Assembly: GCF_015533855.1 (NCBI RefSeq)
Contig: NZ_AP024154.1
Span: 2,920,501-2,984,500, forward strand
DNA from: Echinicola sp. 20G
GTDB lineage: Bacteria > Bacteroidota > Bacteroidia > Cytophagales > Cyclobacteriaceae
Direction of reading: 5' to 3'
DNA: 64,000 nucleotides
Part shown: in pieces, positions 1-64,000 of the stretch
How positions within the stretch are numbered: position 1 is the stretch's first letter
How the letters are laid out: each line of letters opens with the position of its first letter
Translations under genes and position numbers: made by a program
The notes under the pieces: generated by a model
What the model saw: only the letters and a program-made list of their open reading frames with translations
What the model was told of the DNA's origin: nothing
Database searches by the model: none

Positions 1-4
1 GGAA

Positions 5-343
5 TTAATCCCACTTCAAATCTTCTCCGAAATTATCTTCGGAACTGGTCTCAGCTTCAGCCTCGTATTGAGAGAAGTCAAAATCAGCCATTAATTCATT
101 TTTGACGTGATCTACAGTGTCTTGTAATGCATCAACGAACTTGGCAAAGTCTTCTTTGTAAAGAAAGATTTTGTGCTTTTCATAAACGAAATTGTCATCT
201 CTAACTTTTCGTTTGCTTTCAGTGATGGTAAGGTAATAATCGTTTGATCTCGTAGACTTTACATCAAAAAAGTAAGTTCTTTTTCCTGCTTTTACTTTTC
301 TTGAGAAAATCTCCTCTCTGTCGTTTCCTTTATGCTCTTCCAC
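5..343 (-). CDS. DUF3276 (PUR-alpha-like) protein
   Basis: A 112-aa protein of the small Bacteroidetes DUF3276 family, which has a PUR-alpha-type fold and is thought to bind single-stranded nucleic acid. Visible traits are a basic, beta-rich N-terminal half with the run GKRTYFFDVK and the motif NDYYLTITESKR, then an amphipathic helix, then a strongly acidic tail (EAEAETSSEDNFGEDLKWD). The length fits the family. The ATG lies at 341-343 and the stop is only 5 bases from the window edge, so the downstream neighbour is not visible. The biological role is not established; a nucleic-acid-binding regulatory role is inferred from the fold. Confidence 0.85.
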   Translation of the reverse strand: MEEHKGNDREEIFSRKVKAGKRTYFFDVKSTRSNDYYLTITESKRKVRDDNFVYEKHKIFLYKEDFAKFVDALQDTVDHVKNELMADFDFSQYEAEAETSSEDNFGEDLKWD

Positions 344-512
344 TTTCCAAAATTTTTAATTACTTATATCAAGGATTTATAATACGAATGACAAGTTAAA
401 TCAATTCGGGATTTAAATTCAAGGTCTTGGTAGGTTTTTTTTTAAGAAGGGTGCTGTTTTTTGTATAAAGCTTTAAAAGTCAGGTGTTTTTTTGGGAAAC
501 TGGTAAAAAGAA

Positions 513-538
513 AAAGGAGCGATGTTTGTCGCTCCTTT
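513..538 (-). terminator. Rho-independent terminator of the ferredoxin gene
   Basis: A 10-bp perfect inverted repeat (AAAGGAGCGA / TCGCTCCTTT) with a 6-base loop lies just past the ferredoxin stop codon. On the minus strand it is followed by a T-rich run. Confidence 0.8.
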
Positions 539-541
539 ATG

Positions 542-889
542 TTATTCTGCGTGTAAATATTCTTTCTTCGCCAAAAGCTCTTCTTCAGATTCAGGGTTGT
601 CAGGATCGTCAACGCAACAGTCCACAGGGCAAACAGCGGCACACTGAGGCTCCTCGTGAAATCCTGTACACTCTGTACATTTCTCGGTAACGATATAGTA
701 AAATTCATCAGAAACAGGCTCCTGAGGTTCTTCAGCGTCAATCACTGTACCGTCTTCCAGCTTTACCTCTTTGAGTTCAGTTCCACCGCCCCATGTCCAT
801 TCGATGCCACCTTCATAGATCGCAGTGTTAGGGCATTCAGGTTCGCATGCACCGCAGTTGATGCATTCGTCGGTTATCATTATTGCCAT
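542..889 (-). CDS. 4Fe-4S dicluster ferredoxin
   Basis: A 115-aa soluble electron carrier. The N-terminal cluster motif is [13 protein letters not shown]. The second group of cysteines follows an acidic insertion and reads [22 protein letters not shown], so two [4Fe-4S] clusters are expected, as in YfhL-like bacterial ferredoxins. I chose the ATG at 887-889 (protein starts MAIMITDEC) because AGGAGA sits 6 bases upstream; a longer reading from 952 adds a hydrophobic stretch unlike a ferredoxin. It is divergent from the LuxC-like acyl-CoA reductase at 1061, a frequent pairing in this phylum. The redox partner is not evident. Confidence 0.9.
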
Positions 890-1025
890 TATAATCTCCT
901 TTTTTAATTTCGAATTCAAAATTAAGAAGCATATAACAATATACCAATACAAATATTGATTCGCTAAATAATTTATAATGAATCTAGCTTAGAATTCCAA
1001 AATTCACTTTTTAATGACAAATAAA

Positions 1026-1033
1026 TATCTTTG
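1026..1033 (+). promoter_or_regulatory. Bacteroidetes-type -7 promoter element for acyl-CoA reductase
   Basis: TATCTTTG matches the Bacteroidetes TAnnTTTG -7 consensus and lies 28 bases before the ATG at 1061. No convincing -33 TTG is visible, so this is tentative. Confidence 0.4.
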
Positions 1034-1060
1034 TGGTCTTATACAAAAAAAGACAACGAA

Positions 1061-2077
1061 ATGACCCTTCAGGAGAGAATCAATGCTTTTGCTGCTTTAG
1101 GAAAGAAGCTATCATCTTTGCCCGATTATGAAATTGATGAATTGGCTTTTAGGGCTGAGAATAATAACAATTGGTTTACTCCTGACCAAGTGAAACTAGC
1201 ACTTCAGGGCTTGGTACAGCTCTTGGATGAAGAGGCCTTGAATAATTGGATGGCAAAATATCAGGTCAAAGATCAACCAGAACCTAAAACAGTTGGGGTA
1301 ATGATGGCTGGGAATATACCTGCGGTCGGGTTTCATGATTTAATGGCAGTTTTGTTGACAGGGCATATTGCTCACGTAAAGTTGAGTTCTACTGATCAGG
1401 TACTGCTTAAATGGTTGGTAAAGGAGTTGATAGAGTTAGCCCCTTATTTTGAGGATAAAGTGTTTTTTGAGGACATGCTAAAAGGCAAGGATGCCTACAT
1501 TGCGACGGGGAGTGATAACTCGGCCCGCTATTTTGAGTATTATTTTGGAAAATTCCCAAGTATTATTAGGAAAAACAGGACTTCAATTGCGGTGCTTGAT
1601 GGTTCAGAATCAGCCTTGGATTATAAAGAATTAGCTAAGGATATTTTTCAATATTTCGGCCTTGGTTGCAGAAATGTTTCCAAAGTTTACCTGAAAAGTG
1701 AATCACAGATAAAGGATTTTCTGACGGCTATCGAGGGCTACCATTTTGTGTTAAGCCACCATAAATACCTTAATAATTACGATTATAATAAATCCATTTA
1801 CCTTGTAAATGGTGATGTTCATCTGGATAATGGGTTTTTACTCTGTAAGCCAAGTGAGGAGTTGGTTTCTCCAGTTGCGGTTCTTTATTATGAGGTATAT
1901 GAGGAGGTAGAACAGTTAATGGAAAAAATAAAAGAAAAGGAAGATAAAATCCAATGCATTGTAAGTAGAGGAGGATGGTATCCAAGCAGTTTTGAATTTG
2001 GAGAAGCGCAAAGACCTTCTGTGGAGGATTATGCAGACCATGTGGATACGGTAGCTTTCTTGCAGGACCTTTCTTGA
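1061..2077 (+). CDS. LuxC-like acyl-CoA reductase
   Basis: A 338-aa protein of the LuxC-type acyl-CoA reductase family, within the aldehyde dehydrogenase superfamily. It would reduce acyl-CoA to aldehyde using a reduced cofactor. Recognisable parts are GVMMAGNIPAVGFHDLM, typical of the cofactor-binding region, and FGLGCRNVSKVY, whose cysteine is the likely catalytic thiol. I start it at ATG 1061 (MTLQERINAF); a TTG 30 bases upstream overlaps the putative promoter. No other lux genes are present, so bioluminescence is not implied. The divergent ferredoxin suggests a redox link, but that is inference. Confidence 0.82.
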   Translation: MTLQERINAFAALGKKLSSLPDYEIDELAFRAENNNNWFTPDQVKLALQGLVQLLDEEALNNWMAKYQVKDQPEPKTVGVMMAGNIPAVGFHDLMAVLLTGHIAHVKLSSTDQVLLKWLVKELIELAPYFEDKVFFEDMLKGKDAYIATGSDNSARYFEYYFGKFPSIIRKNRTSIAVLDGSESALDYKELAKDIFQYFGLGCRNVSKVYLKSESQIKDFLTAIEGYHFVLSHHKYLNNYDYNKSIYLVNGDVHLDNGFLLCKPSEELVSPVAVLYYEVYEEVEQLMEKIKEKEDKIQCIVSRGGWYPSSFEFGEAQRPSVEDYADHVDTVAFLQDLS

Positions 2078-2163
2078 TTCAGGGTTAATATATGGTGGAT
2101 GTTTTGGAGAAAGCCATTATATTATATGGTTAATAGTGCTCCCAGAATTAATCCGAACCCAAT

Positions 2164-3468
2164 TTGATCAATAGAGCAAAGAGTTTTTCCTTTCCAACCC
2201 CTTTTGGCTTGGCCCTTCTGCTGTCTGTAATTTGTATAGTTGGGGCGATTATAATGACTAAGTCGGATAAAATATCGACTTATTATTATACGTGGGAGGT
2301 CTTTGGCTTTTGGAGGAAAGGTTTCTGAGGATTGCTGGAGTTTACTTTGCAAATGGTTTTGATTTTGGTTTTTGGTCATGCATTGGCCATTTCCAAACCT
2401 GTGTCAAGCTTGCTAGGTAAGGTTTCCTCACTAGTGAAGTCCAATGTTCACGCCGTTTTATTGACCGGAGCGGTCACCATGATAGCCGGTTATTTCAATT
2501 GGGGCTTTGGTTTAATTTTAGGGGCTGTATTGGCGAAGAGGATAGGGAATCATGCCGTACAGCAGGGGATTCTAATTAATTATCCATTAGTAGCAGCATC
2601 TGGATACTTGGGGATGATGGTGTGGCATGGTGGGTTTTCTGGTTCAGCGCCCCTAAAAGTGGCCGAGCCCAATCATTTTTTGGTATCTGAAATTGGATCC
2701 ATTTCAGTTTCCGAAACTATCTTGAGCAAGGAGAATATCCTGATTAATAGTTTCCTTTTTTTCGCAATCATGATAACCCTTTGGCTACTTTCTCGAAAGA
2801 AGGTGGAATTCACCCCTGTAGAAGTGAGAGAAGAGTTTTTGGAAGTAGGTGAAGGAAAAGGTTATTTGGGATGGATAGTAGGAGGATTTATTTGTCTTTT
2901 AGGTTTTGGAAGTTTTTTTGAAAAAGGAGATAATGCCCTTGGTTTTATAGATCTTAATTATGTCAATTTTTTATTGCTTGGCTTTGGGATGGTGGCACAT
3001 AAAAGCTTAACAAATTATACCAAGGCTATCCAAAATGCCCTGAAAGGTGCTACAGGGATTATCTTGCAGTTTCCCTTTTATGGAGGCATCTTGGGAGTGT
3101 TGAAACATTCGGGTTTGTTGCTGTTGATCTCAAGTTATTTTGTGAGGCTTTCATCTCCTGATAGTTTTCCCTTTGTGACCATTATGAGTGCAGCTTTGGT
3201 AAATGTCTTTGTGCCTTCTGGAGGCGGGCAATGGGCTGTACAGGGGCCAGTGATCGTGGAGGCTGCCATAAAAATGGGCTTGCCCATTCATGAAATGGTT
3301 ATGGCGATGGCTTATGGGGACCAGCTAACCAATATGGTTCAGCCGTTTTGGGCATTGCCTTTATTGGCGATTACAGGGGTAGCGCCAAGGGACTTGTTGA
3401 AGTATACCATTTATTTTTTTGTGGTAGGGGGAATAGTGTTTGGATTGGGGGTGTTCTTGGCTTTTTGA
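2164..3468 (+). pseudogene. atoE: AtoE-family short-chain fatty acid transporter interrupted by in-frame TGA
   Basis: A membrane transporter of the AtoE family (short-chain fatty acid/acetoacetate uptake). The uninterrupted part, 2332-3468 (378 codons), contains the hallmarks GHALA, GFGLILGA, WHGGFSGSAPL, QFPFYGGI, VPSGGGQWAVQGP and MVQPFWALPLLAI, with many hydrophobic helices. The same frame continues upstream to a TTG at 2164 and encodes the missing first helix (FPTPFGLALLLSVICIVGAII). It is broken by one TGA at 2326-2328. Against the E. coli AtoE segment GFWNLLAF, the local reading is GF-stop-GLLEF, so the stop replaces a conserved Trp (TGG to TGA). A downstream restart would lose the first helix. 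It may be a recent pseudogene, a sequencing error or readthrough. Confidence 0.75.
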
Positions 3469-3580
3469 TAAAGGGATAATTCTACCAAAATCCCTTCAGG
3501 GAACTATTAAAGGGTTATTTTAAACCCTTATAAATAAGTGACAATACTTAGCTTTTGCTTCTCTTTTTCGCCTAAAACCG

Positions 3581-3588
3581 TATCTTTG
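3581..3588 (+). promoter_or_regulatory. Bacteroidetes-type -7 promoter element for aconitase
   Basis: TATCTTTG matches TAnnTTTG and lies 49 bases before the aconitase ATG. A TTG at 3555-3557 could be the -33 element, although the 23-base spacing is slightly long. Confidence 0.45.
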
Positions 3589-3636
3589 CCAACGATTTAA
3601 TTGAAATCAAGTTATCACTAAAATAATTCATTTCAA

Positions 3637-5904
3637 ATGGCATTTGATATAGAAATGATCAAGGCAGTGTATGCGAAGTATCCTGAGCGTATTGCAGCTG
3701 CCAGGAAGGTGGTGGGTAAACCACTTACTTTAGCAGAGAAAATCCTTTACGCACACCTTTGGGAAGGGAACGCTACACAAAACTTTGAAAGAGGGAAGTC
3801 TTACGTGGATTTTGCTCCTGATAGAGTAGCAATGCAAGATGCTACTGCCCAGATGGCCTTGTTGCAGTTTATGCAGGCTGGAAAGGAAAAAGTGGCAGTA
3901 CCTTCTACAGCGCATTGTGACCACTTAATTTTGGCGCAAAATGGAGCGAAAGAAGACTTGAAGAGCTCGCTTACTGCCAGCGGTGAAGTGTTTAACTTTT
4001 TGGAATCAGTTTCCAATAAATATGGCATTGGTTTCTGGAAACCTGGAGCAGGTATTATCCACCAAGTGGTTTTGGAAAATTATGCTTTTCCTGGAGGGAT
4101 GATGATCGGGACTGATTCCCACACCGTAAATGCCGGCGGTCTAGGTATGGTGGCTATTGGTGTAGGTGGTGCGGATGCTGTAGATGTAATGGCTGGAATG
4201 GCTTGGGAATTGAAATTCCCTAAATTGATTGGTGTGAAGCTTACCGGCAAAATGAACGGCTGGACTTCTGCCAAAGATGTGATTTTGAAAGTAGCTGGAA
4301 TCCTTACCGTAAAAGGGGGGACTGGCTGCATCGTTGAATATTTTGGTGAAGGTGCCCAGTCACTTTCAGCAACAGGTAAAGGTACTATTTGTAACATGGG
4401 GGCTGAAATTGGAGCTACAACTTCCACTTTTGGTTATGATGAGTCAATGGCACGTTACCTAAGAGCAACTGACCGTGCGGATGTTGCGGATTTGGCCAAT
4501 GAGGTGAAGGAACACTTGACAGGTGATGATGAAGTTTATGCCAATCCAGAGCAATATTTTGATCAGGTAATTGAAATTGATCTTTCTACCCTTGAGCCAC
4601 ATATCAATGGGCCATTTACACCTGATAGAGCTACTCCAGTTTCTCAAATTAGAGCTGAAGCAGAGAAAAATGGCTGGCCAACGAAAGTAGAGTGGGGCTT
4701 GATCGGTTCGTGTACCAATTCTTCCTATGAAGATTTGTCTAGAGCATCTTCAATTGCTCAGCAAGCTGTAGATAAAAAATTGAAAACCAAAGCTGATTTT
4801 GGGATTAACCCAGGTTCTGAGCAAGTAAGGTTTACTGCTGATAGAGATGGTTTATTAAAGATTTTCGAAGATCTTGACGCTACCATCTTTACCAATGCTT
4901 GCGGCCCTTGTATAGGTCAATGGGCTAGAACTGGAGCTGACAAGCAAGAGAAGAATACCATTGTTCACTCTTTCAACAGAAACTTCTCTAAGCGTGCTGA
5001 TGGTAACCCTAATACCCATGCTTTTGTGACTTCTCCTGAAATGGTTGCTGCGATTGCCATCTCTGGTGATTTAGGTTTCAACCCACTTACGGATAAATTG
5101 GTTAATGCGGAAGGTGAGGAAGTGACTTTAGATCCACCAAAAGGTGATGAGCTTCCAGAGAAAGGATTTGCTGTAGAAGATAATGGCTATCAGGCTCCTG
5201 CAGAGGATGGTAGTGATGTGGTTGTAAAAGTAAATCCTGAATCTAAGAGACTCCAGTTGTTGGAGCCTTTTGCTCCTTGGAATGGACAGAACATCACGGG
5301 TGCAAAACTTTTGATCAAGGCTTTTGGCAAGTGTACTACTGATCATATTTCAATGGCTGGTCCGTGGTTGAGGTTTAGAGGTCATTTGGATAATATTTCT
5401 GATAACTGCTTGATTGGTGCAGTAAATGCATTCAATGAGGAAACCAACAGTGTGAAGAGTCAATTGACTGGCGAATATGGTCCGGTTCCTGCTACTCAAA
5501 GGGCTTACAAAGCAGCAGGTGTACCAACTATCGTAGTAGGTGACCATAACTATGGTGAAGGTTCTTCCAGAGAGCATGCTGCCATGGAGCCAAGACACCT
5601 TGGTGTGAAAGCTGTGTTAGTGAAGTCATTTGCTAGAATTCACGAAACCAACTTGAAGAAGCAAGGTATGTTGGCATTGACATTTGCCAATGAGGCCGAC
5701 TATGATAAGGTAAAAGAAGATGATACCATCAACTTCTTGGATCTGGATCAGTTTGCTCCTGATAAGCCGCTTAATTTGGAGTTTGTCCATGCGGATGGTT
5801 CTAAAGATGTTATTGTTGCTAATCACAGTTACAATGATGCCCAGATTGGTTGGTTTAAGGCTGGCTCGGCGTTGAACTTGATCAAAGCACAACAAAAGGG
5901 CTGA
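3637..5904 (+). CDS. acn: Aconitate hydratase (mitochondrial-type)
   Basis: A 755-aa TCA-cycle enzyme that interconverts citrate and isocitrate through cis-aconitate, in the cytoplasm. The three [4Fe-4S] ligands are visible: Cys359 in GSCTNSS, and Cys422 and Cys425 in ACGPCIG. These positions are within one residue of the mitochondrial enzyme. [13 protein letters not shown] and the swivel-domain signature [18 protein letters not shown] are also present. Length is normal for the mitochondrial-type branch common in Bacteroidetes. It appears monocistronic, with its own promoter-like TATCTTTG upstream and a strong terminator downstream. Nothing looks damaged. Confidence 0.97.
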
Positions 5905-5924
5905 TAGATTTTATTAATGATATT

Positions 5925-5960
5925 AAAAAGGCTTACCGATTTATTCGGTAAGCCTTTTTT
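5925..5960 (+). terminator. Rho-independent terminator after aconitase
   Basis: A perfect stem (AAAGGCTTACCGA / TCGGTAAGCCTTT) with a 5-base loop is followed by a T run, 22 bases after the aconitase stop. Confidence 0.9.
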
Positions 5961-6146
5961 TATTTTAAAAGTTAATCGATTTAGCTTTTGCTATATTGAA
6001 TATTCTAAATTTTTGATGAATTGTTATTTTTAAATTAAATGTTTGATTAATTATATAATATATTATATTTCAGTAATAGTTTTGATTTATTCCAAAGTTT
6101 CACCTATTTTAAAGCGATTTATTGTAATTTCAAAAATGATAAGAAA

Positions 6147-8030
6147 TTGAACAATCTCTTTAAGACCGTAACGGACCAGTCCTCTGAGATGGTGTTTTTT
6201 GTTGAAAAGGTTTTTCCTCATGCCATTGTTTATGGAAACAAGGCTTTTCAAGATGAAATAGGTAGGTTACTTTCTGATAAAAGTCTTAGGGGGTTAGGGG
6301 TAGATATAAATACCATGTTGTTTCAAGAAGAGAATATTGTAGGTTATAACAACGATTATTATTCATTCATTGTTGAAGGTTCCCAAACAGGAATCGATTA
6401 CTATTTATTTCAGAAGGGGAGTAAAGTTATTCTTCCTGGTAGTGAAGATTCTTTAGATATTTTCAATAAACAGTTGAAAGCTGAAGAGAATTTTTTTAAG
6501 AATTTACTCGATAAAATACCTACAGCACTTTTCCAAATGGTTATGGATGACAGGGGGAAGATGAGTTTTAAATACTTCAGTGAGAGCCGGAAGGGAATGT
6601 TTGATGTGTATGGAAAAGATAAGGATCATTTTAAAAGCATAGATTTTTTATTGAGTAGGGTTCACCCAGATGATATTGGGATGGTTTTGAAGACTATTGT
6701 TTATAGTACCAGATCCATGTCGCACTGGAGATGTGAATTCCGGATAATTATCAATCCTGATGAGGGGCCTCGATGGGTAATTGGTGTGGCTTCACCTGAA
6801 AGTTTACCTTCAGGAATTAACTGGTATGGAAGCATAATTGATATTGCAGATATCAAAGAAAGAGAGTTAGCGTTGGAATCTGCTAAAAAGGCTGCAGAGG
6901 AGTCAAGTAGGACCAAGTCTGATTTTATTTCTATGATTACCCATGAAATCAGGACGCCTTTGAATGCAATCTCTGGTTCAGTCTATTCACTTTTTGGAGA
7001 GGAACATAGTAAGCTTCAAGAAGGGCCGTTAAATACAATCAATTTTGCGGTGGATAACCTGATTATTATGATCAATGACTTATTGGATTTCCAGAAGATA
7101 GAATCAGGTAAAATGTCCATTGAGTCTAAGCCTTTTAATGTTAAGCAACTCTTGGGACAAGTGGTGAATGGTTTGAAGTACCAAGCCCATGAATCCAAAA
7201 ATCAAGTCAACTTGATTGTGTCCGATAGGTTGGATATTAAAGTTTTGGGAGATAAGGTAAGGTTGTCTCAAGTATTGAATAACCTTATGACCAATGCTCT
7301 GAAGTTTACCAATGAGGGAAGGGTGAATTTAACAGCCACTTTGGTGCAGGATACTGAAAATCAAGTTAGGGTTTATTTTGAGGTGAAAGATACAGGTATC
7401 GGTATAGCTAGGGAGGACTTCAAAAAGGTGTTCAATGAATTCGATCAGGTAAATCATAGTTTTGATGTAAAATATGGTGGAACTGGCCTGGGAATGCCGA
7501 TTACCAAAAGGTTATTGGAAAACATGGGGAGCCAGATCCAGCTGGAATCAGAAGTAGGTGTAGGGAGTACTTTTTTCTTTGAAATTACCTTTGATAAGTA
7601 TTTTGCAGAGAATAATATTGAGGTATATAAGCCAACTATAGTAGAGACGGAGACTCCATTGGAGAAAACCCTTGTCCTACTTGCTGAGGACAACGATGTG
7701 AATGCCATTGTCATCATGAAGATAATAAGAAGGTGGGGCTTTGAATGTGAACGGGTTTGTAATGGAGCAGAAGCGCTGAGAGCTGTTGACTTAAAAAGCT
7801 ATGACATCATCTTGATGGATCTTCAAATGCCTGTGATGGACGGTTATGAGGCTGCAAGGCTAATAAAAGAAAAGACATCGATACCTATTATAGCCTTGAC
7901 AGCTGCTTCAAAAAGCGAGCTTCAAAATAGAATGGAGGACAGGCTGATGGATAGCTTTATCTCTAAGCCAATAGATGCACTAGAACTACAGGGAAGGATC
8001 AAAGAATTGGTAAAGGCTCATAAAGTCTGA
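6147..8030 (+). CDS. Hybrid sensor histidine kinase/response regulator with PAS domain
   Basis: A 627-aa signalling protein with no clear membrane segment, so probably cytosolic. In order: a degenerate N-terminal sensory region (about 1-105), a PAS_3-like domain (about 115-240, with HPDD and WRCEFRI), the dimerisation/phosphoacceptor domain with FISMITHEIRTPLNA (His266), an ATPase domain with the N box LNNLMTNALKF, G1 DTGIGI and G2 GGTGLGM, and a C-terminal receiver with LMDLQMPVMDG (Asp558). The start is a TTG at 6147; an ATG 11 bases upstream is out of frame. Its 3' end overlaps the convergent TPR lipoprotein gene by 13 bases. Ligand and output partner are unknown. Confidence 0.9.
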   Translation: MNNLFKTVTDQSSEMVFFVEKVFPHAIVYGNKAFQDEIGRLLSDKSLRGLGVDINTMLFQEENIVGYNNDYYSFIVEGSQTGIDYYLFQKGSKVILPGSEDSLDIFNKQLKAEENFFKNLLDKIPTALFQMVMDDRGKMSFKYFSESRKGMFDVYGKDKDHFKSIDFLLSRVHPDDIGMVLKTIVYSTRSMSHWRCEFRIIINPDEGPRWVIGVASPESLPSGINWYGSIIDIADIKERELALESAKKAAEESSRTKSDFISMITHEIRTPLNAISGSVYSLFGEEHSKLQEGPLNTINFAVDNLIIMINDLLDFQKIESGKMSIESKPFNVKQLLGQVVNGLKYQAHESKNQVNLIVSDRLDIKVLGDKVRLSQVLNNLMTNALKFTNEGRVNLTATLVQDTENQVRVYFEVKDTGIGIAREDFKKVFNEFDQVNHSFDVKYGGTGLGMPITKRLLENMGSQIQLESEVGVGSTFFFEITFDKYFAENNIEVYKPTIVETETPLEKTLVLLAEDNDVNAIVIMKIIRRWGFECERVCNGAEALRAVDLKSYDIILMDLQMPVMDGYEAARLIKEKTSIPIIALTAASKSELQNRMEDRLMDSFISKPIDALELQGRIKELVKAHKV

Positions 8031-8965
8031 GCCAGTTCAAGGTATTGTTGAGTAAGTTTGATTGAAGGGTCTTTTTGGTGGACTTCTGATAAATATTTTT
8101 GGGCAAGCGTTTTGTTCTCTTTAAAATAATAATAAATGCCCTTATTTCTGAGAGCGTACAGGTTTTTACTGTTTTGCTTGAGGCTGAAGTTGATGTCTTC
8201 GATTCCTTTTTCCAACTCACCATTAAAGAGGTAATATAATCCACGATTATTGTAAAAGTAAGCTTGACCGGAATTGAGGTCGATGGCTTTTTGTACCCAT
8301 GAGAGCGCAGTACTATAATTCCCGTTTTCAAAAGCGATTAATGACCTTAAGTTGTAAATATTGGCTTCGTTCGGGTTGATTTTTTCAGCGGTTTTTAGGT
8401 CTTCTTCTGCCATATGGTAGTCTTCCAGGTAATAGTATATGGTAGCTCTGTTGACATAAAGATCCGTTACTTTACTTTCCAGTTCAATCGCATTCTTAAA
8501 GGCGGCCAAGGCTTGTGAGTAATTGGTAAGTGCTTCTTGGGCTAAGCCTCTTATGAAATAGCCTTTGTAATTTTGGGGCGAGTTGGCAATAAGCCGATCT
8601 GCATCAGCGAGGGATTTGTAGTTTTCTCCATTGTCAAGATAAGTTAGAGCTCTCTGGTATCGGGCATCATAATTCGCTTGGTCGATTTCAAGTGCTTTTG
8701 AAAAGTCATTGATGGCTTGGTCCAGTTTGGCCATTCTAAGGTTTGAAATACCTCTATTATAAAAAGCATCAGCAAATTCTGGATCCAAGTCAATGGCCTC
8801 ATTGTAAAAATCTATGGCTCCTTCGTAATCGTTTTCCAACATTTTATTGTTTCCTTTTAAAAGAAACCTGCCTTTTTTGTCTTCTATGGAGTCACAGGAA
8901 AAAAGAAAGATGACGATTAGAAATAGAGAAAACAATAATTGTTGTGAAGAATGAAGCTTGTTCAT
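8018..8965 (-). CDS. TPR-repeat lipoprotein
   Basis: A 315-aa exported protein. It begins with a hydrophobic signal ending in FLFSC, a lipobox, so it should be a lipoprotein. The rest is a chain of about seven to eight tetratricopeptide repeats with motifs such as AFYNRGISNLRMAKLDQAI and AYFYNNRGLYYLFNGELEKG. TPR arrays mediate protein-protein contacts; no enzymatic motif is present and the partner is unknown. The last 13 bases overlap the end of the convergent histidine kinase gene, leaving no room for a terminator between them. Confidence 0.85.
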   Translation of the reverse strand: MNKLHSSQQLLFSLFLIVIFLFSCDSIEDKKGRFLLKGNNKMLENDYEGAIDFYNEAIDLDPEFADAFYNRGISNLRMAKLDQAINDFSKALEIDQANYDARYQRALTYLDNGENYKSLADADRLIANSPQNYKGYFIRGLAQEALTNYSQALAAFKNAIELESKVTDLYVNRATIYYYLEDYHMAEEDLKTAEKINPNEANIYNLRSLIAFENGNYSTALSWVQKAIDLNSGQAYFYNNRGLYYLFNGELEKGIEDINFSLKQNSKNLYALRNKGIYYYFKENKTLAQKYLSEVHQKDPSIKLTQQYLELAQTL

Positions 8966-9036
8966 GATGCTGTTAAGGTATTCTATTGGGCGAGTAAAGT
9001 TAATGAAAGCTTTTTATTTAAATTACAAATAAAGCT

Positions 9037-9066
9037 GTTTTGAAGTATAGTGAAGTACTTCAAAAC
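9037..9066. repeat. Perfect 11-bp inverted repeat in a divergent intergenic region
   Basis: GTTTTGAAGTA and its complement TACTTCAAAAC flank an 8-base spacer between the TPR lipoprotein gene (minus) and arsC (plus). No T run follows on either strand, so an operator is more likely than a terminator. Confidence 0.5.
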
Positions 9067-9230
9067 AAATCAGGGAGCTGAAGGATATATATAAAGAGGT
9101 TCTATTATAATTTAGTATTGATCCAAAATATATATGGTTTTCTTTGTTTTGGATAGAAGGCAGGGGGAACTTTCATGATTTTATTTTCTACATTGAATAA
9201 TTAATTTTGAATTCTTAATCAAAAAGTGAA

Positions 9231-9584
9231 ATGAGTAAAGTAAAGATTTTTCATAACCCAAGATGCGGTAAAAGCAGGAATTCACTGAAATTGCTTCAGG
9301 AGAAAATGCCAGAAGAACAAATAGAGATCATTAAATACCTGGAGACTCCTCCTTCTAAGACTGAGCTAAAAGCTGTGATTCAAATGTTAGGGATTTCCGC
9401 TGATCAATTGATTCGTAAGAATGAAAATGTATGGAAGGAAAATTTCAAAGGTAAAACGTTTGGAGAGGATGAATTGATTGATATTATGGTGGATAATCCC
9501 ATCCTAATTGAGCGTCCTATAGTAATCAAAGAGCGTAAGGCAGTTCTCGGAAGGCCACCGGAAAATATATTGGAGATTTTATAA
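9231..9584 (+). CDS. arsC: Arsenate reductase, glutaredoxin-type ArsC family
   Basis: A 117-aa thioredoxin-fold protein of the ArsC/YffB/Spx superfamily. HNPRCGKSRNS carries the catalytic cysteine at position 12, as in plasmid R773 ArsC. The three arginines that shape the anion pocket appear in LIRKNE (Arg62), IERPIV (Arg95) and LGRPPE (Arg108). Together these favour a true arsenate reductase over a YffB-like protein. It would reduce arsenate to arsenite in the cytosol using glutathione/glutaredoxin or similar thiols. No arsB or arsR is beside it. The downstream CDF exporter starts 33 bases after the stop, so the two may be co-transcribed. Confidence 0.87.
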   Translation: MSKVKIFHNPRCGKSRNSLKLLQEKMPEEQIEIIKYLETPPSKTELKAVIQMLGISADQLIRKNENVWKENFKGKTFGEDELIDIMVDNPILIERPIVIKERKAVLGRPPENILEIL

Positions 9585-9617
9585 ATTGTCTTTCCATTTG
9601 CGTTAAAGAGAACCCTT

Positions 9618-10634
9618 GTGAACAACCCTAGAAAGCATTGGATTATTGCCTCTTTTGTCATCAGTGTCCTGTTGCTTATACTGAAATTTTATTCCTACTA
9701 TTTGACTCGGTCAAACGCGATATTGACAGATGCTCTGGAAAGTATTGTTAATGTGGTGGCTTCGGGCTTCGCCTTTTATAGTATCCATCTGAGCTCTATG
9801 CCTCGTGATCAAAATCACCCATATGGTCACGGGAAAATTGAGTTTTTTAGTGCTGGAATTGAAGGGATTTTGATTATTCTTGCGGGCTTTTTTATTATTT
9901 ACCAATCCATTATTGGATTTATTTTTCCATCTGTATTAAGGTCTTTGCCATATGGGATGGCCTTGGTTGGTTTTTCAGGAGCAATTAATGGTTTTTTAGG
10001 TTACATGCTTTTTAAGAAAGGTAAAGAGCATAATAGCCTTACCTTGGAGGCTGATGGAAGGCATATTCTGACAGATGCTTTCAGTAGCTTTGTCCTTATC
10101 ATCGGTGTGGGTATAATCTACTACACAGGTTTAGATGTGCTTGATGGTGTGTTTTCGATTCTGTTTGCGCTTTATATCATTTACAATGGTTATGGTTTGG
10201 TTAGAAAGTCTGTGGCAGGCTTAATGGATGAAAGAAACCCAACCTCAATGATAGCAATGGTCAAGGTGCTGAACAAGTATCGAAAGAATAACTGGATCGA
10301 TATCCATAACATGAGGGTCCAACAATATGGTGCAGATAAACATATTGACCTGCATCTGACATTGCCATATTACTTTGAGCTAAGGGAGGTTCACGAGGAA
10401 GTAGAAAGAGTGGAGGAAGTATTGGAAAAAAACATGTTGGGGAATGTTGAGATTTTTGTTCATGCAGATCCTTGTTTGCCAGAAAAGTGCTGTCATTATT
10501 GCCAGGTGAAAGACTGTCCTGTGAGAAAGTATCCCAAATCACAAAAGATAAATTGGAATGTGAATAATATGTCCCAAAATCAAAAGCACTATCATGAGCT
10601 AAGCGAAAATATTAGAGGGAGGAAGCCTGTGTGA
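9618..10634 (+). CDS. Cation diffusion facilitator family transporter
   Basis: A 338-aa inner-membrane divalent metal exporter (Zn/Fe/Mn class, probably proton-coupled). There are about six hydrophobic helices. The metal-site sequences are AILTDALESIVNVVASGF in helix 2, HPYGHGKIE at the cytoplasmic loop, and DGRHILTDAFSS in helix 5. A C-terminal cytoplasmic domain (about 205-300) follows, ending in the cysteine/histidine-rich stretch CLPEKCCHYCQVKDC, which is unusual in the family and could bind metal. The start is a GTG at 9618 with AAAGAGA upstream. It follows arsC closely. The metal cannot be assigned from sequence alone. Confidence 0.9.
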   Translation: MNNPRKHWIIASFVISVLLLILKFYSYYLTRSNAILTDALESIVNVVASGFAFYSIHLSSMPRDQNHPYGHGKIEFFSAGIEGILIILAGFFIIYQSIIGFIFPSVLRSLPYGMALVGFSGAINGFLGYMLFKKGKEHNSLTLEADGRHILTDAFSSFVLIIGVGIIYYTGLDVLDGVFSILFALYIIYNGYGLVRKSVAGLMDERNPTSMIAMVKVLNKYRKNNWIDIHNMRVQQYGADKHIDLHLTLPYYFELREVHEEVERVEEVLEKNMLGNVEIFVHADPCLPEKCCHYCQVKDCPVRKYPKSQKINWNVNNMSQNQKHYHELSENIRGRKPV

Positions 10635-10775
10635 TTTTGTTATTTGCTCTGTTGGGGTTAAAAGCTTTTGTTGAAGGTTTTGGTTTCCTTATAATTTTCT
10701 GTAAATATTTGATTTTTAGTGTTTTGGTTTTGTTTTCGTTTTTGGATTTTTGAGCTAAGTTTCTTAACTTATAGC

Positions 10776-10862
10776 ATGAGCGATGAAAAAAAGTTTAAAG
10801 TGTTCCTGACTGCGTCTGCTTTTGTTTGGTTGGCAATAGTCATTTTAATTATTGTTTTGTAG
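10776..10862 (+). CDS. Possible 28-aa single-pass membrane protein
   Basis: A short ATG-initiated ORF encodes a charged start (MSDEKKFK) followed by one hydrophobic helix ending IVILIIVL. It sits alone between the CDF transporter and a bidirectional terminator. Short ORFs arise by chance; the charged-then-hydrophobic layout is the only support. Function unknown. Confidence 0.35.
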   Translation: MSDEKKFKVFLTASAFVWLAIVILIIVL

Positions 10863-10941
10863 TCAGAAGAAAGAGAGCTATTACTGTTTCTGCGTACCAT
10901 GCAGCTAATGATTTTTTAAATGGATAGAATTTTTTGAAGAA

Positions 10942-10979
10942 AATAAAAGGGGTACAATATTCATTGTACCCCTTTTATT
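10942..10979. terminator. Bidirectional Rho-independent terminator
   Basis: A near-perfect long stem (AATAAAAGGGGTACAAT / ATTGTACCCCTTTTATT) with a 4-base loop has A/T runs on both sides. It can serve the SRPBCC gene on the minus strand and plus-strand transcripts from upstream. Confidence 0.88.
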
Positions 10980-10981
10980 TT

Positions 10982-11419
10982 CTAATCTTCAGCAATTGAT
11001 TTTAGTTTGCGTAACGCTTTGGGCCATGCGTCGTCAAAGTAATCTTTGTACTCCTCAACGGTATCCATTTCAACTAACAGTTCCGTGTTTCCATCGATAT
11101 TTTTGAGTGTATAGTTTTCATGAACCCCTGCCCAGCTCTTTACTTTTTCACTTTCTAGGTCTTCTTTTCCATTGTCGTAAAACCCTAAATGTTCTATGGA
11201 CATGTATTTATTGGGAATAGTTTTGGCAATTCTGCTGACCATACCTTGTCCATTTCCGTCCAAAAATAATACCTTGCTACCTTCTTTCCAGTCAGTTTCG
11301 GCACGGGAACCTTCACTGAAAACAGCAGTCCATGCTTGGTAAGACTTATCATCCCATAATGTTTCCCATACTTTTTCAGGAGAAGCGTTGATTTGAATTG
11401 TGAAAGTTGATTTTTCCAT
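10982..11419 (-). CDS. SRPBCC (AHSA1-like) domain protein
   Basis: A 145-aa START/Bet v1-fold protein of the activator-of-Hsp90/polyketide-cyclase-like type. It opens with the usual pattern FTIQINASPEKVWETLW and continues with alternating strands and a C-terminal helix (DAWPKALRKLKSIAED). Such proteins bind hydrophobic ligands; no catalytic residue can be named. The VOC-fold gene ends 42 bases upstream in the same direction, a frequent pairing in Bacteroidetes, so the two probably form an operon. Both are divergent from the GlxA-like regulator at 11992, which could control them. Confidence 0.85.
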   Translation of the reverse strand: MEKSTFTIQINASPEKVWETLWDDKSYQAWTAVFSEGSRAETDWKEGSKVLFLDGNGQGMVSRIAKTIPNKYMSIEHLGFYDNGKEDLESEKVKSWAGVHENYTLKNIDGNTELLVEMDTVEEYKDYFDDAWPKALRKLKSIAED

Positions 11420-11461
11420 GTCTACTAAGGTTTGTAATCGTCGATTTACTAGTATTTCAGT

Positions 11462-11869
11462 TTATTTTCTGCATTGGAATAGCCAGTGATGTCCGAATTG
11501 GTCAGTGAGCCCACCAAAGAGAACACCCCAAAAATTTGCTTGAATGGGATGGAAAGATTTGGCACCAGAAGCTAATTTATCATAGTATTTAAACAGTTCA
11601 TCTTCTTCTTTGGTGTCGATAAGGAGAGAGATGGAATTTCCTTTTTGAAGTCCAAATTCGTCTACCATGTCAGTTCCTATGAGGGTCAGCTTTTTGTTTT
11701 TTAAGGTAGCGTGAACAATTTTGTCCCTATAATTTTCTGGAAGTTTATTTGAAAGGGGAGATTCTCCCACTGTCTGTAAGCTCAAGGTTCCTCCAAAGCA
11801 GTTTTGATAGAATAACATGGCTTCTCTACAATTTCCATTGAATGTAAGGTAGCTAATGATTTGATTCAT
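11462..11869 (-). CDS. VOC-fold (PhnB-like) protein
   Basis: A 135-aa glyoxalase/bleomycin-resistance superfamily protein of the PhnB type. Characteristic stretches are YLTFNGNCREAMLFYQNCF at the N-terminus and FWGVLFGGLTDQFGHHWLF near the C-terminus. PhnB-like members often lack an assigned enzymatic activity. It heads a probable two-gene operon with the SRPBCC gene and is divergent from the GlxA-like regulator. No substrate can be proposed. Confidence 0.85.
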   Translation of the reverse strand: MNQIISYLTFNGNCREAMLFYQNCFGGTLSLQTVGESPLSNKLPENYRDKIVHATLKNKKLTLIGTDMVDEFGLQKGNSISLLIDTKEEDELFKYYDKLASGAKSFHPIQANFWGVLFGGLTDQFGHHWLFQCRK

Positions 11870-11991
11870 AACATTGAAATGATTGGAGTAAATAGTAGTG
11901 GTAAAGTTCAGAAATAACTCGGCCTTTATAGTGGTGTGAAGACGACGGACTTGAGGGTTGATTGCGACAAGCTTTCTAATTATCTTTAGTC

Positions 11992-12972
11992 ATGAAAAAA
12001 GTATCCATACTTGTGCCGGAATCTTCAGTGATGGAAGCTATTGCTGATCCCCGGTATATGTTCACCGCAGCCAATCAATTTTTGATATCTTCAGGTAGAG
12101 CTCCTTTGTTTGAGGTGCAGCTGGTGGGGATCCAGAGAGAAATAAAGCTTGCAGAAGGCGTGTTTTCTGTGCATCCTGACAAACTTTTTAGCGATGTGCA
12201 AGAAACTGATGTAATCATTATTCCTGCGCTCTTTGGAAATATGAAACAGGCAGTTGAACTAAATGAAGCATTTATTCCTTGGATTTTGGATCAATATAGA
12301 AAAGGGGCTGAGATAGCTTCTTTATGCGTAGGGGCCTTTTTATTGGCAGCTACAGGCTTGTTGGAGGGAAAAAAATGTTCAACGCATTGGGCTTACTATA
12401 ATGAGTTTAGAGAGACTTTTCCCAATGTGGAGGTGGTGGATGGGAGTATTATTACAGAGGAAAACAGGGTTTACTCTAGTGGAGGAGCTAATTCTTACTG
12501 GAATTTATTGTTGTACTTGTTGGAGAAATATACAGATAGAGGTACGGCTATTTTGGCAGCCAAATACTTTGCTATAGACATTGACAGGGAAAGCCAATCA
12601 GCATTTGCCATCTTCAATGGGCAGAAAGACCATCCTGACGAGGAGATAAAAAAGGCTCAAGAGTTTATAGAGAGCCACTACGATGAGAAGATCAGTGTAG
12701 ATGATTTGGCAGGAATGGTAGCCATAAGTAGAAGAAGTTTTGAAAGGCGTTTCAAGCAAATGACAGGAAATACCGTGATAGAATACTTGCAGAGAGTGAA
12801 AATAGAAGCGGCTAAAAGAAGTTTTGAGTCGACGAGGAAAAATATTTCAGAAGTAATGTTTGATGTTGGATACACTGATACCAAAGCTTTTCGCAATGTC
12901 TTCAAAAAAGTAACCGGACTTACACCAATTGAGTACAGAAATAAGTACAATAAAGAAACTGTGCTATCTTAA
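11992..12972 (+). CDS. GlxA-family transcriptional regulator (DJ-1/PfpI + AraC HTH)
   Basis: A 326-aa cytosolic regulator. Residues about 1-195 form a DJ-1/PfpI-like sensing domain containing SLCVGAFLLAATGLLEGK and CSTHWAYYNEF. The cysteine in LCVGAF sits at the usual nucleophile elbow. Residues about 215-320 are an AraC-type double helix-turn-helix (VDDLAGMVAISRRSFERRFK, then FDVGYTDTKAFRNVFKKVTG and TPIEYRNKY). Just before the ATG, TATCTTTA with a TTG 20 bases upstream resembles a Bacteroidetes promoter and would give a very short leader. The divergent VOC/SRPBCC pair is the natural candidate target. Confidence 0.9.
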   Translation: MKKVSILVPESSVMEAIADPRYMFTAANQFLISSGRAPLFEVQLVGIQREIKLAEGVFSVHPDKLFSDVQETDVIIIPALFGNMKQAVELNEAFIPWILDQYRKGAEIASLCVGAFLLAATGLLEGKKCSTHWAYYNEFRETFPNVEVVDGSIITEENRVYSSGGANSYWNLLLYLLEKYTDRGTAILAAKYFAIDIDRESQSAFAIFNGQKDHPDEEIKKAQEFIESHYDEKISVDDLAGMVAISRRSFERRFKQMTGNTVIEYLQRVKIEAAKRSFESTRKNISEVMFDVGYTDTKAFRNVFKKVTGLTPIEYRNKYNKETVLS

Positions 12973-13235
12973 TTAAATGTTTTTTGAAAAATACTAAGTG
13001 ATGCCTCAGGGTAATTTCCCTTAAAAGTGTCTATCAAATAGGGGAGGGATTTCTCAATTTGTTAAAGTTTATTTCCTAACCCCAAGAAACTATTTTCGTT
13101 GATAGAGAAATAGTTTTTAAAATTTACCTAAAACAAAATAGCCTGAATCGAAGTTGGCCAAGTGTCAATGTTGTTAAAAAGCTCAAATTTTAAGGGCTAC
13201 TTTGTTAGTTTTGCCTTTTTGAAAAACAAAAACAG

Positions 13236-15611
13236 ATGAAAAGAAGAAAAAAGACTTGTCGTTCGATAAGTTTTCAAGGAAAATTTTTGCTGCTCTTTTT
13301 GACCAGTTGTTTAGCCACTGCCAGTCTTTACGCCCAAGAGAAATTTACCATCAGGGGTAATATTGAAGATGCAAACAGTGGAGAAGGTCTGATAGGAGCC
13401 ACAGTTTTTATCAAGGAATTAAGCACAGGAGGGACAAGTAACGTCTATGGCTTTTATTCCCTAACAGTTCCTGCAGGGGATTATACCTTGGTGTATAGTT
13501 TTGTGGGATATGAGTCAATTACAAAAGCCATAACCTTGGACAAAGATCAAACAATTGATGTGGAGTTAGGGTCAGGGGCAACAGAATTGGAGGAGGTAGT
13601 GGTCAATGCTGAGCCTGAAGATTCTAATGTCCGGTCCACGCAAATGAGTGTGAATAAACTGGATATGCGAGAAGTGGAAGCTATCCCTGTTATTTTTGGT
13701 GAAAAGGATATCATCAAGACCATACAACTACTTCCTGGTATAAAAGCCAGTGAAGGCGGCGGCGGCTTTTTTGTCCGTGGGGGGAGTGCAGATCAAAACC
13801 TGATCCTGTTGGATGAGGCTCCGGTGTATAACGCCTCACATTTATTGGGTTTTTTCTCCGTCTTTAATTCAGACGCAATAAAAGACCTTACGATTTACAA
13901 GGGCCATATCCCTTCTGAATATGGCGGAAGAGCCTCTTCTGTCCTTGATATCAAAATGAAAGAAGGAAATAACAAGAAGTTTGCGGCACAGGGAGGTATC
14001 GGTTTGATTTCAAGTCGAGCTACAATTGAGGCGCCGATTGTAAAAGATAAAGGGTCATTTGTGGTTTCTGGAAGAAGGACCTATGTGGACTTGTTTCTGA
14101 AATTGTCTAATGATGAGGAGGTCAAGAATTCCATTCTATATTTCTATGACTTGAATGCTAAGGCGAACTATAAACTGGGTGATAAAGACCGGATATTTGT
14201 ATCAGGTTATTTTGGAAGGGATAATTTTGGTTATGGTGATCTGTTTGGATTTGATTGGGGAAACACCACCGCAACTGTACGCTGGAACCATCTTTTCAAT
14301 GATCGATTGTTTTTGAATTCTACGGCCATGTTCTCAGATTACAATTATGAAGTAGAGATAATGGCAGAAGAGGAAGAAAATGAGAATAATGGATTTAAGG
14401 TGACTTCAGCCATAAGGGATTTTAGCGTCAAAGAGGATTTCGAATATTATATTAATCCTCAAAACACCTTGAAATTCGGTGCGAGTGCTATCAGACATAA
14501 TTTTGTGCCAGGAGAGATTATTCCGCAAGGTGACTCCTATATCAATGAACAGAAGTTGCAACGTAAATACGCTTGGGAAACAGCAGCCTATATATCGGAA
14601 GATATAGAGTTTTCGCCGAGGTTCAACGTAAATGCAGGTCTGAGGTATTCTTGGTTCGCTCAGATTGGTCCTGGAGAAATTTATACTTATGATGAAGACG
14701 GGGATGTGATCGATACTGAAACTTACGGTGATGGGGAAATAGTAAAGTCCTATGGCGGTTTAGAACCCAGGCTGGGCTTAACATACCTCTTGAATGATGA
14801 AGTGTCTGTGAAGGCTTCATATGGTAGGAATCGCCAATATTTGCATTTGGTATCCAATAGCAATGCTGGTACCCCGATCGATTTATGGATTCCATCCAGT
14901 AATAATGTTCGTCCTCAAATAGCGGATCAGATCGCTTTGGGCTATTTCCGAAATTTCAATGATAATGCATATGAAAGTTCGGTAGAGGTGTATTACAAGG
15001 ATATGAAAAACCAGGTGGATTACCGAACGGGTGCGGAGTTGGTTTTTAATGAGAATGTGGAATCGCAATTACTCTTTGGTGATGGTTGGTCCTACGGTGC
15101 TGAGTTTTTTGTGAGAAAAAACAAAGGAGACTTGACAGGCTGGATCAGTTACACCCTTTCGAAAACTGAACGCCAATTTGACGGGGTAGATTATGGAGAA
15201 GTATATCCTGCAAGTTGGGACAGGCCGCATGATTTGTCGATTGTAGGGATCTATCAATTAAACAAAAGGTGGAATTTGTCTGCCTCATTTGTCTATCGCT
15301 CTGGTGATGCAGTGACCTATCCGGTAGGGAAATACGAGGTGAAAGGTGAAGTGATCAATATGTACGATAAGAGAAACAACAACCGTCTCCCTGAATACCA
15401 TAGGTTAGACTTGGGAGCAACGCTAAAACTTAAAAGTAATCAAAAGTTTGAATCGGATTTGAATTTCTCTGTTTATAACGCTTATGCTCGAAAGAATGCC
15501 TTTATGGTTACTTTCAGGGAAGATCGCGATGATCCTACCAAAACAGAAGCGGTGAAGTTTTCGCTATTCAGCATCTTACCATCAGTTACCTATAACTTTA
15601 GATTCAAATAA
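13236..15611 (+). CDS. TonB-dependent outer membrane receptor
   Basis: A 791-aa outer-membrane receptor. A signal peptide ends near SLYAQ. It is followed by a carboxypeptidase-regulatory-like beta domain (about 35-115, GNIEDANSGEGLIGATVFIK), a plug domain (about 130-235, with GGGGFFVRGGSADQNLILLD) and a 22-strand-type barrel ending in an aromatic residue (SVTYNFRFK). The DUF4249 lipoprotein gene starts 2 bases after the stop, the usual partner of this receptor class. The pair is thought to import an unknown nutrient across the outer membrane. It lacks the SusC hallmark sequence and a SusD partner. Confidence 0.9.
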   Translation: MKRRKKTCRSISFQGKFLLLFLTSCLATASLYAQEKFTIRGNIEDANSGEGLIGATVFIKELSTGGTSNVYGFYSLTVPAGDYTLVYSFVGYESITKAITLDKDQTIDVELGSGATELEEVVVNAEPEDSNVRSTQMSVNKLDMREVEAIPVIFGEKDIIKTIQLLPGIKASEGGGGFFVRGGSADQNLILLDEAPVYNASHLLGFFSVFNSDAIKDLTIYKGHIPSEYGGRASSVLDIKMKEGNNKKFAAQGGIGLISSRATIEAPIVKDKGSFVVSGRRTYVDLFLKLSNDEEVKNSILYFYDLNAKANYKLGDKDRIFVSGYFGRDNFGYGDLFGFDWGNTTATVRWNHLFNDRLFLNSTAMFSDYNYEVEIMAEEEENENNGFKVTSAIRDFSVKEDFEYYINPQNTLKFGASAIRHNFVPGEIIPQGDSYINEQKLQRKYAWETAAYISEDIEFSPRFNVNAGLRYSWFAQIGPGEIYTYDEDGDVIDTETYGDGEIVKSYGGLEPRLGLTYLLNDEVSVKASYGRNRQYLHLVSNSNAGTPIDLWIPSSNNVRPQIADQIALGYFRNFNDNAYESSVEVYYKDMKNQVDYRTGAELVFNENVESQLLFGDGWSYGAEFFVRKNKGDLTGWISYTLSKTERQFDGVDYGEVYPASWDRPHDLSIVGIYQLNKRWNLSASFVYRSGDAVTYPVGKYEVKGEVINMYDKRNNNRLPEYHRLDLGATLKLKSNQKFESDLNFSVYNAYARKNAFMVTFREDRDDPTKTEAVKFSLFSILPSVTYNFRFK

Positions 15612-15613
15612 TC

Positions 15614-16426
15614 ATGAGAAGATATTTATATATAGTCGTTGTCATAGCACTTTCTTTGACAGGGTGTGAAGAGGTTATTGTAATAGATCTGGATAATGCT
15701 GAGCCGAGGGTGGTAATTGAAGGGATTATCACAGATCAGCCAGGCCCTTATACTGTTACTATTTCAGAATCGGTAGGTTTTTATGAGGATAATGTTTTTC
15801 CTGGAATCGAAGGTGCCTATATAGAAATTTCTGATGAGGAGGGAAATGTAGATGTGTTGGAAGAATTGGGAGATGGAGTGTATCAGACTACCAGTATTCA
15901 AGGGCAAAGAGGAGTGACCTATACGATAGAAGTTCAGTTGGATGGAGAAACCTATACCGCAGAAAGTACAATGCCTGAGGAGTTGGTAGAAATAGATTCA
16001 TTGGGTTTTAGGTTTGAAGAAGAATCATTGCTTTACAAAGAAGGATATTATTTTCGGGCTTATTTTCAAGATCCGGCGGAATTGGGGGACTATTATAGTT
16101 TCAACGTTTATGTCAATGGTGAGGTGTATGTGTTTGACTTTGATGGGGAGTTGATTGAGGATGATAACTTTTGGCTTGGTGATGATAAATATACGAATGG
16201 CAATGCCCAAGATTATGATTTCCCTCATACTCTAAAAGAAGGGGATGAAATGTATGTGGAGTTAAGGCATCTGGACCGAAGTACCTATGATTATTACAGA
16301 ACTTTGGTAGAAGTGATTGATGGGGGTGGAGTGGCTCCCTCCAATCCTTTGTCCAATTTCGGAGATACTGCTTTGGGATATTTTGCTGCTTTCTCAGTGA
16401 CTTCCATTGAGGATTCGGTGGAATAG
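15614..16426 (+). CDS. DUF4249 lipoprotein
   Basis: A 270-aa lipoprotein with lipobox LSLTGC after a short hydrophobic signal. The N-terminal motif VVIEGIITDQPGPYTVTIS and the beta-rich body match DUF4249, a family almost always encoded directly after a TonB-dependent receptor, as here (2-base gap). It probably sits on the outer membrane as a cap or accessory of the barrel. Length is at the short end of the family. The ligand is unknown. Confidence 0.85.
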   Translation: MRRYLYIVVVIALSLTGCEEVIVIDLDNAEPRVVIEGIITDQPGPYTVTISESVGFYEDNVFPGIEGAYIEISDEEGNVDVLEELGDGVYQTTSIQGQRGVTYTIEVQLDGETYTAESTMPEELVEIDSLGFRFEEESLLYKEGYYFRAYFQDPAELGDYYSFNVYVNGEVYVFDFDGELIEDDNFWLGDDKYTNGNAQDYDFPHTLKEGDEMYVELRHLDRSTYDYYRTLVEVIDGGGVAPSNPLSNFGDTALGYFAAFSVTSIEDSVE

Positions 16427-16450
16427 TATCAATGTTTATTTAAATGTATA

Positions 16451-16490
16451 AAAGAGCTATTACTGAGTTAGAATTCAGTAATAGCCCTTT
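16451..16490. terminator. Bidirectional terminator between convergent genes
   Basis: The inverted repeat GCTATTACTGA / TCAGTAATAGC is extended by AAAGA / CCTTT with one mismatch around an 8-base loop. It lies between the DUF4249 gene and the convergent MG2-like gene. Confidence 0.82.
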
Positions 16491-16503
16491 TCTTATACCT
16501 GGT

Positions 16504-19257
16504 TTATTTTCTCTCTTCCACTTCATATATCAGCTCTTGGTAGCCGATTTTACCGTCCGGGCCAATGGCTTCAATGATCACCATGACCTGACCTGGAATG
16601 TCTGCATTATAGTAATTGACTTGGGCTTGTCCTGTAGAATCAGTTTTGACTTGGGCTTGCCAATGAATGACTGATCTTAAGTCTGGTTTTATCCAATCCT
16701 GAGTACTTAGGTTTTCATAGTTGGGGCGGTAAAATTCCCTTGTATGGGAAAAGGCAGGTACAGAGGTTTGTAGTAGTCCGTCTGGTTTTTGAACCCCGAA
16801 AATTCCTTTTCCTGCATGGGTGTAAATAGCAATTACACTTCCGGTCATAGGGGCTTCCATGGGGCTGGCCTGTGGGTAAACCTCCATAAAGAGAGAGGTG
16901 AAGTTTTTGGCAAACTTGATGAGCTCTACACTTTTAACCTCTGAAGGAGGGATGCTGGGGATAAGGTCATAATTATAGTTCATAACCGGAATGCCATCAA
17001 TGACGACCAATGTCATTTCAGCCGAAAGAACCGATGCTCTAAGGTAACCACCTGGCCCATTTACCCTGTAAATTTTAACATCCTCTGGATAGTTGAAAAG
17101 CAGGATACTGTATAGGCCATAAGACCATTTTTCTTCTTTTTCTTGAATGTCTTGCCCTTCAATTACCCTATCCGGCTTACCGAAGCGTTTCATGACTTTC
17201 TCTCTCTCAGGGGTGAGTAAGTAATCCTCCACGGTAAATGTTTCAAGCTCCATTATATCAGTTGAAAGTTTGAAAGCAGCCTCAGCGGCACTCTTTTCTT
17301 GATGCTTTTCCACCAAAGCATAGCTAACACTGTCCAGACGTTCGATTGTTTGCTTTTGATCAAATGTGATTTCTGGGCTGAACTTCTTGTCCAGTGAAAA
17401 AGTGTAATTCTTCTTCTTTCCTGTTTTGTTGGCGCTTTGTATTAATACATCGATTTTTTCTCCATAAGCATCTTCCAAGTAAAAGTTAAAACGGCCAAGA
17501 CTGTCTGTAGACTGGGTCTGAAAGGTGGTTTTTTCACCAAAGGTCATCAATGTGAGCGCTACATCTTCTTTTTTCTTCTTTGATGAAAATACGCCGCTTA
17601 CCGATCCTGAAACATGAAGGGAGGGTTCAGCAGGGTAGACTAAAGAGTCCAAGTTCTGGTGATAGTGATAATTTCGCCAATCCTGTGTGATCATCAGGAC
17701 GTCCAAGTCGTTGTAGTGATTAGGGCGGTCATGTTGAAAATAATATCCCGGTTTTTCGATGTGGCCTTTTAGGTCTCCGCTCAATAGCAATGAAGATAAA
17801 ATATTTGTCCTCTTTTCCTGTATTTCCCCCATTAAGTCTCCATTGATGGCTAAAACTGAAATATTCGCTTCTATAGGGATGTCGTTCGAATCTTTGATTT
17901 GGATGTTGACAGTTGTTTTTTCTCTTTGAGTATATAATGGCTGATTGGAAGAGGCCTGTATTGTCAGTCTGTTCTCTAGGCGTTCATTGAAGAAAAGTCT
18001 CTCTGCAACAGGCTGCCGATGATGGTCTAATAGGGTGAAAGAAATGATGCCTTCCGGCAAGCTGTTAGTCGGTAGCGTGGTGAGGGCTTTTCCTTGTTTC
18101 AGCCTTCCTTTTATCCAGTAATAGGGAATACCCCTGCTGGTAACTTTAATGAAGATGCTGTCATTATGTGCGGGTATGGCGGATTGAATTAACCGAATGT
18201 TATTTCCCGCCTTAAATACAGCCAAGTTGTAACCTTTAGGTTGGACTACAGGAAGTGGGTATTGGTAGGTTACAGAGGAATCTCCAGAAGGATATATTTC
18301 AGCAAAATATTGATGGGCGCTGTCCGCTAAAAAGACAAAGGAACCCATGCCCAAATCATTGCTTTTTAAAGTGGTGATTTGCTTTCCGCTTCCATCGATT
18401 ACCCGACCTTCTATTTGTTTGCCTGATCCAAGGTAATCCAAAGCCTTAAAACCCACCCTTGAAGTCAGCCCATGGACAAGCTCTCCACTTTCCGGAAAAA
18501 ACTGGAAATCCAAAGCCTCTTCATCCAAGGCTATCGTTTTGGAGTACTGAGCCCCGTTTTCGGTTTCCATATTCAATGTTGCTAATGTGCTATTTGCTGG
18601 AATCAAATAATTAATTACATATAGACCTTCTTTGTTTTTTTTCAGAGTGAGAGAATCTTTTTTGCCATCCAGATTGAGGGAGATACTTAGTTTCTTTTGA
18701 TGAAGGCTGTCTATCTGTAAAGGGTTAAAGTTAGCACTAAGCCAAAACTGACCAGGTGATTTTTCTAAAAGAGAAACTTGACTGATTGGGGAGGCTGTAT
18801 CTTCTTTGGAAGAAGGAAACACATCGGTATAGGCTTTGAAAATATAATCCGTACCAAAATTGCTGTCCCACTGCGTGTAAGCCCTGATTAAATAGCGGCC
18901 GGGTAGATAGTTACGGTTTAGGTCAAAGAAACCTTCCCCGATGCCATTTTGGAGTTTGATTAACTTTTCATCCTTTACTTGGAGGTCGCTGCCTATTATT
19001 TCTGCGTGAAGGACTCCACTGAGCAGGGTAGGTCGGTTGCTGGCGGCATTAGCTACGATTGCCTTAAACCATATTGTTTGGTCATGCGTGTAGATTTTAC
19101 TGTCAAGCTGGAGGTAAACTTTTTCAGCCAAAGCATTGGTGGATTCAATGATGGGGCTTTGTGCCTGGACGTTGTTTGCCAAAAGGCTAAGGACCAAAAA
19201 TAGAAGTAACTTGTTGCCTTTGCGTCTTTGGAAGCAAGGCCAATAAAAATTGTTCAT
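16504..19257 (-). CDS. Large exported protein with MG2-like and TonB-plug-like domains
   Basis: A 917-aa secreted or outer-membrane-associated protein. A signal peptide ends near NVQAQ. The N-terminal third has the alpha-2-macroglobulin MG2-type pattern (EKVYLQLDSKIYTHDQTIWFKA, GEGFFDLNRNYLPGRYLIRAY). Middle regions are immunoglobulin-like beta domains. Around 700-800 there is a plug-like segment (MTLVVIDGIPVMNYNY, then VELIKFAKN) as in TonB receptors, but no barrel follows. A final beta domain ends at QELIYEVEERK. Proteins of this layout are common in Bacteroidetes and uncharacterised. No thioester motif is present, so it is not a classical protease trap. Confidence 0.75.
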   Translation of the reverse strand: MNNFYWPCFQRRKGNKLLLFLVLSLLANNVQAQSPIIESTNALAEKVYLQLDSKIYTHDQTIWFKAIVANAASNRPTLLSGVLHAEIIGSDLQVKDEKLIKLQNGIGEGFFDLNRNYLPGRYLIRAYTQWDSNFGTDYIFKAYTDVFPSSKEDTASPISQVSLLEKSPGQFWLSANFNPLQIDSLHQKKLSISLNLDGKKDSLTLKKNKEGLYVINYLIPANSTLATLNMETENGAQYSKTIALDEEALDFQFFPESGELVHGLTSRVGFKALDYLGSGKQIEGRVIDGSGKQITTLKSNDLGMGSFVFLADSAHQYFAEIYPSGDSSVTYQYPLPVVQPKGYNLAVFKAGNNIRLIQSAIPAHNDSIFIKVTSRGIPYYWIKGRLKQGKALTTLPTNSLPEGIISFTLLDHHRQPVAERLFFNERLENRLTIQASSNQPLYTQREKTTVNIQIKDSNDIPIEANISVLAINGDLMGEIQEKRTNILSSLLLSGDLKGHIEKPGYYFQHDRPNHYNDLDVLMITQDWRNYHYHQNLDSLVYPAEPSLHVSGSVSGVFSSKKKKEDVALTLMTFGEKTTFQTQSTDSLGRFNFYLEDAYGEKIDVLIQSANKTGKKKNYTFSLDKKFSPEITFDQKQTIERLDSVSYALVEKHQEKSAAEAAFKLSTDIMELETFTVEDYLLTPEREKVMKRFGKPDRVIEGQDIQEKEEKWSYGLYSILLFNYPEDVKIYRVNGPGGYLRASVLSAEMTLVVIDGIPVMNYNYDLIPSIPPSEVKSVELIKFAKNFTSLFMEVYPQASPMEAPMTGSVIAIYTHAGKGIFGVQKPDGLLQTSVPAFSHTREFYRPNYENLSTQDWIKPDLRSVIHWQAQVKTDSTGQAQVNYYNADIPGQVMVIIEAIGPDGKIGYQELIYEVEERK

Positions 19258-19341
19258 TCAGGAAGATTTTTAAAAACACAAGTTAATAAAAATCAAACTT
19301 CCAGACTCTAGAATTAAAAAAGCTGAATTTTAAGCATAAAA

Positions 19342-19370
19342 AAAGCCATGAAACAAAATCCCATAGCTTT
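19342..19370 (-). terminator. Terminator of tRNA-like RNA 1
   Basis: The stem AAAGCCATG / CATAGCTTT (one wobble) has a T run on the minus strand, about 33 bases past the tRNA-like 3' end. Confidence 0.7.
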
Positions 19371-19401
19371 AGTCAATTAACAATAAACCCAAAATAACCT
19401 G

Positions 19402-19525
19402 CTGTAGGGGAAGGACTCGAACCTCCACGGGGTAGTTAGGCAAAACACGAGCTCCATGTTTGCTTTTTCCATTGACCCCCACCCCCGAGACAGGAGGGCT
19501 TGTCTGCCAATTTCAACACCCTACA
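19402..19525 (-). tRNA. tRNA-like RNA 1: class II-like, anticodon loop with GTC, oversized variable arm
   Basis: A 124-nt tRNA-shaped RNA. Acceptor TGTAGGG pairs perfectly with CCCTACA, and G73 follows. The D arm is TTG-AAATTGGCAGA-CAA, like tRNA-Leu. The anticodon arm is CCCTC-CTGTCTC-GGGGG, which puts GTC (Asp) at 34-36 with C38 but U37. The T arm is GGAGG-TTCGAGT-CCTTC. Between anticodon and T arms lies about 55 nt, far longer than a normal variable arm, with the strong inner hairpin GCAAACATG / CGTGTTTTGC. No CCA is encoded. A terminator and a 43-bp stretch identical to copy 2 follow. Transcription is likely; whether it is charged or decodes is unknown. Confidence 0.6.
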
Positions 19526-19784
19526 GTGTGTATAAACAATCTTCTAAATTCCTTATCAACGCTTGTGCGAATTAAAGGAAAAGACCTTTTGTCTTTGTTT
19601 ATGATTCAAAGTTAAATAACTTATTTTATTATTCAAATAAATTCAACAAAAATATTAAAAGTTTGCGTTATTTTTAATATTTATAGTTTTTTATTATAAA
19701 TTATATAATTAGTGCTTGTTTGAAAACCTTTGGGAATTGTCAAATCGTTAATGAAGGTTTTATGTGAAATGAGTAGAAAGTAAA

Positions 19785-19813
19785 AAAGCTATGAAACAAT
19801 ATTTCATAGCTTT
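19785..19813 (-). terminator. Terminator of tRNA-like RNA 2
   Basis: The perfect stem AAAGCTATGAAA / TTTCATAGCTTT with a 5-base loop is followed by TTTTTT on the minus strand. Confidence 0.82.
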
Positions 19814-19844
19814 AGTCAATTAACAATAAACCCAAAATAACCTG

Positions 19845-19932
19845 CTGCAGGGAAAGGATTCGAACCTTTCATAGGTAAAAAGTGAACTTATCTCATTCTT
19901 TACACTTCCAGAATACTTTTCAGCATCCTACA
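19845..19932 (-). ncRNA. tRNA-like RNA 2: acceptor and T arm intact, centre degenerate
   Basis: An 88-nt relative of the RNA at 19402-19525. Acceptor TGTAGGA pairs with CCCTGCA except at the last position, and G73 follows. The T arm AAAGG-TTCGAAT-CCTTT is perfect. The middle has no standard D or anticodon arm; alternative stems such as AAGTG / CACTT with an 18-base loop are possible. The 43 bp after the 3' end (19805-19847) are identical to those after copy 1, and both copies share ATAAGGAA upstream. It is most likely a diverged duplicate. It could be a non-decoding tRNA mimic or a decaying copy. Confidence 0.5.
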
Positions 19933-20125
19933 GTTTTGTTTGAAATCTCATTTGATTTCCTTATTGATATAAAACTAATACAATGATTTTAAAATTCAAA
20001 TTTTCTAATAAAAATATTTAAAAATTATTTATTGGTTAATAATTTGTCTTTGTATTTATTGATTCAATAATTATAAACTAAAAGTTGAAAATAAGGTTTC
20101 TATTCCAATTAGATTGTATGAAATA

Positions 20126-20151
20126 AAAAAGGGGACTTCGAGCCCCCCTTT
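20126..20151 (-). terminator. Terminator of the M3 peptidase gene
   Basis: On the minus strand AAAGGGG pairs with CCCCTTT around a roughly 10-base loop, followed by a T run, directly after the peptidase stop. Confidence 0.75.
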
Positions 20152-20153
20152 GA

Positions 20154-22181
20154 TTATATTAACCCAGCCCTCTTTAACAGGGCTTCTGGTTTGGGTTCTC
20201 TACCCCTAAACCTTTTGTATAAAATGGAAGGGTGGACTTTCCCTCCTGAAGAGAGTACATGATCTTTAAAAGCTTTGGCAGTAACTGGGTCAAAAATCCC
20301 GTTTTCCAAGAACATTTCGAAAGCATCCGCATCCAACACTTCCGCCCATTTGTAACTATAATACCCAGCAGCATAACCTCCTTGGAAAATATGGGAGAAA
20401 GAAGTGGACATTAACGTGCCTTCTACAGCGGGGAGCAATTCAGTAGGTCTCATGGCTGCTTTTTCAAAATCAAATAGAGATTGAACTTCAGCAGGATTAG
20501 TACTGTAGTAAGCCATGTCCAGTAAACCAAAACTTACCTGTCTTAAGGTTTGATAGCCTTGGTGGAAATTAGCAGCCTTCTTGATTCTTTCAATTAGTTC
20601 TTCAGGGATCTTTTCTCCTGTTTGATAATGTTTAGCAAATAAATCCAAGCACTCTTTCTCATAGCACCAGTTCTCGAAAATTTGAGAAGGGAGCTCTACA
20701 AAATCCCAATAGACACTTGTGCCGGAAAGCGATTCATAGGTTCCATTAGCTAGCATCCCATGCAATGCGTGGCCAAACTCATGGAATAGTGTGGTCACTT
20801 CATTAAAGGTAAGTAGGGAAGGAGTGCTTACGGTAGGTTTGGTGAAATTACAAACAATAGATATATGAGGTCGGTGATCAACATTGCCTTCTTTGAATTG
20901 TCCTTGATAGACGGTCATCCACGCACCGTTTCTTTTTCCAGCCCTTGGGAAAAAATCAGCATAGAATACAGCAACATGTTTTCCAGAGGTATCTTTTACT
21001 TCATAGGCAGTCACTTCAGGATGATAGACAGGGATATCTTCGTTTTTGATAAACTGCAATCCATACAGTTTTCCAGCTGTAAGGAATACGCCTTGAATGG
21101 TGTTTTCAAGCTCAAAGTAAGGCTTGGTTAGCTCATCATCTACTTCAAATTTGGCTTTTTTTAGTTTTTCGGAGTAATAACCAAAGTCCCATTTTTGAAG
21201 CGTCTCAGGGCCATCAATACTTTGGGCAAACTTGGTCAGTTCTTCCAGCTCTTCTTGGGCTTTTGGCTTGGCTTTTTCCAAAAGGTCTTTTAGAAAAGAA
21301 CTTACCTCTGGAGCACTTTTGGCCATTCTTTCTTCAAGGACAAAGTCAGCATAACTTTTATAGCCCAAAAGATTAGCTCTCTGATTCTTTAAAACCAAAA
21401 TTTCTTTGATGATTTCCTGGTTGTCCAGTTCATCACCTTTACATGATTTGGTGTTATAAGCCTTAAATATTTCTTCACGGAGTTCTCGGTTATCGGCATA
21501 GGTCATAAAAGGCACATAGCTAGGAAATGCCAAAGTGAAAATCCATTTGCCTTCTTTTCCTTTTTCAATTGCAGTTTGAGCTGCAGCTTCTTTGATGGAG
21601 TCAGGAAGCCCGGCCAGTTTTGCCTCATCTTCTACAACCAATTCATATTTATTGGTTTCAGCCAACACATTTTCTCCAAAGGCCAACCCTTTTTGGGAAA
21701 GCTCTTTATCAATCTCACGGAGCTTGGCTTTATCCTCTTCAGAAAGGTTGGCACCGTTTCTTACAAAGGATTTATATGTTTTGTCCAACAATGTCTCTTG
21801 CTCTTCGTTCAGATCAAGGCTTCCTTTTTGTTGATAAACAGTGTCTACCAAGTCAAAAAGCTCCTTATCCAGCAATATGTCGTTGCCATGAGCAGTAAGC
21901 AAAGGAGAGATTTCCCTTGCCAGTTTTTGGATTTCATCATTGGTTTCAGCAGCATTTAAATTGAAGAATATGCTGGAGATGATGCCTAGTTTTTTGCCTG
22001 AATTATCCAATGCTTCTATAACTGAGGAAAAATTGGGGGAGGTGGTGGCCTTAATACTCTCTATTTCAGACTTGGCCTCTTGGATGGCCTCCTGGACAGC
22101 AGGTAAAAAGTGTTCGTTCTTAATTTTATCAAATGGAGCCGTTTCGAATGGCGTATTAAATTTTTCCAATAATGGATTCAT
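20154..22181 (-). CDS. M3 family metallopeptidase (oligopeptidase/peptidyl-dipeptidase)
   Basis: A 675-aa zinc peptidase without a signal peptide, so probably cytosolic, that would cut short peptides. The zinc motif HEFGH is at residues 467-471 with flanking FNEVTTLFHEFGHALHGML and a downstream glutamate region (LSGTSVYWDFVELPSQIFE), the M3 signature. The C-terminal IFQGGYAAGYYSYKWAE is also typical of the Dcp/OpdA group. I start it at ATG 22181 (MNPLLEKFNTPF), the usual family start; a TTG 27 bases upstream would add a non-conserved tail. Dcp and OpdA types are hard to separate by eye. Confidence 0.93.
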   Translation of the reverse strand: MNPLLEKFNTPFETAPFDKIKNEHFLPAVQEAIQEAKSEIESIKATTSPNFSSVIEALDNSGKKLGIISSIFFNLNAAETNDEIQKLAREISPLLTAHGNDILLDKELFDLVDTVYQQKGSLDLNEEQETLLDKTYKSFVRNGANLSEEDKAKLREIDKELSQKGLAFGENVLAETNKYELVVEDEAKLAGLPDSIKEAAAQTAIEKGKEGKWIFTLAFPSYVPFMTYADNRELREEIFKAYNTKSCKGDELDNQEIIKEILVLKNQRANLLGYKSYADFVLEERMAKSAPEVSSFLKDLLEKAKPKAQEELEELTKFAQSIDGPETLQKWDFGYYSEKLKKAKFEVDDELTKPYFELENTIQGVFLTAGKLYGLQFIKNEDIPVYHPEVTAYEVKDTSGKHVAVFYADFFPRAGKRNGAWMTVYQGQFKEGNVDHRPHISIVCNFTKPTVSTPSLLTFNEVTTLFHEFGHALHGMLANGTYESLSGTSVYWDFVELPSQIFENWCYEKECLDLFAKHYQTGEKIPEELIERIKKAANFHQGYQTLRQVSFGLLDMAYYSTNPAEVQSLFDFEKAAMRPTELLPAVEGTLMSTSFSHIFQGGYAAGYYSYKWAEVLDADAFEMFLENGIFDPVTAKAFKDHVLSSGGKVHPSILYKRFRGREPKPEALLKRAGLI

Positions 22182-22353
22182 ATTAAAGTATTCTTGTTTT
22201 GAGTTCAATGCATGTACGAAAATAGGTCGGTAAAGTTAATGGTTTTTGTCCCAAATCCTCATTCCCAATTTACCAGCCTGGCGTCTTTAAGGGCTCCCAA
22301 GAAACAAAATCGAAGTTGAAACTGAAAGCCCTAAAATAAAAAGGAGGTTTGAA

Positions 22354-23700
22354 TTATCTTATAGGGTGTGGGAATACTGCCATGCTTTCTACAAAATCAT
22401 CTCCTACAGATTGGACTGCAAAGAAGTAGTTGTCTTTGGAATAAGGTAATGTTAGACTAGTGTTTTGAGTGAAAAACTTCTTTTCCCATATAGGGGAAGT
22501 GGTTTCCCGCATCAAGACATAATAGCCCTTCACATTTCCAGCAGCAGGAGCGTTCCATTTAAGGGTGGAAGAGTTGGAGAGTTGGCTTACATCGATTCCT
22601 ACCTCTTGGGGAACAGAAGGGGCTGAAGCAAGGCTGGCTAGTACAGCTAGATTGACTCCTGTGTTTTTTCGGAGGTATTCATAATCTATGTGTTCGGGAA
22701 GGTCACCGTATTGAATGCCATTCTCTGTTCTTAAGTCTTGATGCTGTTGGTTATAATTTTCATTGAATTCACACATTCTGACAGCTGTAAAACCTTCTCT
22801 AGAAAAAGGGGTATGGTCTCCTCCCCTTAGAAATCTGTCGTTCCTGTATACCAGTTTTACTTCAAGTTGGTCAACATACCTTTCTCCAATTTCTTTGATG
22901 TACCGCGCCAATTGGCGGGATTTGCTATCGTTTTCTCCATTGGTATACCTTCGTAGTCGCTCCATTTCTTCTGTTTCCAAAAGTGGTACTCCTTCACTAA
23001 AAACCCTAACGCGCGTGTTGTCTTTGATTGAGGTGCCGCTGGAAGCACTGTTTCCTATCATGTCATTGTTGATCATGGCGGCCAAGTTCCAGCCTTCAGC
23101 CTTTGCCTTTTGGGCCATATAGGTGGCGCCTTTAAGTCCTTGTTCCTCACCGGACACTGCAACAAAAATAATAGTGGCTGAATAGGGCCTTTTGCTCATG
23201 ATCCTGGCCATTTCTATCAATGCGGCAACTCCAGACCCGTCATCATTGGCTCCTGGAGCATCGCTTTCGGCGTTCATGACATCACTGACCCTGCTGTCGA
23301 GATGCCCACTTACAACAAAGATTCTGTCATCGTTTGGGTTGGTTCCTTTCAATGTTGCCATGACATTGCCCATTCGGACATCTTCCGGGATTCTTCTACC
23401 ATCTTTCTCTATTGTGTAATAGTCGATTTTAGCACTTAAACGACCGTCGGATCCAGCTTCAAAGGATTTGAATTGAGAAAGAACGTATTGTCGAGCAGCT
23501 TCAATTCCCCTATCTTCTTGGTCCTTGCTAAGGGAGTGCCTGGTCCCAAAGCTTACCAATCCATTGATATATTCCTCAAGACGATCTGGAGAGATTTCTT
23601 GAACCATTGCAGCAATCTCGCTGTTTCGATGAATAGTTTGGGTTTGTGAAAAAGCCAATATAGGAGTTAAGAATACGATGATTAGTAAAATTTTCTTCAT
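22354..23700 (-). CDS. Exported M28 family zinc aminopeptidase
   Basis: A 448-aa secreted peptidase with signal peptide MKKILLIIVFLTPILAFSQ. Metal-site sequences in order are VVSGHLDSR, PGANDDGSGVA, VAVSGEEQGLKG, MINNDMIGN and GGDHTPFSREGF, the full M28 set for a two-zinc centre. Residues about 355-448 form a fibronectin-III-like C-terminal domain (STLKWNAPAAGNVKGYYVL). It likely removes N-terminal amino acids from peptides in the periplasm or outside. Transcribed alone; the divergent DinB gene starts 68 bases away. Confidence 0.92.
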   Translation of the reverse strand: MKKILLIIVFLTPILAFSQTQTIHRNSEIAAMVQEISPDRLEEYINGLVSFGTRHSLSKDQEDRGIEAARQYVLSQFKSFEAGSDGRLSAKIDYYTIEKDGRRIPEDVRMGNVMATLKGTNPNDDRIFVVSGHLDSRVSDVMNAESDAPGANDDGSGVAALIEMARIMSKRPYSATIIFVAVSGEEQGLKGATYMAQKAKAEGWNLAAMINNDMIGNSASSGTSIKDNTRVRVFSEGVPLLETEEMERLRRYTNGENDSKSRQLARYIKEIGERYVDQLEVKLVYRNDRFLRGGDHTPFSREGFTAVRMCEFNENYNQQHQDLRTENGIQYGDLPEHIDYEYLRKNTGVNLAVLASLASAPSVPQEVGIDVSQLSNSSTLKWNAPAAGNVKGYYVLMRETTSPIWEKKFFTQNTSLTLPYSKDNYFFAVQSVGDDFVESMAVFPHPIR

Positions 23701-23768
23701 GGAGTCAAACTTATGGTTTTGATAGTTTTAAATTTATATCATCTTAAGAGAAATAAAAAAAGTATTAC

Positions 23769-24284
23769 ATGAACGACGAACTGATTCCAGAAAAGGGAGA
23801 GTATGGGGCTTTTTACGAGACCTATGTTTCTAAAGTTAAGGGAGAGAATATCAAAGAATTGCTGATCTCCCAAGTAGAAGAACTCAGAAGTTACTTTGAG
23901 GGAATGACGGAAGAGCAGGCGAAAGAAACCTATGAGGACGGAAAATGGAGCCTAAAAGAAGTGATAGGCCATATCAATGATACTGAAAAGATCATGCTTT
24001 TTCGTGCTTTGTGTTTTGCCAGAAAGGATGATCAGGAATTGCCGGGAATGGATCAAGAAGATTATGTAAAGGCTGGCCGTTTCAATGATGTGCCTTTAGC
24101 CGACCTTTTGGAGGAGTTTGAACTTTCCAGGTATGTGATCAGGTCATTTATGAACCATTTGCCAGAAGAAGCATTGACTTATACTGGTACGGCAAATGGC
24201 TATGAAATTAGTGTGAGGGCTTTGTTGAATATAATTCCAGGGCACTTTAGGCATCATATGCAGATTTTGCATGAAAGGTACTGA
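23769..24284 (+). CDS. DinB-family protein
   Basis: A 171-aa four-helix-bundle protein of the DinB/YfiT superfamily. The metal-binding histidine pattern is visible in LKEVIGHINDTE and IPGHFRHHMQIL. Several members are thiol-dependent transferases, others have no known role. The thioesterase gene starts 42 bases downstream in the same direction, so co-transcription is likely. A second, more distant DinB relative is at 30549. Confidence 0.87.
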   Translation: MNDELIPEKGEYGAFYETYVSKVKGENIKELLISQVEELRSYFEGMTEEQAKETYEDGKWSLKEVIGHINDTEKIMLFRALCFARKDDQELPGMDQEDYVKAGRFNDVPLADLLEEFELSRYVIRSFMNHLPEEALTYTGTANGYEISVRALLNIIPGHFRHHMQILHERY

Positions 24285-24326
24285 TTGGATTAATCAATAT
24301 AATTATCAAACATTAGCTTAAGAAAC

Positions 24327-24842
24327 ATGTTCGAGTATAACCCCGATAAGCACTATCCCAAAGAGACTGAAAGTAGAGCGGTGATCAGGTTCCAGGATTG
24401 TGATCCCCTTCAGCACCTAAACAATGCCAAGTATTTTGATTATTATTTCAATGCCCGTGAGGATCAAGTTCCTAAGCTTTATGGGGTAGAGATGTACGAT
24501 TTGATCAAGAAATACCAAGCGGCGTGGGTGGTTTATAACCATAACATCTCTTATGTCAGGCCAGCGATGGTGGGCGAATGGGTGAGGATTAAAAGTCGTA
24601 TTCTTTGGCATAATGAGAATACAGTGGTGATTGAGTATTATATGACGGATGACTCCCACAAAGAGCTTAAAAATGTCCTTTGGAGTACCCTTAAGTATGT
24701 GGGGCTAAAAGATGGAAAAGTGAAAGACCATGCAGGTGAAATCAATGATTTTTTGAAAGCTACCTCCGATGACTTTGACATCAGCAAGCATTCTATTACA
24801 GAACGGGTCAAGCAGTTAAAGGCGAAGCTAAAAGAAGAATAG
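24327..24842 (+). CDS. Hotdog-fold acyl-CoA thioesterase
   Basis: A 171-aa protein of the 4-hydroxybenzoyl-CoA thioesterase/YbgC-type hotdog family. The active-site-region motif RFQDCDPLQHLNNAKYFDY is present, with an aspartate before the conserved HLNN. It would hydrolyse an acyl-CoA to free acid and CoA in the cytosol; chain length cannot be told. It follows the DinB gene and ends before a strong terminator. Confidence 0.87.
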   Translation: MFEYNPDKHYPKETESRAVIRFQDCDPLQHLNNAKYFDYYFNAREDQVPKLYGVEMYDLIKKYQAAWVVYNHNISYVRPAMVGEWVRIKSRILWHNENTVVIEYYMTDDSHKELKNVLWSTLKYVGLKDGKVKDHAGEINDFLKATSDDFDISKHSITERVKQLKAKLKEE

Positions 24843-24855
24843 TAAGCTGGAAAAG

Positions 24856-24885
24856 AAAGGGAAGACTGATTAGTCTTCCCTTTTT
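24856..24885. terminator. Terminator between convergent genes
   Basis: The perfect 12-bp stem AAAGGGAAGACT / AGTCTTCCCTTT with a 4-base loop is followed by T residues. It serves the thioesterase gene and possibly the convergent gene at 24907. Confidence 0.9.
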
Positions 24886-24906
24886 ACTATAAGATTTAAT
24901 AATGGA

Positions 24907-26118
24907 TTAGTCAACTTTGTACATTTTGTTGGCTGCATTGATGTATTCCAATGGATTGAAGGCTTTGTCAAAAGCGTTCTTCAAGTTGTTGAGTTTAGAC
25001 TCTAAATCATTGATTTTCGGTCCAATATGCTTTGCTTCTTTGTATTTGTCGATGAGTGAGTTGTACTTGTTGATATTTTCACTGATACGGAAAGTGATGC
25101 TGCCAAAACGGATTTTTAAGGATTGGATCTCCGACATTTCATTGTAGAAAGTGTTCTTCCAGTTCTTGGGATTGGTTTCTTTTTCGTGCTTAACTCTCCT
25201 TGCAATAATGTTGGTCAACTCATTCAAATATTCATACCTGAGGTTAGCGTCATTCTCCTTACTATACCTTCTCTCGAATTCTTTTTTACCAATATCCAGT
25301 ATTTTGAGGTTCTTGTCGAGGTTTTCCTCATACAGTTTCTTGAGCTCTTCCAATTCAGTATCAATCGCTTCCCATTCCGTTTCAATCAGGTTTTTGTCAT
25401 TGGTAAATTGCCCCAACTCGGCAACCAATTCAAACATTTCCTGGCTTTGGTCCCTTAATTTTTTATCTCTTTTTCCTGTGCCAATGCTCTCAATATAGCT
25501 GGACATCCCTGTAAAAAGTGCTTGGCTGAAAGTTCCGAATATAGGCGTGCCTGCTGACAAATCTCCGGTAAGGCTGATCAAATTGGCCACTACAGAAAGT
25601 GTTGGGCTTTCTTTTTTGTTCTTATCCACGAAACTCTTGAATCCGCTATACCATTCATTGAACCCTGGGTAAGAAGTAGGGTTCCCGACGGAGTTAAGTG
25701 TTTGGAAGAAGTCTCTTGTGGCGCCAAAAAGAATCAAGGGCCTAAGCTCCCTTTCCATGGCCACTAAGTTGATGATGGCAGATTGATAGTTCCCTTGGTA
25801 AATATTCAGTTCAGCATCCTTCTCAGCCTGCTGGAAGTCTTCAATCAATTTCACCCTTTCAATCAGTTTTTCAATTTTTTGGGTTTCACTGCTTGTTTGG
25901 TTTAAAGATTCATCCAACATCTGGATTTTTTGATCCAGGTCAGAGAGTTTCGTACCCAGCTGGTTGTCCATAGAGTCGGTTTTGACCTGAATGCTTTTTA
26001 GGAGGCTGTTTTTCAAAGATTGCTCCAAGGAGATAGTGATGGAGTCTGTCTGGGCATGGACATTAAAAGCAGCCAGCAATAATATAGAAATGGTTAATAA
26101 GTAGATTTTAGTTTTCAT
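24907..26118 (-). CDS. Exported coiled-coil protein of unknown function
   Basis: A 403-aa protein I do not recognise. It has a signal peptide (MKTKIYLLTISILLLAAFNVHAQ), so the start at 26118 is preferred over an upstream ATG at 26181 that would place 21 residues before it. Residues about 45-90 and 235-275 are strongly charged heptad-like helices (DLDQKIQMLDESLNQ, EWEAIDTELEELKKLYEEN). The centre has a glycine/serine-rich hydrophobic stretch (LISLTGDLSAGTPIFGTFS) that could touch the membrane. No cysteines or enzyme motifs are evident. It stands alone between convergent and divergent neighbours. It may be a periplasmic structural protein, but that is a guess. Confidence 0.8.
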   Translation of the reverse strand: MKTKIYLLTISILLLAAFNVHAQTDSITISLEQSLKNSLLKSIQVKTDSMDNQLGTKLSDLDQKIQMLDESLNQTSSETQKIEKLIERVKLIEDFQQAEKDAELNIYQGNYQSAIINLVAMERELRPLILFGATRDFFQTLNSVGNPTSYPGFNEWYSGFKSFVDKNKKESPTLSVVANLISLTGDLSAGTPIFGTFSQALFTGMSSYIESIGTGKRDKKLRDQSQEMFELVAELGQFTNDKNLIETEWEAIDTELEELKKLYEENLDKNLKILDIGKKEFERRYSKENDANLRYEYLNELTNIIARRVKHEKETNPKNWKNTFYNEMSEIQSLKIRFGSITFRISENINKYNSLIDKYKEAKHIGPKINDLESKLNNLKNAFDKAFNPLEYINAANKMYKVD

Positions 26119-26428
26119 AGAACAATCAATTTCTATTTCTCGTACGAAATTTGTGCCATAAATGTAATTGCAATATTTCATTTTGATGCATATCAGATTT
26201 CAAAAATAGAAAAGGTTTTGAAAGCATAAGCTAAATTTAATTTTGGAAGATAAATTATATGGCCTTATTATTTAAAAAACAGTTCATCTTTAGTTATTTT
26301 AATTGATGTCCTAAAATCTTAAATTACCTTCTGCTAGATAAATTTATACACACTTTTGGAAAAGTGAAGAAGCAAAGGCTAGGTTGGTTTTATGATGGAT
26401 AAGTCTGAGAAATATAACCCAAAAATAG

Positions 26429-27586
26429 ATGTTTGAGATTCCTAGAACGATTTTTACCGAGGAGCATGAGATGTTCCGACAGTCTATTAGAGAATTTGTA
26501 AAAAAAGAAATCATCCCTAATAATTCTGAATGGGAAAAAGCAAAACAGGTTTCCCGAGAGTCTTGGGAAAAACTTGGGCAGAATGGATTTTTGTGTCTTC
26601 AAGCGCCTGAATCCTTTGGTGGCTTGGGGATTTCTGATTTTAGGTTCAATGCTATTTTTACGGAGGAACTGGGACTTAGTGGCTGTTCAGGGCCTGCTAT
26701 TGGCTATCCGCTTCACAGCGATATAGTTTTTCCCTATTTGCAGCATTATGGAACAGACTCGGCTCATAAGAAATATGCCTCTAAAATGATTTCTGGAGAA
26801 TATATAGGAGCCATAGCCATGACAGAACCAGGGGCTGGAAGTGATTTGCAAAACATAAAAGCCACGGCAAGGGATATGGGGGACCACTATCTTCTCAACG
26901 GTACAAAAACATTTATCACCAATGGTTATTTGTGTGATATGGTCGTAGTGGCAGCCAAGACAGATCCTACTCAAGGTGCCAAAGGTATTAGTCTTTTTGT
27001 TGTTGACAAGGAGATGGAAGGATTTACCAAGGGAGTTCCATTTGATAAGGTTGGACTTCATGCGCAAGATACCTGTGAACTGTTTTTTGAAGATGTCAAG
27101 GTGCCCAAAGAAAACCTATTGGGGAAGGAAGGAGAGGGCTTTAAGTACTTGATGACTGAGCTGGCCCAAGAACGTTTAATTGTTGCTTTGGCTGCGTTGG
27201 CTTTGGCAGAGTTTATGCTCAAGTCCACTGTGGAATATGTAAAAGGGAGAGAAGCTTTTGGTCGGTCCATTTCAGAATTTCAAAACACGAGATTTAAATT
27301 GGCTGAAATGGCGGCTAAAATTGAGCAGGCCAGAATTTATTGTGATCAACTGGTTTTGCTCCATAATGATAAAAAAGTAGACAGTGCCATGGCATCTGGA
27401 GCTAAGTATTTGATGACGGAGTTACAGTGTGAGGTAGCAGATGAATGTGTTCAACTACATGGAGGTTACGGCTATATGTGGGAATACCCGGTGGCCAGAG
27501 CTTATGCTGACGCAAGGGTGCAACGTATTTATGCTGGTACCAATGAAATCATGAAAGAATTAATTGCCCGTAAGGTATTGAAGTAG
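26429..27586 (+). CDS. Acyl-CoA dehydrogenase
   Basis: A 385-aa FAD enzyme of fatty-acid beta-oxidation that introduces the alpha-beta double bond. Typical signatures are AIAMTEPGAGSDLQNIK (FAD/substrate site), GTKTFITNGY, and near the C-terminus QLHGGYGYMWEYPVARAYADAR with RIYAGTNEIMKELIARK. The catalytic glutamate is probably the one in YAGTNE. The acyl-CoA ligase gene starts 138 bases downstream in the same direction, consistent with joint fatty-acid activation and oxidation. Substrate chain length is not determined. Confidence 0.94.
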   Translation: MFEIPRTIFTEEHEMFRQSIREFVKKEIIPNNSEWEKAKQVSRESWEKLGQNGFLCLQAPESFGGLGISDFRFNAIFTEELGLSGCSGPAIGYPLHSDIVFPYLQHYGTDSAHKKYASKMISGEYIGAIAMTEPGAGSDLQNIKATARDMGDHYLLNGTKTFITNGYLCDMVVVAAKTDPTQGAKGISLFVVDKEMEGFTKGVPFDKVGLHAQDTCELFFEDVKVPKENLLGKEGEGFKYLMTELAQERLIVALAALALAEFMLKSTVEYVKGREAFGRSISEFQNTRFKLAEMAAKIEQARIYCDQLVLLHNDKKVDSAMASGAKYLMTELQCEVADECVQLHGGYGYMWEYPVARAYADARVQRIYAGTNEIMKELIARKVLK

Positions 27587-27724
27587 CGGAAGTTAGTTAG
27601 TATGTGTGCCCTAATATATACTTTATGAATGATTTAAAGCTTTTTTTAAAATCCATAAATGACTTATATTGTTCTAAGAATATGAGCCACCTATACGTAA
27701 TTTGTAACCCAAAATAATAACAAA

Positions 27725-29404
27725 ATGAAAGACTTTCCTTGGTTTGAAAATTACCCGAAGTCCGTCCCCAAAGAAGTGGATGTAGAAGCATATAGCAGTG
27801 TAATTGGGCTTTTTGAGGAAAGTATCCAGAAATATGGAGATGCTGTGGCTTATGAATGTATGGGCAAACAAATGAGCTTCAATGAATTGGATAAACTGTC
27901 TAGGGATTTTGCAGCTTACCTTCAGAATGACCTAAAACTGAAGAAGGGAGAAAGGATTGCCATTCAGATGCCCAATCTCCTTCAGTATCCTGTGGTCATG
28001 TTTGGGGCTTTGAGAGCTGGCTTGATCGTAGTAAATACCAATCCGCTTTATACTTCTCATGAGATGAAGCATCAGTTTGAGGATGCGAGTGTATCTGCTG
28101 TGGTGATTGTTGCCAATTTTGCCAAGAACCTTGAGGAAATATTGCCTCATCTAAATGTTAAACATATCATTATTACAGAGATTGGGGATCTTTTAGGAGG
28201 GCTCAAAGGGATTATTGTGAACTTGGTCGTTAAGCATGTGAAAAAGATGGTGCCCGCTTATCACATTCCAAAGGCTATAAAGCTAACCTCGGCCTTAAAA
28301 GCGGGAAAAAACAAGAAACATACCCCAGTCGATATGACATTGGAAGATACAGCTTATCTTCAGTATACAGGTGGAACAACTGGAGTTTCCAAAGGAGCAG
28401 AATTGACCCATGGAAACATAGTGGCTAATATGCAGCAAATATCTGCTTGGATGAAACCAAAACTGGTGGAGTATGAAGAAGTGGTCATCACAGCCCTGCC
28501 GTTATATCATATTTTTGCATTGACGGTAAATTGTCTGGCAATGCTAAAAATTGGAGCTCACAATGTGTTGGTGACCAACCCTAGGGATATGAAGGCTTTT
28601 TGTAAAGATCTTGGCAGTCATAAGTTTAGTGTTCTGACCGGGGTGAATACCCTGTTTAATGGCTTACTTAACCAAGAGGCTTTTAGAAATTTGGACTTTA
28701 GTTCTTTGAAAATCTCAGTGGGTGGCGGAATGGCCGTACAAAAGTACGTAGCAGAAAAGTGGAAGGAAGTCACCGGGACGCCATTGGCAGAAGGATATGG
28801 ACTGACAGAAACTTCTCCTGTGGCTTGTTGTAATCCCATTGATGGTACAGAGAGACTAGGTACGATTGGCTTGCCCTTGCCCAATACAGAAGTGAAGATT
28901 GTGGATGATGAAGGAAATGAATTGGCTAATGGTGAGAAAGGTGAGGTTTGTATAAAAGGGCCCCAGGTGATGAAGGGTTATTGGAAAAGGCCAAAGGAGA
29001 CAGCTGATGTGATGCTTGGAGAATGGTTGAAGACTGGAGATATTGGGGTGCTGGATGATGATGGCTTTGTGAAGATCGTAGACCGCAAAAAAGAAATGAT
29101 TTTGGTGTCAGGTTTCAATGTTTACCCGAATGAAGTGGAAGATGCCATTGCTACCAATGATAAAGTTTTGGAAGTTGGAGTGATTGGAATGCCAGATGAG
29201 CGTTCTACAGAGCGGGTGATAGCTTATGTGGTGCCGGGTGACAAATCACTCACTGAAGAGGAAGTCATTAAGCATTGCAGGGAGTCACTTACCAATTATA
29301 AGGTTCCTAAGGAGGTCCATTTTGTGGATGAGCTTCCCAAATCTAATGTGGGAAAAATCCTTAGAAGGATTATCAAGGAAAACCACATGAAACAATCAGC
29401 ATAA
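27725..29404 (+). CDS. fadD: Long-chain fatty acid-CoA ligase (AMP-binding)
   Basis: A 559-aa cytosolic or membrane-peripheral acyl-CoA synthetase that activates fatty acids with ATP and CoA. Motifs are the P-loop-like YTGGTTGVSKGAELTHGN, the adenylate-binding GYGLTETSPVACCNP, the hinge KTGDIGVLDDDGFVKIVDRKK and the C-terminal lysine region KSNVGKILRR. Length and order match FadD. It follows the acyl-CoA dehydrogenase gene and ends at a strong terminator shared with bioB. Confidence 0.92.
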   Translation: MKDFPWFENYPKSVPKEVDVEAYSSVIGLFEESIQKYGDAVAYECMGKQMSFNELDKLSRDFAAYLQNDLKLKKGERIAIQMPNLLQYPVVMFGALRAGLIVVNTNPLYTSHEMKHQFEDASVSAVVIVANFAKNLEEILPHLNVKHIIITEIGDLLGGLKGIIVNLVVKHVKKMVPAYHIPKAIKLTSALKAGKNKKHTPVDMTLEDTAYLQYTGGTTGVSKGAELTHGNIVANMQQISAWMKPKLVEYEEVVITALPLYHIFALTVNCLAMLKIGAHNVLVTNPRDMKAFCKDLGSHKFSVLTGVNTLFNGLLNQEAFRNLDFSSLKISVGGGMAVQKYVAEKWKEVTGTPLAEGYGLTETSPVACCNPIDGTERLGTIGLPLPNTEVKIVDDEGNELANGEKGEVCIKGPQVMKGYWKRPKETADVMLGEWLKTGDIGVLDDDGFVKIVDRKKEMILVSGFNVYPNEVEDAIATNDKVLEVGVIGMPDERSTERVIAYVVPGDKSLTEEEVIKHCRESLTNYKVPKEVHFVDELPKSNVGKILRRIIKENHMKQSA

Positions 29405-29437
29405 AAAAAGCTCTCCGTTAAATACGGAGAGCTTTTT
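29405..29437. terminator. Bidirectional terminator between fadD and bioB
   Basis: The stem AAAAAGCTCTCCGT / ACGGAGAGCTTTTT with a 5-base loop has A/T runs on both sides, between convergent genes. Confidence 0.92.
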
Positions 29438-29439
29438 CT

Positions 29440-30441
29440 TTATATACTAACTTCTTGATCTTTAAAGGCTGCCCTTGGTTTCAAGTTAAGCGTTTGGAAT
29501 AGTTGCTTGTCCATGTCCACTTCAGGGTTCGGCGTTGTCAAGAGCTTGTCCCCAGCAAAAATGGAGTTTGCTCCGGCCATAAAACACAGGGCTTGTTCTT
29601 CAGTGCTCATTCTGACCCTACCTGCTGAAAGCCTCACCATGGCTTTTGGCATGATGATTCTAGCTGTGGCAATCATTCTGACCATTTCCCAAACGGATAC
29701 TTTTTCTTGTTCCTCAAGTGGAGTACCTTCCACAGGTACCAAAGCATTGACGGGTACTGATTCTGGGTGACTTGGTAGTGTGGCCAAAGTATGGAGCATT
29801 CCCACTCTGTCATCCAAGTTTTCTCCCAATCCGATAATTCCACCAGAACATACAGAAATGTCCGCTTTTCTAACATTGTCCAAAGTGTTCAACCTATCAT
29901 CGTAGTTTCTGGTAGTGATGATTTCGTTGTAGTGCTCTTCGCTAGTGTCTAAGTTGTGATTGTAGGCATATAAACCAGCATCTTTCAGTTTCTTAGCTTG
30001 TTCTTCAGAGAGCATTCCAAGCGTACAGCACACTTCCATCCCCATGGTGTTTACTCCTTTGACCATGTCCAGTACTTTGTCAAAGTCCCTATTGTCTCGG
30101 ACTTCTCTCCAGGCAGCTCCCATACAAAAACGGGTACTTCCAGCAGACTTTGCATCGGCTGCTTTTTGGAGCACTTCTTCTACTTCCAATAATTTATGGA
30201 CTTTCACATCAGTGTGGTACCTTGCTGCCTGAGGGCAATAGGCACAGTCCTCGGGACAACCACCGGTTTTCACAGATAGCAAGGTGCAAACCTGCACTTC
30301 CTGTGGGTCATTGAATTCTCTATGAACGGTGGCGGCTTTATAGATGAGTTCCAATATTGGTAAATCAAAAATGTTTTTGATTTCTTCTCTTGTCCAGTTA
30401 TTTCTAATCTCAGTCATCAAAATTGGATTTGTATGAATCAT
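29440..30441 (-). CDS. bioB: Biotin synthase
   Basis: A 333-aa radical-SAM enzyme inserting sulfur into dethiobiotin. The CxxxCxxC motif [10 protein letters not shown] holds Cys62, Cys66 and Cys69. Further signatures are [46 protein letters not shown] and RLSAGR, whose Arg binds the [2Fe-2S] cluster. Length is normal. The reading from 30441 adds 8 residues before a second Met (MTEIRNNW) that may be the true start; neither has a strong ribosome site. No other bio genes are nearby. Confidence 0.95.
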
Positions 30442-30548
30442 TACAAGCCTTAAAATTATTGATTTTTAGCAAGTATGTAATGAATTTCAAGGTTTTTCCT
30501 TCGTTTGTATTATCTGTGTCCCTTTTGCATCTAGGTGATATGGGGCAT

Positions 30549-31109
30549 TTATTGATTGTTTAATCGTATCAAGAGCCTGTGTGACTGTTCATAATGCCTT
30601 TTTTCATGGACAGTAATAATGTCAAGGGCGGTCTCTAATGAGTAAGCGATTAACTTATTGGCTGGGGAATTGATAACTTGGTGTTTTTCCAAAAAAGGTT
30701 TAAGCTTTGGTATCCACGCCGATAAAGCTTTTTGATGATTCTCAAATTCTTTGAGGAGTTCATCGCTTTCAGGACCCTGGTATTTATTTGGTTCCCAAAT
30801 AGGAATGGTTTTGATCTTTTTTTGGTTTTCTGGAGTAACAGATTTTAAGATCATGTTTCCAATTGCCCGGTGAAGAAAACCGATATTCCCAATAAAAGGC
30901 TTTTGATAGGTGCCTTCTTCCAATTGCTTGAAAATAGGAAAGTAGCTTTCATTGATCAAAATAAGGTGCTGGATGTTTTCAGCGATACTCCAAGTATTCG
31001 GGTTTGGCTTTCTATAAAGTTTTTCAGGAGAAACATCTGCAAAACTTTTCAGGAATTTCTGGGTAGTCTCGTCGATGCTAGTTTGCCAGTTATTGATTTT
31101 GGTATCCAT
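30549..31109 (-). CDS. DinB_2-family protein
   Basis: A 186-aa four-helix-bundle protein of the DinB_2 group. WSIAENIQHLILINESYF carries the first conserved histidine and ITVHEKRHYEQSHRLL the C-terminal H-x(3)-H pair, the likely metal ligands. Role unknown. Only distantly similar to the DinB protein at 23769. Transcribed alone and divergent from the nuclease gene at 31265. Confidence 0.83.
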   Translation of the reverse strand: MDTKINNWQTSIDETTQKFLKSFADVSPEKLYRKPNPNTWSIAENIQHLILINESYFPIFKQLEEGTYQKPFIGNIGFLHRAIGNMILKSVTPENQKKIKTIPIWEPNKYQGPESDELLKEFENHQKALSAWIPKLKPFLEKHQVINSPANKLIAYSLETALDIITVHEKRHYEQSHRLLIRLNNQ

Positions 31110-31264
31110 AAGAATTGACTTTTGGTCTCAGGTCTTTCCAGCGTTAATCTCAAATGCCAAATTAAATTTTGGGACATTTTGGGCCAAAAATCGTTATAAT
31201 GATTGACAAATTACTAAAATTGAAAAGTAAATTTATAATTACACCCACAACCCTTTGAAGTAGA

Positions 31265-32635
31265 ATGATGTATGCCATTGTAGATATTGAAACGACAGGC
31301 GGATATGGAAAAAGGCATAGGATCACAGAAGTGGCGGCATTGGTGCACGATGGAGAAAAGGTGCTGGAGTCATTTCAGACTCTGATCAATCCTGATTGTG
31401 AAATTCCCGGCTATATTACTGGCCTTACAGGAATTGACCAAAGGATGGTGGAGGATGCTCCTTTCTTTGAAGATATCGCAGAAGCGTTTTTTGAGTTTTT
31501 GAAGGACAAGGTCTTTGTGGCACATAATGTCAACTTTGATTATCAGTTTATCAAATCTGAATTTGAAAGGGTGGGGATGGAATTTGATGCTCCTAAATTG
31601 TGCACGGTCAGGTTGAGTAGAAAGATTTTTCCGGGTCTGAGATCTTACAGCTTAGGCAGTATTTGTGAACATAAAGCCATTTCCATTAAGGCCCGACATA
31701 GGGCTTTTGGTGATGCGGAAGCCACTGCTGAATTGTTTGGGATGTTGTTGGCAGCTGATGATGAAGGGGTGGTTCAGGCTTTGCTAAAAAGAAACTCCGG
31801 AGAAGCTTTTTTACCTCCCAATATTACCAAAGAGCAATTTTTGGAGCTTCCAGAGGATATAGGAGTCTATTATTTTCATGATGCCAATGGCAAAGTAATA
31901 TATGTGGGGAAAGCACTAAATATCAAAAGTCGGTTCAAAGGTCATTTTTCTGGTGCAGGAAAAGGGAAACAGGCCATGAAAACGGCAGTGTACAGCATAA
32001 GTTATCAGTTGACTGGTAGTGAGTTTTTGGCCTTATTGGTGGAGGCTTTGGAGATCAAGAAGCATTGGCCAAAGTTTAATAGAGCCCAAAAGGTAAAAGA
32101 GGCCAATTGGGGGCTTTACCGGTATCAAGATGGAGCTGGCTATGAACGTTTCCAAGTAGCGAAAGTAAACAGGTTTAGTAAGGCTGTCCTGACCTTTAGG
32201 TCTCATCACGAGGCCTGGTCTTATTTACTGGGAAAAGTGGAGCAATACCGCTTATGTGCGAAGCTTTGTGGTATTCAAAAGACAAAGGGAGCTTGTTACG
32301 ATTATCAAGCAGGGGCTTGTGATGGTCCTTGCTGTGGAGAAGAGGAGGTGACAAGCTACAATGAAAAAGTCAAGCGGTGGATGGATAATATCCAGAGAGA
32401 GCGGGCCAGGTTGTTGATAAGAGAAAAGGGAAGAACCAGGGAAGAGCATGCGGCCATCTATTTTGAGGATGGTATTCTCCAAGCTTATGGTTTTATAGAG
32501 GCTTCTTTGGAAGTGGATTCTGATGAAGAAGTATTAGGCTATTTGGATAGAGTCAAACCTGTTTCCGATACTACTCCAATCTTAGAGCAATATTTGAGCA
32601 AACAGCTATCCAAAACCGTAAAAGTGCTGGGTTGA
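31265..32635 (+). CDS. DEDDh exonuclease fused to GIY-YIG nuclease
   Basis: A 456-aa DNA-processing protein. Residues about 1-165 are a DnaQ-like 3'-5' exonuclease with acidic residues Asp7, Glu9, Asp92 and Asp150 and His145 of the DEDDh set (DIETTG, HNVNFD, HRAFGDAEAT). Residues about 195-275 form a UvrC/Cho-type GIY-YIG domain (GVYYFHD, IYVGKA at 212-217, FNRAQK). The C-terminal part has a cysteine cluster (CAKLCGIQKTKGAC, then CDGPCCGEE) as in UvrC/Cho relatives. The fusion is known in several phyla and suggests a repair role. Likely monocistronic. Confidence 0.9.
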   Translation: MMYAIVDIETTGGYGKRHRITEVAALVHDGEKVLESFQTLINPDCEIPGYITGLTGIDQRMVEDAPFFEDIAEAFFEFLKDKVFVAHNVNFDYQFIKSEFERVGMEFDAPKLCTVRLSRKIFPGLRSYSLGSICEHKAISIKARHRAFGDAEATAELFGMLLAADDEGVVQALLKRNSGEAFLPPNITKEQFLELPEDIGVYYFHDANGKVIYVGKALNIKSRFKGHFSGAGKGKQAMKTAVYSISYQLTGSEFLALLVEALEIKKHWPKFNRAQKVKEANWGLYRYQDGAGYERFQVAKVNRFSKAVLTFRSHHEAWSYLLGKVEQYRLCAKLCGIQKTKGACYDYQAGACDGPCCGEEEVTSYNEKVKRWMDNIQRERARLLIREKGRTREEHAAIYFEDGILQAYGFIEASLEVDSDEEVLGYLDRVKPVSDTTPILEQYLSKQLSKTVKVLG

Positions 32636-32902
32636 TCCTTCGGTATGTGCTAGTAAAACGGATTGTTTTGACAGTATTTGGGGAAAGAGGGAGTTAAACT
32701 AGCCTGAAAGTGAAAGGGCTGTTTTAAATAACGCAAAAAATGGTTCGAAATTTTGATGATCCCAAATTTTTTTGGTTAAAATTCAGTGATTAAAGAATTA
32801 ATGTTTATTATGTTTTATACTTTTTCGCTAATACAGTAGAATTGTTTATATTGATAGTAGCAGAGTTACTAAAGTTTTCTTGAACCCAAAAATTTCCTAG
32901 AT

Positions 32903-33700
32903 ATGAAAAAGTTGTTTTGTTTTGCCATTGTTTTTCTATTGGCTGCCCGAATTTCTTTTGCGCAAGAAGATCATCAATATATGGTGATTGAATTTATCAA
33001 AGTAGCATCCACACAGATGGTAGATTACTCAGATAATAAGGATTTCATGGAGAAAATTTATGAGGAAGCAGTAAAGCAGGGGGATGTGGAAGGATGGGAT
33101 CTCTGGTCACTTCAATCAGGCCCTGATCAAGGTGAATTTCAATTTGTAACCATCACTTATTACAATGACCCTGTTAAGATGATGAACGCGATGACTGATG
33201 ATAATTTTTTGAATTATGCCAAGAGGGCATACTCTTCAACGATGTCGGAAAGCCAGATCGAATCAGCCGTAAAAAGTGCGGTGCAAAACCGGGATTTGGC
33301 CATGAGGGCATATATGGTTGAGGTAGCGGAGACCAAGGATAATTTTCAAATGAAACCTGGTGTTTTGGCTTCATTTGACCTGATGAAAGCGGCTGAGGGA
33401 CGGTTTAACGAATATGAAAATGTGGAAAATGAGCTCTACTTGCCTTTTCACCAGAAGAAGATTCAAGCTGGAATGATGGGGAGTTGGAAATTTTTAAGAA
33501 CAGCAGTGCCCATGGGGAGTGCGGCCGAATATACCCATATGACATTGAACTTTTATGATGATTATGTGCAGTTCTTCAACTCTATGGAGTATGAGGACAT
33601 GGAAGCTTCTGAGGAGCAATTGACCGCGATGGAAGAAGGGTTGAGCTCAAGGGATCAAAAGTGGGTTTATATGGCCACCTTGTTGAAAGCTATTCGCTGA
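32903..33700 (+). CDS. Exported protein of unknown function with two-fold repeated alpha/beta units
   Basis: A 265-aa protein with signal peptide MKKLFCFAIVFLLAARISFAQ. I do not recognise the family. Two similar halves can be seen: YMVIEFIKV...WDLWSLQSG...FQFVTITYYND, and later PFHQKKIQAGMMGSWKFLR...YTHMTLNFYDDY. This looks like two ferredoxin-like (dimeric alpha/beta-barrel) units. No catalytic residues are apparent. It stands between two unrelated genes and is followed by a terminator. Confidence 0.8.
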   Translation: MKKLFCFAIVFLLAARISFAQEDHQYMVIEFIKVASTQMVDYSDNKDFMEKIYEEAVKQGDVEGWDLWSLQSGPDQGEFQFVTITYYNDPVKMMNAMTDDNFLNYAKRAYSSTMSESQIESAVKSAVQNRDLAMRAYMVEVAETKDNFQMKPGVLASFDLMKAAEGRFNEYENVENELYLPFHQKKIQAGMMGSWKFLRTAVPMGSAAEYTHMTLNFYDDYVQFFNSMEYEDMEASEEQLTAMEEGLSSRDQKWVYMATLLKAIR

Positions 33701-33726
33701 TTAGATTTGAATTGAACCGATAATGA

Positions 33727-33756
33727 GCCTGTTTTGGATAAAAAGCAGGCTTTTTT
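33727..33756 (+). terminator. Terminator after the exported two-fold protein
   Basis: GCCTGTTTT pairs with AAAGCAGGC (one G-U) and is followed by TTTTTT. Confidence 0.8.
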
Positions 33757-34786
33757 ATGATAAGGTATCTTCTATCGGGACCAATTGACTGACGATGTTG
33801 TCTAAAAGATCATTGTTTTCCGAGATAAACAGTTTTGCCGCTTCTGTGAGGGCTTCAATGTTTTTTTTGCTGACATCATCTATTTCAGAGGTGGCATTGT
33901 GCAAGGAAGGTTGAATCCTAATGTAGCTTTTGGCGTTTTTACCGGCATCGAAAATCCATTTCAATTGATAGGATACTGTTTCAGCGTTTCCTGACATCAT
34001 GATTGAAATCAAAGGCTTTATCCATTGGGCGAGCCCATAACTTTTGACTTCCGAAAACAATAGGGAATTTTGTACTTCTCCTGTTCCAAGTGATAGCATG
34101 AACATATTGCTACTGGTAGGGTGGTTTACATACTCAAAAGCCAACTTCCGCACTTCTGCATAAGCGCACATCGCTGGGTTGTTGGCAAAGACTCCTCCAT
34201 CAATCAATGGGTAGCTAACGTCAAGTGCAGAAGATATTTCGCTGGCTTCAAAATAAGTAGGGGCTGCGGCGGAAGCTTCTGTCACATCACGCACGAAGAA
34301 ATCCTTAGCTTTGGTTTTTTGTGCATTGTGCTGAGTAAAAAACATTGCCTTTCGATTGCTGATTTCATATGCGGTGATCAGACATGGTTTGAGCAATTGA
34401 CTTAGCATCGTGTTATCAAAAATCGATGCCATGGACCTTCTGAAAGTGTATTTAGAGTATTTTTCATCAATCAATCCCCAAAAAGTTTTAAGCTGATGAG
34501 ATAAGTTTTTTTTGAATATGGCGGTTCCATACTTATGAAACATCTCTAAAATTTCTTTGGCGCTATACCTTGCTTCAGAAGGACTTTCTTTTGATGGAGT
34601 CAAAAGCGCACAAGCTAAGATTCCTCCAGTACTGGTTCCTGCTACAAAGTCTACGTAGTCCGCCAGCTTAGAATTTTTATTGCCGGTTTTAAGCTGGATC
34701 TTTTTTTCAATTTCATTAAGGATAGTTGCTGGAATTATCCCTCTAATTCCACCTCCATCTATTGAGAGAATACGCACTTTGTTCAT
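33755..34786 (-). CDS. Patatin-like phospholipase
   Basis: A 343-aa lipid acyl hydrolase with the Ser-Asp dyad of the patatin family. The oxyanion glycines are in ILSIDGGGIRG (10-16), the nucleophile is Ser52 in GTSTG, and Asp196 lies in LIDGGVFANNP. No signal peptide, so cytosolic. The N-terminal form resembles the phospholipases of CBASS anti-phage systems (CapV), but no nucleotide cyclase is adjacent, so a defence role is not supported. Transcribed alone. Confidence 0.9.
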   Translation of the reverse strand: MNKVRILSIDGGGIRGIIPATILNEIEKKIQLKTGNKNSKLADYVDFVAGTSTGGILACALLTPSKESPSEARYSAKEILEMFHKYGTAIFKKNLSHQLKTFWGLIDEKYSKYTFRRSMASIFDNTMLSQLLKPCLITAYEISNRKAMFFTQHNAQKTKAKDFFVRDVTEASAAAPTYFEASEISSALDVSYPLIDGGVFANNPAMCAYAEVRKLAFEYVNHPTSSNMFMLSLGTGEVQNSLLFSEVKSYGLAQWIKPLISIMMSGNAETVSYQLKWIFDAGKNAKSYIRIQPSLHNATSEIDDVSKKNIEALTEAAKLFISENNDLLDNIVSQLVPIEDTLS

Positions 34787-35039
34787 GCTATTTTGGGTTT
34801 GTCTAAAAGGCTACATACTCAATTGTTATTAGTAATTTAGGTAATATTTAGCTATCTAAATAATTGTTTAGCAATGGTTTGATTGTTTTTTGTTTCTTTT
34901 TTAATTCCGTGTTTAGGTTGTACTTAACGAGTTTTAACTTTTGGTCATAGGCTAAAAGTGAAAAATGGTAATAGAAAGGCAATATGGAATAATCAAAGTT
35001 TTGGGAAACATCCACTAGATTGAAGTTTAAAAGACAATT

Positions 35040-36449
35040 ATGAAAAGGAATGTTGCTGATTCTAGGAGATCATTTATAAAAAAATCAGGGCTCGCTACAG
35101 TCGGGTTTATGGGCTTATATCAATTTGTAAGCCCATTAGTAAAAGCATCTTCAAAGGGACAAATAGCTGGCTATGGCCCGCTAATAAAAGACCCTAAAGG
35201 GATTTTGAATTTGCCCAAAGGGTTTAGTTACAAAATTATATCAAAGGCTGGAGAGAAGATGAAGGATGGCTTTCTTACACCTGGCAGGCCAGATGGAATG
35301 GGGACTTTTGAAGGCAAAGATGGACGGGTAATCATTGTTCGTAATCATGAGAATAGTCCAGATGAGTTTGAAGAAGGAGCTTTTGGAAAGAAAAATGAGT
35401 ATTATTCAGAAGTAGACACTGACAAGCTTTACGAAACAGGGAAGGGTACTCTTCCAGGCCTTGGAGGTACTACAACCTTGGTTTATAACCCTGAGACAGG
35501 GGAAGTAGAGCAGGAATATTTGAGTCTTGCAGGGACTATACGAAACTGCGCCGGAGGGGTCACTCCATGGGGCTCTTGGTTGACCTGTGAAGAATCCACC
35601 GTTAAGAAAGGGGGCTATAAGGGGCAGTTAGAACAGGATCATGGGTATGTTTTTGAAGTACCAGCATCTGAAGAGCCCATTCTAAGCAAAGCACTTCCCA
35701 TCAAGGAGATGGGACGTTTTAACCATGAGGCAGTTGCCGTTGACCCAAGAACCAGTATCGTCTATTTGACGGAAGATAGAGGTGATGGTCTTTTCTATCG
35801 TTTTGTCCCAAATGCTCCTGGAGAGCTTCAAAAAGGAGGAAAGCTACAGGCTTTGGCAATTACGGGGTCTCCAAGTCGGGATACCCGAAACTGGAAAGAT
35901 CTTAAAGGGAAGAAGTTTCCTAAGAACACCCCAATTGAGGTGGAATGGATTGATTTGGAAGATATCGATGCTCCAGAGGATGATTTGAGGCATAGGGGAT
36001 TTCAAGAAGGGGCAGCCTGTTTTGCCAGAGGTGAAGGGATTTGGTTTGGGGATGAAGAATTGTACTTTGCTTGCACTAATGGAGGAGAGATTTCAGCAGG
36101 TCAAGTGTTCAAGTATGTTCCTAGTGAGTTTGAAGGAACGACTGATGAAAAAGGGGCTCCGGGTAAATTGGAGCTATTTGCAGAGCCCAATGATAAGGAA
36201 ATCCTAAAAAGCTGTGACAATGTAGCCATAGCACCTTGGGGGGATCTACTGCTATGCGAAGATGATCCGCATCCTTTTGTGGTGGGCATTACACCTCAAG
36301 GGATGTATTATAAATTAGCAGAAAACATTGGCTTTAGGACAGAGTTTGCTGGCGGAGTGTTTTCTCCTGATGGAAAAATCTACTTTGTCAATATCCAAGG
36401 GGCAGGCTTGACTTTGGCCATAACAGGGCCTTGGGATAGTAGAAGCTAG
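35040..36449 (+). CDS. PhoX-type (DUF839) exported protein
   Basis: A 469-aa protein of the PhoX/DUF839 family. The N-terminus has a Tat-like signal with SRRSFIKKSG before a hydrophobic stretch, so it is probably exported folded. The conserved RNCAGGVTPWGSWLTCEE, HDHGYVFEVP-like and NHEAVAVDP stretches match the Fe/Ca-dependent alkaline phosphatase PhoX, whose active site sits in a beta-propeller. It may hydrolyse phosphate esters in the periplasm. Members also exist without shown phosphatase activity. No pho box could be recognised upstream. Confidence 0.85.
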   Translation: MKRNVADSRRSFIKKSGLATVGFMGLYQFVSPLVKASSKGQIAGYGPLIKDPKGILNLPKGFSYKIISKAGEKMKDGFLTPGRPDGMGTFEGKDGRVIIVRNHENSPDEFEEGAFGKKNEYYSEVDTDKLYETGKGTLPGLGGTTTLVYNPETGEVEQEYLSLAGTIRNCAGGVTPWGSWLTCEESTVKKGGYKGQLEQDHGYVFEVPASEEPILSKALPIKEMGRFNHEAVAVDPRTSIVYLTEDRGDGLFYRFVPNAPGELQKGGKLQALAITGSPSRDTRNWKDLKGKKFPKNTPIEVEWIDLEDIDAPEDDLRHRGFQEGAACFARGEGIWFGDEELYFACTNGGEISAGQVFKYVPSEFEGTTDEKGAPGKLELFAEPNDKEILKSCDNVAIAPWGDLLLCEDDPHPFVVGITPQGMYYKLAENIGFRTEFAGGVFSPDGKIYFVNIQGAGLTLAITGPWDSRS

Positions 36450-36487
36450 TATGTAACTAAAGAGAATAGGGCCATTGATAGGTGGCC

Positions 36488-36886
36488 CTATAACTCCCCT
36501 TTATCAATAGCAGTTGGTTTTTTGTTTTCATCAATCGCCACTAAGGTGAACGTGCCACTTATTGCTTTTTCTCTTCCTTCTTCGTACATCTGTTCGATAA
36601 AAATATCCACTTGGACCTTAATACTTGTTCTTCCGATGTGGACAATTCTTCCCACTAATTCCACAATGGTGCCTGCTGGTATGGGGACTGTGAAATCTAT
36701 TTTGTCGCTGCTGACAGTTACCATACGCTGCCTACTGAATCGGGTAGCTGCGATAAAAGCAACTTCATCCATCATGTGCATGGCTGTTCCGCCAAACAGG
36801 GTGTCATAATGATTAACAGTATTGGGAAAGACAGCTTTGAAAATTCTGGTTTCAGCGTTTTCGATTTTTACTTCGAGTGAGGTCAT
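36488..36886 (-). CDS. Hotdog-fold acyl-CoA thioesterase (YciA-like)
   Basis: A 132-aa acyl-CoA hydrolase. FPNTVNHYDTLFGGTAMHMMDE carries the family's conserved Asn, Gly-Gly and acidic active-site region. VSSDKIDFTVPIPAGTIVEL follows. It probably cleaves short- to medium-chain acyl-CoA in the cytosol. Its ATG overlaps the stop of the upstream PAS-domain gene (ATGA), so the two are translationally coupled. Confidence 0.9.
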   Translation of the reverse strand: MTSLEVKIENAETRIFKAVFPNTVNHYDTLFGGTAMHMMDEVAFIAATRFSRQRMVTVSSDKIDFTVPIPAGTIVELVGRIVHIGRTSIKVQVDIFIEQMYEEGREKAISGTFTLVAIDENKKPTAIDKGEL

Positions 36887-37374
36887 ATTTCTTTTTCAAG
36901 TGCTAAGAAGTGTGAAACTTTTTGGTGATGATCTAACAAAGGAAAGATCGTGATTTCACAAAGGTAATGAGATTGATCTTTCTTGTAATTTAATAATTTG
37001 GAGGTGAAAGGCTTTTCAAGCTTTAGATTTCTTGTTACCTCCTGCAACGCAAGTTTTGATGTGTCATCTCCCTGAAGAAAAGCAGGTTTTTTCCCAATGG
37101 CAAAGTTTGGACTGTAGCCAGTCATTTTTTTAAAGCCATGATTTACCCATATGATTTCTTCGTTTAAGTTGGTCAATACCAAAGCATCATAATTTAAGCT
37201 CAACATATCCAATTTACTCGCCCAGTTGAATTTATTCTTATAATAGTTTAAAGTGTTGAAATCTTGTTCATTGAGTGATTTTATAGGCTTTTGAAATATT
37301 GATTGTACATAAATGTCCCAGCTTTTGAGTGGGGCTGGTCTAAATGTGATTTTGTATTTCTTGCGAAAAAACAT
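36883..37374 (-). CDS. LOV-like PAS domain protein lacking the photoactive cysteine
   Basis: A 163-aa single-domain protein. Residues about 60-160 form a PAS domain with strong LOV features: TNLNEEIIWVNHGFKKMTGYS, then GKKPAFLQGDDT and KLLNYKKDQSHYLCEITIFPL. Photoactive LOV domains have G-x-N-C-R-F-L-Q; here the cysteine position is Pro97 and the arginine is Ala98, so the normal flavin adduct cannot form. No output domain is attached. It overlaps the YciA-like gene by 4 bases (ATGA). It may bind flavin without photochemistry or sense another ligand. Confidence 0.8.
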   Translation of the reverse strand: MFFRKKYKITFRPAPLKSWDIYVQSIFQKPIKSLNEQDFNTLNYYKNKFNWASKLDMLSLNYDALVLTNLNEEIIWVNHGFKKMTGYSPNFAIGKKPAFLQGDDTSKLALQEVTRNLKLEKPFTSKLLNYKKDQSHYLCEITIFPLLDHHQKVSHFLALEKEI

Positions 37375-37390
37375 GATAAGGTTGTTTAAT

Positions 37391-37415
37391 CCGGACAGGT
37401 ACTTAACCTGTCCGG
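37391..37415 (-). terminator. Hairpin after metE
   Basis: The perfect 10-bp stem CCGGACAGGT / ACCTGTCCGG with a 5-base loop lies between metE and the PAS gene, but the following T run is weak, so termination may be partial. Confidence 0.55.
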
Positions 37416-37427
37416 ATAAAGGATTGT

Positions 37428-39752
37428 TTACTTTGCTAGACTTAATTCAGGCTCTTCTCTTAAGGTTTTGGCAGCTAGAACCATTTTTTTAAGGGCTCCA
37501 TCTGTTTCCTCCCATCCTCTGGTTTTTAGTCCACAGTCTGGGTTTACCCATAGGAGCTGGTCAGGAATGACCGCTCTGGCTTTTTTCATCAACGCTACCA
37601 TTTCATCGGTGGAAGGCACCCTTGGAGAATGGATGTCATATACTCCAGGGCCAATTTCATTAGGATACTTGAATTCAGCGAAGGCATCCAATAATTCCAT
37701 CTGGGAGCGTGAACATTCAATCGTGATAACATCAGCGTCCATGGCCGCTATGTGCTCAATGATATCATTAAATTCTGAATAGCACATGTGGGTGTGGATT
37801 TGGGTTTTGTCCTGAACACCAGAGGCTGCAATTCGGAAGCTTTCGACTGCCCATTGTAAATAATGATCCCAATCTGCCTGACGCAGAGGCAAACCTTCCC
37901 GTAATGCGGGCTCGTCAATTTGGATGATTTTAATACCAGCATTTTCCAGGTCTTTTACTTCTTCTCGGATGGCCAAAGCAATTTGCTGACAGGTAACAGA
38001 CCTGGGTTGATCATTCCTGACAAAAGACCACTGAAGGATAGTGACTGGCCCTGTAAGCATTCCTTTGACATTTTTGGAGGTTAGAGATTGGGCAAAAGCT
38101 GTCCACTGCACTGTCATTGCCTCAGGCCTGGAAACATCTCCATAGATGATCGGTGGCTTAACGCACCTTGACCCATAGCTCTGCACCCAACCGTTTTGGG
38201 TGAATGCAAAACCGTCTAGTTGCTCTCCAAAATATTCGACCATATCATTGCGCTCAAACTCGCCATGAACTAAAACATCCAATCCAATTTCTTCTTGCCA
38301 TTTGATGGCTGCTTCTGTTTCCTTGCGAATAAATTCATCGTATTGATTTTGAGTCAATACCCCTTTTTTAAGTTGGGCGCGCCATTGTCGAACTTCTTTG
38401 GTCTGTGGAAATGATCCAATGGTAGTCGTTGGGAACAAAGGAAGGTTCAAGTTGTCTCGTTGCAGTTTTTGGCGAACAGAGAACTGACTTTTGCGTCTGC
38501 TATGGTTTTCAGTAAGTCCTTTTACAGCTTCACCGACTACTGGCTTATGAATTATAGGAGACGATATTTTACTTCGAATAGCCTCTTGGTTTTTCTCGAA
38601 AATTGGTGCAACCAAATCATTTTCCTTGTCCAGAGAAAGTTGCTTCAAAATGGTGATTTCATTAACTTTTTGTTTAGAAAAAGCGAGCCAGTTTTTGATT
38701 TCAATAGGCAATGAAACCTCATTTTTTTCTTCGTCCAAATCACATGGACTATGGAGTAATGAACAACTAGGTCCTATTAAGAGACGGGTTCCTTTTTTAC
38801 TTTTTTTAGCGTGTTCAATGAGTTTGAGTGATGTCTCAAAATCATTTTTCCAGATGTTTCTACCGTCGATCAAACCTAGTGACAGGCTCATGTTTTCAGG
38901 AATTACCTTAAGTACTGGATCCAACTGTTCAGGAGACCTAACCAAATCCACATGCATCGCACATACAGGAAGTGAGGTTGCAAGAGCTATGTTGTCCTTT
39001 AACCCACCAAAGTAGGTGGTGAGGATGGTTTTGATGGAGGGGCAAGCTTTTTTGATTTCACCATAAACATATTTAAAAGCTTCTTTTTCGTCTTCCGAAA
39101 GGTCCATGGTGAGGAACGGTTCGTCAATTTGAACCCAAGTGGCATCTAAGTTCTCCAACTTTTTAAGAATATCAATGTAAACCGGAAGCAGGTTTTTGAT
39201 CAGGGAAATTCTATGAAAGCCACTTTCTTTTTCTTTTCCTAGCAAAAGGAAAGATACTGGTCCGAGTAACACAGGCTTGGTGTGTATGCCCAGCCTTTTC
39301 GCTTCTTTGAATTCATCCAATACCTTCTTGGAGAAAAGCTTGAAGGTTTGGCCTTTTTTGAACTCAGGAACAATGTAATGATAGTTCGTGTCAAACCATT
39401 TGGTCATTTCCATGGCAATGATGTCCAACCCATCATTTTGGTAGCCTCGAGCCATGGCTAAATAAAGATCCAATTCCGGTTTTTTCTGATCTGTTAGGAT
39501 AGGGTGGTAACGTTCAGGAATAGCGCCGACGGTAAGTGACATGTCCAAAACCTGATCATAAAAGGAAAAATCATTGGATGGAATCAGGTCGATACCTGCT
39601 TCCAACTGTAATTTCCAGTTGGTTTCCCTAATGTCAGCTCCTGTTTGAAGGAGTTCATGAAGGGTGCTTTTTTTTGCCCAATAAGCTTCACTGGCTTTTT
39701 TGAGCTGTCTTTTGCTACCAATTCGCGGATAGCCAAGATTGTGCGTTAGCAT
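37428..39752 (-). CDS. metE: Cobalamin-independent methionine synthase
   Basis: A 774-aa cytosolic enzyme that methylates homocysteine from methyltetrahydrofolate polyglutamate without B12. The N-terminal half opens with LGYPRIGSKRQLKKASEAYW. The catalytic C-terminal half has TTTIGSFPQTKEVR, VLVHGEFERNDMVEYFGE, QIDEPALREGLPL, the zinc ligands in THMCYSEF, and VNPDCGLKTRGW. Length is normal. Upstream are a short ORF and a cobalamin riboswitch, so expression should fall when B12 is plentiful. The metE ribosome site is weak, and coupling to the short ORF is possible. Confidence 0.97.
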   Translation of the reverse strand: MLTHNLGYPRIGSKRQLKKASEAYWAKKSTLHELLQTGADIRETNWKLQLEAGIDLIPSNDFSFYDQVLDMSLTVGAIPERYHPILTDQKKPELDLYLAMARGYQNDGLDIIAMEMTKWFDTNYHYIVPEFKKGQTFKLFSKKVLDEFKEAKRLGIHTKPVLLGPVSFLLLGKEKESGFHRISLIKNLLPVYIDILKKLENLDATWVQIDEPFLTMDLSEDEKEAFKYVYGEIKKACPSIKTILTTYFGGLKDNIALATSLPVCAMHVDLVRSPEQLDPVLKVIPENMSLSLGLIDGRNIWKNDFETSLKLIEHAKKSKKGTRLLIGPSCSLLHSPCDLDEEKNEVSLPIEIKNWLAFSKQKVNEITILKQLSLDKENDLVAPIFEKNQEAIRSKISSPIIHKPVVGEAVKGLTENHSRRKSQFSVRQKLQRDNLNLPLFPTTTIGSFPQTKEVRQWRAQLKKGVLTQNQYDEFIRKETEAAIKWQEEIGLDVLVHGEFERNDMVEYFGEQLDGFAFTQNGWVQSYGSRCVKPPIIYGDVSRPEAMTVQWTAFAQSLTSKNVKGMLTGPVTILQWSFVRNDQPRSVTCQQIALAIREEVKDLENAGIKIIQIDEPALREGLPLRQADWDHYLQWAVESFRIAASGVQDKTQIHTHMCYSEFNDIIEHIAAMDADVITIECSRSQMELLDAFAEFKYPNEIGPGVYDIHSPRVPSTDEMVALMKKARAVIPDQLLWVNPDCGLKTRGWEETDGALKKMVLAAKTLREEPELSLAK

Positions 39753-39783
39753 AATGATAAACTTTTAACGTAATAAATAATTG

Positions 39784-39936
39784 TCAAAAGCCTTTAGCTA
39801 AACTTCGCAATGCAGCAACAGGGAGTAATTCTGAAAAATAGGACATACTTTTCCCTTGGGCAGATTGATCCCAGAAGTATTTTGGAAAAAGGAAGTCGTA
39901 CTTGACAGCTACTTCAAATCGCGAAAGCATTGTCAT
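39784..39936 (-). CDS. Possible 50-aa leader ORF between B12 riboswitch and metE
   Basis: A short ORF starts MTMLSRFEVAVKYDFLFPKY and ends LRSLAKGF, with codon use like its neighbours. An internal Met at 39930 is an alternative start. CAGGA upstream of that Met would be its ribosome site and lies in the 3' arm of a hairpin following the riboswitch. The stop is 31 bases before metE, so translation of the two could be coupled. No homology is recognised and no function is claimed. It could also be a gene relic. Confidence 0.4.
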   Translation of the reverse strand: MTMLSRFEVAVKYDFLFPKYFWDQSAQGKSMSYFSELLPVAALRSLAKGF

Positions 39937-39937
39937 T

Positions 39938-39956
39938 CCTGCCGGACTGGGGCAGG
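39938..39956 (-). promoter_or_regulatory. Hairpin that can hide the leader-ORF ribosome site
   Basis: On the minus strand CCTGCC, a 7-base loop and GGCAGG form a stem immediately after the riboswitch. The AGG of the 3' arm begins the putative ribosome site of the ORF at 39930/39936. The sequence ACCTGCC also occurs in the 3' strand of riboswitch P1, allowing an alternative fold. Confidence 0.5.
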
Positions 39957-40132
39957 TCAATTTAGGCAGGTCTCCTGGCTTGTGACATTTTTGCCGCCCT
40001 TCCCATCCTGATAGCTATCAAAACAGTGGGTCTCAAGGGCAAAAACTTTGAAGTCACTTACAGTTGCGCGACAGCCCGTGATTTTCACACGGTTCCCTAT
40101 TATCCCCGGCCTTGGCCGGTGACCTAAATTGG
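39957..40132 (-). promoter_or_regulatory. Cobalamin riboswitch upstream of metE
   Basis: On the minus strand the conserved B12-aptamer blocks occur in order: AATAGGGAA, GTGAAAATCACGGGCTGTCG, CGCAACTGTAA, GACCCACTG, and AAGCCAGGAGACCTGCC at the 3' end. The closing P1 stem is AATTTAGG / CCTAAATT. It precedes metE, the B12-independent methionine synthase, a classic riboswitch target. Confidence 0.95.
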
Positions 40133-40166
40133 TGAATGAAGAAATTATGTAAAGAACTTTGAACGG

Positions 40167-40174
40167 CAAATATA
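40167..40174 (-). promoter_or_regulatory. Bacteroidetes-type -7 element for the metE leader
   Basis: TATATTTG on the minus strand matches TAnnTTTG and lies about 35 bases before the riboswitch 5' end. No clear -33 TTG is seen. Confidence 0.4.
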
Positions 40175-40341
40175 GCGATAACATTTTGGAATGGAAGGAA
40201 AAAATAAATTGGTCGTTTCTTAGTAGAGCAAATATGCCGAACCAAAAGATCCTGATTACACAATCTTCTTGACTGGGAAACAGGTTGAAAATAAACACTA
40301 TGTGATAAGATAGGATTAAATACGGTTATTGGTTTTCTTTC

Positions 40342-40373
40342 TTGCGACAAAGTCGGCCATACTTCTATTTTTG
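40342..40373 (+). promoter_or_regulatory. Bacteroidetes-type promoter for the aldo/keto reductase
   Basis: TTG at 40342-40344, a 21-base spacer and TATTTTTG at 40366-40373 match the TTG-N19-23-TAnnTTTG consensus. The ATG is 53 bases downstream. Confidence 0.55.
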
Positions 40374-40426
40374 TAAATATTGAGGGGGTAACTACCCCCT
40401 TTGCTCAAATAATTATTAAAAAGACT

Positions 40427-41377
40427 ATGACACAAATAGGGTTAGGCTTGGCGGCTCTTGGGAGGCCTGAATACATCAACGTTAGGTTCGATCAGAATAT
40501 AGATAAATCTTTTGGTGCTTTTCAGTATAAAACAATGGAAGTATTGGATAGGGCCTATGCCGGTGGAATTCGGTATTTCGACACTGCCCCTTCCTATGGT
40601 AAAGGAGAACAGTTTTTATTGGAATGGCACCAAAGTCATCAGCATCCTGATGTCCTTATAGGCACCAAATGGGGATATACCTATAAGGCGAACTGGGAAT
40701 TGGGGTATGAGGGCGCACATGAAGTAAAGGAACATTCTTTGGTTAAGCTTAAAGAGCAATGGGCATTTTCAAAGCAATTTCTGCCTTCATTGGGTATTTA
40801 TCAGATTCACTCCGCTACCTTTGAATCTGGCGTGCTTGAAAATAGAGATGTTCATAAGGAGCTATTAAGAATTAAGCAGGAAACTGGGGTTAAAATAGGA
40901 ATGAGTACCAGTGGTAAATCCCAGAGTGAAATTCTGAAAGCTGCGATGGAAATCAAAGTGGATGGAGAAATCCTTTTTGATAGTTTTCAAGTAACCTTTA
41001 ACATATTGGAGCAAAGTACATTTTCAGTCTTGAAAGCTGCTCAGAAACTTGGTAAAACCGTCATTATCAAGGAAGGTTTGGCCAATGGAAGGATTTTTCC
41101 TAATTCGCGTTTCAAGCATTATGCTGAAAGGTATGATATACTCAAGAAATTAGCTACACATTATCATGTGGGAGTAGATGCATTGGCGCTTCGGTTTATT
41201 ATGGATTTTCTTCACCCAGATTATGTCTTGAGTGGGGCAGGAAATACAAAGCAACTGGAGGAAAACCTTATGGCCAATCAAATTCAACTTAGTGATTCAG
41301 ATCTTCGGCTTATGCGAGAAATGGAAGAAAGTGTTGATTCCTATTGGGGTGAAAGAAGCTCATTGAAATGGAATTAG
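40427..41377 (+). CDS. Aldo/keto reductase
   Basis: A 316-aa NAD(P)H-dependent TIM-barrel oxidoreductase. The AKR active-site motif is RYFDTAPSYGKGE with Asp52 and catalytic Tyr57; the lysine is in LIGTKWGY and the histidine in IYQIHSAT. The C-terminal cofactor region includes VLSGAGNTKQLEENL. Substrate unknown. It seems monocistronic, with its own promoter, and is the last gene before the tRNA-Pro and the putative island. Confidence 0.9.
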   Translation: MTQIGLGLAALGRPEYINVRFDQNIDKSFGAFQYKTMEVLDRAYAGGIRYFDTAPSYGKGEQFLLEWHQSHQHPDVLIGTKWGYTYKANWELGYEGAHEVKEHSLVKLKEQWAFSKQFLPSLGIYQIHSATFESGVLENRDVHKELLRIKQETGVKIGMSTSGKSQSEILKAAMEIKVDGEILFDSFQVTFNILEQSTFSVLKAAQKLGKTVIIKEGLANGRIFPNSRFKHYAERYDILKKLATHYHVGVDALALRFIMDFLHPDYVLSGAGNTKQLEENLMANQIQLSDSDLRLMREMEESVDSYWGERSSLKWN

Positions 41378-41464
41378 AAAATGATTTTTTTATTCTTCAA
41401 AATCTATTTTATTTGTAGCGTCCATTTGGGGAGGCTATAATTTAGTGGCCTGCTCCAATGATTT

Positions 41465-41538
41465 CGGAGTGTAGCGCAGCCCGGTAGCGTACTTGCATGG
41501 GGTGCAAGGGGTCGTGGGTTCGAATCCCGCCACTCCGA
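41465..41538 (+). tRNA. tRNA-Pro (anticodon GGG)
   Basis: A full cloverleaf of 74 nt including the discriminator. Acceptor CGGAGTG pairs with CACTCCG, and A73 follows. The D arm is GCGC-AGCCCGGTA-GCGT-like. The anticodon arm is CTTGC-ATGGGGT-GCAAG, giving GGG for CCC proline codons. The T arm is GTGGG-TTCGAAT-CCCGC. CCA is not encoded. An integrase gene begins 284 bases downstream, so the 3' half of this gene is a plausible integration site. Confidence 0.95.
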
Positions 41539-41561
41539 CTCTTTCGAAACATTTCGATTAT

Positions 41562-41598
41562 AAAACCCTGTAAATCATATGGTTTACAGGGTTTTTTG
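41562..41598 (+). terminator. Terminator after tRNA-Pro
   Basis: AAAACCCTGTAAA pairs with TTTACAGGGTTTT around an 8-base loop, followed by T residues. Confidence 0.88.
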
Positions 41599-41607
41599 TT
41601 TTTATAT

Positions 41608-41640
41608 ACATCAAGATATACCATAATATATCAAGATATA
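41608..41640. repeat. Two direct repeats of TCAAGATATA, 20 bases apart
   Basis: TCAAGATATA occurs at 41611-41620 and again at 41631-41640, each preceded by a similar A/T-rich start, between the tRNA-Pro terminator and the integrase gene. The two-helical-turn spacing and location fit recombinase or excisionase binding sites. Confidence 0.45.
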
Positions 41641-41822
41641 TGAGAGCAATTAGGTGAACACTTTTTATTGATTTTATTTTGTTATAATTGACTTAAGTCG
41701 CTGTTTAACAGGATGTTGATGATTGTTTTCTTAATTTGTTTTGATTCCTTTTGATTTCCGTTGTGGCCTTATGAGGCGCGTAAATTGAAATTATTAGTCA
41801 AAATGATACAAAATGAAATAAA

Positions 41823-43106
41823 ATGAAAGTTTGTAACACATTTGGAATTCACTTTATTGTTAGGAAATCTAGAAGCAAGGCCGGTATGTGCCAAATTTAT
41901 GTAAGAATTAGTCTCAATGGATCTAGAAGAGAAATTTCCCTAAAAAAGTTTGTTAAAGAGAGTGAATGGGACAAAAATAGAGGGAAGTTAAGAGGGAATC
42001 GTAGAAATGTATCCGAAACTAATTTCTTTATTGAAGAGGTTAGGAACCAGGTTTATGAAGCCTATCATGAATTGGCCAATAAAAGGCGGTCATTCCATAT
42101 CGATGATCTTAAGAATTATTATTTAAGGGGTGGGGAGGAAGAGTATACTTTGTTGCGGTTGATGGAATATCATAATCTTACTTCTGCCAATACACTTTCA
42201 AAAGGAAGTTTAAAAAACTATAGGACCACGGAAAAATACCTTAAGATGTATTTTAAGGATTGGTTAAGAGTTTCGGATGTTTTTTTAAGTGAAATCAACT
42301 ACCGTTTTTTATCTGATTTTGAGTTTTTCCTAAGAAAGTCTTTTCCAAAAGAAGGAAATAAGGGGCTGAGCAATAATGGGATTATGAAGCATCTTGTAAG
42401 GCTTAAAAAGCTATCCTCCTTTGGGGAAAGGTTGGAGTGGTTGGAAAAAGATCCTTTTGCTAAGTACCAGATTAAATTTGATAAAGTAGAGAGAGGATTT
42501 TTGGATCAGGATGAATTGGAGCTTATTGAAAATACTGATTTTGAACTCCCAAGACTAAATCTGGCTAAAGATCTTTTTGTATTTAGTTGTTATACTGGAC
42601 TATCTTATGTGGATATTATGAATTTGAAGCAGATACATTTTATCCGTGGAATAGATGGCGGAAAATGGATTTATACCACTAGGCAAAAAACTGGTGTAAA
42701 AGTCAAGATTCCAATCTTGCCATTTGCTGAAAGGATAGTTGAGAAATATAAACAAGATTGTAGGGCATTGGATAGAGGAACAATTTTTCCATATGCCAGC
42801 AACCAAAAGCTTAATAAAAATTTGAAGGATATTGCAGCAGCATGCGGACTAAATAAGTACCTTACCTTTCATTTGGCCAGACATACATTTGCAACAACAA
42901 TTACATTACTAAATGGAGTACCCATAGAAACGGTGAGTAAGGTTTTGGGACACACCAAAATTACTACAACCCAAATTTATGCGAAAGTAGTGGAATCAAA
43001 GGTCGGAGATGATATGGATAAATTAAGGACGATTTTATCAAGGAAAGAGCGAGAACAGAAGGAGGAAAAAAATCAAATGTACCATAATAGGGGTGATTCT
43101 CGGTAG
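41823..43106 (+). CDS. Tyrosine recombinase/integrase (IntDOT-like)
   Basis: A 427-aa site-specific recombinase. Residues about 1-90 are an arm-type DNA-binding domain, about 105-205 a SAM-like core-binding domain, and about 220-395 the catalytic domain. HLARHTFATT gives His350 and Arg353, LGHTKITTTQIYAKV gives His377 and the nucleophile Tyr386. The Arg I position reads CYTGLSYVD, with Ser261 replacing Arg. The same substitution is known in IntDOT of the Bacteroides conjugative transposon CTnDOT, so it need not mean loss of function. The tRNA-Pro upstream and an excisionase-like gene downstream suggest an integrative element. Confidence 0.9.
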   Translation: MKVCNTFGIHFIVRKSRSKAGMCQIYVRISLNGSRREISLKKFVKESEWDKNRGKLRGNRRNVSETNFFIEEVRNQVYEAYHELANKRRSFHIDDLKNYYLRGGEEEYTLLRLMEYHNLTSANTLSKGSLKNYRTTEKYLKMYFKDWLRVSDVFLSEINYRFLSDFEFFLRKSFPKEGNKGLSNNGIMKHLVRLKKLSSFGERLEWLEKDPFAKYQIKFDKVERGFLDQDELELIENTDFELPRLNLAKDLFVFSCYTGLSYVDIMNLKQIHFIRGIDGGKWIYTTRQKTGVKVKIPILPFAERIVEKYKQDCRALDRGTIFPYASNQKLNKNLKDIAAACGLNKYLTFHLARHTFATTITLLNGVPIETVSKVLGHTKITTTQIYAKVVESKVGDDMDKLRTILSRKEREQKEEKNQMYHNRGDSR

Positions 43107-43226
43107 AACGTGATTGTTAGATATAGCAATGGGTAAACTAGGAAAAGCACCTTACTGGGGTGTTACTGGTGAATAAATAATGTTTTTGGATTTTAGGTTT
43201 ACAGGATTAACCATTAAGCAAAAGAT

Positions 43227-43490
43227 ATGAACATTGATTTTATAACAAAACAGGATTTGGTGGATTTCAAAGATGAATTTTTTAAAGAATTGGAATCCTT
43301 GATGAAAAAACAATCAGGAACTCCTAATAAAAGGTGGTTGAAATCCTATGAAGTAAGAGAGTTGTTAGGCATCTCACCTGGCACCCTACAGAATTTAAGG
43401 GTTAATGGAACGCTGCCATTTACTAAAGTTGGAGGCTTAATGTTTTATGATTTTCAGGATGTAAGGAGGCTGATGGAAAGTGGGAAATGA
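43227..43490 (+). CDS. Helix-turn-helix (HTH_17, excisionase-like) protein
   Basis: An 87-aa DNA-binding protein. A short charged N-terminal helix is followed by a MerR-like winged helix: WLKSYEVRELLGISPGTLQN, then TLPFTKVGGLMFYDFQDV. This is the HTH_17 type seen in excisionases and regulators of Bacteroidetes mobile elements. It lies 120 bases after the integrase gene in the same direction, consistent with a recombination directionality factor or element regulator. Confidence 0.85.
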   Translation: MNIDFITKQDLVDFKDEFFKELESLMKKQSGTPNKRWLKSYEVRELLGISPGTLQNLRVNGTLPFTKVGGLMFYDFQDVRRLMESGK

Positions 43491-43926
43491 TTGAATATAA
43501 TGTGTTTTTAGGAGCAAATGATAGGAGGATGAAAAGATGTTGGTTCTCTTATGAACAAATTTTATGATTTTTCGACCATTTTAATACGAAATGACTTCGG
43601 TAAGATTATTTAACAAGTGATGTTTCGTTTAAGCCTTTTCTCGAGTCAATTGCATAATCATTTGGAGATGTATTTTTGGGAGGAAAGTTAGTTTTAATAG
43701 TACCGTCAGGTGGAGCTGACATCACACGGATTGAACTCTTTTTTGGATGAAATGGAAATAATAAAGAAGCTTGTGGTTTTGGGGGAGTTTGGAGAGGAGT
43801 CACTATAGTTTGTAGTAGGCTTTTCCTTTGCCCTACTTTTAAGAGGTGAGTGAGGTTAAAAAACTACTATCTTAACATTATTTTTTAAACTGTTTACTTT
43901 TTGTTGACGTCAAACATTCCGGTGTT

Positions 43927-44236
43927 TTATTTTTCAGGATTAATCCGTAAAAGATTTAACTCTTCCCCCTTAGTTAATTTCTTCAGTTTTTTTCCTGTGA
44001 TATTAAACCAACCATATTTACTATCAAGTATTATGATTACTAAACCATTTTCAAAATATTCTACTCTATAGTACTTTATAGGGATTACCTCCTTTTCGAT
44101 CTTTTATAATCACAAACTTGCTCCCTTCCACATATCCATATTGTTTACTTCTCTCAGCAAATTCCCAAAAATCATCCTCATTAACAACTGCAGTGCTTAA
44201 AATAAGTAGTGTGGGTTTCCTCAAGCTCCTTTTCAT
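43927..44236 (-). pseudogene. Small frameshifted gene, unknown family
   Basis: Two overlapping minus-strand frames look like one broken gene. The first (44236-44066, 56 codons) starts MKRSLRKPTLLILSTAVVNE and runs to FVIIKDRKGG before a stop. The second, entered near 44080 in another frame, continues IKYYRVEYFENGLVIIILD and ends LLRINPEK at 43927. An AGGAGG sits just before the second segment, so two overlapping small genes are an alternative. No family recognised. Confidence 0.4.
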
Positions 44237-44442
44237 TATAAAAATGTGGTGAGGTGATATAGTTGATATTTTTTCTTTCTCAAAAGCTAGTATTTAGGTT
44301 GGATAGTGTTAAGTGACTTTTGCCAACAGAATAAACCGTAGCATTCCATTGAATCATTCATTTATTGATCTGAATGAAAATATGATTGGAAAAATCAATG
44401 AGTTTTTCTTTCCCTAAAAAAGTAACTAATCCGTTTAACCGT

Positions 44443-44450
44443 TACTTTTG
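44443..44450 (+). promoter_or_regulatory. Bacteroidetes-type -7 element for the siderophore receptor
   Basis: TACTTTTG matches TAnnTTTG, 33 bases before the receptor ATG. The -33 element is unclear. Confidence 0.45.
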
Positions 44451-44482
44451 TGTAAAATTAAATTAATCTAAATAAATATAAG

Positions 44483-46834
44483 ATGAAGCTTTCCCAATCA
44501 AATAGTGCCTTTAAGGCCATTTTTTTATTGTATTTAATCTTGCTTGGATTTACATTTCCCGCCTCGGGACAGCAAGGGCAATCATCGGTACGCGGAAAGG
44601 TCGTTGACAATGAAGGTCGGCCGATTTCCTATGTAACTATTCATTTCACAGAACTTAATAAGGGATCCCTTTCCGACAACAATGGAGACTTTGTAGTAGA
44701 AAATTTACCAGCTGGAAATTACCAACTGGTAATCTCTCATTTGAACTTTGGAGAAAGGAATATGCAAGTTGAGCTCAAGCCAAGTGAGAAAAAAGACCTT
44801 GGGCAATTAGTGCTTTATGAAAACGGGAGCGACCTTCAGGAAGTAGTTGTGGCCGATAGTAAAGTGAACCGCTTTGCAGGTAAGGCTACCGATTATGTGG
44901 CACGTATGCCATTGGAAAACCTTGAAAATCCTCAGGTATACAGTATGGTGACAAAAGAACTCCTTCAGGAGCAGGTTTTGACCGACATTGACCAGAGTGT
45001 CAGGAATGCGACCGGTGTGGTGCCCGTCATTTATCCATCTGGAGGCTTTGCTGCCACCTTCCGGGGTTTCAATGTCGGGATCAATTCCAGAAATGGCATG
45101 GAGACCTCTTCTGGCAGGTCCAGTGTGGACATTGCTAACATCGAGCGGATCGAGGTGCTGAAAGGTCCATCGGGGACCTTGTTTGGGAGTAATGTTTCTT
45201 CTTTCGGAGGTGTGGTAAATTTGGTCACAAAAAAGCCAATGCAAGAAAAGTTGACCGAAATAAGCTATACCACGGGAAGCTTTAACCTGCACCGGATCAC
45301 AGCTGACATCAATACTCCCCTGACTCAGGACAAGAAAACCCTGTTCAGGTTAAATACCGCGCTGAACCGTCAAAAAAGTTTTCTGGATTACGGGTTTAAC
45401 AACACCTTTCTGATTGCACCGAGCCTAAAGCACATTGCTAGCGACAGGCTATCGTTTACCTTGGACGCAGAGCTGTTCAATGCCAAAAGCACCCGAACAT
45501 TATATTCCAGGTATGATGCCAATTCTGGAATTACCGGTCCAGAAGAGCTGTTGATTGATTATAGGAAAGCCCTTTTTCATGAAGATGCCAATGCAGCCAC
45601 ATCCTCACTGAAACTATTTACCCAAGCCCAGTACCAACTGTCAGAAAACTGGATATCGACGACCTTGTTTTCTTTTGTGGAAGAGGACGTGGACCAGAGT
45701 TACCAGTATTACGCGACTTGGCTTTCGCCGAGTCTGGCTGCCAGGAACATAGGCAATTGGGGGCCGATCTATACCAGTTATACCAATATCCAGGAAAACA
45801 TCAACGGGGAATTTGCTACCGGAGGTATTCGTCACAAAATGCTCATAGGAGCGAGTTTGAGGTTTATGGATGCTAGGAGTGAGGCAGCCACATCAGGATT
45901 TATAGACACTGTAGATGTAACCACCGATTTTAAGGTGTTGCGAAAGCAGGAACTCGATCCCTATATGGTACCTGGAAACTGGCCAGGATGGCACCAGGCC
46001 AATGACAATACCTACAGTGCCTATGTGTCAGATGTGATAGCGCTGACTGATCGACTTTCCACCATGCTCAGTTTACGGCTGGACCATTTTTACAGGCCTG
46101 ATAATGGGGCTATCGAAGGCTATGAACAGACTTCACTGTCTCCGAAGCTCGGACTGGTGTACCAGCTGGTAAAAGAACAGGTGTCACTATTCGGAAATTA
46201 CATGAATGGCTTTCAAAACCAAGCCCCTGCCAACCAGCCAGACGGGGCAATGTTGGTACTTGATCCCTTATACGCAGAACAGGCAGAAGGAGGAGTGAAG
46301 GCAGAAGTCTTTGATAAGAAGCTCACCGCCACGGTGAGTTATTACCATATAGCCATTGATAATGCTGTACGGACCAATTCTGACGGTTTTATTGAACAGG
46401 ATGGCCGTCAGGTAAGTAAAGGAATCGATTTTGAAGTGATCGCCAATCCCATTGCCGGATTGAATATCGTGGGTGGCTACGCCTATAATGACAATAGGAT
46501 CGTCAAGGCCAGTAATGAAGCCATTGAGGGAAACAAAGCCGTGGGAGCACCAGAGAACGTGGCCAACCTTTGGCTTTCCTATGCCCTTCAGGGCAAGCTT
46601 AAGGGCCTTGGATTTGGGATCGGAGGAAATTACGTAGGGGAGAATTACTTATTCAGTGACAATGTATTTACCATTCCTTCCTATACATTGCTCAATGCTT
46701 CCGTATTCTTTGAACAACCCTCGTGGAGACTGGGGCTCAAAGGCAATAACCTTAACAATGAGAAGTACTGGTCCAGCTACGGCGTGGCTCAGGCACCTGC
46801 CAATTTTGCTGCCAATCTTACTGTCAGGTTTTAA
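44483..46834 (+). CDS. TonB-dependent siderophore-type receptor
   Basis: A 783-aa outer-membrane receptor. A signal peptide ends near PASGQ. A carboxypeptidase-like beta domain follows (about 35-115, VRGKVVDNEGRPISYVTIHF), then a plug (about 130-250) with ATGVVPVIYPSGGFAATFRG and IERIEVLKGPSGTLFG, and a barrel ending in NLTVRF. The plug wording RIEVLKGPSGTLFG and the final GNNLNNEKYWSSYG are typical of ferric-siderophore receptors. No partner ferric transport genes are adjacent. Its base composition looks more GC-rich than the flanking remnants, consistent with separate acquisition. Confidence 0.88.
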   Translation: MKLSQSNSAFKAIFLLYLILLGFTFPASGQQGQSSVRGKVVDNEGRPISYVTIHFTELNKGSLSDNNGDFVVENLPAGNYQLVISHLNFGERNMQVELKPSEKKDLGQLVLYENGSDLQEVVVADSKVNRFAGKATDYVARMPLENLENPQVYSMVTKELLQEQVLTDIDQSVRNATGVVPVIYPSGGFAATFRGFNVGINSRNGMETSSGRSSVDIANIERIEVLKGPSGTLFGSNVSSFGGVVNLVTKKPMQEKLTEISYTTGSFNLHRITADINTPLTQDKKTLFRLNTALNRQKSFLDYGFNNTFLIAPSLKHIASDRLSFTLDAELFNAKSTRTLYSRYDANSGITGPEELLIDYRKALFHEDANAATSSLKLFTQAQYQLSENWISTTLFSFVEEDVDQSYQYYATWLSPSLAARNIGNWGPIYTSYTNIQENINGEFATGGIRHKMLIGASLRFMDARSEAATSGFIDTVDVTTDFKVLRKQELDPYMVPGNWPGWHQANDNTYSAYVSDVIALTDRLSTMLSLRLDHFYRPDNGAIEGYEQTSLSPKLGLVYQLVKEQVSLFGNYMNGFQNQAPANQPDGAMLVLDPLYAEQAEGGVKAEVFDKKLTATVSYYHIAIDNAVRTNSDGFIEQDGRQVSKGIDFEVIANPIAGLNIVGGYAYNDNRIVKASNEAIEGNKAVGAPENVANLWLSYALQGKLKGLGFGIGGNYVGENYLFSDNVFTIPSYTLLNASVFFEQPSWRLGLKGNNLNNEKYWSSYGVAQAPANFAANLTVRF

Positions 46835-46883
46835 ACCCAGGACAAAAAAGAATAGCACGCCCTAAATTTAGCTGACTTTTTGG

Positions 46884-46912
46884 CCGTCAGATACCCGGTT
46901 ATCTGGCGGTTT
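46884..46912 (+). terminator. Terminator after the siderophore receptor
   Basis: CCGTCAGATA pairs with TATCTGGCGG (one G-U) and is followed by TTTATTTATTTT. The remaining 300 or so bases to 47239 show nothing recognisable. Confidence 0.8.
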
Positions 46913-47239
46913 ATTTATTTTAATAGTATGTAAATTTTACAAGGTTGAACAGGGGAGATCAAAAGTAAACAATTGTCACTACAGCTAGAGGTAAAGACAA
47001 TACTTTGGGAAGGGGAAAAAACTATTGATATGTGGATATTATTCCTGTATGGTTGGAGTGTTTGCCATTAAAGAAATTATTCAAGCGTATGATGGGAGTG
47101 AAGGAATGGAGACACATTATACTGTCCTTCATTTAGGCCAGTTTACATTATTTTGATACCCAAGACGCTGTCTGGGGGTAGTTCATTTTTAATACTTTTT
47201 GGTTCAATTTCTCGGTGACTTTAAATGTATATTAGGATG

Positions 47240-49753
47240 TTACTGGGCAATGAATTTATTAAAGGATATTGGATACTTTACTCCAAGTAGCATCTGGTAT
47301 TCTTTACAGAATAAATCATAAGACTGCTTTGCTATCCCTTTTTTACCTTCTCTGCATAAAGCACTACATTTAATCATAATGGCTTCCTCATTCAAGGGGT
47401 CATAGCTTAACATGCAGTCAGCTACCGATATTAAAATATGGTCATCTGAAATGATTTTTATCCAATTTTCAAGCTGATTTACAATCTTATTGGAGAAATC
47501 AACTTTAAAAGGGTCAATCCATTCCGATTGTATGGAAGGACAAATGTTGCCATTGGATAACAAATGAATAACTGATAAAACATCCTTTTCAAATAGATTT
47601 GATGTGTTGGTGTCCCCTAACAAATGCAAACATTCAATATAATCACAATACACATTTGGCCCTAATGTAATCCTCCAGTGATTGTTCTCTCCAATAAGCT
47701 CTGTAGAACCCGTTTTTTCCAATAGTAATCTAAGTTTACTAATATTTACATTTCTGTTGTTTCGGGCACTCGAGTCTGTTTTGTCAAACCATAGGGTTTC
47801 ATTTAATTTCAAGGATGAAATTCCTTTATCGTATTTCAGTGTGTTTAGAAAAATTAAGAGGAACAATTGCTTGAGCGTCGGTGTAAATTGTGAAGTGATT
47901 TCTTCGCCTTCCAAACTATATACCTGAAAGCCCCCTAGTAGATAGAAAGCTGATTTTTCTCTTTTCTTTTGTACTTCCCTATTGAGGTAAGATGCTGGAG
48001 AAGTGTAATGAATTGGGGTACTCCTGTTTTTTTTAAACTTGAGAAAAACAAAAGCACAAATCAAAAGCACAACTAAAATTCCCAATATGAAATATTTTAA
48101 TAAGCTTTTCCATTCATTTGGAGAAGATTGGAAAACTTCTGAAGGTAAAAGGGGAGGGTAAGCTTGTGAATAAATCCCTATGCCATCAGTGGAAGAGGTC
48201 AGTGCTATTAGTTTTCGGGAAGAAGGGGCTAGAAAGACATTGCTCCATGACTCTGTATCCAGGAATTTATACGGAATGGAATCAGCATAGAACTCCATTT
48301 CAGGTTCGAAAAGACTGAAGCTTGCCAATTTTAAGTGCGTATTGTATTTGCTACTGTTATAGACCAGCGTATAAAATCTACCAAGGTCGTGATCTACTAT
48401 CATGCTGGAAGATGGAACAAAGGGCGTTGATGGTTTTTCCATTTGCCAAACTTTGTTTATCTGGTTGTTGCTAAGCTTTAGTTGATATAGGTCATAGAAG
48501 TATTCGGTATTGATTCCTTGTTTTCCCATTTTACTACCGTAGCCACCAAAAATCAAAATGTCCTCATCTCCATTCTTCCCCAGAGCACTGAGGTAACGAG
48601 GGGGGATTTTTGAGGCCAAGTCCACTGAATCCCAACGATGCTCCTCAATATAATATTTGTTTAATTTGCTTTTATAGGTATAGTGGCCATAACCGCCAAA
48701 TGTATTGAAGCTTTTGTCTTTTTGATAAAAGAACCTGTTATGATGCCAAAGATCGGTTTCTTTACATACTATTGGTGAAAGGCTCCATGAACTTGAGTCA
48801 AAATTAAAAATACTCAAGTCTCCAGTGTCAAATGAATACGACCATAGCTGATGGCTCAGAGGGTTGTAAGTAATGGTGTTTCCTAAACACGGATAAGGAT
48901 TGCCTTTTTCCACATTGTAAGAAATTAAACTATCAGCGGCTACTATATAAACATGCACGGCACTTTTGGTAACAAAAAAAAGCTGACTGCCTTCATTGTC
49001 ATGTGTAATTCCGATTAATTCATCAAACTTTAGATTCTTTCTGTTTTTCCACCGTACATGTTCATCGATTTGCCAAATAGGATTTTGTACAATGGCCTCT
49101 GAATAAGAAATCTCATCAAAAGCACGATTATAACCATGTTTTCCCAACTTCCAATTATACATTAATTTTCCTTTTCCATTGATCACTTGAATGTCCCGGA
49201 GTGTCATCGGACAAACATCTGTGTTTAGAAATGAGGGGATTTTACTTGCCCCATAAATCATCCGAAATGATTTCAGCGTTTTGGCGACACTGCTTTTTTT
49301 TGTTTTTATTTTCCCGTTGATTGATAATGATAGTTCAGAATTAGAAGGGGATAAATTGAATTGTATTGGAATCCACTTGTTGAATCCTCCTTCTGGGATT
49401 TCTTCCCATTTGAAATTGAAAAGAACACTGTCCTTTACTACTAACCAAAAGTTGGAACCTGTGGAGGCTAAATTAGAGACGAGGTCTATGTTGGTGCCGT
49501 CATTGGCAATGATCCTGAAAATATAACCATAATGTCCATCACCCTGTCTGAAATTAGCCTCGAACTCCAGGTTGAAACCGTTTTTAAACTCAAAGGGTTT
49601 TTCTGGGGTAAGGTCCAATGAAGTCCTCTTATCCTGTATGACTTCATGTGAGGAAAAATATAATCCCGTACTTAAATCACTTTGACCAAATGAATTATGA
49701 AATAAGCAAAGAATTAGGAGCAATAAACAAATGTACCTGGTTAAAATAATCAC
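47240..49753 (-). CDS. Membrane-spanning sensor-regulator: LamG-like + Kelch-like + TM + SARP/OmpR-type DNA-binding domain
   Basis: An 837-aa protein with signal peptide (1-23). Residues about 30-215 are a LamG-like beta-sandwich (FKNGFNLEFEANFRQ, WKLGKHGYNRAFDE). About 230-530 is a Kelch/beta-propeller-like region (FNTFGGYGHY, ILIFGGYGSK). One transmembrane helix lies at 552-572. A cytoplasmic winged helix spans 602-710 with SSARNNRNVNISKLRLLLEKTG, closely matching SARP-type regulators. A BTAD-like helical tail (about 715-837) follows. The N-terminal half would face the periplasm and the C-terminal half bind DNA. It is divergent from susC across 722 bases, the usual position of a PUL regulator. 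Annotated relatives may be called galactose oxidase; I see no oxidase site. The role is inference. Confidence 0.8.
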   Translation of the reverse strand: MIILTRYICLLLLILCLFHNSFGQSDLSTGLYFSSHEVIQDKRTSLDLTPEKPFEFKNGFNLEFEANFRQGDGHYGYIFRIIANDGTNIDLVSNLASTGSNFWLVVKDSVLFNFKWEEIPEGGFNKWIPIQFNLSPSNSELSLSINGKIKTKKSSVAKTLKSFRMIYGASKIPSFLNTDVCPMTLRDIQVINGKGKLMYNWKLGKHGYNRAFDEISYSEAIVQNPIWQIDEHVRWKNRKNLKFDELIGITHDNEGSQLFFVTKSAVHVYIVAADSLISYNVEKGNPYPCLGNTITYNPLSHQLWSYSFDTGDLSIFNFDSSSWSLSPIVCKETDLWHHNRFFYQKDKSFNTFGGYGHYTYKSKLNKYYIEEHRWDSVDLASKIPPRYLSALGKNGDEDILIFGGYGSKMGKQGINTEYFYDLYQLKLSNNQINKVWQMEKPSTPFVPSSSMIVDHDLGRFYTLVYNSSKYNTHLKLASFSLFEPEMEFYADSIPYKFLDTESWSNVFLAPSSRKLIALTSSTDGIGIYSQAYPPLLPSEVFQSSPNEWKSLLKYFILGILVVLLICAFVFLKFKKNRSTPIHYTSPASYLNREVQKKREKSAFYLLGGFQVYSLEGEEITSQFTPTLKQLFLLIFLNTLKYDKGISSLKLNETLWFDKTDSSARNNRNVNISKLRLLLEKTGSTELIGENNHWRITLGPNVYCDYIECLHLLGDTNTSNLFEKDVLSVIHLLSNGNICPSIQSEWIDPFKVDFSNKIVNQLENWIKIISDDHILISVADCMLSYDPLNEEAIMIKCSALCREGKKGIAKQSYDLFCKEYQMLLGVKYPISFNKFIAQ

Positions 49754-50475
49754 GTTATATGTTGACTCAATTTACCTCACTAATGTATTAAAAAAAATTA
49801 TTGTAAACACTTCAAATTCTACATGTATGGGTTAAGTGCATCAAGAACGAAGATTAGGAAGAAGCTATTGTTTGTGAACTTTTCTTAAAGAGTCCTTTGT
49901 GAATACCTTAAAATTTGAGGCATTAAATGAGCCCTCTAGGTTTGATACGAACCAATGTAATTCAGATAAAAATTTTGTTGTCCGGTTAAAAATATGGATT
50001 AATGTAAATATTAATCAAAAATTAAGCGCTTTTTTATTGTTTATTATATCCCTGTTAATACCCCATGGTTTTCTTTGTGTGTAAGTTTTACCTCAAATCC
50101 CAAAATAACCATGAAGACACTGTTTAATAATGAATACCCGTACCTAAGATTTACCAATGAGACCAACTCCATTTGGTGCATGGATTTTTTAAATCTTTTA
50201 GCAGGCTGTATAAATACCTCAGTAAGAATAGAGGGACTGATTTTTTTCCATACCATGTTGTACCCTTATTTTCTTGAAAGAAGGCCCGATTTAATTTTCC
50301 AAAATCCAAAAGAATAGAATTTGAACGGACCAAACTTTATGAAGCTATAGGTTTTTTATGGGACTATATCCTCAAACCAATAGTAAATAATGTTTTGTCC
50401 ATCTTTTAATGATGCCGGTAATCTTTACCAGGTAAAATAACCCTAAACAATTTATCCATTCTTAACCTAGTTTTT
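49754..50475. other. Divergent intergenic region between PUL regulator and susC
   Basis: 722 bases, AT-rich, holding the divergent promoters. An ATG ORF at 50111-50317 (68 aa, containing NSIWCMDFLNLLAG) is of doubtful status and faintly recalls IS3-type transposases. Close to susC are two adjacent dyads. Confidence 0.5.
50417..50442. promoter_or_regulatory. Tandem GGTAA...ACC dyads upstream of susC
   Basis: GGTAATCTTTACC (50417-50429), one base, then GGTAAAATAACC (50431-50442). Both share GGTAA and ACC ends. They lie 34 bases before the susC ATG and could be operator half-sites for the divergent SARP-like regulator. Tentative. Confidence 0.35.
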
Positions 50476-53400
50476 ATGAGAAACAATAGACCAAAAAACA
50501 AGTGTTCCATTCAAAGACGATTTAAGAGCCGTTTGTTCTTTATGGTCATGATAGTGATGACACTTTCATTTTCGGCCAGTGCACAGAACGCCTATATTGT
50601 CACTGGAAAAGTAGTTGATGAGAATCGGGAACCGATTCCTGGAGTATCCATTCTACTCAAGGGTACAACCAAGGGTACAGTTACAGATATAGATGGAGAT
50701 TATTCCATATCTGTTAGCGGTACTGATCCTGTATTGGAATTTAGCTTTGTGGGATTTATTAAGCAAAGCATAGCGGTAGATGACAGATCCATGATCAATA
50801 TTACCATGGAAACCGATGTCGCAGGCTTGGAGGAAGTTGTTGTGGTAGGGTATGGTACCCAAAAGAAAGAATCTCTTACCAGTGCAGTTAGCCAGATAGA
50901 TTCGGAAAAAATAGAGACCACTACAAATGCCAGTTTGGCCCAAAAGCTTCAAGGGAAAGTACCAGGTTTGCAAATCAGGCAAAATTCAGGACAGCCAGGA
51001 GAGTTCAACACATCAATTAATATCCGGGGTTTTGGTGGGGCCCCCTTATATGTCATCGACGGAATACCCAGAGATGGATCCAGTGAATTTCAACGGTTGA
51101 ATTCGGAGGATATTGAATCAATATCTGTACTTAAAGATGCCTCAGCAGCTATTTATGGTGTACGAGCAGCCAACGGGGTCATTATTGTGACCACCAAAAA
51201 AGGAAAGGAAGGTAAGGCCAAATTCAATTATAATGGAACAGTTGGTATACAAAATCCAACTGATGTTCCTCGAATGGCAACTGCAAGTGAATGGGCACAA
51301 ATGAGAAATGATGCAGCTTTGCTCGGAACCGGAAGCCCTTTCTATTCCGAAGAGATATTGCAAAACTATATTGATGGTGTTCCAGGTTACGAAAGTACCG
51401 ATTGGTACAGTGAGACCATGAAAAACTATGCTCTCCAATATCAACATAATCTCTCAGCCAGTGGTGGAAGCGATGACGTTAGGTACTTTATCAGTGGAGG
51501 GTACTTTAACCAAGGAGGTTTGCTGGAGACCAATGACATCAAATACGAAAGATATACATTACGTTCCAATGTGACCGCGAAACTCACCAGTAATTTGGAA
51601 GCCAAAGTTTTTGTGGCCGGGAGGGTGGATGCACAAAGTCAGCCTGGAGAAAATTTCTTCAACATCTTCAAGGGAACAAGAACTACTTTACCGATAGAAA
51701 AACCCTTTGCCAATAACAACCCATTGTATCCAGGGATAGTTAGCTCAGGACAAAATCCTGTAGCCCTTTCCAACAGGGAGCTTACAGGATATAATGAAAC
51801 TACCGATAAAAATATCCAATCTCTCGTAGGACTGGAATACAAAGCTCCATTTTTGGAAGGATTGACACTTCAGGGAAATGTGGCCTATGACTTTACCCAA
51901 AACAATAACAAGAACCTGTTCAAAAGCTACAGGCTATATGAATATGATTTTGAGGATGATTCTTTTGTTTCCCAAACACAGCGTTCGGGAAATGCCAATA
52001 TCTCAAATAGGGCTTCCGATTTCAATAGACTTACACTGCAAGGCCAAGTTTCATATGAACGGTTATTTGGCGACCATCATGTAAGTGGTACAATGGTTTA
52101 CGAGCAACAGCAGACTTGGTCCCGATGGATGTCCGCACTCCGATATTACGATTTCTATACCAATGATCAGATAAATTTTGCCGGACTGAACAATCAGCAA
52201 GCCCAAGGGCTGGAGGACAAGACGGGTAGGATATCCTATGTGGGTAAATTCAATTATGATTACAAAGGAAAATATTTGGTGGAATTTGCCTTTAGGGAAG
52301 ATGGCTCTTACAGGTATCACCCCAATAGCCGATGGGGCTTTTTTCCAGTTGGATCAGTGGGGTGGCGAATTGCTGATGAGTCTTTTATGCAGCATGTTAG
52401 TTGGCTTTCAGACCTTAAACTGCGTGCCTCATATGGTATGGTGGGAGAGGATGCTGGTGCTCCTTTCCAATATGTAGCTGGATTTTCCACATCAGGTGGC
52501 AGAGGTTACGAATTCGAAAATAATGTCTACAGTGTTGGAGCAGTTTCACCTGGTATTGTCAATGAAAACCTGACTTGGTTTACATCCAAACTTCTTGATA
52601 TTGGAATTAATCTTGGTTTATGGGATGGTAGATTCAATATGGAGTTTGACGTCTACCAAAGAAATAGAGAGGGGTTACTTGCAGTAAGGAACCAATCCCT
52701 GCCCAATACCTTCGGGGGATCCCTGCCAGAAGAAAACCTGAACAGTGATCAAGTGAGGGGCTTGGATATGATGCTTTCTTACCGTAACCGAATAGGAGAC
52801 TTCAGCTATGGGATTTCAGGGAATTTTAATTACGCACGTACTAAGAACATCTATGTGGAAAGAGGCCCTTTCTTGAATAGTATGGATAGGTGGCGGGGAG
52901 GAAATCTCGATAGATATAATGATGTTGTTTGGGGCTATGAGTACCTCGGACAGTTCCAGAATGAAGAACAAATCATATATGCCCCCATCCAAAATGGGGA
53001 TTTGGGCAACTCAAGGGAACTTCCCGGAGATTTTCAGTACAAGGATGTCAATAATGATGGAGTGATCAACGGGGATGACATGTTGCCCATATTTTGGAAT
53101 GGGACCCCAAAAATGTTTTTTGGTTTAACAGTGGACGGGAAGTACAAGAACTTTGATTTCAGCCTGCTTTTTCAGGGAGCTGCCAAATATTCTGTCAGAT
53201 TTCAGGAGGTCTATGCTGAGATACTTGCCTTTAAGGGAAGCAATACTCCCGCTTACTTCTTCGACCGATGGCATAAGGCAGACCCTTACAATCTGGATAG
53301 TGAATGGATTCCGGGAAAATGGCCTTCATCAAGGTTGGTTGAGAATGTGGGGATGTTGTATGCAGAAAGTGAAAAGTGGAGAAGAGATGCTTCTTATGTT

Positions 53401-53622
53401 CGTTTTAAGAGCGCAGAAATAGGATATACTTTTTCTGGAAACTTACTTTCCAAGATCGGATTTGATAGACTCCGGGTTTATGGCAATGCCCACAATATAT
53501 TTACAATTACCGATCCTTTCGTAAAACCATTTGATCCAGAAAAACTAGAAGGACTTTTCAATACAGGGTTTACCTATCCCTTACAAAGGAGTTTCAATTT
53601 TGGTCTTAATGCTAGTTTCTAA
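50476..53622 (+). CDS. susC: SusC-like TonB-linked outer membrane transporter
   Basis: A 1048-aa outer-membrane glycan importer. A signal peptide ends near FSASAQ. Then come a carboxypeptidase-like domain (about 40-120, GKVVDENREPIPGVSILLKG), the SusC-specific EEVVVVGYGTQKKESLTSAV, a plug with SINIRGFGGAPLYVIDG and GVRAANGVIIVTTKKG, and a barrel ending GLNASF. Length is typical. susD begins 13 bases after the stop. It opens the PUL operon and imports oligosaccharides captured by SusD. Confidence 0.96.
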   Translation: MRNNRPKNKCSIQRRFKSRLFFMVMIVMTLSFSASAQNAYIVTGKVVDENREPIPGVSILLKGTTKGTVTDIDGDYSISVSGTDPVLEFSFVGFIKQSIAVDDRSMINITMETDVAGLEEVVVVGYGTQKKESLTSAVSQIDSEKIETTTNASLAQKLQGKVPGLQIRQNSGQPGEFNTSINIRGFGGAPLYVIDGIPRDGSSEFQRLNSEDIESISVLKDASAAIYGVRAANGVIIVTTKKGKEGKAKFNYNGTVGIQNPTDVPRMATASEWAQMRNDAALLGTGSPFYSEEILQNYIDGVPGYESTDWYSETMKNYALQYQHNLSASGGSDDVRYFISGGYFNQGGLLETNDIKYERYTLRSNVTAKLTSNLEAKVFVAGRVDAQSQPGENFFNIFKGTRTTLPIEKPFANNNPLYPGIVSSGQNPVALSNRELTGYNETTDKNIQSLVGLEYKAPFLEGLTLQGNVAYDFTQNNNKNLFKSYRLYEYDFEDDSFVSQTQRSGNANISNRASDFNRLTLQGQVSYERLFGDHHVSGTMVYEQQQTWSRWMSALRYYDFYTNDQINFAGLNNQQAQGLEDKTGRISYVGKFNYDYKGKYLVEFAFREDGSYRYHPNSRWGFFPVGSVGWRIADESFMQHVSWLSDLKLRASYGMVGEDAGAPFQYVAGFSTSGGRGYEFENNVYSVGAVSPGIVNENLTWFTSKLLDIGINLGLWDGRFNMEFDVYQRNREGLLAVRNQSLPNTFGGSLPEENLNSDQVRGLDMMLSYRNRIGDFSYGISGNFNYARTKNIYVERGPFLNSMDRWRGGNLDRYNDVVWGYEYLGQFQNEEQIIYAPIQNGDLGNSRELPGDFQYKDVNNDGVINGDDMLPIFWNGTPKMFFGLTVDGKYKNFDFSLLFQGAAKYSVRFQEVYAEILAFKGSNTPAYFFDRWHKADPYNLDSEWIPGKWPSSRLVENVGMLYAESEKWRRDASYVRFKSAEIGYTFSGNLLSKIGFDRLRVYGNAHNIFTITDPFVKPFDPEKLEGLFNTGFTYPLQRSFNFGLNASF

Positions 53623-53634
53623 ATCAAGTTAACC

Positions 53635-55530
53635 ATGAAAAAACTAATATATATATCAGCCATCCTATTTTATTTGATAGGTTTTACCAATTGCAACAGC
53701 GTCTTGGACTTGGAACCTTTGGATAGAATTCAAGGAGAGGATCTATTTAGTGATCCTGAGGGAGTGAGACTTTATATGGCAAATCTGTATGCACAGCTTC
53801 CTACAGAAGATTTTACCTTTTTCAGAAATGGATTTAATATCAATAGCGGTGATCCAAATAATGGGGGATTTGTGGCTGCTATGCTGACTGATGAAGCGGT
53901 ACATTCTGAATTTGGGGACTTTATGCGCAATGAGGATTTTGGCTGGTGGGAACCTGCCTATTCTCTTATCAGGGATGTTAACCTTTTATTTGATTATATC
54001 CCGCAATTGAATGTGACAGAAGAAGACAAGGCCATGCTACTGGGAGAGGCATCTTTTATCAGAGGTTACGCATATTTCGGTTTGGCTAAAAGATATGGAG
54101 GAGTATCCTTAATTACAGCTACTCAATCTTATGATGGAGATATTGATGCTTTGAAAGTGCCCCGGTCAACCGAAAAGGAAACATGGGATTTTGTAATGGC
54201 AGAATTGTCTACGGCAGCAGAAAACCTACCGGAAATTTGGCCAGGAGGAGAAAGAAGAGCTACAAAATGGGCAGCATTGGCACTTCAAGCCAGGGCAGCA
54301 CTTCATGCGGCATCTATTGCAAAGTTTGCCGATAAAGCTCCGTTCTCGGGAGATGCTGCAGAGCAGCAATTGATCGGACTACAGCCCAATCAGGCAAATG
54401 ATTATTACCAAATCGTTATCGATGCGGCTGAGGAAATCATAAATAATAGTCCACATGGGCTTTTCAGACCGGATCCTTCCAGTCCTGCAGATGCAGCCGA
54501 AAATATTCGTTTGATGTTTCAAGATCCCAATATAGCACTGGAGGAAGCCATTTTTATCAAAGGTTATGCTCTCCCAGGCACAGATAGAGGACATAATTAT
54601 GATATATGGTTCCAGCCTGCTCAGCTGGCAAACGGATGGCCCCATCCTGGAAGGATGAACCCTACACTTGATCTAATAGATGTTTATGAAACTTATGATA
54701 ATCCTGGAGAAATCGTTCCGGTAGTGACAAGGGCTGATGGTGTGACAGATAATTACAATGGATTCAGTGAGTCAACGGATTACCTCCATTTTTCCGACCC
54801 TTTGGAGCTTTTTGCCAATAGGGATGCACGCTTTCACGCGACAGTGGTGGCACCAACAAGCGAATGGAAAGATAGAGAAATCATTATCCAAGCAGGATAT
54901 GTCAAGCCAGACGGCAATGCAGTGATCCGGACTAAAGACCAAATCCAAGTAAATGGTCAAATGTACTATACATATGGAGCTCCTAGCACCACTCAATATT
55001 CTGGCTTTGATGGTTTTGGAGGAAATAATACCCGTACTGGATTTTCATTTAAGAAATTTCTTAACCAAAATACCCCTGTCACCCCGGGTTGGAACCAAAG
55101 TACAACCGATTTTATGGATATGCGCTATGCAGAAGTGTTATTGAATTATGCAGAAGCGGTTGTGGAAAGTAATCTTGGGGATGTGGCTTTGGCAACCAAA
55201 GGCTTGAATGATATCCGAAGAAGGGCAGGACATACTGTAGAAGTACCTCTCACACTGAGAAATGTGATGCGGGAAAGAAGGGTTGAATTGGCCTTTGAAA
55301 ATAAAAGATATTGGGATTTGATTCGTCGTAGGGAATATGAAGAAGCATTTAATAATCGTAGAATTCATTCCCTTTTTCCACTTCTTGATCTACGGATGGA
55401 TGTACCACAGTACATCTTCGTTAGGAGCTATACCCCAAATTTGGAGCAGCGGAATTTTGATCCCAAATTTTATTACAGACCCATTCCCGGTATCAGTGGT
55501 AACGGCCTTGTCCAAAATCCACAATACTAA
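53635..55530 (+). CDS. susD: SusD/RagB-like glycan-binding lipoprotein
   Basis: A 631-aa surface lipoprotein with lipobox GFTNC after the signal. N-terminal SVLDLEPLDRIQGEDLFSDPEGV and YMANLYAQLP are standard SusD features. TPR-like helices follow (EASFIRGYAYFGLAKRYGG), and the C-terminal RRAGHTVEV...ERRVELAFENKRYWDLIRRR block is the family signature. It would form the lid of the SusC channel and bind the PUL substrate. Spacing to the DUF3823 gene is 30 bases. Confidence 0.95.
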   Translation: MKKLIYISAILFYLIGFTNCNSVLDLEPLDRIQGEDLFSDPEGVRLYMANLYAQLPTEDFTFFRNGFNINSGDPNNGGFVAAMLTDEAVHSEFGDFMRNEDFGWWEPAYSLIRDVNLLFDYIPQLNVTEEDKAMLLGEASFIRGYAYFGLAKRYGGVSLITATQSYDGDIDALKVPRSTEKETWDFVMAELSTAAENLPEIWPGGERRATKWAALALQARAALHAASIAKFADKAPFSGDAAEQQLIGLQPNQANDYYQIVIDAAEEIINNSPHGLFRPDPSSPADAAENIRLMFQDPNIALEEAIFIKGYALPGTDRGHNYDIWFQPAQLANGWPHPGRMNPTLDLIDVYETYDNPGEIVPVVTRADGVTDNYNGFSESTDYLHFSDPLELFANRDARFHATVVAPTSEWKDREIIIQAGYVKPDGNAVIRTKDQIQVNGQMYYTYGAPSTTQYSGFDGFGGNNTRTGFSFKKFLNQNTPVTPGWNQSTTDFMDMRYAEVLLNYAEAVVESNLGDVALATKGLNDIRRRAGHTVEVPLTLRNVMRERRVELAFENKRYWDLIRRREYEEAFNNRRIHSLFPLLDLRMDVPQYIFVRSYTPNLEQRNFDPKFYYRPIPGISGNGLVQNPQY

Positions 55531-55560
55531 AATCTCCCAATCAACAAAATTGATAACATT

Positions 55561-56247
55561 ATGAAAAAAAGATCATTATTTATATTAGTCTTGATCACAT
55601 CTTTGTGTATTTCATGTGATCTCGATAATTATGAAGGCCCTTCTGCAGGACTATCCGGCCGATTTATCGATTCGGAAACTGGAGAATTGGTGGAACAGGA
55701 TATTGTTAGAGGGACAGTTATTCAGTTGACAGAACATGGCTATGATCCAGTGGCTCACCAATACTTGGTTGTTAAAAACGATGGTTCCTACGAAAATTCC
55801 ATGCTGTTTGAAAATACCTATACCGTGCAGCCGGTTAGAGGGAATTTTGTACCAGTTGAACCCATGGAAATTTACATTTCAACAGGTACGGTACAGGACT
55901 TTGAAGTCTTACCTTATCTTCGGATCAAGAACCTGGACATTCAGGTGACGGAGCAAAAAATCGTCGCCACTTTCAATGTGGAACAGAACGTCATCAATAA
56001 TATCAGTAGGCTTGGACTGTACCTGCATACAGAGCCTTCAGTGGGAGAGCCCATACATTCCCTTTCAGCAGAAATGAACTTGGGGCGTACAGTTGATGAA
56101 AGCGAGACCTTCACATTAGAAATAGATTTGGTGGCTAATAGCAGTCTGGTGGATCCTGATGACAGACATTTTGTACGGGTAGGAGGACTTGCGGATGCCG
56201 CCGAAGCCAAGTTTAATTACGCCAGTGCACAGGAGGTAGAGCTATGA
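55561..56247 (+). CDS. DUF3823 lipoprotein (SusE-like position)
   Basis: A 228-aa lipoprotein with lipobox LCISC. Two beta-rich domains are likely; GRFIDSETGELVEQDIVRG and GSYENSMLFENTYTVQPVRGNF match DUF3823, a family usually encoded directly after SusD. It probably binds glycan at the cell surface as an accessory. The stop overlaps the next gene's ATG by 4 bases (ATGA), indicating coupled translation. Confidence 0.9.
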   Translation: MKKRSLFILVLITSLCISCDLDNYEGPSAGLSGRFIDSETGELVEQDIVRGTVIQLTEHGYDPVAHQYLVVKNDGSYENSMLFENTYTVQPVRGNFVPVEPMEIYISTGTVQDFEVLPYLRIKNLDIQVTEQKIVATFNVEQNVINNISRLGLYLHTEPSVGEPIHSLSAEMNLGRTVDESETFTLEIDLVANSSLVDPDDRHFVRVGGLADAAEAKFNYASAQEVEL

Positions 56248-57572
56248 ACCGGTATCCACTTACGGTGATATTGATCCTGCTTATATTGGTTTCCTTGGTG
56301 TGTGGGTGCTCAGCAGAGGAGTCTCCTGAACCTGAAAAGGTAGATCCAGTGCCATCAAAGGAGAAAGAATATGATGAAACGGGTTTACTTTATACTTCTG
56401 TGGAAGGTTTGGTAATGGCTGGATACCAAGGCTGGTTTGGAGCGGAAGGTGACGATTCGGGAAGAGGCTGGTACCATTACCAAAACCAGTGCGGGTTCAT
56501 GCCAGGGTGTTCCACTATTGACATGTGGCCGGATATGACAGCCTATTCGGATAAGTACACCAGCCCATTTGTATATGCTGATGGTTCCCCTGCTTTTCTC
56601 TTCAGCTCCTTCGATGAGAGTACCATTGATCTACATTTTAAGTGGATGAAGGAATATGGTATTGATGGGGTGTATATGCAGCGGTTTGTGGCCGAAGTAC
56701 GACCTTCAAATGAAAAAGGAAAGCGGCATTTTGACACGGTATTGGAACACGCTTTGAAAGCGGCGAAAAAATACGATAGGGCCATCTGCATCATGTATGA
56801 CCTCAGCGGTGCCACCGCTGAGGAAGTCAGGGGGTTTGTGGAGCAGGATTTCAGGGAGTTGGAGAACAAGTTTGGTTTATTCGATAATGAAACCAACCCG
56901 ACATACCTGAGACATAATGGAAAGCCCCTCGTGGCCGTGTGGGGAGTGGGGTTCAATGATAACCGTCCTTATGATATTGAAGATGCCTCCGTCATGGTGG
57001 AAGGACTAAAAGGCGATGACAACAGGCTTTCGGTTATGCTGGGAGTTCCCTACCGATGGAGGACTTTGGGCGATGATACGGTGGATGACACCGGGCTACA
57101 TGACCTGATCAAGGATTGCGATGTGATCATGCCGTGGGCAGTGGGACGGTACAGTTCTGACAATTACGCTAATGTGGCCGGGCAGACCCTGGCCGGAGAT
57201 GTCCAATGGTGCTCAATAAATGGTGTCGACTACATCCCGCTGGCCTTTCCGGGCTTTAGTTGGGGAAATATGTATGCTGGTAATCCCTATAATGCCATTC
57301 GCAGGGAAAAGGGTGACTTCTTCTGGAAACAGGTGGCGGGTGCTAAAATGTCAGGCGCATCATCGCTGTACATAGCCATGTTTGATGAAATCGATGAGGG
57401 AACGGCCATCTTCAAGGTCAGCCATGAAGGCGATACTCCGCTCAATGGCGACGGTAAATTCATTGGAATCGACCCGGAATTGCAGACGGACCATTACTTA
57501 TGGCTGGCAGGGGAAGCGACCAAATGGTTTCATGGGATTGCAGGATATGGAGCACAGCAACCTGAGCGATAA
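56244..57572 (+). CDS. GH71/GH99-like glycoside hydrolase lipoprotein (copy 1)
   Basis: A 442-aa predicted TIM-barrel hydrolase with lipoprotein signal (LVCGC). Conserved stretches shared with the protein at 58902 are VMAGYQGWF, DMWPDMTAY, STIDLHFKWMKEYGIDGVYMQRF, MYDLSGA and PGFSWGNM. Near the C-terminus MFDEIDEGTAIF places Glu382 and Glu385 in an E-x-x-E-G-T arrangement like the catalytic pair region of GH99 endo-alpha-mannanases. It would act at the cell surface on the PUL glycan. Assignment to GH99 rather than GH71 is uncertain. Confidence 0.78.
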   Translation: MNRYPLTVILILLILVSLVCGCSAEESPEPEKVDPVPSKEKEYDETGLLYTSVEGLVMAGYQGWFGAEGDDSGRGWYHYQNQCGFMPGCSTIDMWPDMTAYSDKYTSPFVYADGSPAFLFSSFDESTIDLHFKWMKEYGIDGVYMQRFVAEVRPSNEKGKRHFDTVLEHALKAAKKYDRAICIMYDLSGATAEEVRGFVEQDFRELENKFGLFDNETNPTYLRHNGKPLVAVWGVGFNDNRPYDIEDASVMVEGLKGDDNRLSVMLGVPYRWRTLGDDTVDDTGLHDLIKDCDVIMPWAVGRYSSDNYANVAGQTLAGDVQWCSINGVDYIPLAFPGFSWGNMYAGNPYNAIRREKGDFFWKQVAGAKMSGASSLYIAMFDEIDEGTAIFKVSHEGDTPLNGDGKFIGIDPELQTDHYLWLAGEATKWFHGIAGYGAQQPER

Positions 57573-57639
57573 ACAAAGTAATAATCGGGACTTGCCTGCC
57601 ATTGATGTTGATGACAGGTGGCCCTTTATTTTCTACAAA

Positions 57640-58905
57640 ATGAAGAAAAATACAAGAACAGACAAAAAAATTATATTGAGTATACTGCTCATCCTGACCC
57701 TCATCGATGGTAGTTTGGCGGTGAATGGTGCCCGGAGCATCCGTGAATTCGGGGTGCTTCCCCAAAATAGCCCTGAAGAAAACACCAACAACCTTCAAGA
57801 AGCAATTAACTGGGCAGAAGAATTTGGGGCAGCTCTTTACGTAGAGCCTTCCGACGAGCCTTATCCCGTTTTAGATGGGATCGTGTTGAAACGCAATGTC
57901 TCATTGATCGGCGTGCATGGCCCAACACCCAGAGGCACGAGGCATCCCTCAAAGAAGGCTCCCGTGGGCAGTGTATTTAAAATCACCGGTCAGAAAAATC
58001 CATTTATCACAGTGGAATCCGCCACCCAAATACGTGGAATACAGTTTTGGTATGCCGAGCAAGAGCTGGAGGATCCCTCAAAGGTCATCGCTTACCCTCC
58101 CACAATTCAGGTCAGCAAAACTTCCAAGACAGAAGGAGTGACCCTGACCAACCTTACTTTCTATGGGGAATACACTGCTATGGATTTTGATGCTAGCCGC
58201 CAAAATCCCTGCGAATTGATTCTTATAGAGCACTGCTATGGTTATCCGCTGGGAGGAGAATTTATCCGTATTGACTACTGCTACGATATCCCCCGCTTTC
58301 TGCATTGCCATGTCAATCCATCCATCATGCGCCAGATCGGCGATCATTTTTCCAAAGCAGTGATCGATGCTGTGGTGGATAAGGGAACCTTTGCCTATGC
58401 CATCAACCATACCGACAATGCACAGCTGATTGATGTTTTCACTTTTGCTACCTATGGCGGGGTTTTGCTGGGAGAAGAAAGTTACGGCCAACTGACCAAT
58501 TTCAATTTGGATTGCGTGGCAGTGGGTATCCATAAAAAAGGAGCCAATACCAAAAATAGAAACTGGATGATTGCACAGGGATCCATCATTGCCAATGCAG
58601 GCCCCACGATTGAAGAAACCCATCCTTTTATCCTAGAAGGACAAGGCCACTCGGCTATTACAAATGTGGAGGCTTTTTCCGGGGGAAATGGTGCATTGAC
58701 CAACCTGGGGATGTCGGAAGATTATATGTTGATCAGGGGGAGTGAAAAACTCACTGTTTCCCTATTGGGCTGCCGCATGCGAAATTACCAGGCTTCCTAT
58801 CCGATTACGGTGCAAAATAAACAAGCAATTTTGCAAGCAGTGGCCTGTATCGATAAGGATGAGCGTCTTTTTAATACCACCATCAAAAACGGCCAAGAGC
58901 AATGA
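57640..58905 (+). CDS. Secreted right-handed beta-helix (pectate lyase-like) protein
   Basis: A 421-aa exported protein. I start it at ATG 57640 because a basic region plus hydrophobic core (KKIILSILLILTLIDGSLA) follows; the longer frame back to 57382 overlaps the preceding gene. The body has SIREFGVLPQNS and NLQEAINWAEEFGAALYVE, typical N-terminal cap features of pectate-lyase-3-type helices, then repeated short strands. No catalytic set could be assigned. Its stop overlaps the ATG of the next gene (ATGA). It may be a lyase, a hydrolase or an epimerase-like glycan enzyme. Confidence 0.75.
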   Translation: MKKNTRTDKKIILSILLILTLIDGSLAVNGARSIREFGVLPQNSPEENTNNLQEAINWAEEFGAALYVEPSDEPYPVLDGIVLKRNVSLIGVHGPTPRGTRHPSKKAPVGSVFKITGQKNPFITVESATQIRGIQFWYAEQELEDPSKVIAYPPTIQVSKTSKTEGVTLTNLTFYGEYTAMDFDASRQNPCELILIEHCYGYPLGGEFIRIDYCYDIPRFLHCHVNPSIMRQIGDHFSKAVIDAVVDKGTFAYAINHTDNAQLIDVFTFATYGGVLLGEESYGQLTNFNLDCVAVGIHKKGANTKNRNWMIAQGSIIANAGPTIEETHPFILEGQGHSAITNVEAFSGGNGALTNLGMSEDYMLIRGSEKLTVSLLGCRMRNYQASYPITVQNKQAILQAVACIDKDERLFNTTIKNGQEQ

Positions 58906-60200
58906 TGGGAAATAAAAGACTATCGGCCGCTTGTAGAAATGTTTGGTGTTCTGCTGTGCTTTTTCTTCTGGTGGTGCACGGCAGCCAAGGTCAGTCAAAA
59001 CATCAAAAAGGAACCATGTATGAGACTTATCGGGGATTGGTAATGGCGGGCTATCAGGGATGGTTCAGGGTGCCCGAAGATGGTGTTATGTATCCCGACG
59101 AAGCAAAAATACGAATCGATATGTGGCCAGAAACAGAAGAGTACGAAAAGACCTATCCTACAGGATTAAAACATGCTGATGGCAGCACAGCACGTTTTTT
59201 TAATTCCGCGGATAAAAGCACCATAGACCTTCATTTCCAGTGGATGAAAGACTATGGAGTGGACGGGGTGTTCATGCAGCGTTTTTTCAATACGGCCAGG
59301 CAATCTGCCAACGCAAAAACAGCTAATACGATCATAACAAATGCACTGGAGGCAGCCTCAGCTACCGAAAGGGCTATTGCCGTCATGTATGACCTCTCTG
59401 GATTGAAAGCATCAGGCGAGGATTGCTCCGCATTGATAGAAGATTGGAAATTTTTGGTGGACTCACTCAAAGTCACTGCCCAAGAGGGCAAACAGACCTA
59501 TCTGTTCCATGCGGGAAAGCCCTTGGTGGCTATTTGGGGACTTGGGTTCCCCGACCGGCCCTATGATATCAGGGATATAGGTATAGCAAGGTTTATTGAA
59601 TTTCTGAAGAATGATCCTGTATATGGCGGCTGCAGCATTATGTTGGGAGTGCCCACCTTTTGGCGGACACTGGAAGCGGATTGTCTTCCGGATCCATACC
59701 TCCATGAGCTTATCAAATCAGCCGATATTGTCCTTCCATGGATGGTGCAACGATTTTCACCTTTGCTACACAATGATATGGACCGCTATCGTGACCTGAT
59801 CTTGGGCGATTTGACTTGGTGTGCCAGGTACGGAGTGGATTATGTACCGAGTGTTTATCCCGGTTTTAGCTGGCATAATCTCAGCCGTTTCGAGTTTCCG
59901 GATGATATCAAGCCCGTGGGCTCCATTCCCCGGCAGGGGGGGAGATTTTATTGGCAGCAGATTTCTACCGCGCTCAGTGCAGGTGTAGGGATGCTTTATG
60001 TGGCGATGTTTGATGAGGTGAATGAGGGTACGGCCATTTTTAAAGGTTCAAATAACCCCCCCAAGGGAAATACATCACAGTTTATCGACATGGATGGTAA
60101 GCCATCAGACCATTACCTGTTTTTGACAGGGGAAGCAGCAAAAGTTCTTCGGGGTGAAAAGGAACTCAGCTTTTTGATGCCGGATGGGACCAATAGATAA
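58902..60200 (+). CDS. GH71/GH99-like glycoside hydrolase (copy 2)
   Basis: A 432-aa paralogue of the protein at 56244. It has a cleavable signal (VLFLLVVHGSQGQ) instead of a lipobox, so probably periplasmic or secreted. Shared motifs are LVMAGYQGWF, STIDLHFQWMKDYGVDGVFMQRFF, VMYDLSGL and YPGFSWHNL. MFDEVNEGTAIF puts Glu372 and Glu375 in the same E-x-x-E-G-T spacing. The different export signals suggest one enzyme cuts at the surface and the other after import. ATG at 58902 or 58905 are both possible. Confidence 0.78.
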   Translation: MMGNKRLSAACRNVWCSAVLFLLVVHGSQGQSKHQKGTMYETYRGLVMAGYQGWFRVPEDGVMYPDEAKIRIDMWPETEEYEKTYPTGLKHADGSTARFFNSADKSTIDLHFQWMKDYGVDGVFMQRFFNTARQSANAKTANTIITNALEAASATERAIAVMYDLSGLKASGEDCSALIEDWKFLVDSLKVTAQEGKQTYLFHAGKPLVAIWGLGFPDRPYDIRDIGIARFIEFLKNDPVYGGCSIMLGVPTFWRTLEADCLPDPYLHELIKSADIVLPWMVQRFSPLLHNDMDRYRDLILGDLTWCARYGVDYVPSVYPGFSWHNLSRFEFPDDIKPVGSIPRQGGRFYWQQISTALSAGVGMLYVAMFDEVNEGTAIFKGSNNPPKGNTSQFIDMDGKPSDHYLFLTGEAAKVLRGEKELSFLMPDGTNR

Positions 60201-60225
60201 GATATGACCAACTACAAAAAACACA

Positions 60226-61170
60226 ATGAATCCATTTACAAAAAAAATAAACACATTTACATTACTGCTACTTACAGTTTCCCTGTGGGCTTATGGGCAG
60301 GGAAAGAATCCATTTATCACGGAAATATATACGGCAGACCCCTCTGCACATGTATGGGAAGATGGCCGCTTATACGTCTACGCCAGTCATGATATTGCTC
60401 CGCCGAGGGGGTGTGACCTGATGGATAGGTACCATGTTTTCTCGACAAGCGATATGATAAACTGGGTGGACCATGGGGAAATGCTGAGCTCAGAGGAAGT
60501 AAGTTGGGGAAGGAGAGAGGGGGGATTTATGTGGGCACCGGACTGTGCCTACAAGGAAGGAACATATTATTTCTATTTTCCACATCCCAGTGGTGACGAC
60601 TGGAACAATACCTGGAAGATCGGGATAGCCACCAGTAGCGAACCTGCTTCCGGATTTGAAGTACAGGGATACATTGAGGGACTGGAGTCCATGATCGATC
60701 CGAGTGTATTCATTGATGATAATGGACAGGCATACTTTTACTATGGTGGCGGAGGAGTCTGCAAGGGAGGTAAGCTGAAAGATAATATGAGAGAAATAGA
60801 CGGGGCGATGCAGGACATGGAAGGACTGGTGGATTTTCATGAGGCCGCTTGGGTGCATAAAAAAGATGGTGTGTACTATTTGTCCTACTCGGATAATCAC
60901 GATGATGGGATTCTGCATAACCGCATGAGGTATGCTACAAGTGACAGCCCTTTGGGGCCATGGAAACACCAGGGGATTTACATGGAACCCACAGACAGCT
61001 TTACAAACCACGGGTCAATCGTGGAATTTAATGGCCAATGGTATGCATTTTACCATAATAGCTCCTTATCTAATCATGACTGGCTACGGTCCATTTGTGT
61101 GGACAAACTGTATTATGCTTCAGATGGGTCAATCAAAATGATCAAACAGACCAACGGCCTACGCTTTTGA
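60226..61170 (+). CDS. GH43 family glycoside hydrolase
   Basis: A 314-aa exported five-bladed propeller enzyme with a signal peptide ending WAYGQ. The catalytic trio of GH43 is visible: Asp38 in YTADPSAHVWEDG, Asp158 in SMIDPSVFIDDNG, and Glu206 in FHEAAWVHKKDGVYYLSYS. The family includes arabinofuranosidases, xylosidases and some galactosidases; specificity cannot be told. The single-domain size is compact. It ends the first part of the PUL operon; a terminator follows. Confidence 0.92.
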   Translation: MNPFTKKINTFTLLLLTVSLWAYGQGKNPFITEIYTADPSAHVWEDGRLYVYASHDIAPPRGCDLMDRYHVFSTSDMINWVDHGEMLSSEEVSWGRREGGFMWAPDCAYKEGTYYFYFPHPSGDDWNNTWKIGIATSSEPASGFEVQGYIEGLESMIDPSVFIDDNGQAYFYYGGGGVCKGGKLKDNMREIDGAMQDMEGLVDFHEAAWVHKKDGVYYLSYSDNHDDGILHNRMRYATSDSPLGPWKHQGIYMEPTDSFTNHGSIVEFNGQWYAFYHNSSLSNHDWLRSICVDKLYYASDGSIKMIKQTNGLRF

Positions 61171-61267
61171 GTACTAAAGGAAACGGAGGAACCAACCGTA
61201 ACCTGACTTTCAAAGATATATGAATATGGGTACCACCTGTTTCAATTTTTGGGTTTGTTAAGGTTAT

Positions 61268-61298
61268 AAAAGCCAGCGGTTATACAGCTGGTTTTTTT
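61268..61298 (+). terminator. Terminator inside the PUL
   Basis: AAAAGCCAGC pairs with GCTGGTTTTT (one G-U) around a 9-base loop, with a T run, between the GH43 gene and the next PUL gene. Confidence 0.82.
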
Positions 61299-61326
61299 TC
61301 AGTTCTTACTATCTAATTTGATTCTT

Positions 61327-62589
61327 ATGAAATATATCAAAGCCCTTACGATCATTGCTTTTATCCTCTTCGTCCCTTTTCCACTGGTGAGTTTTGGCCA
61401 GGGGACTATTTCCAAGAATTATGACTTTGACAGTGATGGGATAAGTAGAGAGGTATTGGAAAATTATCTAGAAAGGGCCATCACTATGGCTTTTTTTCTC
61501 GTACCAAACCATCCTGAAGGAAGCCGGACGTATCCGTATCACAACGATGATATACGTATGGTCAAGGAACTTCATGCGAAATTTATTGGAAGGGCAATCT
61601 ATCGTTGGGGTGAGGAAGATCTTCTCAATGAAGATGAATTTTATACCAGTGCTAAGAAAATCATCAATAATATCCATCGAGGTGATCCTTCGGTCGTTTT
61701 TCAGGCATGCTTATTTGAAATTATCACTACAGATGTGGAAAAAATTAAAGTGCCCAAATGGGTCTTTCAGGGTATGGGATTACCTATTAAACAAAGAAAT
61801 TTCAGCTATTGGGACATGTTAAACGAGCATGGTGGATTTGTCGATCATTGGGGTAAAGGAAAAAGTGTGCCTGATATCAGTAGATTAGAAACAAGGATGT
61901 GGTTCTATTACCTGTCTGGAACGTATATGAGGCTGGGGTGTGAAGCCATTCACCTTGGGCAGGTAGAGCTGATGGCAATGAATGACCCTGGTTTTGTATA
62001 CTGGCAAACCATGTTGAAAGCTATCCGGGATCTTGCAAAAAAGGAATCTCGAAGGGGATGGGTGATCATAGATGCACATGTTCCAAAAGGGGGAATGCTA
62101 AAGGACGGTATAAGTTTAATCGATTTTAATTCTTTCCCGCTCAGGGTCAAAGAGGTAGTCCAAAGACCGCTCGGTGGTATATTGGAAGTAGGGCATTTGG
62201 ATGCCATTTACCAAAGGAGTGATGGGGGAATGACCCCGTCTGGCTGGACCTGCGATCACCTTCCCTATTTGGTTGAATTTGATAATTTCGGAAAGTCCCG
62301 AAATTCTGGAATGGCGGATACGACTTCTCATTTTGTATGGGGCTGGGATGAGATTTCATGGTTTTCCCTCTTGGATGGCACTCAGCGTGATGAGTGGATA
62401 CATTATGCCTATAATTGGCTTAAGGAAAATGATCAAAATGGTCACTTGCAAATGCCTGGGAACAGGATGATCACCTGCCCCAATAGAAGTGAAGGAAGTT
62501 ATCGTGCCAATACCAAGAGTCAAGGATGTCCAATCGGTTACTCACAGGAAAAAACGATCAGTACAATCTGGGATCCCAAGGGGCATTGA
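61327..62589 (+). CDS. Exported protein of unrecognised family in the PUL
   Basis: A 420-aa protein I cannot assign. I start it at ATG 61327 because the signal peptide (KALTIIAFILFVPFPLVSFGQ) follows. Blocks such as MRLGCEAIHLGQVELMAMND, RRGWVIIDAHVPKGGML, GGILEVGHLDAIYQRSDGG and SWFSLLDGTQRDEWIHYAY suggest an alpha/beta barrel with acidic and histidine residues near strand ends, as in hydrolases. It lies between the internal terminator and the GH92 gene, so it is probably co-transcribed with GH92 from its own promoter. A new glycan-active family is possible. Confidence 0.75.
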   Translation: MKYIKALTIIAFILFVPFPLVSFGQGTISKNYDFDSDGISREVLENYLERAITMAFFLVPNHPEGSRTYPYHNDDIRMVKELHAKFIGRAIYRWGEEDLLNEDEFYTSAKKIINNIHRGDPSVVFQACLFEIITTDVEKIKVPKWVFQGMGLPIKQRNFSYWDMLNEHGGFVDHWGKGKSVPDISRLETRMWFYYLSGTYMRLGCEAIHLGQVELMAMNDPGFVYWQTMLKAIRDLAKKESRRGWVIIDAHVPKGGMLKDGISLIDFNSFPLRVKEVVQRPLGGILEVGHLDAIYQRSDGGMTPSGWTCDHLPYLVEFDNFGKSRNSGMADTTSHFVWGWDEISWFSLLDGTQRDEWIHYAYNWLKENDQNGHLQMPGNRMITCPNRSEGSYRANTKSQGCPIGYSQEKTISTIWDPKGH

Positions 62590-62662
62590 TAAGGTCTTTG
62601 AGTTTACCATCAAGTACACAATCCATTTACCATATAGATAAATTAACCTTTTTAAGAATATC

Positions 62663-64000
62663 ATGAATATCCATCTGAAAAAACTATTGGCTCGGTTTTC
62701 TTTGCTCAGTATTACACTTCTGTACTCTTCCTCATGCCAAGACCGCACAGTAAGTGATTCAAAAGGAATGACCCCTGTCGATCTGGTTAACCCGTATATG
62801 GGAAATATTAGCCATATGCTGGTGCCTACTTTTCCCACTGTACATCTGCCCAACAGTTTGATGCGGGTATATCCGGAGAGAAGAGATTTTACTGGGGATA
62901 GATTACATGGCTTGCCGATGATGGTGACCAGTCACCGAGGAAGTTCAGCATTTAACCTCAGCTTTTACCAAGGCAATGAAGAGGGGATCACATCAGTGAT
63001 CGATTATAGCTATGATCAGGAGAAACTGACACCATATTCCTATAATGTGTTTTTGGATGAGGCAGAAATTGAGGTGGAATTTGGACTTTCTCACCAATCT
63101 GCACGGTATGAAATCACCTTTACACAGAATAAACCTACCCATCTAATCCTCAATTCCAGAAACGGAAAGTTAAAATGGGACGGACAGGCAGTAAAAGGCT
63201 ACCAGCAGATAGCCAATGGAGTAAAAGTTTACGTATACATGAAACCGGACATACCCCCTTTACAAGTATCAGGTCTTAACCGGGAAGACAGTCTTGTAAG
63301 CATGGATTCGGAATCAGGCGCTAGGGCTTTGGTATTGCACTATGATCATAGTAGTTTGCTCGCTATCAACTATGGGATTTCATTTATTGATGAGCGGCAA
63401 GCCCAAAGAAACCAAGAAAGGGAGCTGTATGGCAAAAACGTAGAAATGCTACAGCAAAAAGGCAGAGAGATTTGGAACGATGCTTTGGGGAAAATCAGCG
63501 TAAGGGGAGGGACAGACAAGGATCAAAGGGTATTCTATTCATCCCTTTACAGATGTTATGAAAGACCTGTGTGTATTTCAGAAGACGGGCGGTATTTCAG
63601 TGCGTTCGACGGACAGGTACATGAAGACGAAGGTAGGCCTTTCTATACGGATGATTGGATATGGGATTCCTATCGAGCACACCATCCCTTGAGGGTGCTG
63701 ATCGATGCCGACAAGGAAAGTGATATCCTGCATTCCTTTGTGACGATGGCAGAACAAATGGATGACTTCTGGCTACCTACGTTTCCGGAAATCACTGGAG
63801 ACAGTCGCAGGATGAATTCAAATCATGGGGTAGCTACTATTGTTGATGCATATAGGAAAGGAGTGCGGGGATTCAACCTAGAAAGTGCTTATGCCGCATC
63901 CAAAGGGGCCATCACTGAGAAAACCCTTGCCCCTTGGTCCGGAAGTCCTGCTGGGCAGTTGGATTTGTTTTATAAAATGAAGGGGTATATTCCAGCATTG
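62663..64000 (+). CDS. GH92 alpha-mannosidase (partial, runs off the window)
   Basis: The first 446 codons of a lipoprotein hydrolase (signal LLYSSSCQ). Starting motifs DLVNPYMGN and LVPTFPTVHLPNSLMRVYP, later FYSSLYRCYERP and TDDWIWDSYRAHHPL, match GH92, calcium-dependent exo-alpha-mannosidases of Bacteroidetes. The usual catalytic region lies beyond 64000. Paired with GH99-like enzymes it points to an alpha-mannose glycan. The 73-base gap from the preceding gene suggests co-transcription. Confidence 0.88.
   Translation, partial: MNIHLKKLLARFSLLSITLLYSSSCQDRTVSDSKGMTPVDLVNPYMGNISHMLVPTFPTVHLPNSLMRVYPERRDFTGDRLHGLPMMVTSHRGSSAFNLSFYQGNEEGITSVIDYSYDQEKLTPYSYNVFLDEAEIEVEFGLSHQSARYEITFTQNKPTHLILNSRNGKLKWDGQAVKGYQQIANGVKVYVYMKPDIPPLQVSGLNREDSLVSMDSESGARALVLHYDHSSLLAINYGISFIDERQAQRNQERELYGKNVEMLQQKGREIWNDALGKISVRGGTDKDQRVFYSSLYRCYERPVCISEDGRYFSAFDGQVHEDEGRPFYTDDWIWDSYRAHHPLRVLIDADKESDILHSFVTMAEQMDDFWLPTFPEITGDSRRMNSNHGVATIVDAYRKGVRGFNLESAYAASKGAITEKTLAPWSGSPAGQLDLFYKMKGYIPAL

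Follow-up and report, generated by a model that had tools for sequence, protein, structure and literature searches.

The window analysed here is a stretch of 64,000 nucleotides from Echinicola sp. 20G (contig NZ_AP024154.1, positions 2,920,501 to 2,984,500), whose genome is a single contig of 5.79 Mb with 37 tRNA matches above the Rfam cut-off. Two tRNA-like RNA genes, for which we will use the terms copy 1 and copy 2, lie on the minus strand of the window. Their parts are given below, with bit scores from the covariance model R1 and counts from 131 aligned sequences, both described in the next section.

19607-19614, minus strand: -7-type box TAACTTTG, Bacteroidetes promoter TAnnTTTG; TTTG at 19634-19637, spacing 19
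19580-19596, minus strand: leader palindrome AAAGACAAAAGGTCTTT of copy 1
19402-19525, minus strand: copy 1, full-length tRNA-like RNA, positions 1-73; 124 nt, 148.7 bits, covariation
19487-19493, minus strand: anticodon-like loop C-U-G-U-C-U-C of copy 1; U35, C36 and C38 in 131/131, G34 in 124/131
19427-19481, minus strand: long variable region of copy 1, with stem P4 (GGGG/CCCC), internal loop GNANAAA/CUAAC and a variable hairpin
19401, minus strand: encoded C74 of copy 1; C after G73 in 131/131
19366-19399, minus strand: linker GGTTATTTTGGG...CTAAAGC from the copy 1 RNA to its terminator; 0 expected by chance
19338-19370, minus strand: terminator of copy 1, z -4.08
19845-19932, minus strand: copy 2, degenerate relative with acceptor and T arm only; 88 nt, 26.4 bits
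19809-19842, minus strand: linker as in copy 1, 3' of copy 2
19782-19813, minus strand: terminator of copy 2, z -4.28

The arms that an earlier note had read from the letters of copy 1 are all present. The minus strand forms an acceptor stem of 7 bp, a Leu-like D stem of 3 bp, and anticodon and T stems of 5 bp each, and the loop C-U-G-U-C-U-C gives the anticodon GUC with U37 and C38, together with G73. The 55 nt between the anticodon and T stems are also as described, but the "strong hairpin" claimed for them is by itself no evidence, since copy 1 as a whole folds no better than shuffled sequences (z -0.49); the structure is shown by covariation across relatives. Copy 2 retains just the acceptor stem, with one mismatch, and the T arm, the D and anticodon arms being gone. 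Both genes end in the same 43 bases (CAGCAGG...GCTATG), without a difference, both have ATAAGGAA upstream (plus-strand positions 19549 and 19957), and each has its own terminator, a hairpin followed by a T run. What had been described as a pair is there, but the two genes belong to a larger, multicopy family that extends through the order.

Neither copy is called as a tRNA by ARAGORN, and neither reaches the gathering score of any Rfam 15 family, RF00005 included. The genome has two ordinary tRNA-Asp(GUC) genes. Elsewhere in the window there is a cobalamin riboswitch (39948-40142, minus strand, 104.3 bits) and an ordinary tRNA-Pro(GGG) (41465-41539, plus strand).

Of the copies in the genome, four are full and five are degenerate; one of these five is copy 2, and the other four lie at contig positions 640189-640257, 5620451-5620528, 3421461-3421577 and 3205653-3205736. 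Two of these further degenerate copies, each directly before a full copy, have the palindrome CCCGATAGCTATCGGG in the D arm. In the related genome G007, copy 1 is identical at 124/124 positions, copy 2 at 85/88 and the stretch between the genes at 231/262, the difference between copy 2 and this spacer having a p of 0.02. Copy 2 is possibly a decaying copy, or one repurposed under mild constraint, and the tRNA-like reading of the earlier note is weaker for it than for copy 1.

The box upstream of copy 1 follows TAnnTTTG, which we take to be the -7-type promoter consensus of Bacteroidetes. Among 102 distinct first copies, 71 have such a box in the 130 nt upstream and 9 have one downstream, with 10.75 expected from mononucleotide shuffles, close relatives being counted as separate copies. 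By eye, leader palindromes like AAAGACAAAAGGTCTTT are also seen in relatives, and the terminators differ among many loci. The linker of copy 1 recurs in relatives of its own genus and their kin, and at some loci the RNA copies stand in tandem.

A class II tRNA-like RNA family with conserved pairing

Searching with copy 1 by blastn gives strong relatives in most of 59 genomes, usually several per genome in its own genus, with conserved ends and a variable middle. The covariance model R1 was built from an alignment of 30 sequences. In the 30-sequence MAFFT alignment, the 24 named pairs are 99.2% standard and seven of them are changed on both sides; none of 500 shuffles reaches the observed value for four of five measures, while 111 of 500 do so for further pair types. 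The larger alignment holds 131 distinct sequences drawn from the best 150 of 156 R1 matches. Its 24 base pairs are 99.1% paired, 14 of them with changes on both sides (including three of the four pairs of stem P4), none of 500 shuffles reaches any of the five measures, and sliding the 3' partner lowers the pairing to 57-64%. The smaller test is the fairer one because the larger alignment was fitted to R1. Six degenerate matches stand outside the 131 rows, namely L001:1948 (copy 2), L002:1099, L012:1145, L024:3690, L031:3015 and L064:1022.

The earlier note had proposed covariation in relatives as a check and would have given up its reading if no homologues with preserved pairing existed. Such homologues are found in both alignments, so this objection falls away, and the covariation in the 131 sequences rules out a chance resemblance or a local pair of pseudogenes. 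Comparison of these sequences shows copy 1 to be a member of a conserved class II tRNA-like RNA family that is selected for a full tRNA cloverleaf.

In the order of Echinicola (Cytophagales), 189 of 242 genomes, its own included, match R1 clearly above the level of tRNA-Leu, three tRNA-Leu of Echinicola sp. 20G itself scoring 43-55 bits. The cut-off lies between E-values of 1.9e-17 and 6.7e-15, with about 14 candidates scored per genome, and the genomes counted as lacking the RNA include false negatives, such as G050, in which it is split at a contig end. Five genomes (G048, G206, G222, G230 and G242) score close to the cut-off, at about 1e-14. G048 has a short form and is a carrier in the comparison at class level (cut-off 1e-13) and RNA-negative in the order table; the E-values of G222, G230 and G242 are similar to that of this short form. 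In a sample of 296 genomes from the phylum there are 35 matches at 1e-13, of which three (G276, G281 and G366) have 84 nt, the length of a tRNA-Leu, and that of G048 has 76 nt. Clear carriers outside the order belong to other orders of the class and, in G537 and G545, to another class. No description of the family was found in the open-licence literature, and Bacteroidetes are absent from the accessible part of a paper on odd tRNAs (PMC7609411).

The letters that are invariant in all 131 rows, which were collected by similarity and thus favour conserved letters, are U1-A72, G2-C71, U3-A70, U8, G9, G12, A14, A15, G18, G19, C20 and the next A, U35, C36, C38, the T loop UUCGA, G73 and the encoded C74. 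The D loop reads GGCA in every row; locus L217, outside the 131, has GGTA. C74 is encoded in all 16 ordinary tRNA genes of Echinicola sp. 20G that were compared, one of which (Glu) encodes CCA in full; in its 3' end the RNA therefore agrees with the tRNAs of its host. The anticodon letters are GUC in 124 rows and others in seven, with G34 varying. U33 is kept in 105 rows and lost in 26, and position 37 is a pyrimidine in 129 and a purine in two.

The family has the acceptor, D, anticodon and T arms of an ordinary tRNA cloverleaf. An ordinary tRNA also has U33 and a purine at position 37, and on this point the family departs from it; ARAGORN and RF00005 do not recognise its members as ordinary tRNAs, apart from the 76-nt form. 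Among the roles suggested in the earlier note, a tRNA mimic or a regulatory RNA recognised by tRNA enzymes is favoured over a decoding tRNA, because U33 and purine 37 are lost and the signals for tRNA enzymes are kept. A tmRNA is rejected, since the anticodon arm is present and covaries, and none is called on the loci of the four full copies of the genome (L042-L045).

The region between the anticodon and T stems grows from 55 nt in copy 1 to ~105 nt in the longest relatives aligned. It has the covarying stem P4, the GNANAAA/CUAAC internal loop and a hairpin of very different size, and in other families it holds an additional GGGUUGACCAC stretch. Support for the hairpin as a stem P5 from the complementarity of its ends is weak (3.54 of 5 against 2.88 in shuffles; 121 of 131 rows parsed, 10 missed). 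The short form of G048 (L206:1539-1614) has no variable arm and is called tRNA-Asp(AUC) by ARAGORN, and it retains UGU/ACAG, GGCA and UCUC. The tRNA body and not the arm therefore seems to be the core of the RNA. The 3-bp D stem, the Leu-like D loop and the long variable region are shared with the class II tRNAs for Leu, Ser and Tyr, from which the RNA differs in its longer variable region (55 to ~105 nt), its C20, its Asp-like loop and its UGU/ACAG acceptor. The RNA has the look of an amino-acid carrier that serves some purpose other than decoding, possibly the making of asparagine.

Enzyme recognition signals and the AsnC-type neighbour

In the accessible part of PMC9976931, Asp identity is assigned to G73, G34, U35, C36 and C38, plus G1-C72 and G2-C71, with G1-C72 crucial in bacteria, and GatCAB is described as specific for U1-A72 and blocked by G1-C72 and U20a. 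The RNA has G73, U35, C36, C38 and G2-C71 in 131/131 rows and G34 in 124. The missing AspRS signal is G1-C72, which is replaced by U1-A72 in 131/131 rows and is also missing from tRNA-Asn, a substrate of the non-discriminating AspRS. For GatCAB, U1-A72 is present in all 131 bacterial rows and in 35 of 38 parsed viral rows (the other three have A1-U72), and U20a is absent from the GGCA loop of 131/131 rows, with the caveat that positions in class II D loops can be numbered in more than one way. In Echinicola sp. 20G, tRNA-Asn has U1-A72 and a GGTTA D loop that includes U20a, and tRNA-Gln has GGCAA. As the RNA is without U20a, by this rule it fits GatCAB better than tRNA-Asn does in this genome. 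The specificity of AspRS could not be read from residue 31, as the enzyme of Echinicola sp. 20G has an uninformative Lys at this position.

The RNA and a gene of the Lrp/AsnC family occur together in 46 genomes, and in 25 of these the two are 121-229 nt apart (with between one and four typed RNA hits considered for each genome), the gene being divergent in 25/25; a check by eye of the remaining blastn hits against the AsnC positions gave no additional adjacency. Four of these neighbours were compared with NCBIfam, where their best match is AsnC, with scores (161-182 bits) that stay under the cut-off of 227. An AsnC-type gene is among the nearest genes in 18 of 39 parsed locus sets, including sets from other orders and from G537 (family f66). 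The family assignment rules out SmpB, which had been guessed from the neighbour's length of ~155 aa.

The gene is not adjacent in 21 of the 46 genomes, some of which are drafts with the RNA and AsnC on different contigs. These are 11 genomes of the genus itself, G011, G028, G030, G031, G036, G029 (1.6 kb away), G013, G014, G054 and G056. Five genomes (G018, G020, G038, G048 and G052) have AsnC without the RNA. In Echinicola sp. 20G, the AsnC gene (contig positions 3563002-3563451) is followed by an ORF of 481 aa with the place and length of SufB, and no R1 match lies near it; the RNA copies of this genus thus stand away from AsnC. A SufB relative lies behind asnC in four loci (L035, L039, L141 and L152). 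Three or four loci from the taxonomic family of Echinicola sp. 20G have an RluA-type pseudouridine synthase with a PALP enzyme, the remaining shared neighbours are single genes common to close relatives, and ten other neighbours that were scanned have no family in common. The accessible text of PMC4482635 reports that AsnC of E. coli activates asnA and that asparagine abolishes this activation.

Based on these observations, we tentatively propose that the RNA is a non-decoding tRNA that would be charged by AspRS and amidated by GatCAB and so supply asparagine, and it is also with reservation that we favour an Asp-to-Asn carrier off the ribosome under AsnC control as the reading into which most of the conserved features can be fitted. 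We infer transcription, CCA addition, charging, amidation and asparagine release. Copy 1 would have a promoter of its own, its transcript would be trimmed and given a CCA tail as tRNAs are, and the product would not decode. AspRS would charge it with Asp through G73, U35, C36, C38, mostly G34, and G2-C71, and GatCAB may convert the RNA-bound Asp to Asn, given that U1-A72 is present and U20a is absent. Asn-RNA(GUC) would misread Asp codons on the ribosome, and three features would keep it away from there: the large variable arm, a pyrimidine at position 37 and a U33 that is frequently lost. The asparagine freed from the RNA would supply AsnRS, and the divergent AsnC-type regulator would turn the RNA on when asparagine is scarce, as E. 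coli AsnC does with asnA. Phages may carry the RNA to sustain the asparagine supply during infection, and copy 2 would be a decayed or repurposed copy.

Asparagine and amidation enzymes across genomes

In the phylum sample, 30 genomes of the class match R1 at 1e-13 and all 30 have gatB; three others of the class have gatB and no R1 match. None of the 43 gatB-negative genomes of the phylum sample has an R1 match, and in other classes gatB occurs without the RNA. In the order, gatB is found in 234/242 genomes, that is, in 186/189 with the RNA and 48/53 without it; the three carriers without a gatB match (G113, G149 and G174) are all drafts of 240-690 contigs. Since gatB is so common in genomes of the order without the RNA, the link within the class may reflect shared ancestry. 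A strict restriction of GatB to genomes with the RNA is seen in the class sample, bar three genomes, and fails inside the order.

AsnRS is present in 80/80 genomes tried, in 79 above the cut-off. In the order, canonical AsnB occurs in 5/242 genomes, all RNA-negative, and AsnA in 21/242, of which 15 have the RNA and six do not; mutual exclusion with the RNA is thus seen for AsnB only (5 against 0) and not for AsnA (6 against 15). Neither enzyme is found in 174/189 carriers and in 42/53 genomes without the RNA, 19 of the 53 being reduced genomes of family f21. One or the other is present in 11/53 RNA-negative genomes against 15/189 carriers (p 0.012, uncorrected for relatedness), or in 11/34 against 15/189 with family f21 excluded (p 0.0003). 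AsnB-type paralogues (TIGR01536 over cut-off) are found in 70/80 genomes tried, most carriers included, so asparagine may be made otherwise. Five carriers (G041, G046, G065, G418 and G532) have no TIGR01536 match over the cut-off, and the three of these from the order (G041, G046 and G065) are also without AsnA and AsnB. Bacteroidetes appear among the genera with AsnRS, GlnRS and GatCAB but no Asn synthetase in the accessible part of PMC4206432, and Fulvivirga kasyanovii, placed in Cytophagia in the part of PMC12565237 available, grows on ammonium and glucose. The main weaknesses of the Asp-to-Asn reading are that the co-occurrence tracks large clades, that AsnA and AsnB are often absent from genomes of the order without the RNA too, and that asparagine could be made by AsnB-like paralogues.

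Viral copies, other readings and significance

A rather less likely reading, though one to be taken seriously, is that of a small regulatory RNA under AsnC control, in which the tRNA fold would serve stability or processing and the loop or the variable arm would act on mRNAs or proteins; its targets, at the same unlikely level, could be asparagine metabolism or the suf genes behind asnC in some genomes. The promoter-like box, the terminator, the divergent AsnC gene with a SufB relative behind it in four loci, and the long variable arm with its conserved GNANAAA/CUAAC loop, extended in other families, would all suit such an RNA. The invariant positions, however, are those that tRNA enzymes read, there is no obvious antisense seed, and the arm is hypervariable and missing from the 76-nt form that keeps UGU/ACAG, GGCA and UCUC.

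Copies of the RNA are also found in predicted viruses. A pattern written for the D and anticodon arms finds 71 predicted viral contigs in IMG/VR, and 65 R1 matches have E<1e-15. The pattern left the acceptor free; 51 of the 71 hits were parsed (20 were not), giving 38 distinct copies. All 38 have G2-C71, G73, C74 and U33, and 35 have U1-A72 (A1-U72 in three), while acceptor pairs 3-7 vary with compensation, which supports selection on the first two acceptor pairs and position 73. Of six proteins scanned on four viral contigs, five match phage protein families and one has no match. An ordinary tRNA lies within 600 nt in 36/71 viral loci and none in 29, with up to 25 tRNAs per locus; L228 holds the RNA in the same locus as a 21-tRNA array and a possible tmRNA call. 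No AsnC homologue was found in any of the 71 viral loci. Searches by blastn with copy 1 against plasmids and phages gave no match, and two viral sequences found no relative among deposited phage records.

Some viral contigs (L222 at 5130-8251, L223, L225, L226 and L227) carry up to seven tRNA-like shells with a constant acceptor AGTCAGG and T arm ending in ...GGTTCGAATCCTGTCCTGACTA around unrelated interiors of ~60-100 nt, and the T-arm end alone is found in L240, L280, L284 and L288. ARAGORN calls none of the listed shells. Their layout is like that of copy 2, and they could be tRNA scaffolds that hold small RNAs.

The viral copies also allow for a translational role, and a real translational tRNA with an Asp-type anticodon and an exceptional variable arm, used conditionally and by phages, would be an improbable alternative. 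It would agree with GUC in 124/131 rows, with U33 in 105/131 bacterial and all 38 parsed viral rows, with the ordinary tRNAs near the RNA in 36/71 viral loci, and with the naming of the short form as tRNA-Asp. It is countered by the two ordinary tRNA-Asp(GUC) genes of Echinicola sp. 20G and the tRNA-Asp in 7/71 viral loci, and by the pyrimidine at 37 in 129/131 rows, the loss of U33 in 26/131 and the variation at position 34. We consider it quite doubtful that the RNA is a decoy or spare for tRNA-cleaving or tRNA-modifying enzymes, such as anticodon nucleases of host or phage. This would explain the multiple copies and their carriage by phages, and it fits the nearby tRNAs in viral loci and the conserved anticodon loop, but it leaves the AsnC neighbour, U1-A72 and the encoded C74 without a reason, and the core is conserved over the order instead of evolving fast. 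A Glu-to-Gln variant, in which Glu would be charged and amidated, or another use linked to GatCAB, is very unlikely: U34 or C34, as in Glu anticodons, occurs in 4/131 rows and the GGCA D loop is like that of the own tRNA-Gln, but G34 and C38 dominate and the neighbour is AsnC-like.

The Asp-to-Asn carrier proposed here has a known counterpart in the tRNA-dependent synthesis of asparagine on tRNA-Asn by the non-discriminating AspRS and GatCAB in Deinococcus, Thermus and Bdellovibrio, as described in the accessible part of PMC4206432. As far as that part goes, the two would share enzymes and chemistry, U1-A72, and genomes with AsnRS and GatCAB and without AsnA or AsnB. The known route uses an ordinary tRNA-Asn as the carrier and its product goes straight to the ribosome, whereas here the carrier would be a separate RNA with an Asp anticodon, seemingly unfit for decoding.

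Two other RNAs invite comparison. The non-proteinogenic tRNA-Gly of staphylococci serves peptidoglycan synthesis. Like it, the RNA may be a tRNA kept for charging and not for translation; the staphylococcal tRNA differs in its ordinary size, its amino acid and its lineage. Bacterial Y RNAs (YrlA) have a tRNA-like module, and the present RNA is likewise a bacterial non-coding RNA that mimics tRNA. A Y RNA is nevertheless rejected, as the ends here form a true acceptor stem with G73-C74 and no Ro-type family is found among 20 scanned neighbour proteins.

In the order, the RNA is found in most genomes sampled, frequently as several copies, and is named by neither ARAGORN nor Rfam. If charged, it would be a further non-decoding tRNA, with a conservation much wider than that of the staphylococcal one. 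As a substrate of GatCAB, it would provide an asparagine route for organisms that have AsnRS and lack AsnA or a canonical AsnB, and would explain the presence of an AsnC-type regulator next to it. In phages it would count as an auxiliary metabolic gene of the RNA type. The RNA may, though we say so with some diffidence, be a dedicated metabolic tRNA that has no other task than to hold Asp during its conversion to Asn, that yields a free amino acid in place of a residue set by a codon, and that is wired to an AsnC-type sensor, in several orders of the phylum and in their phages.
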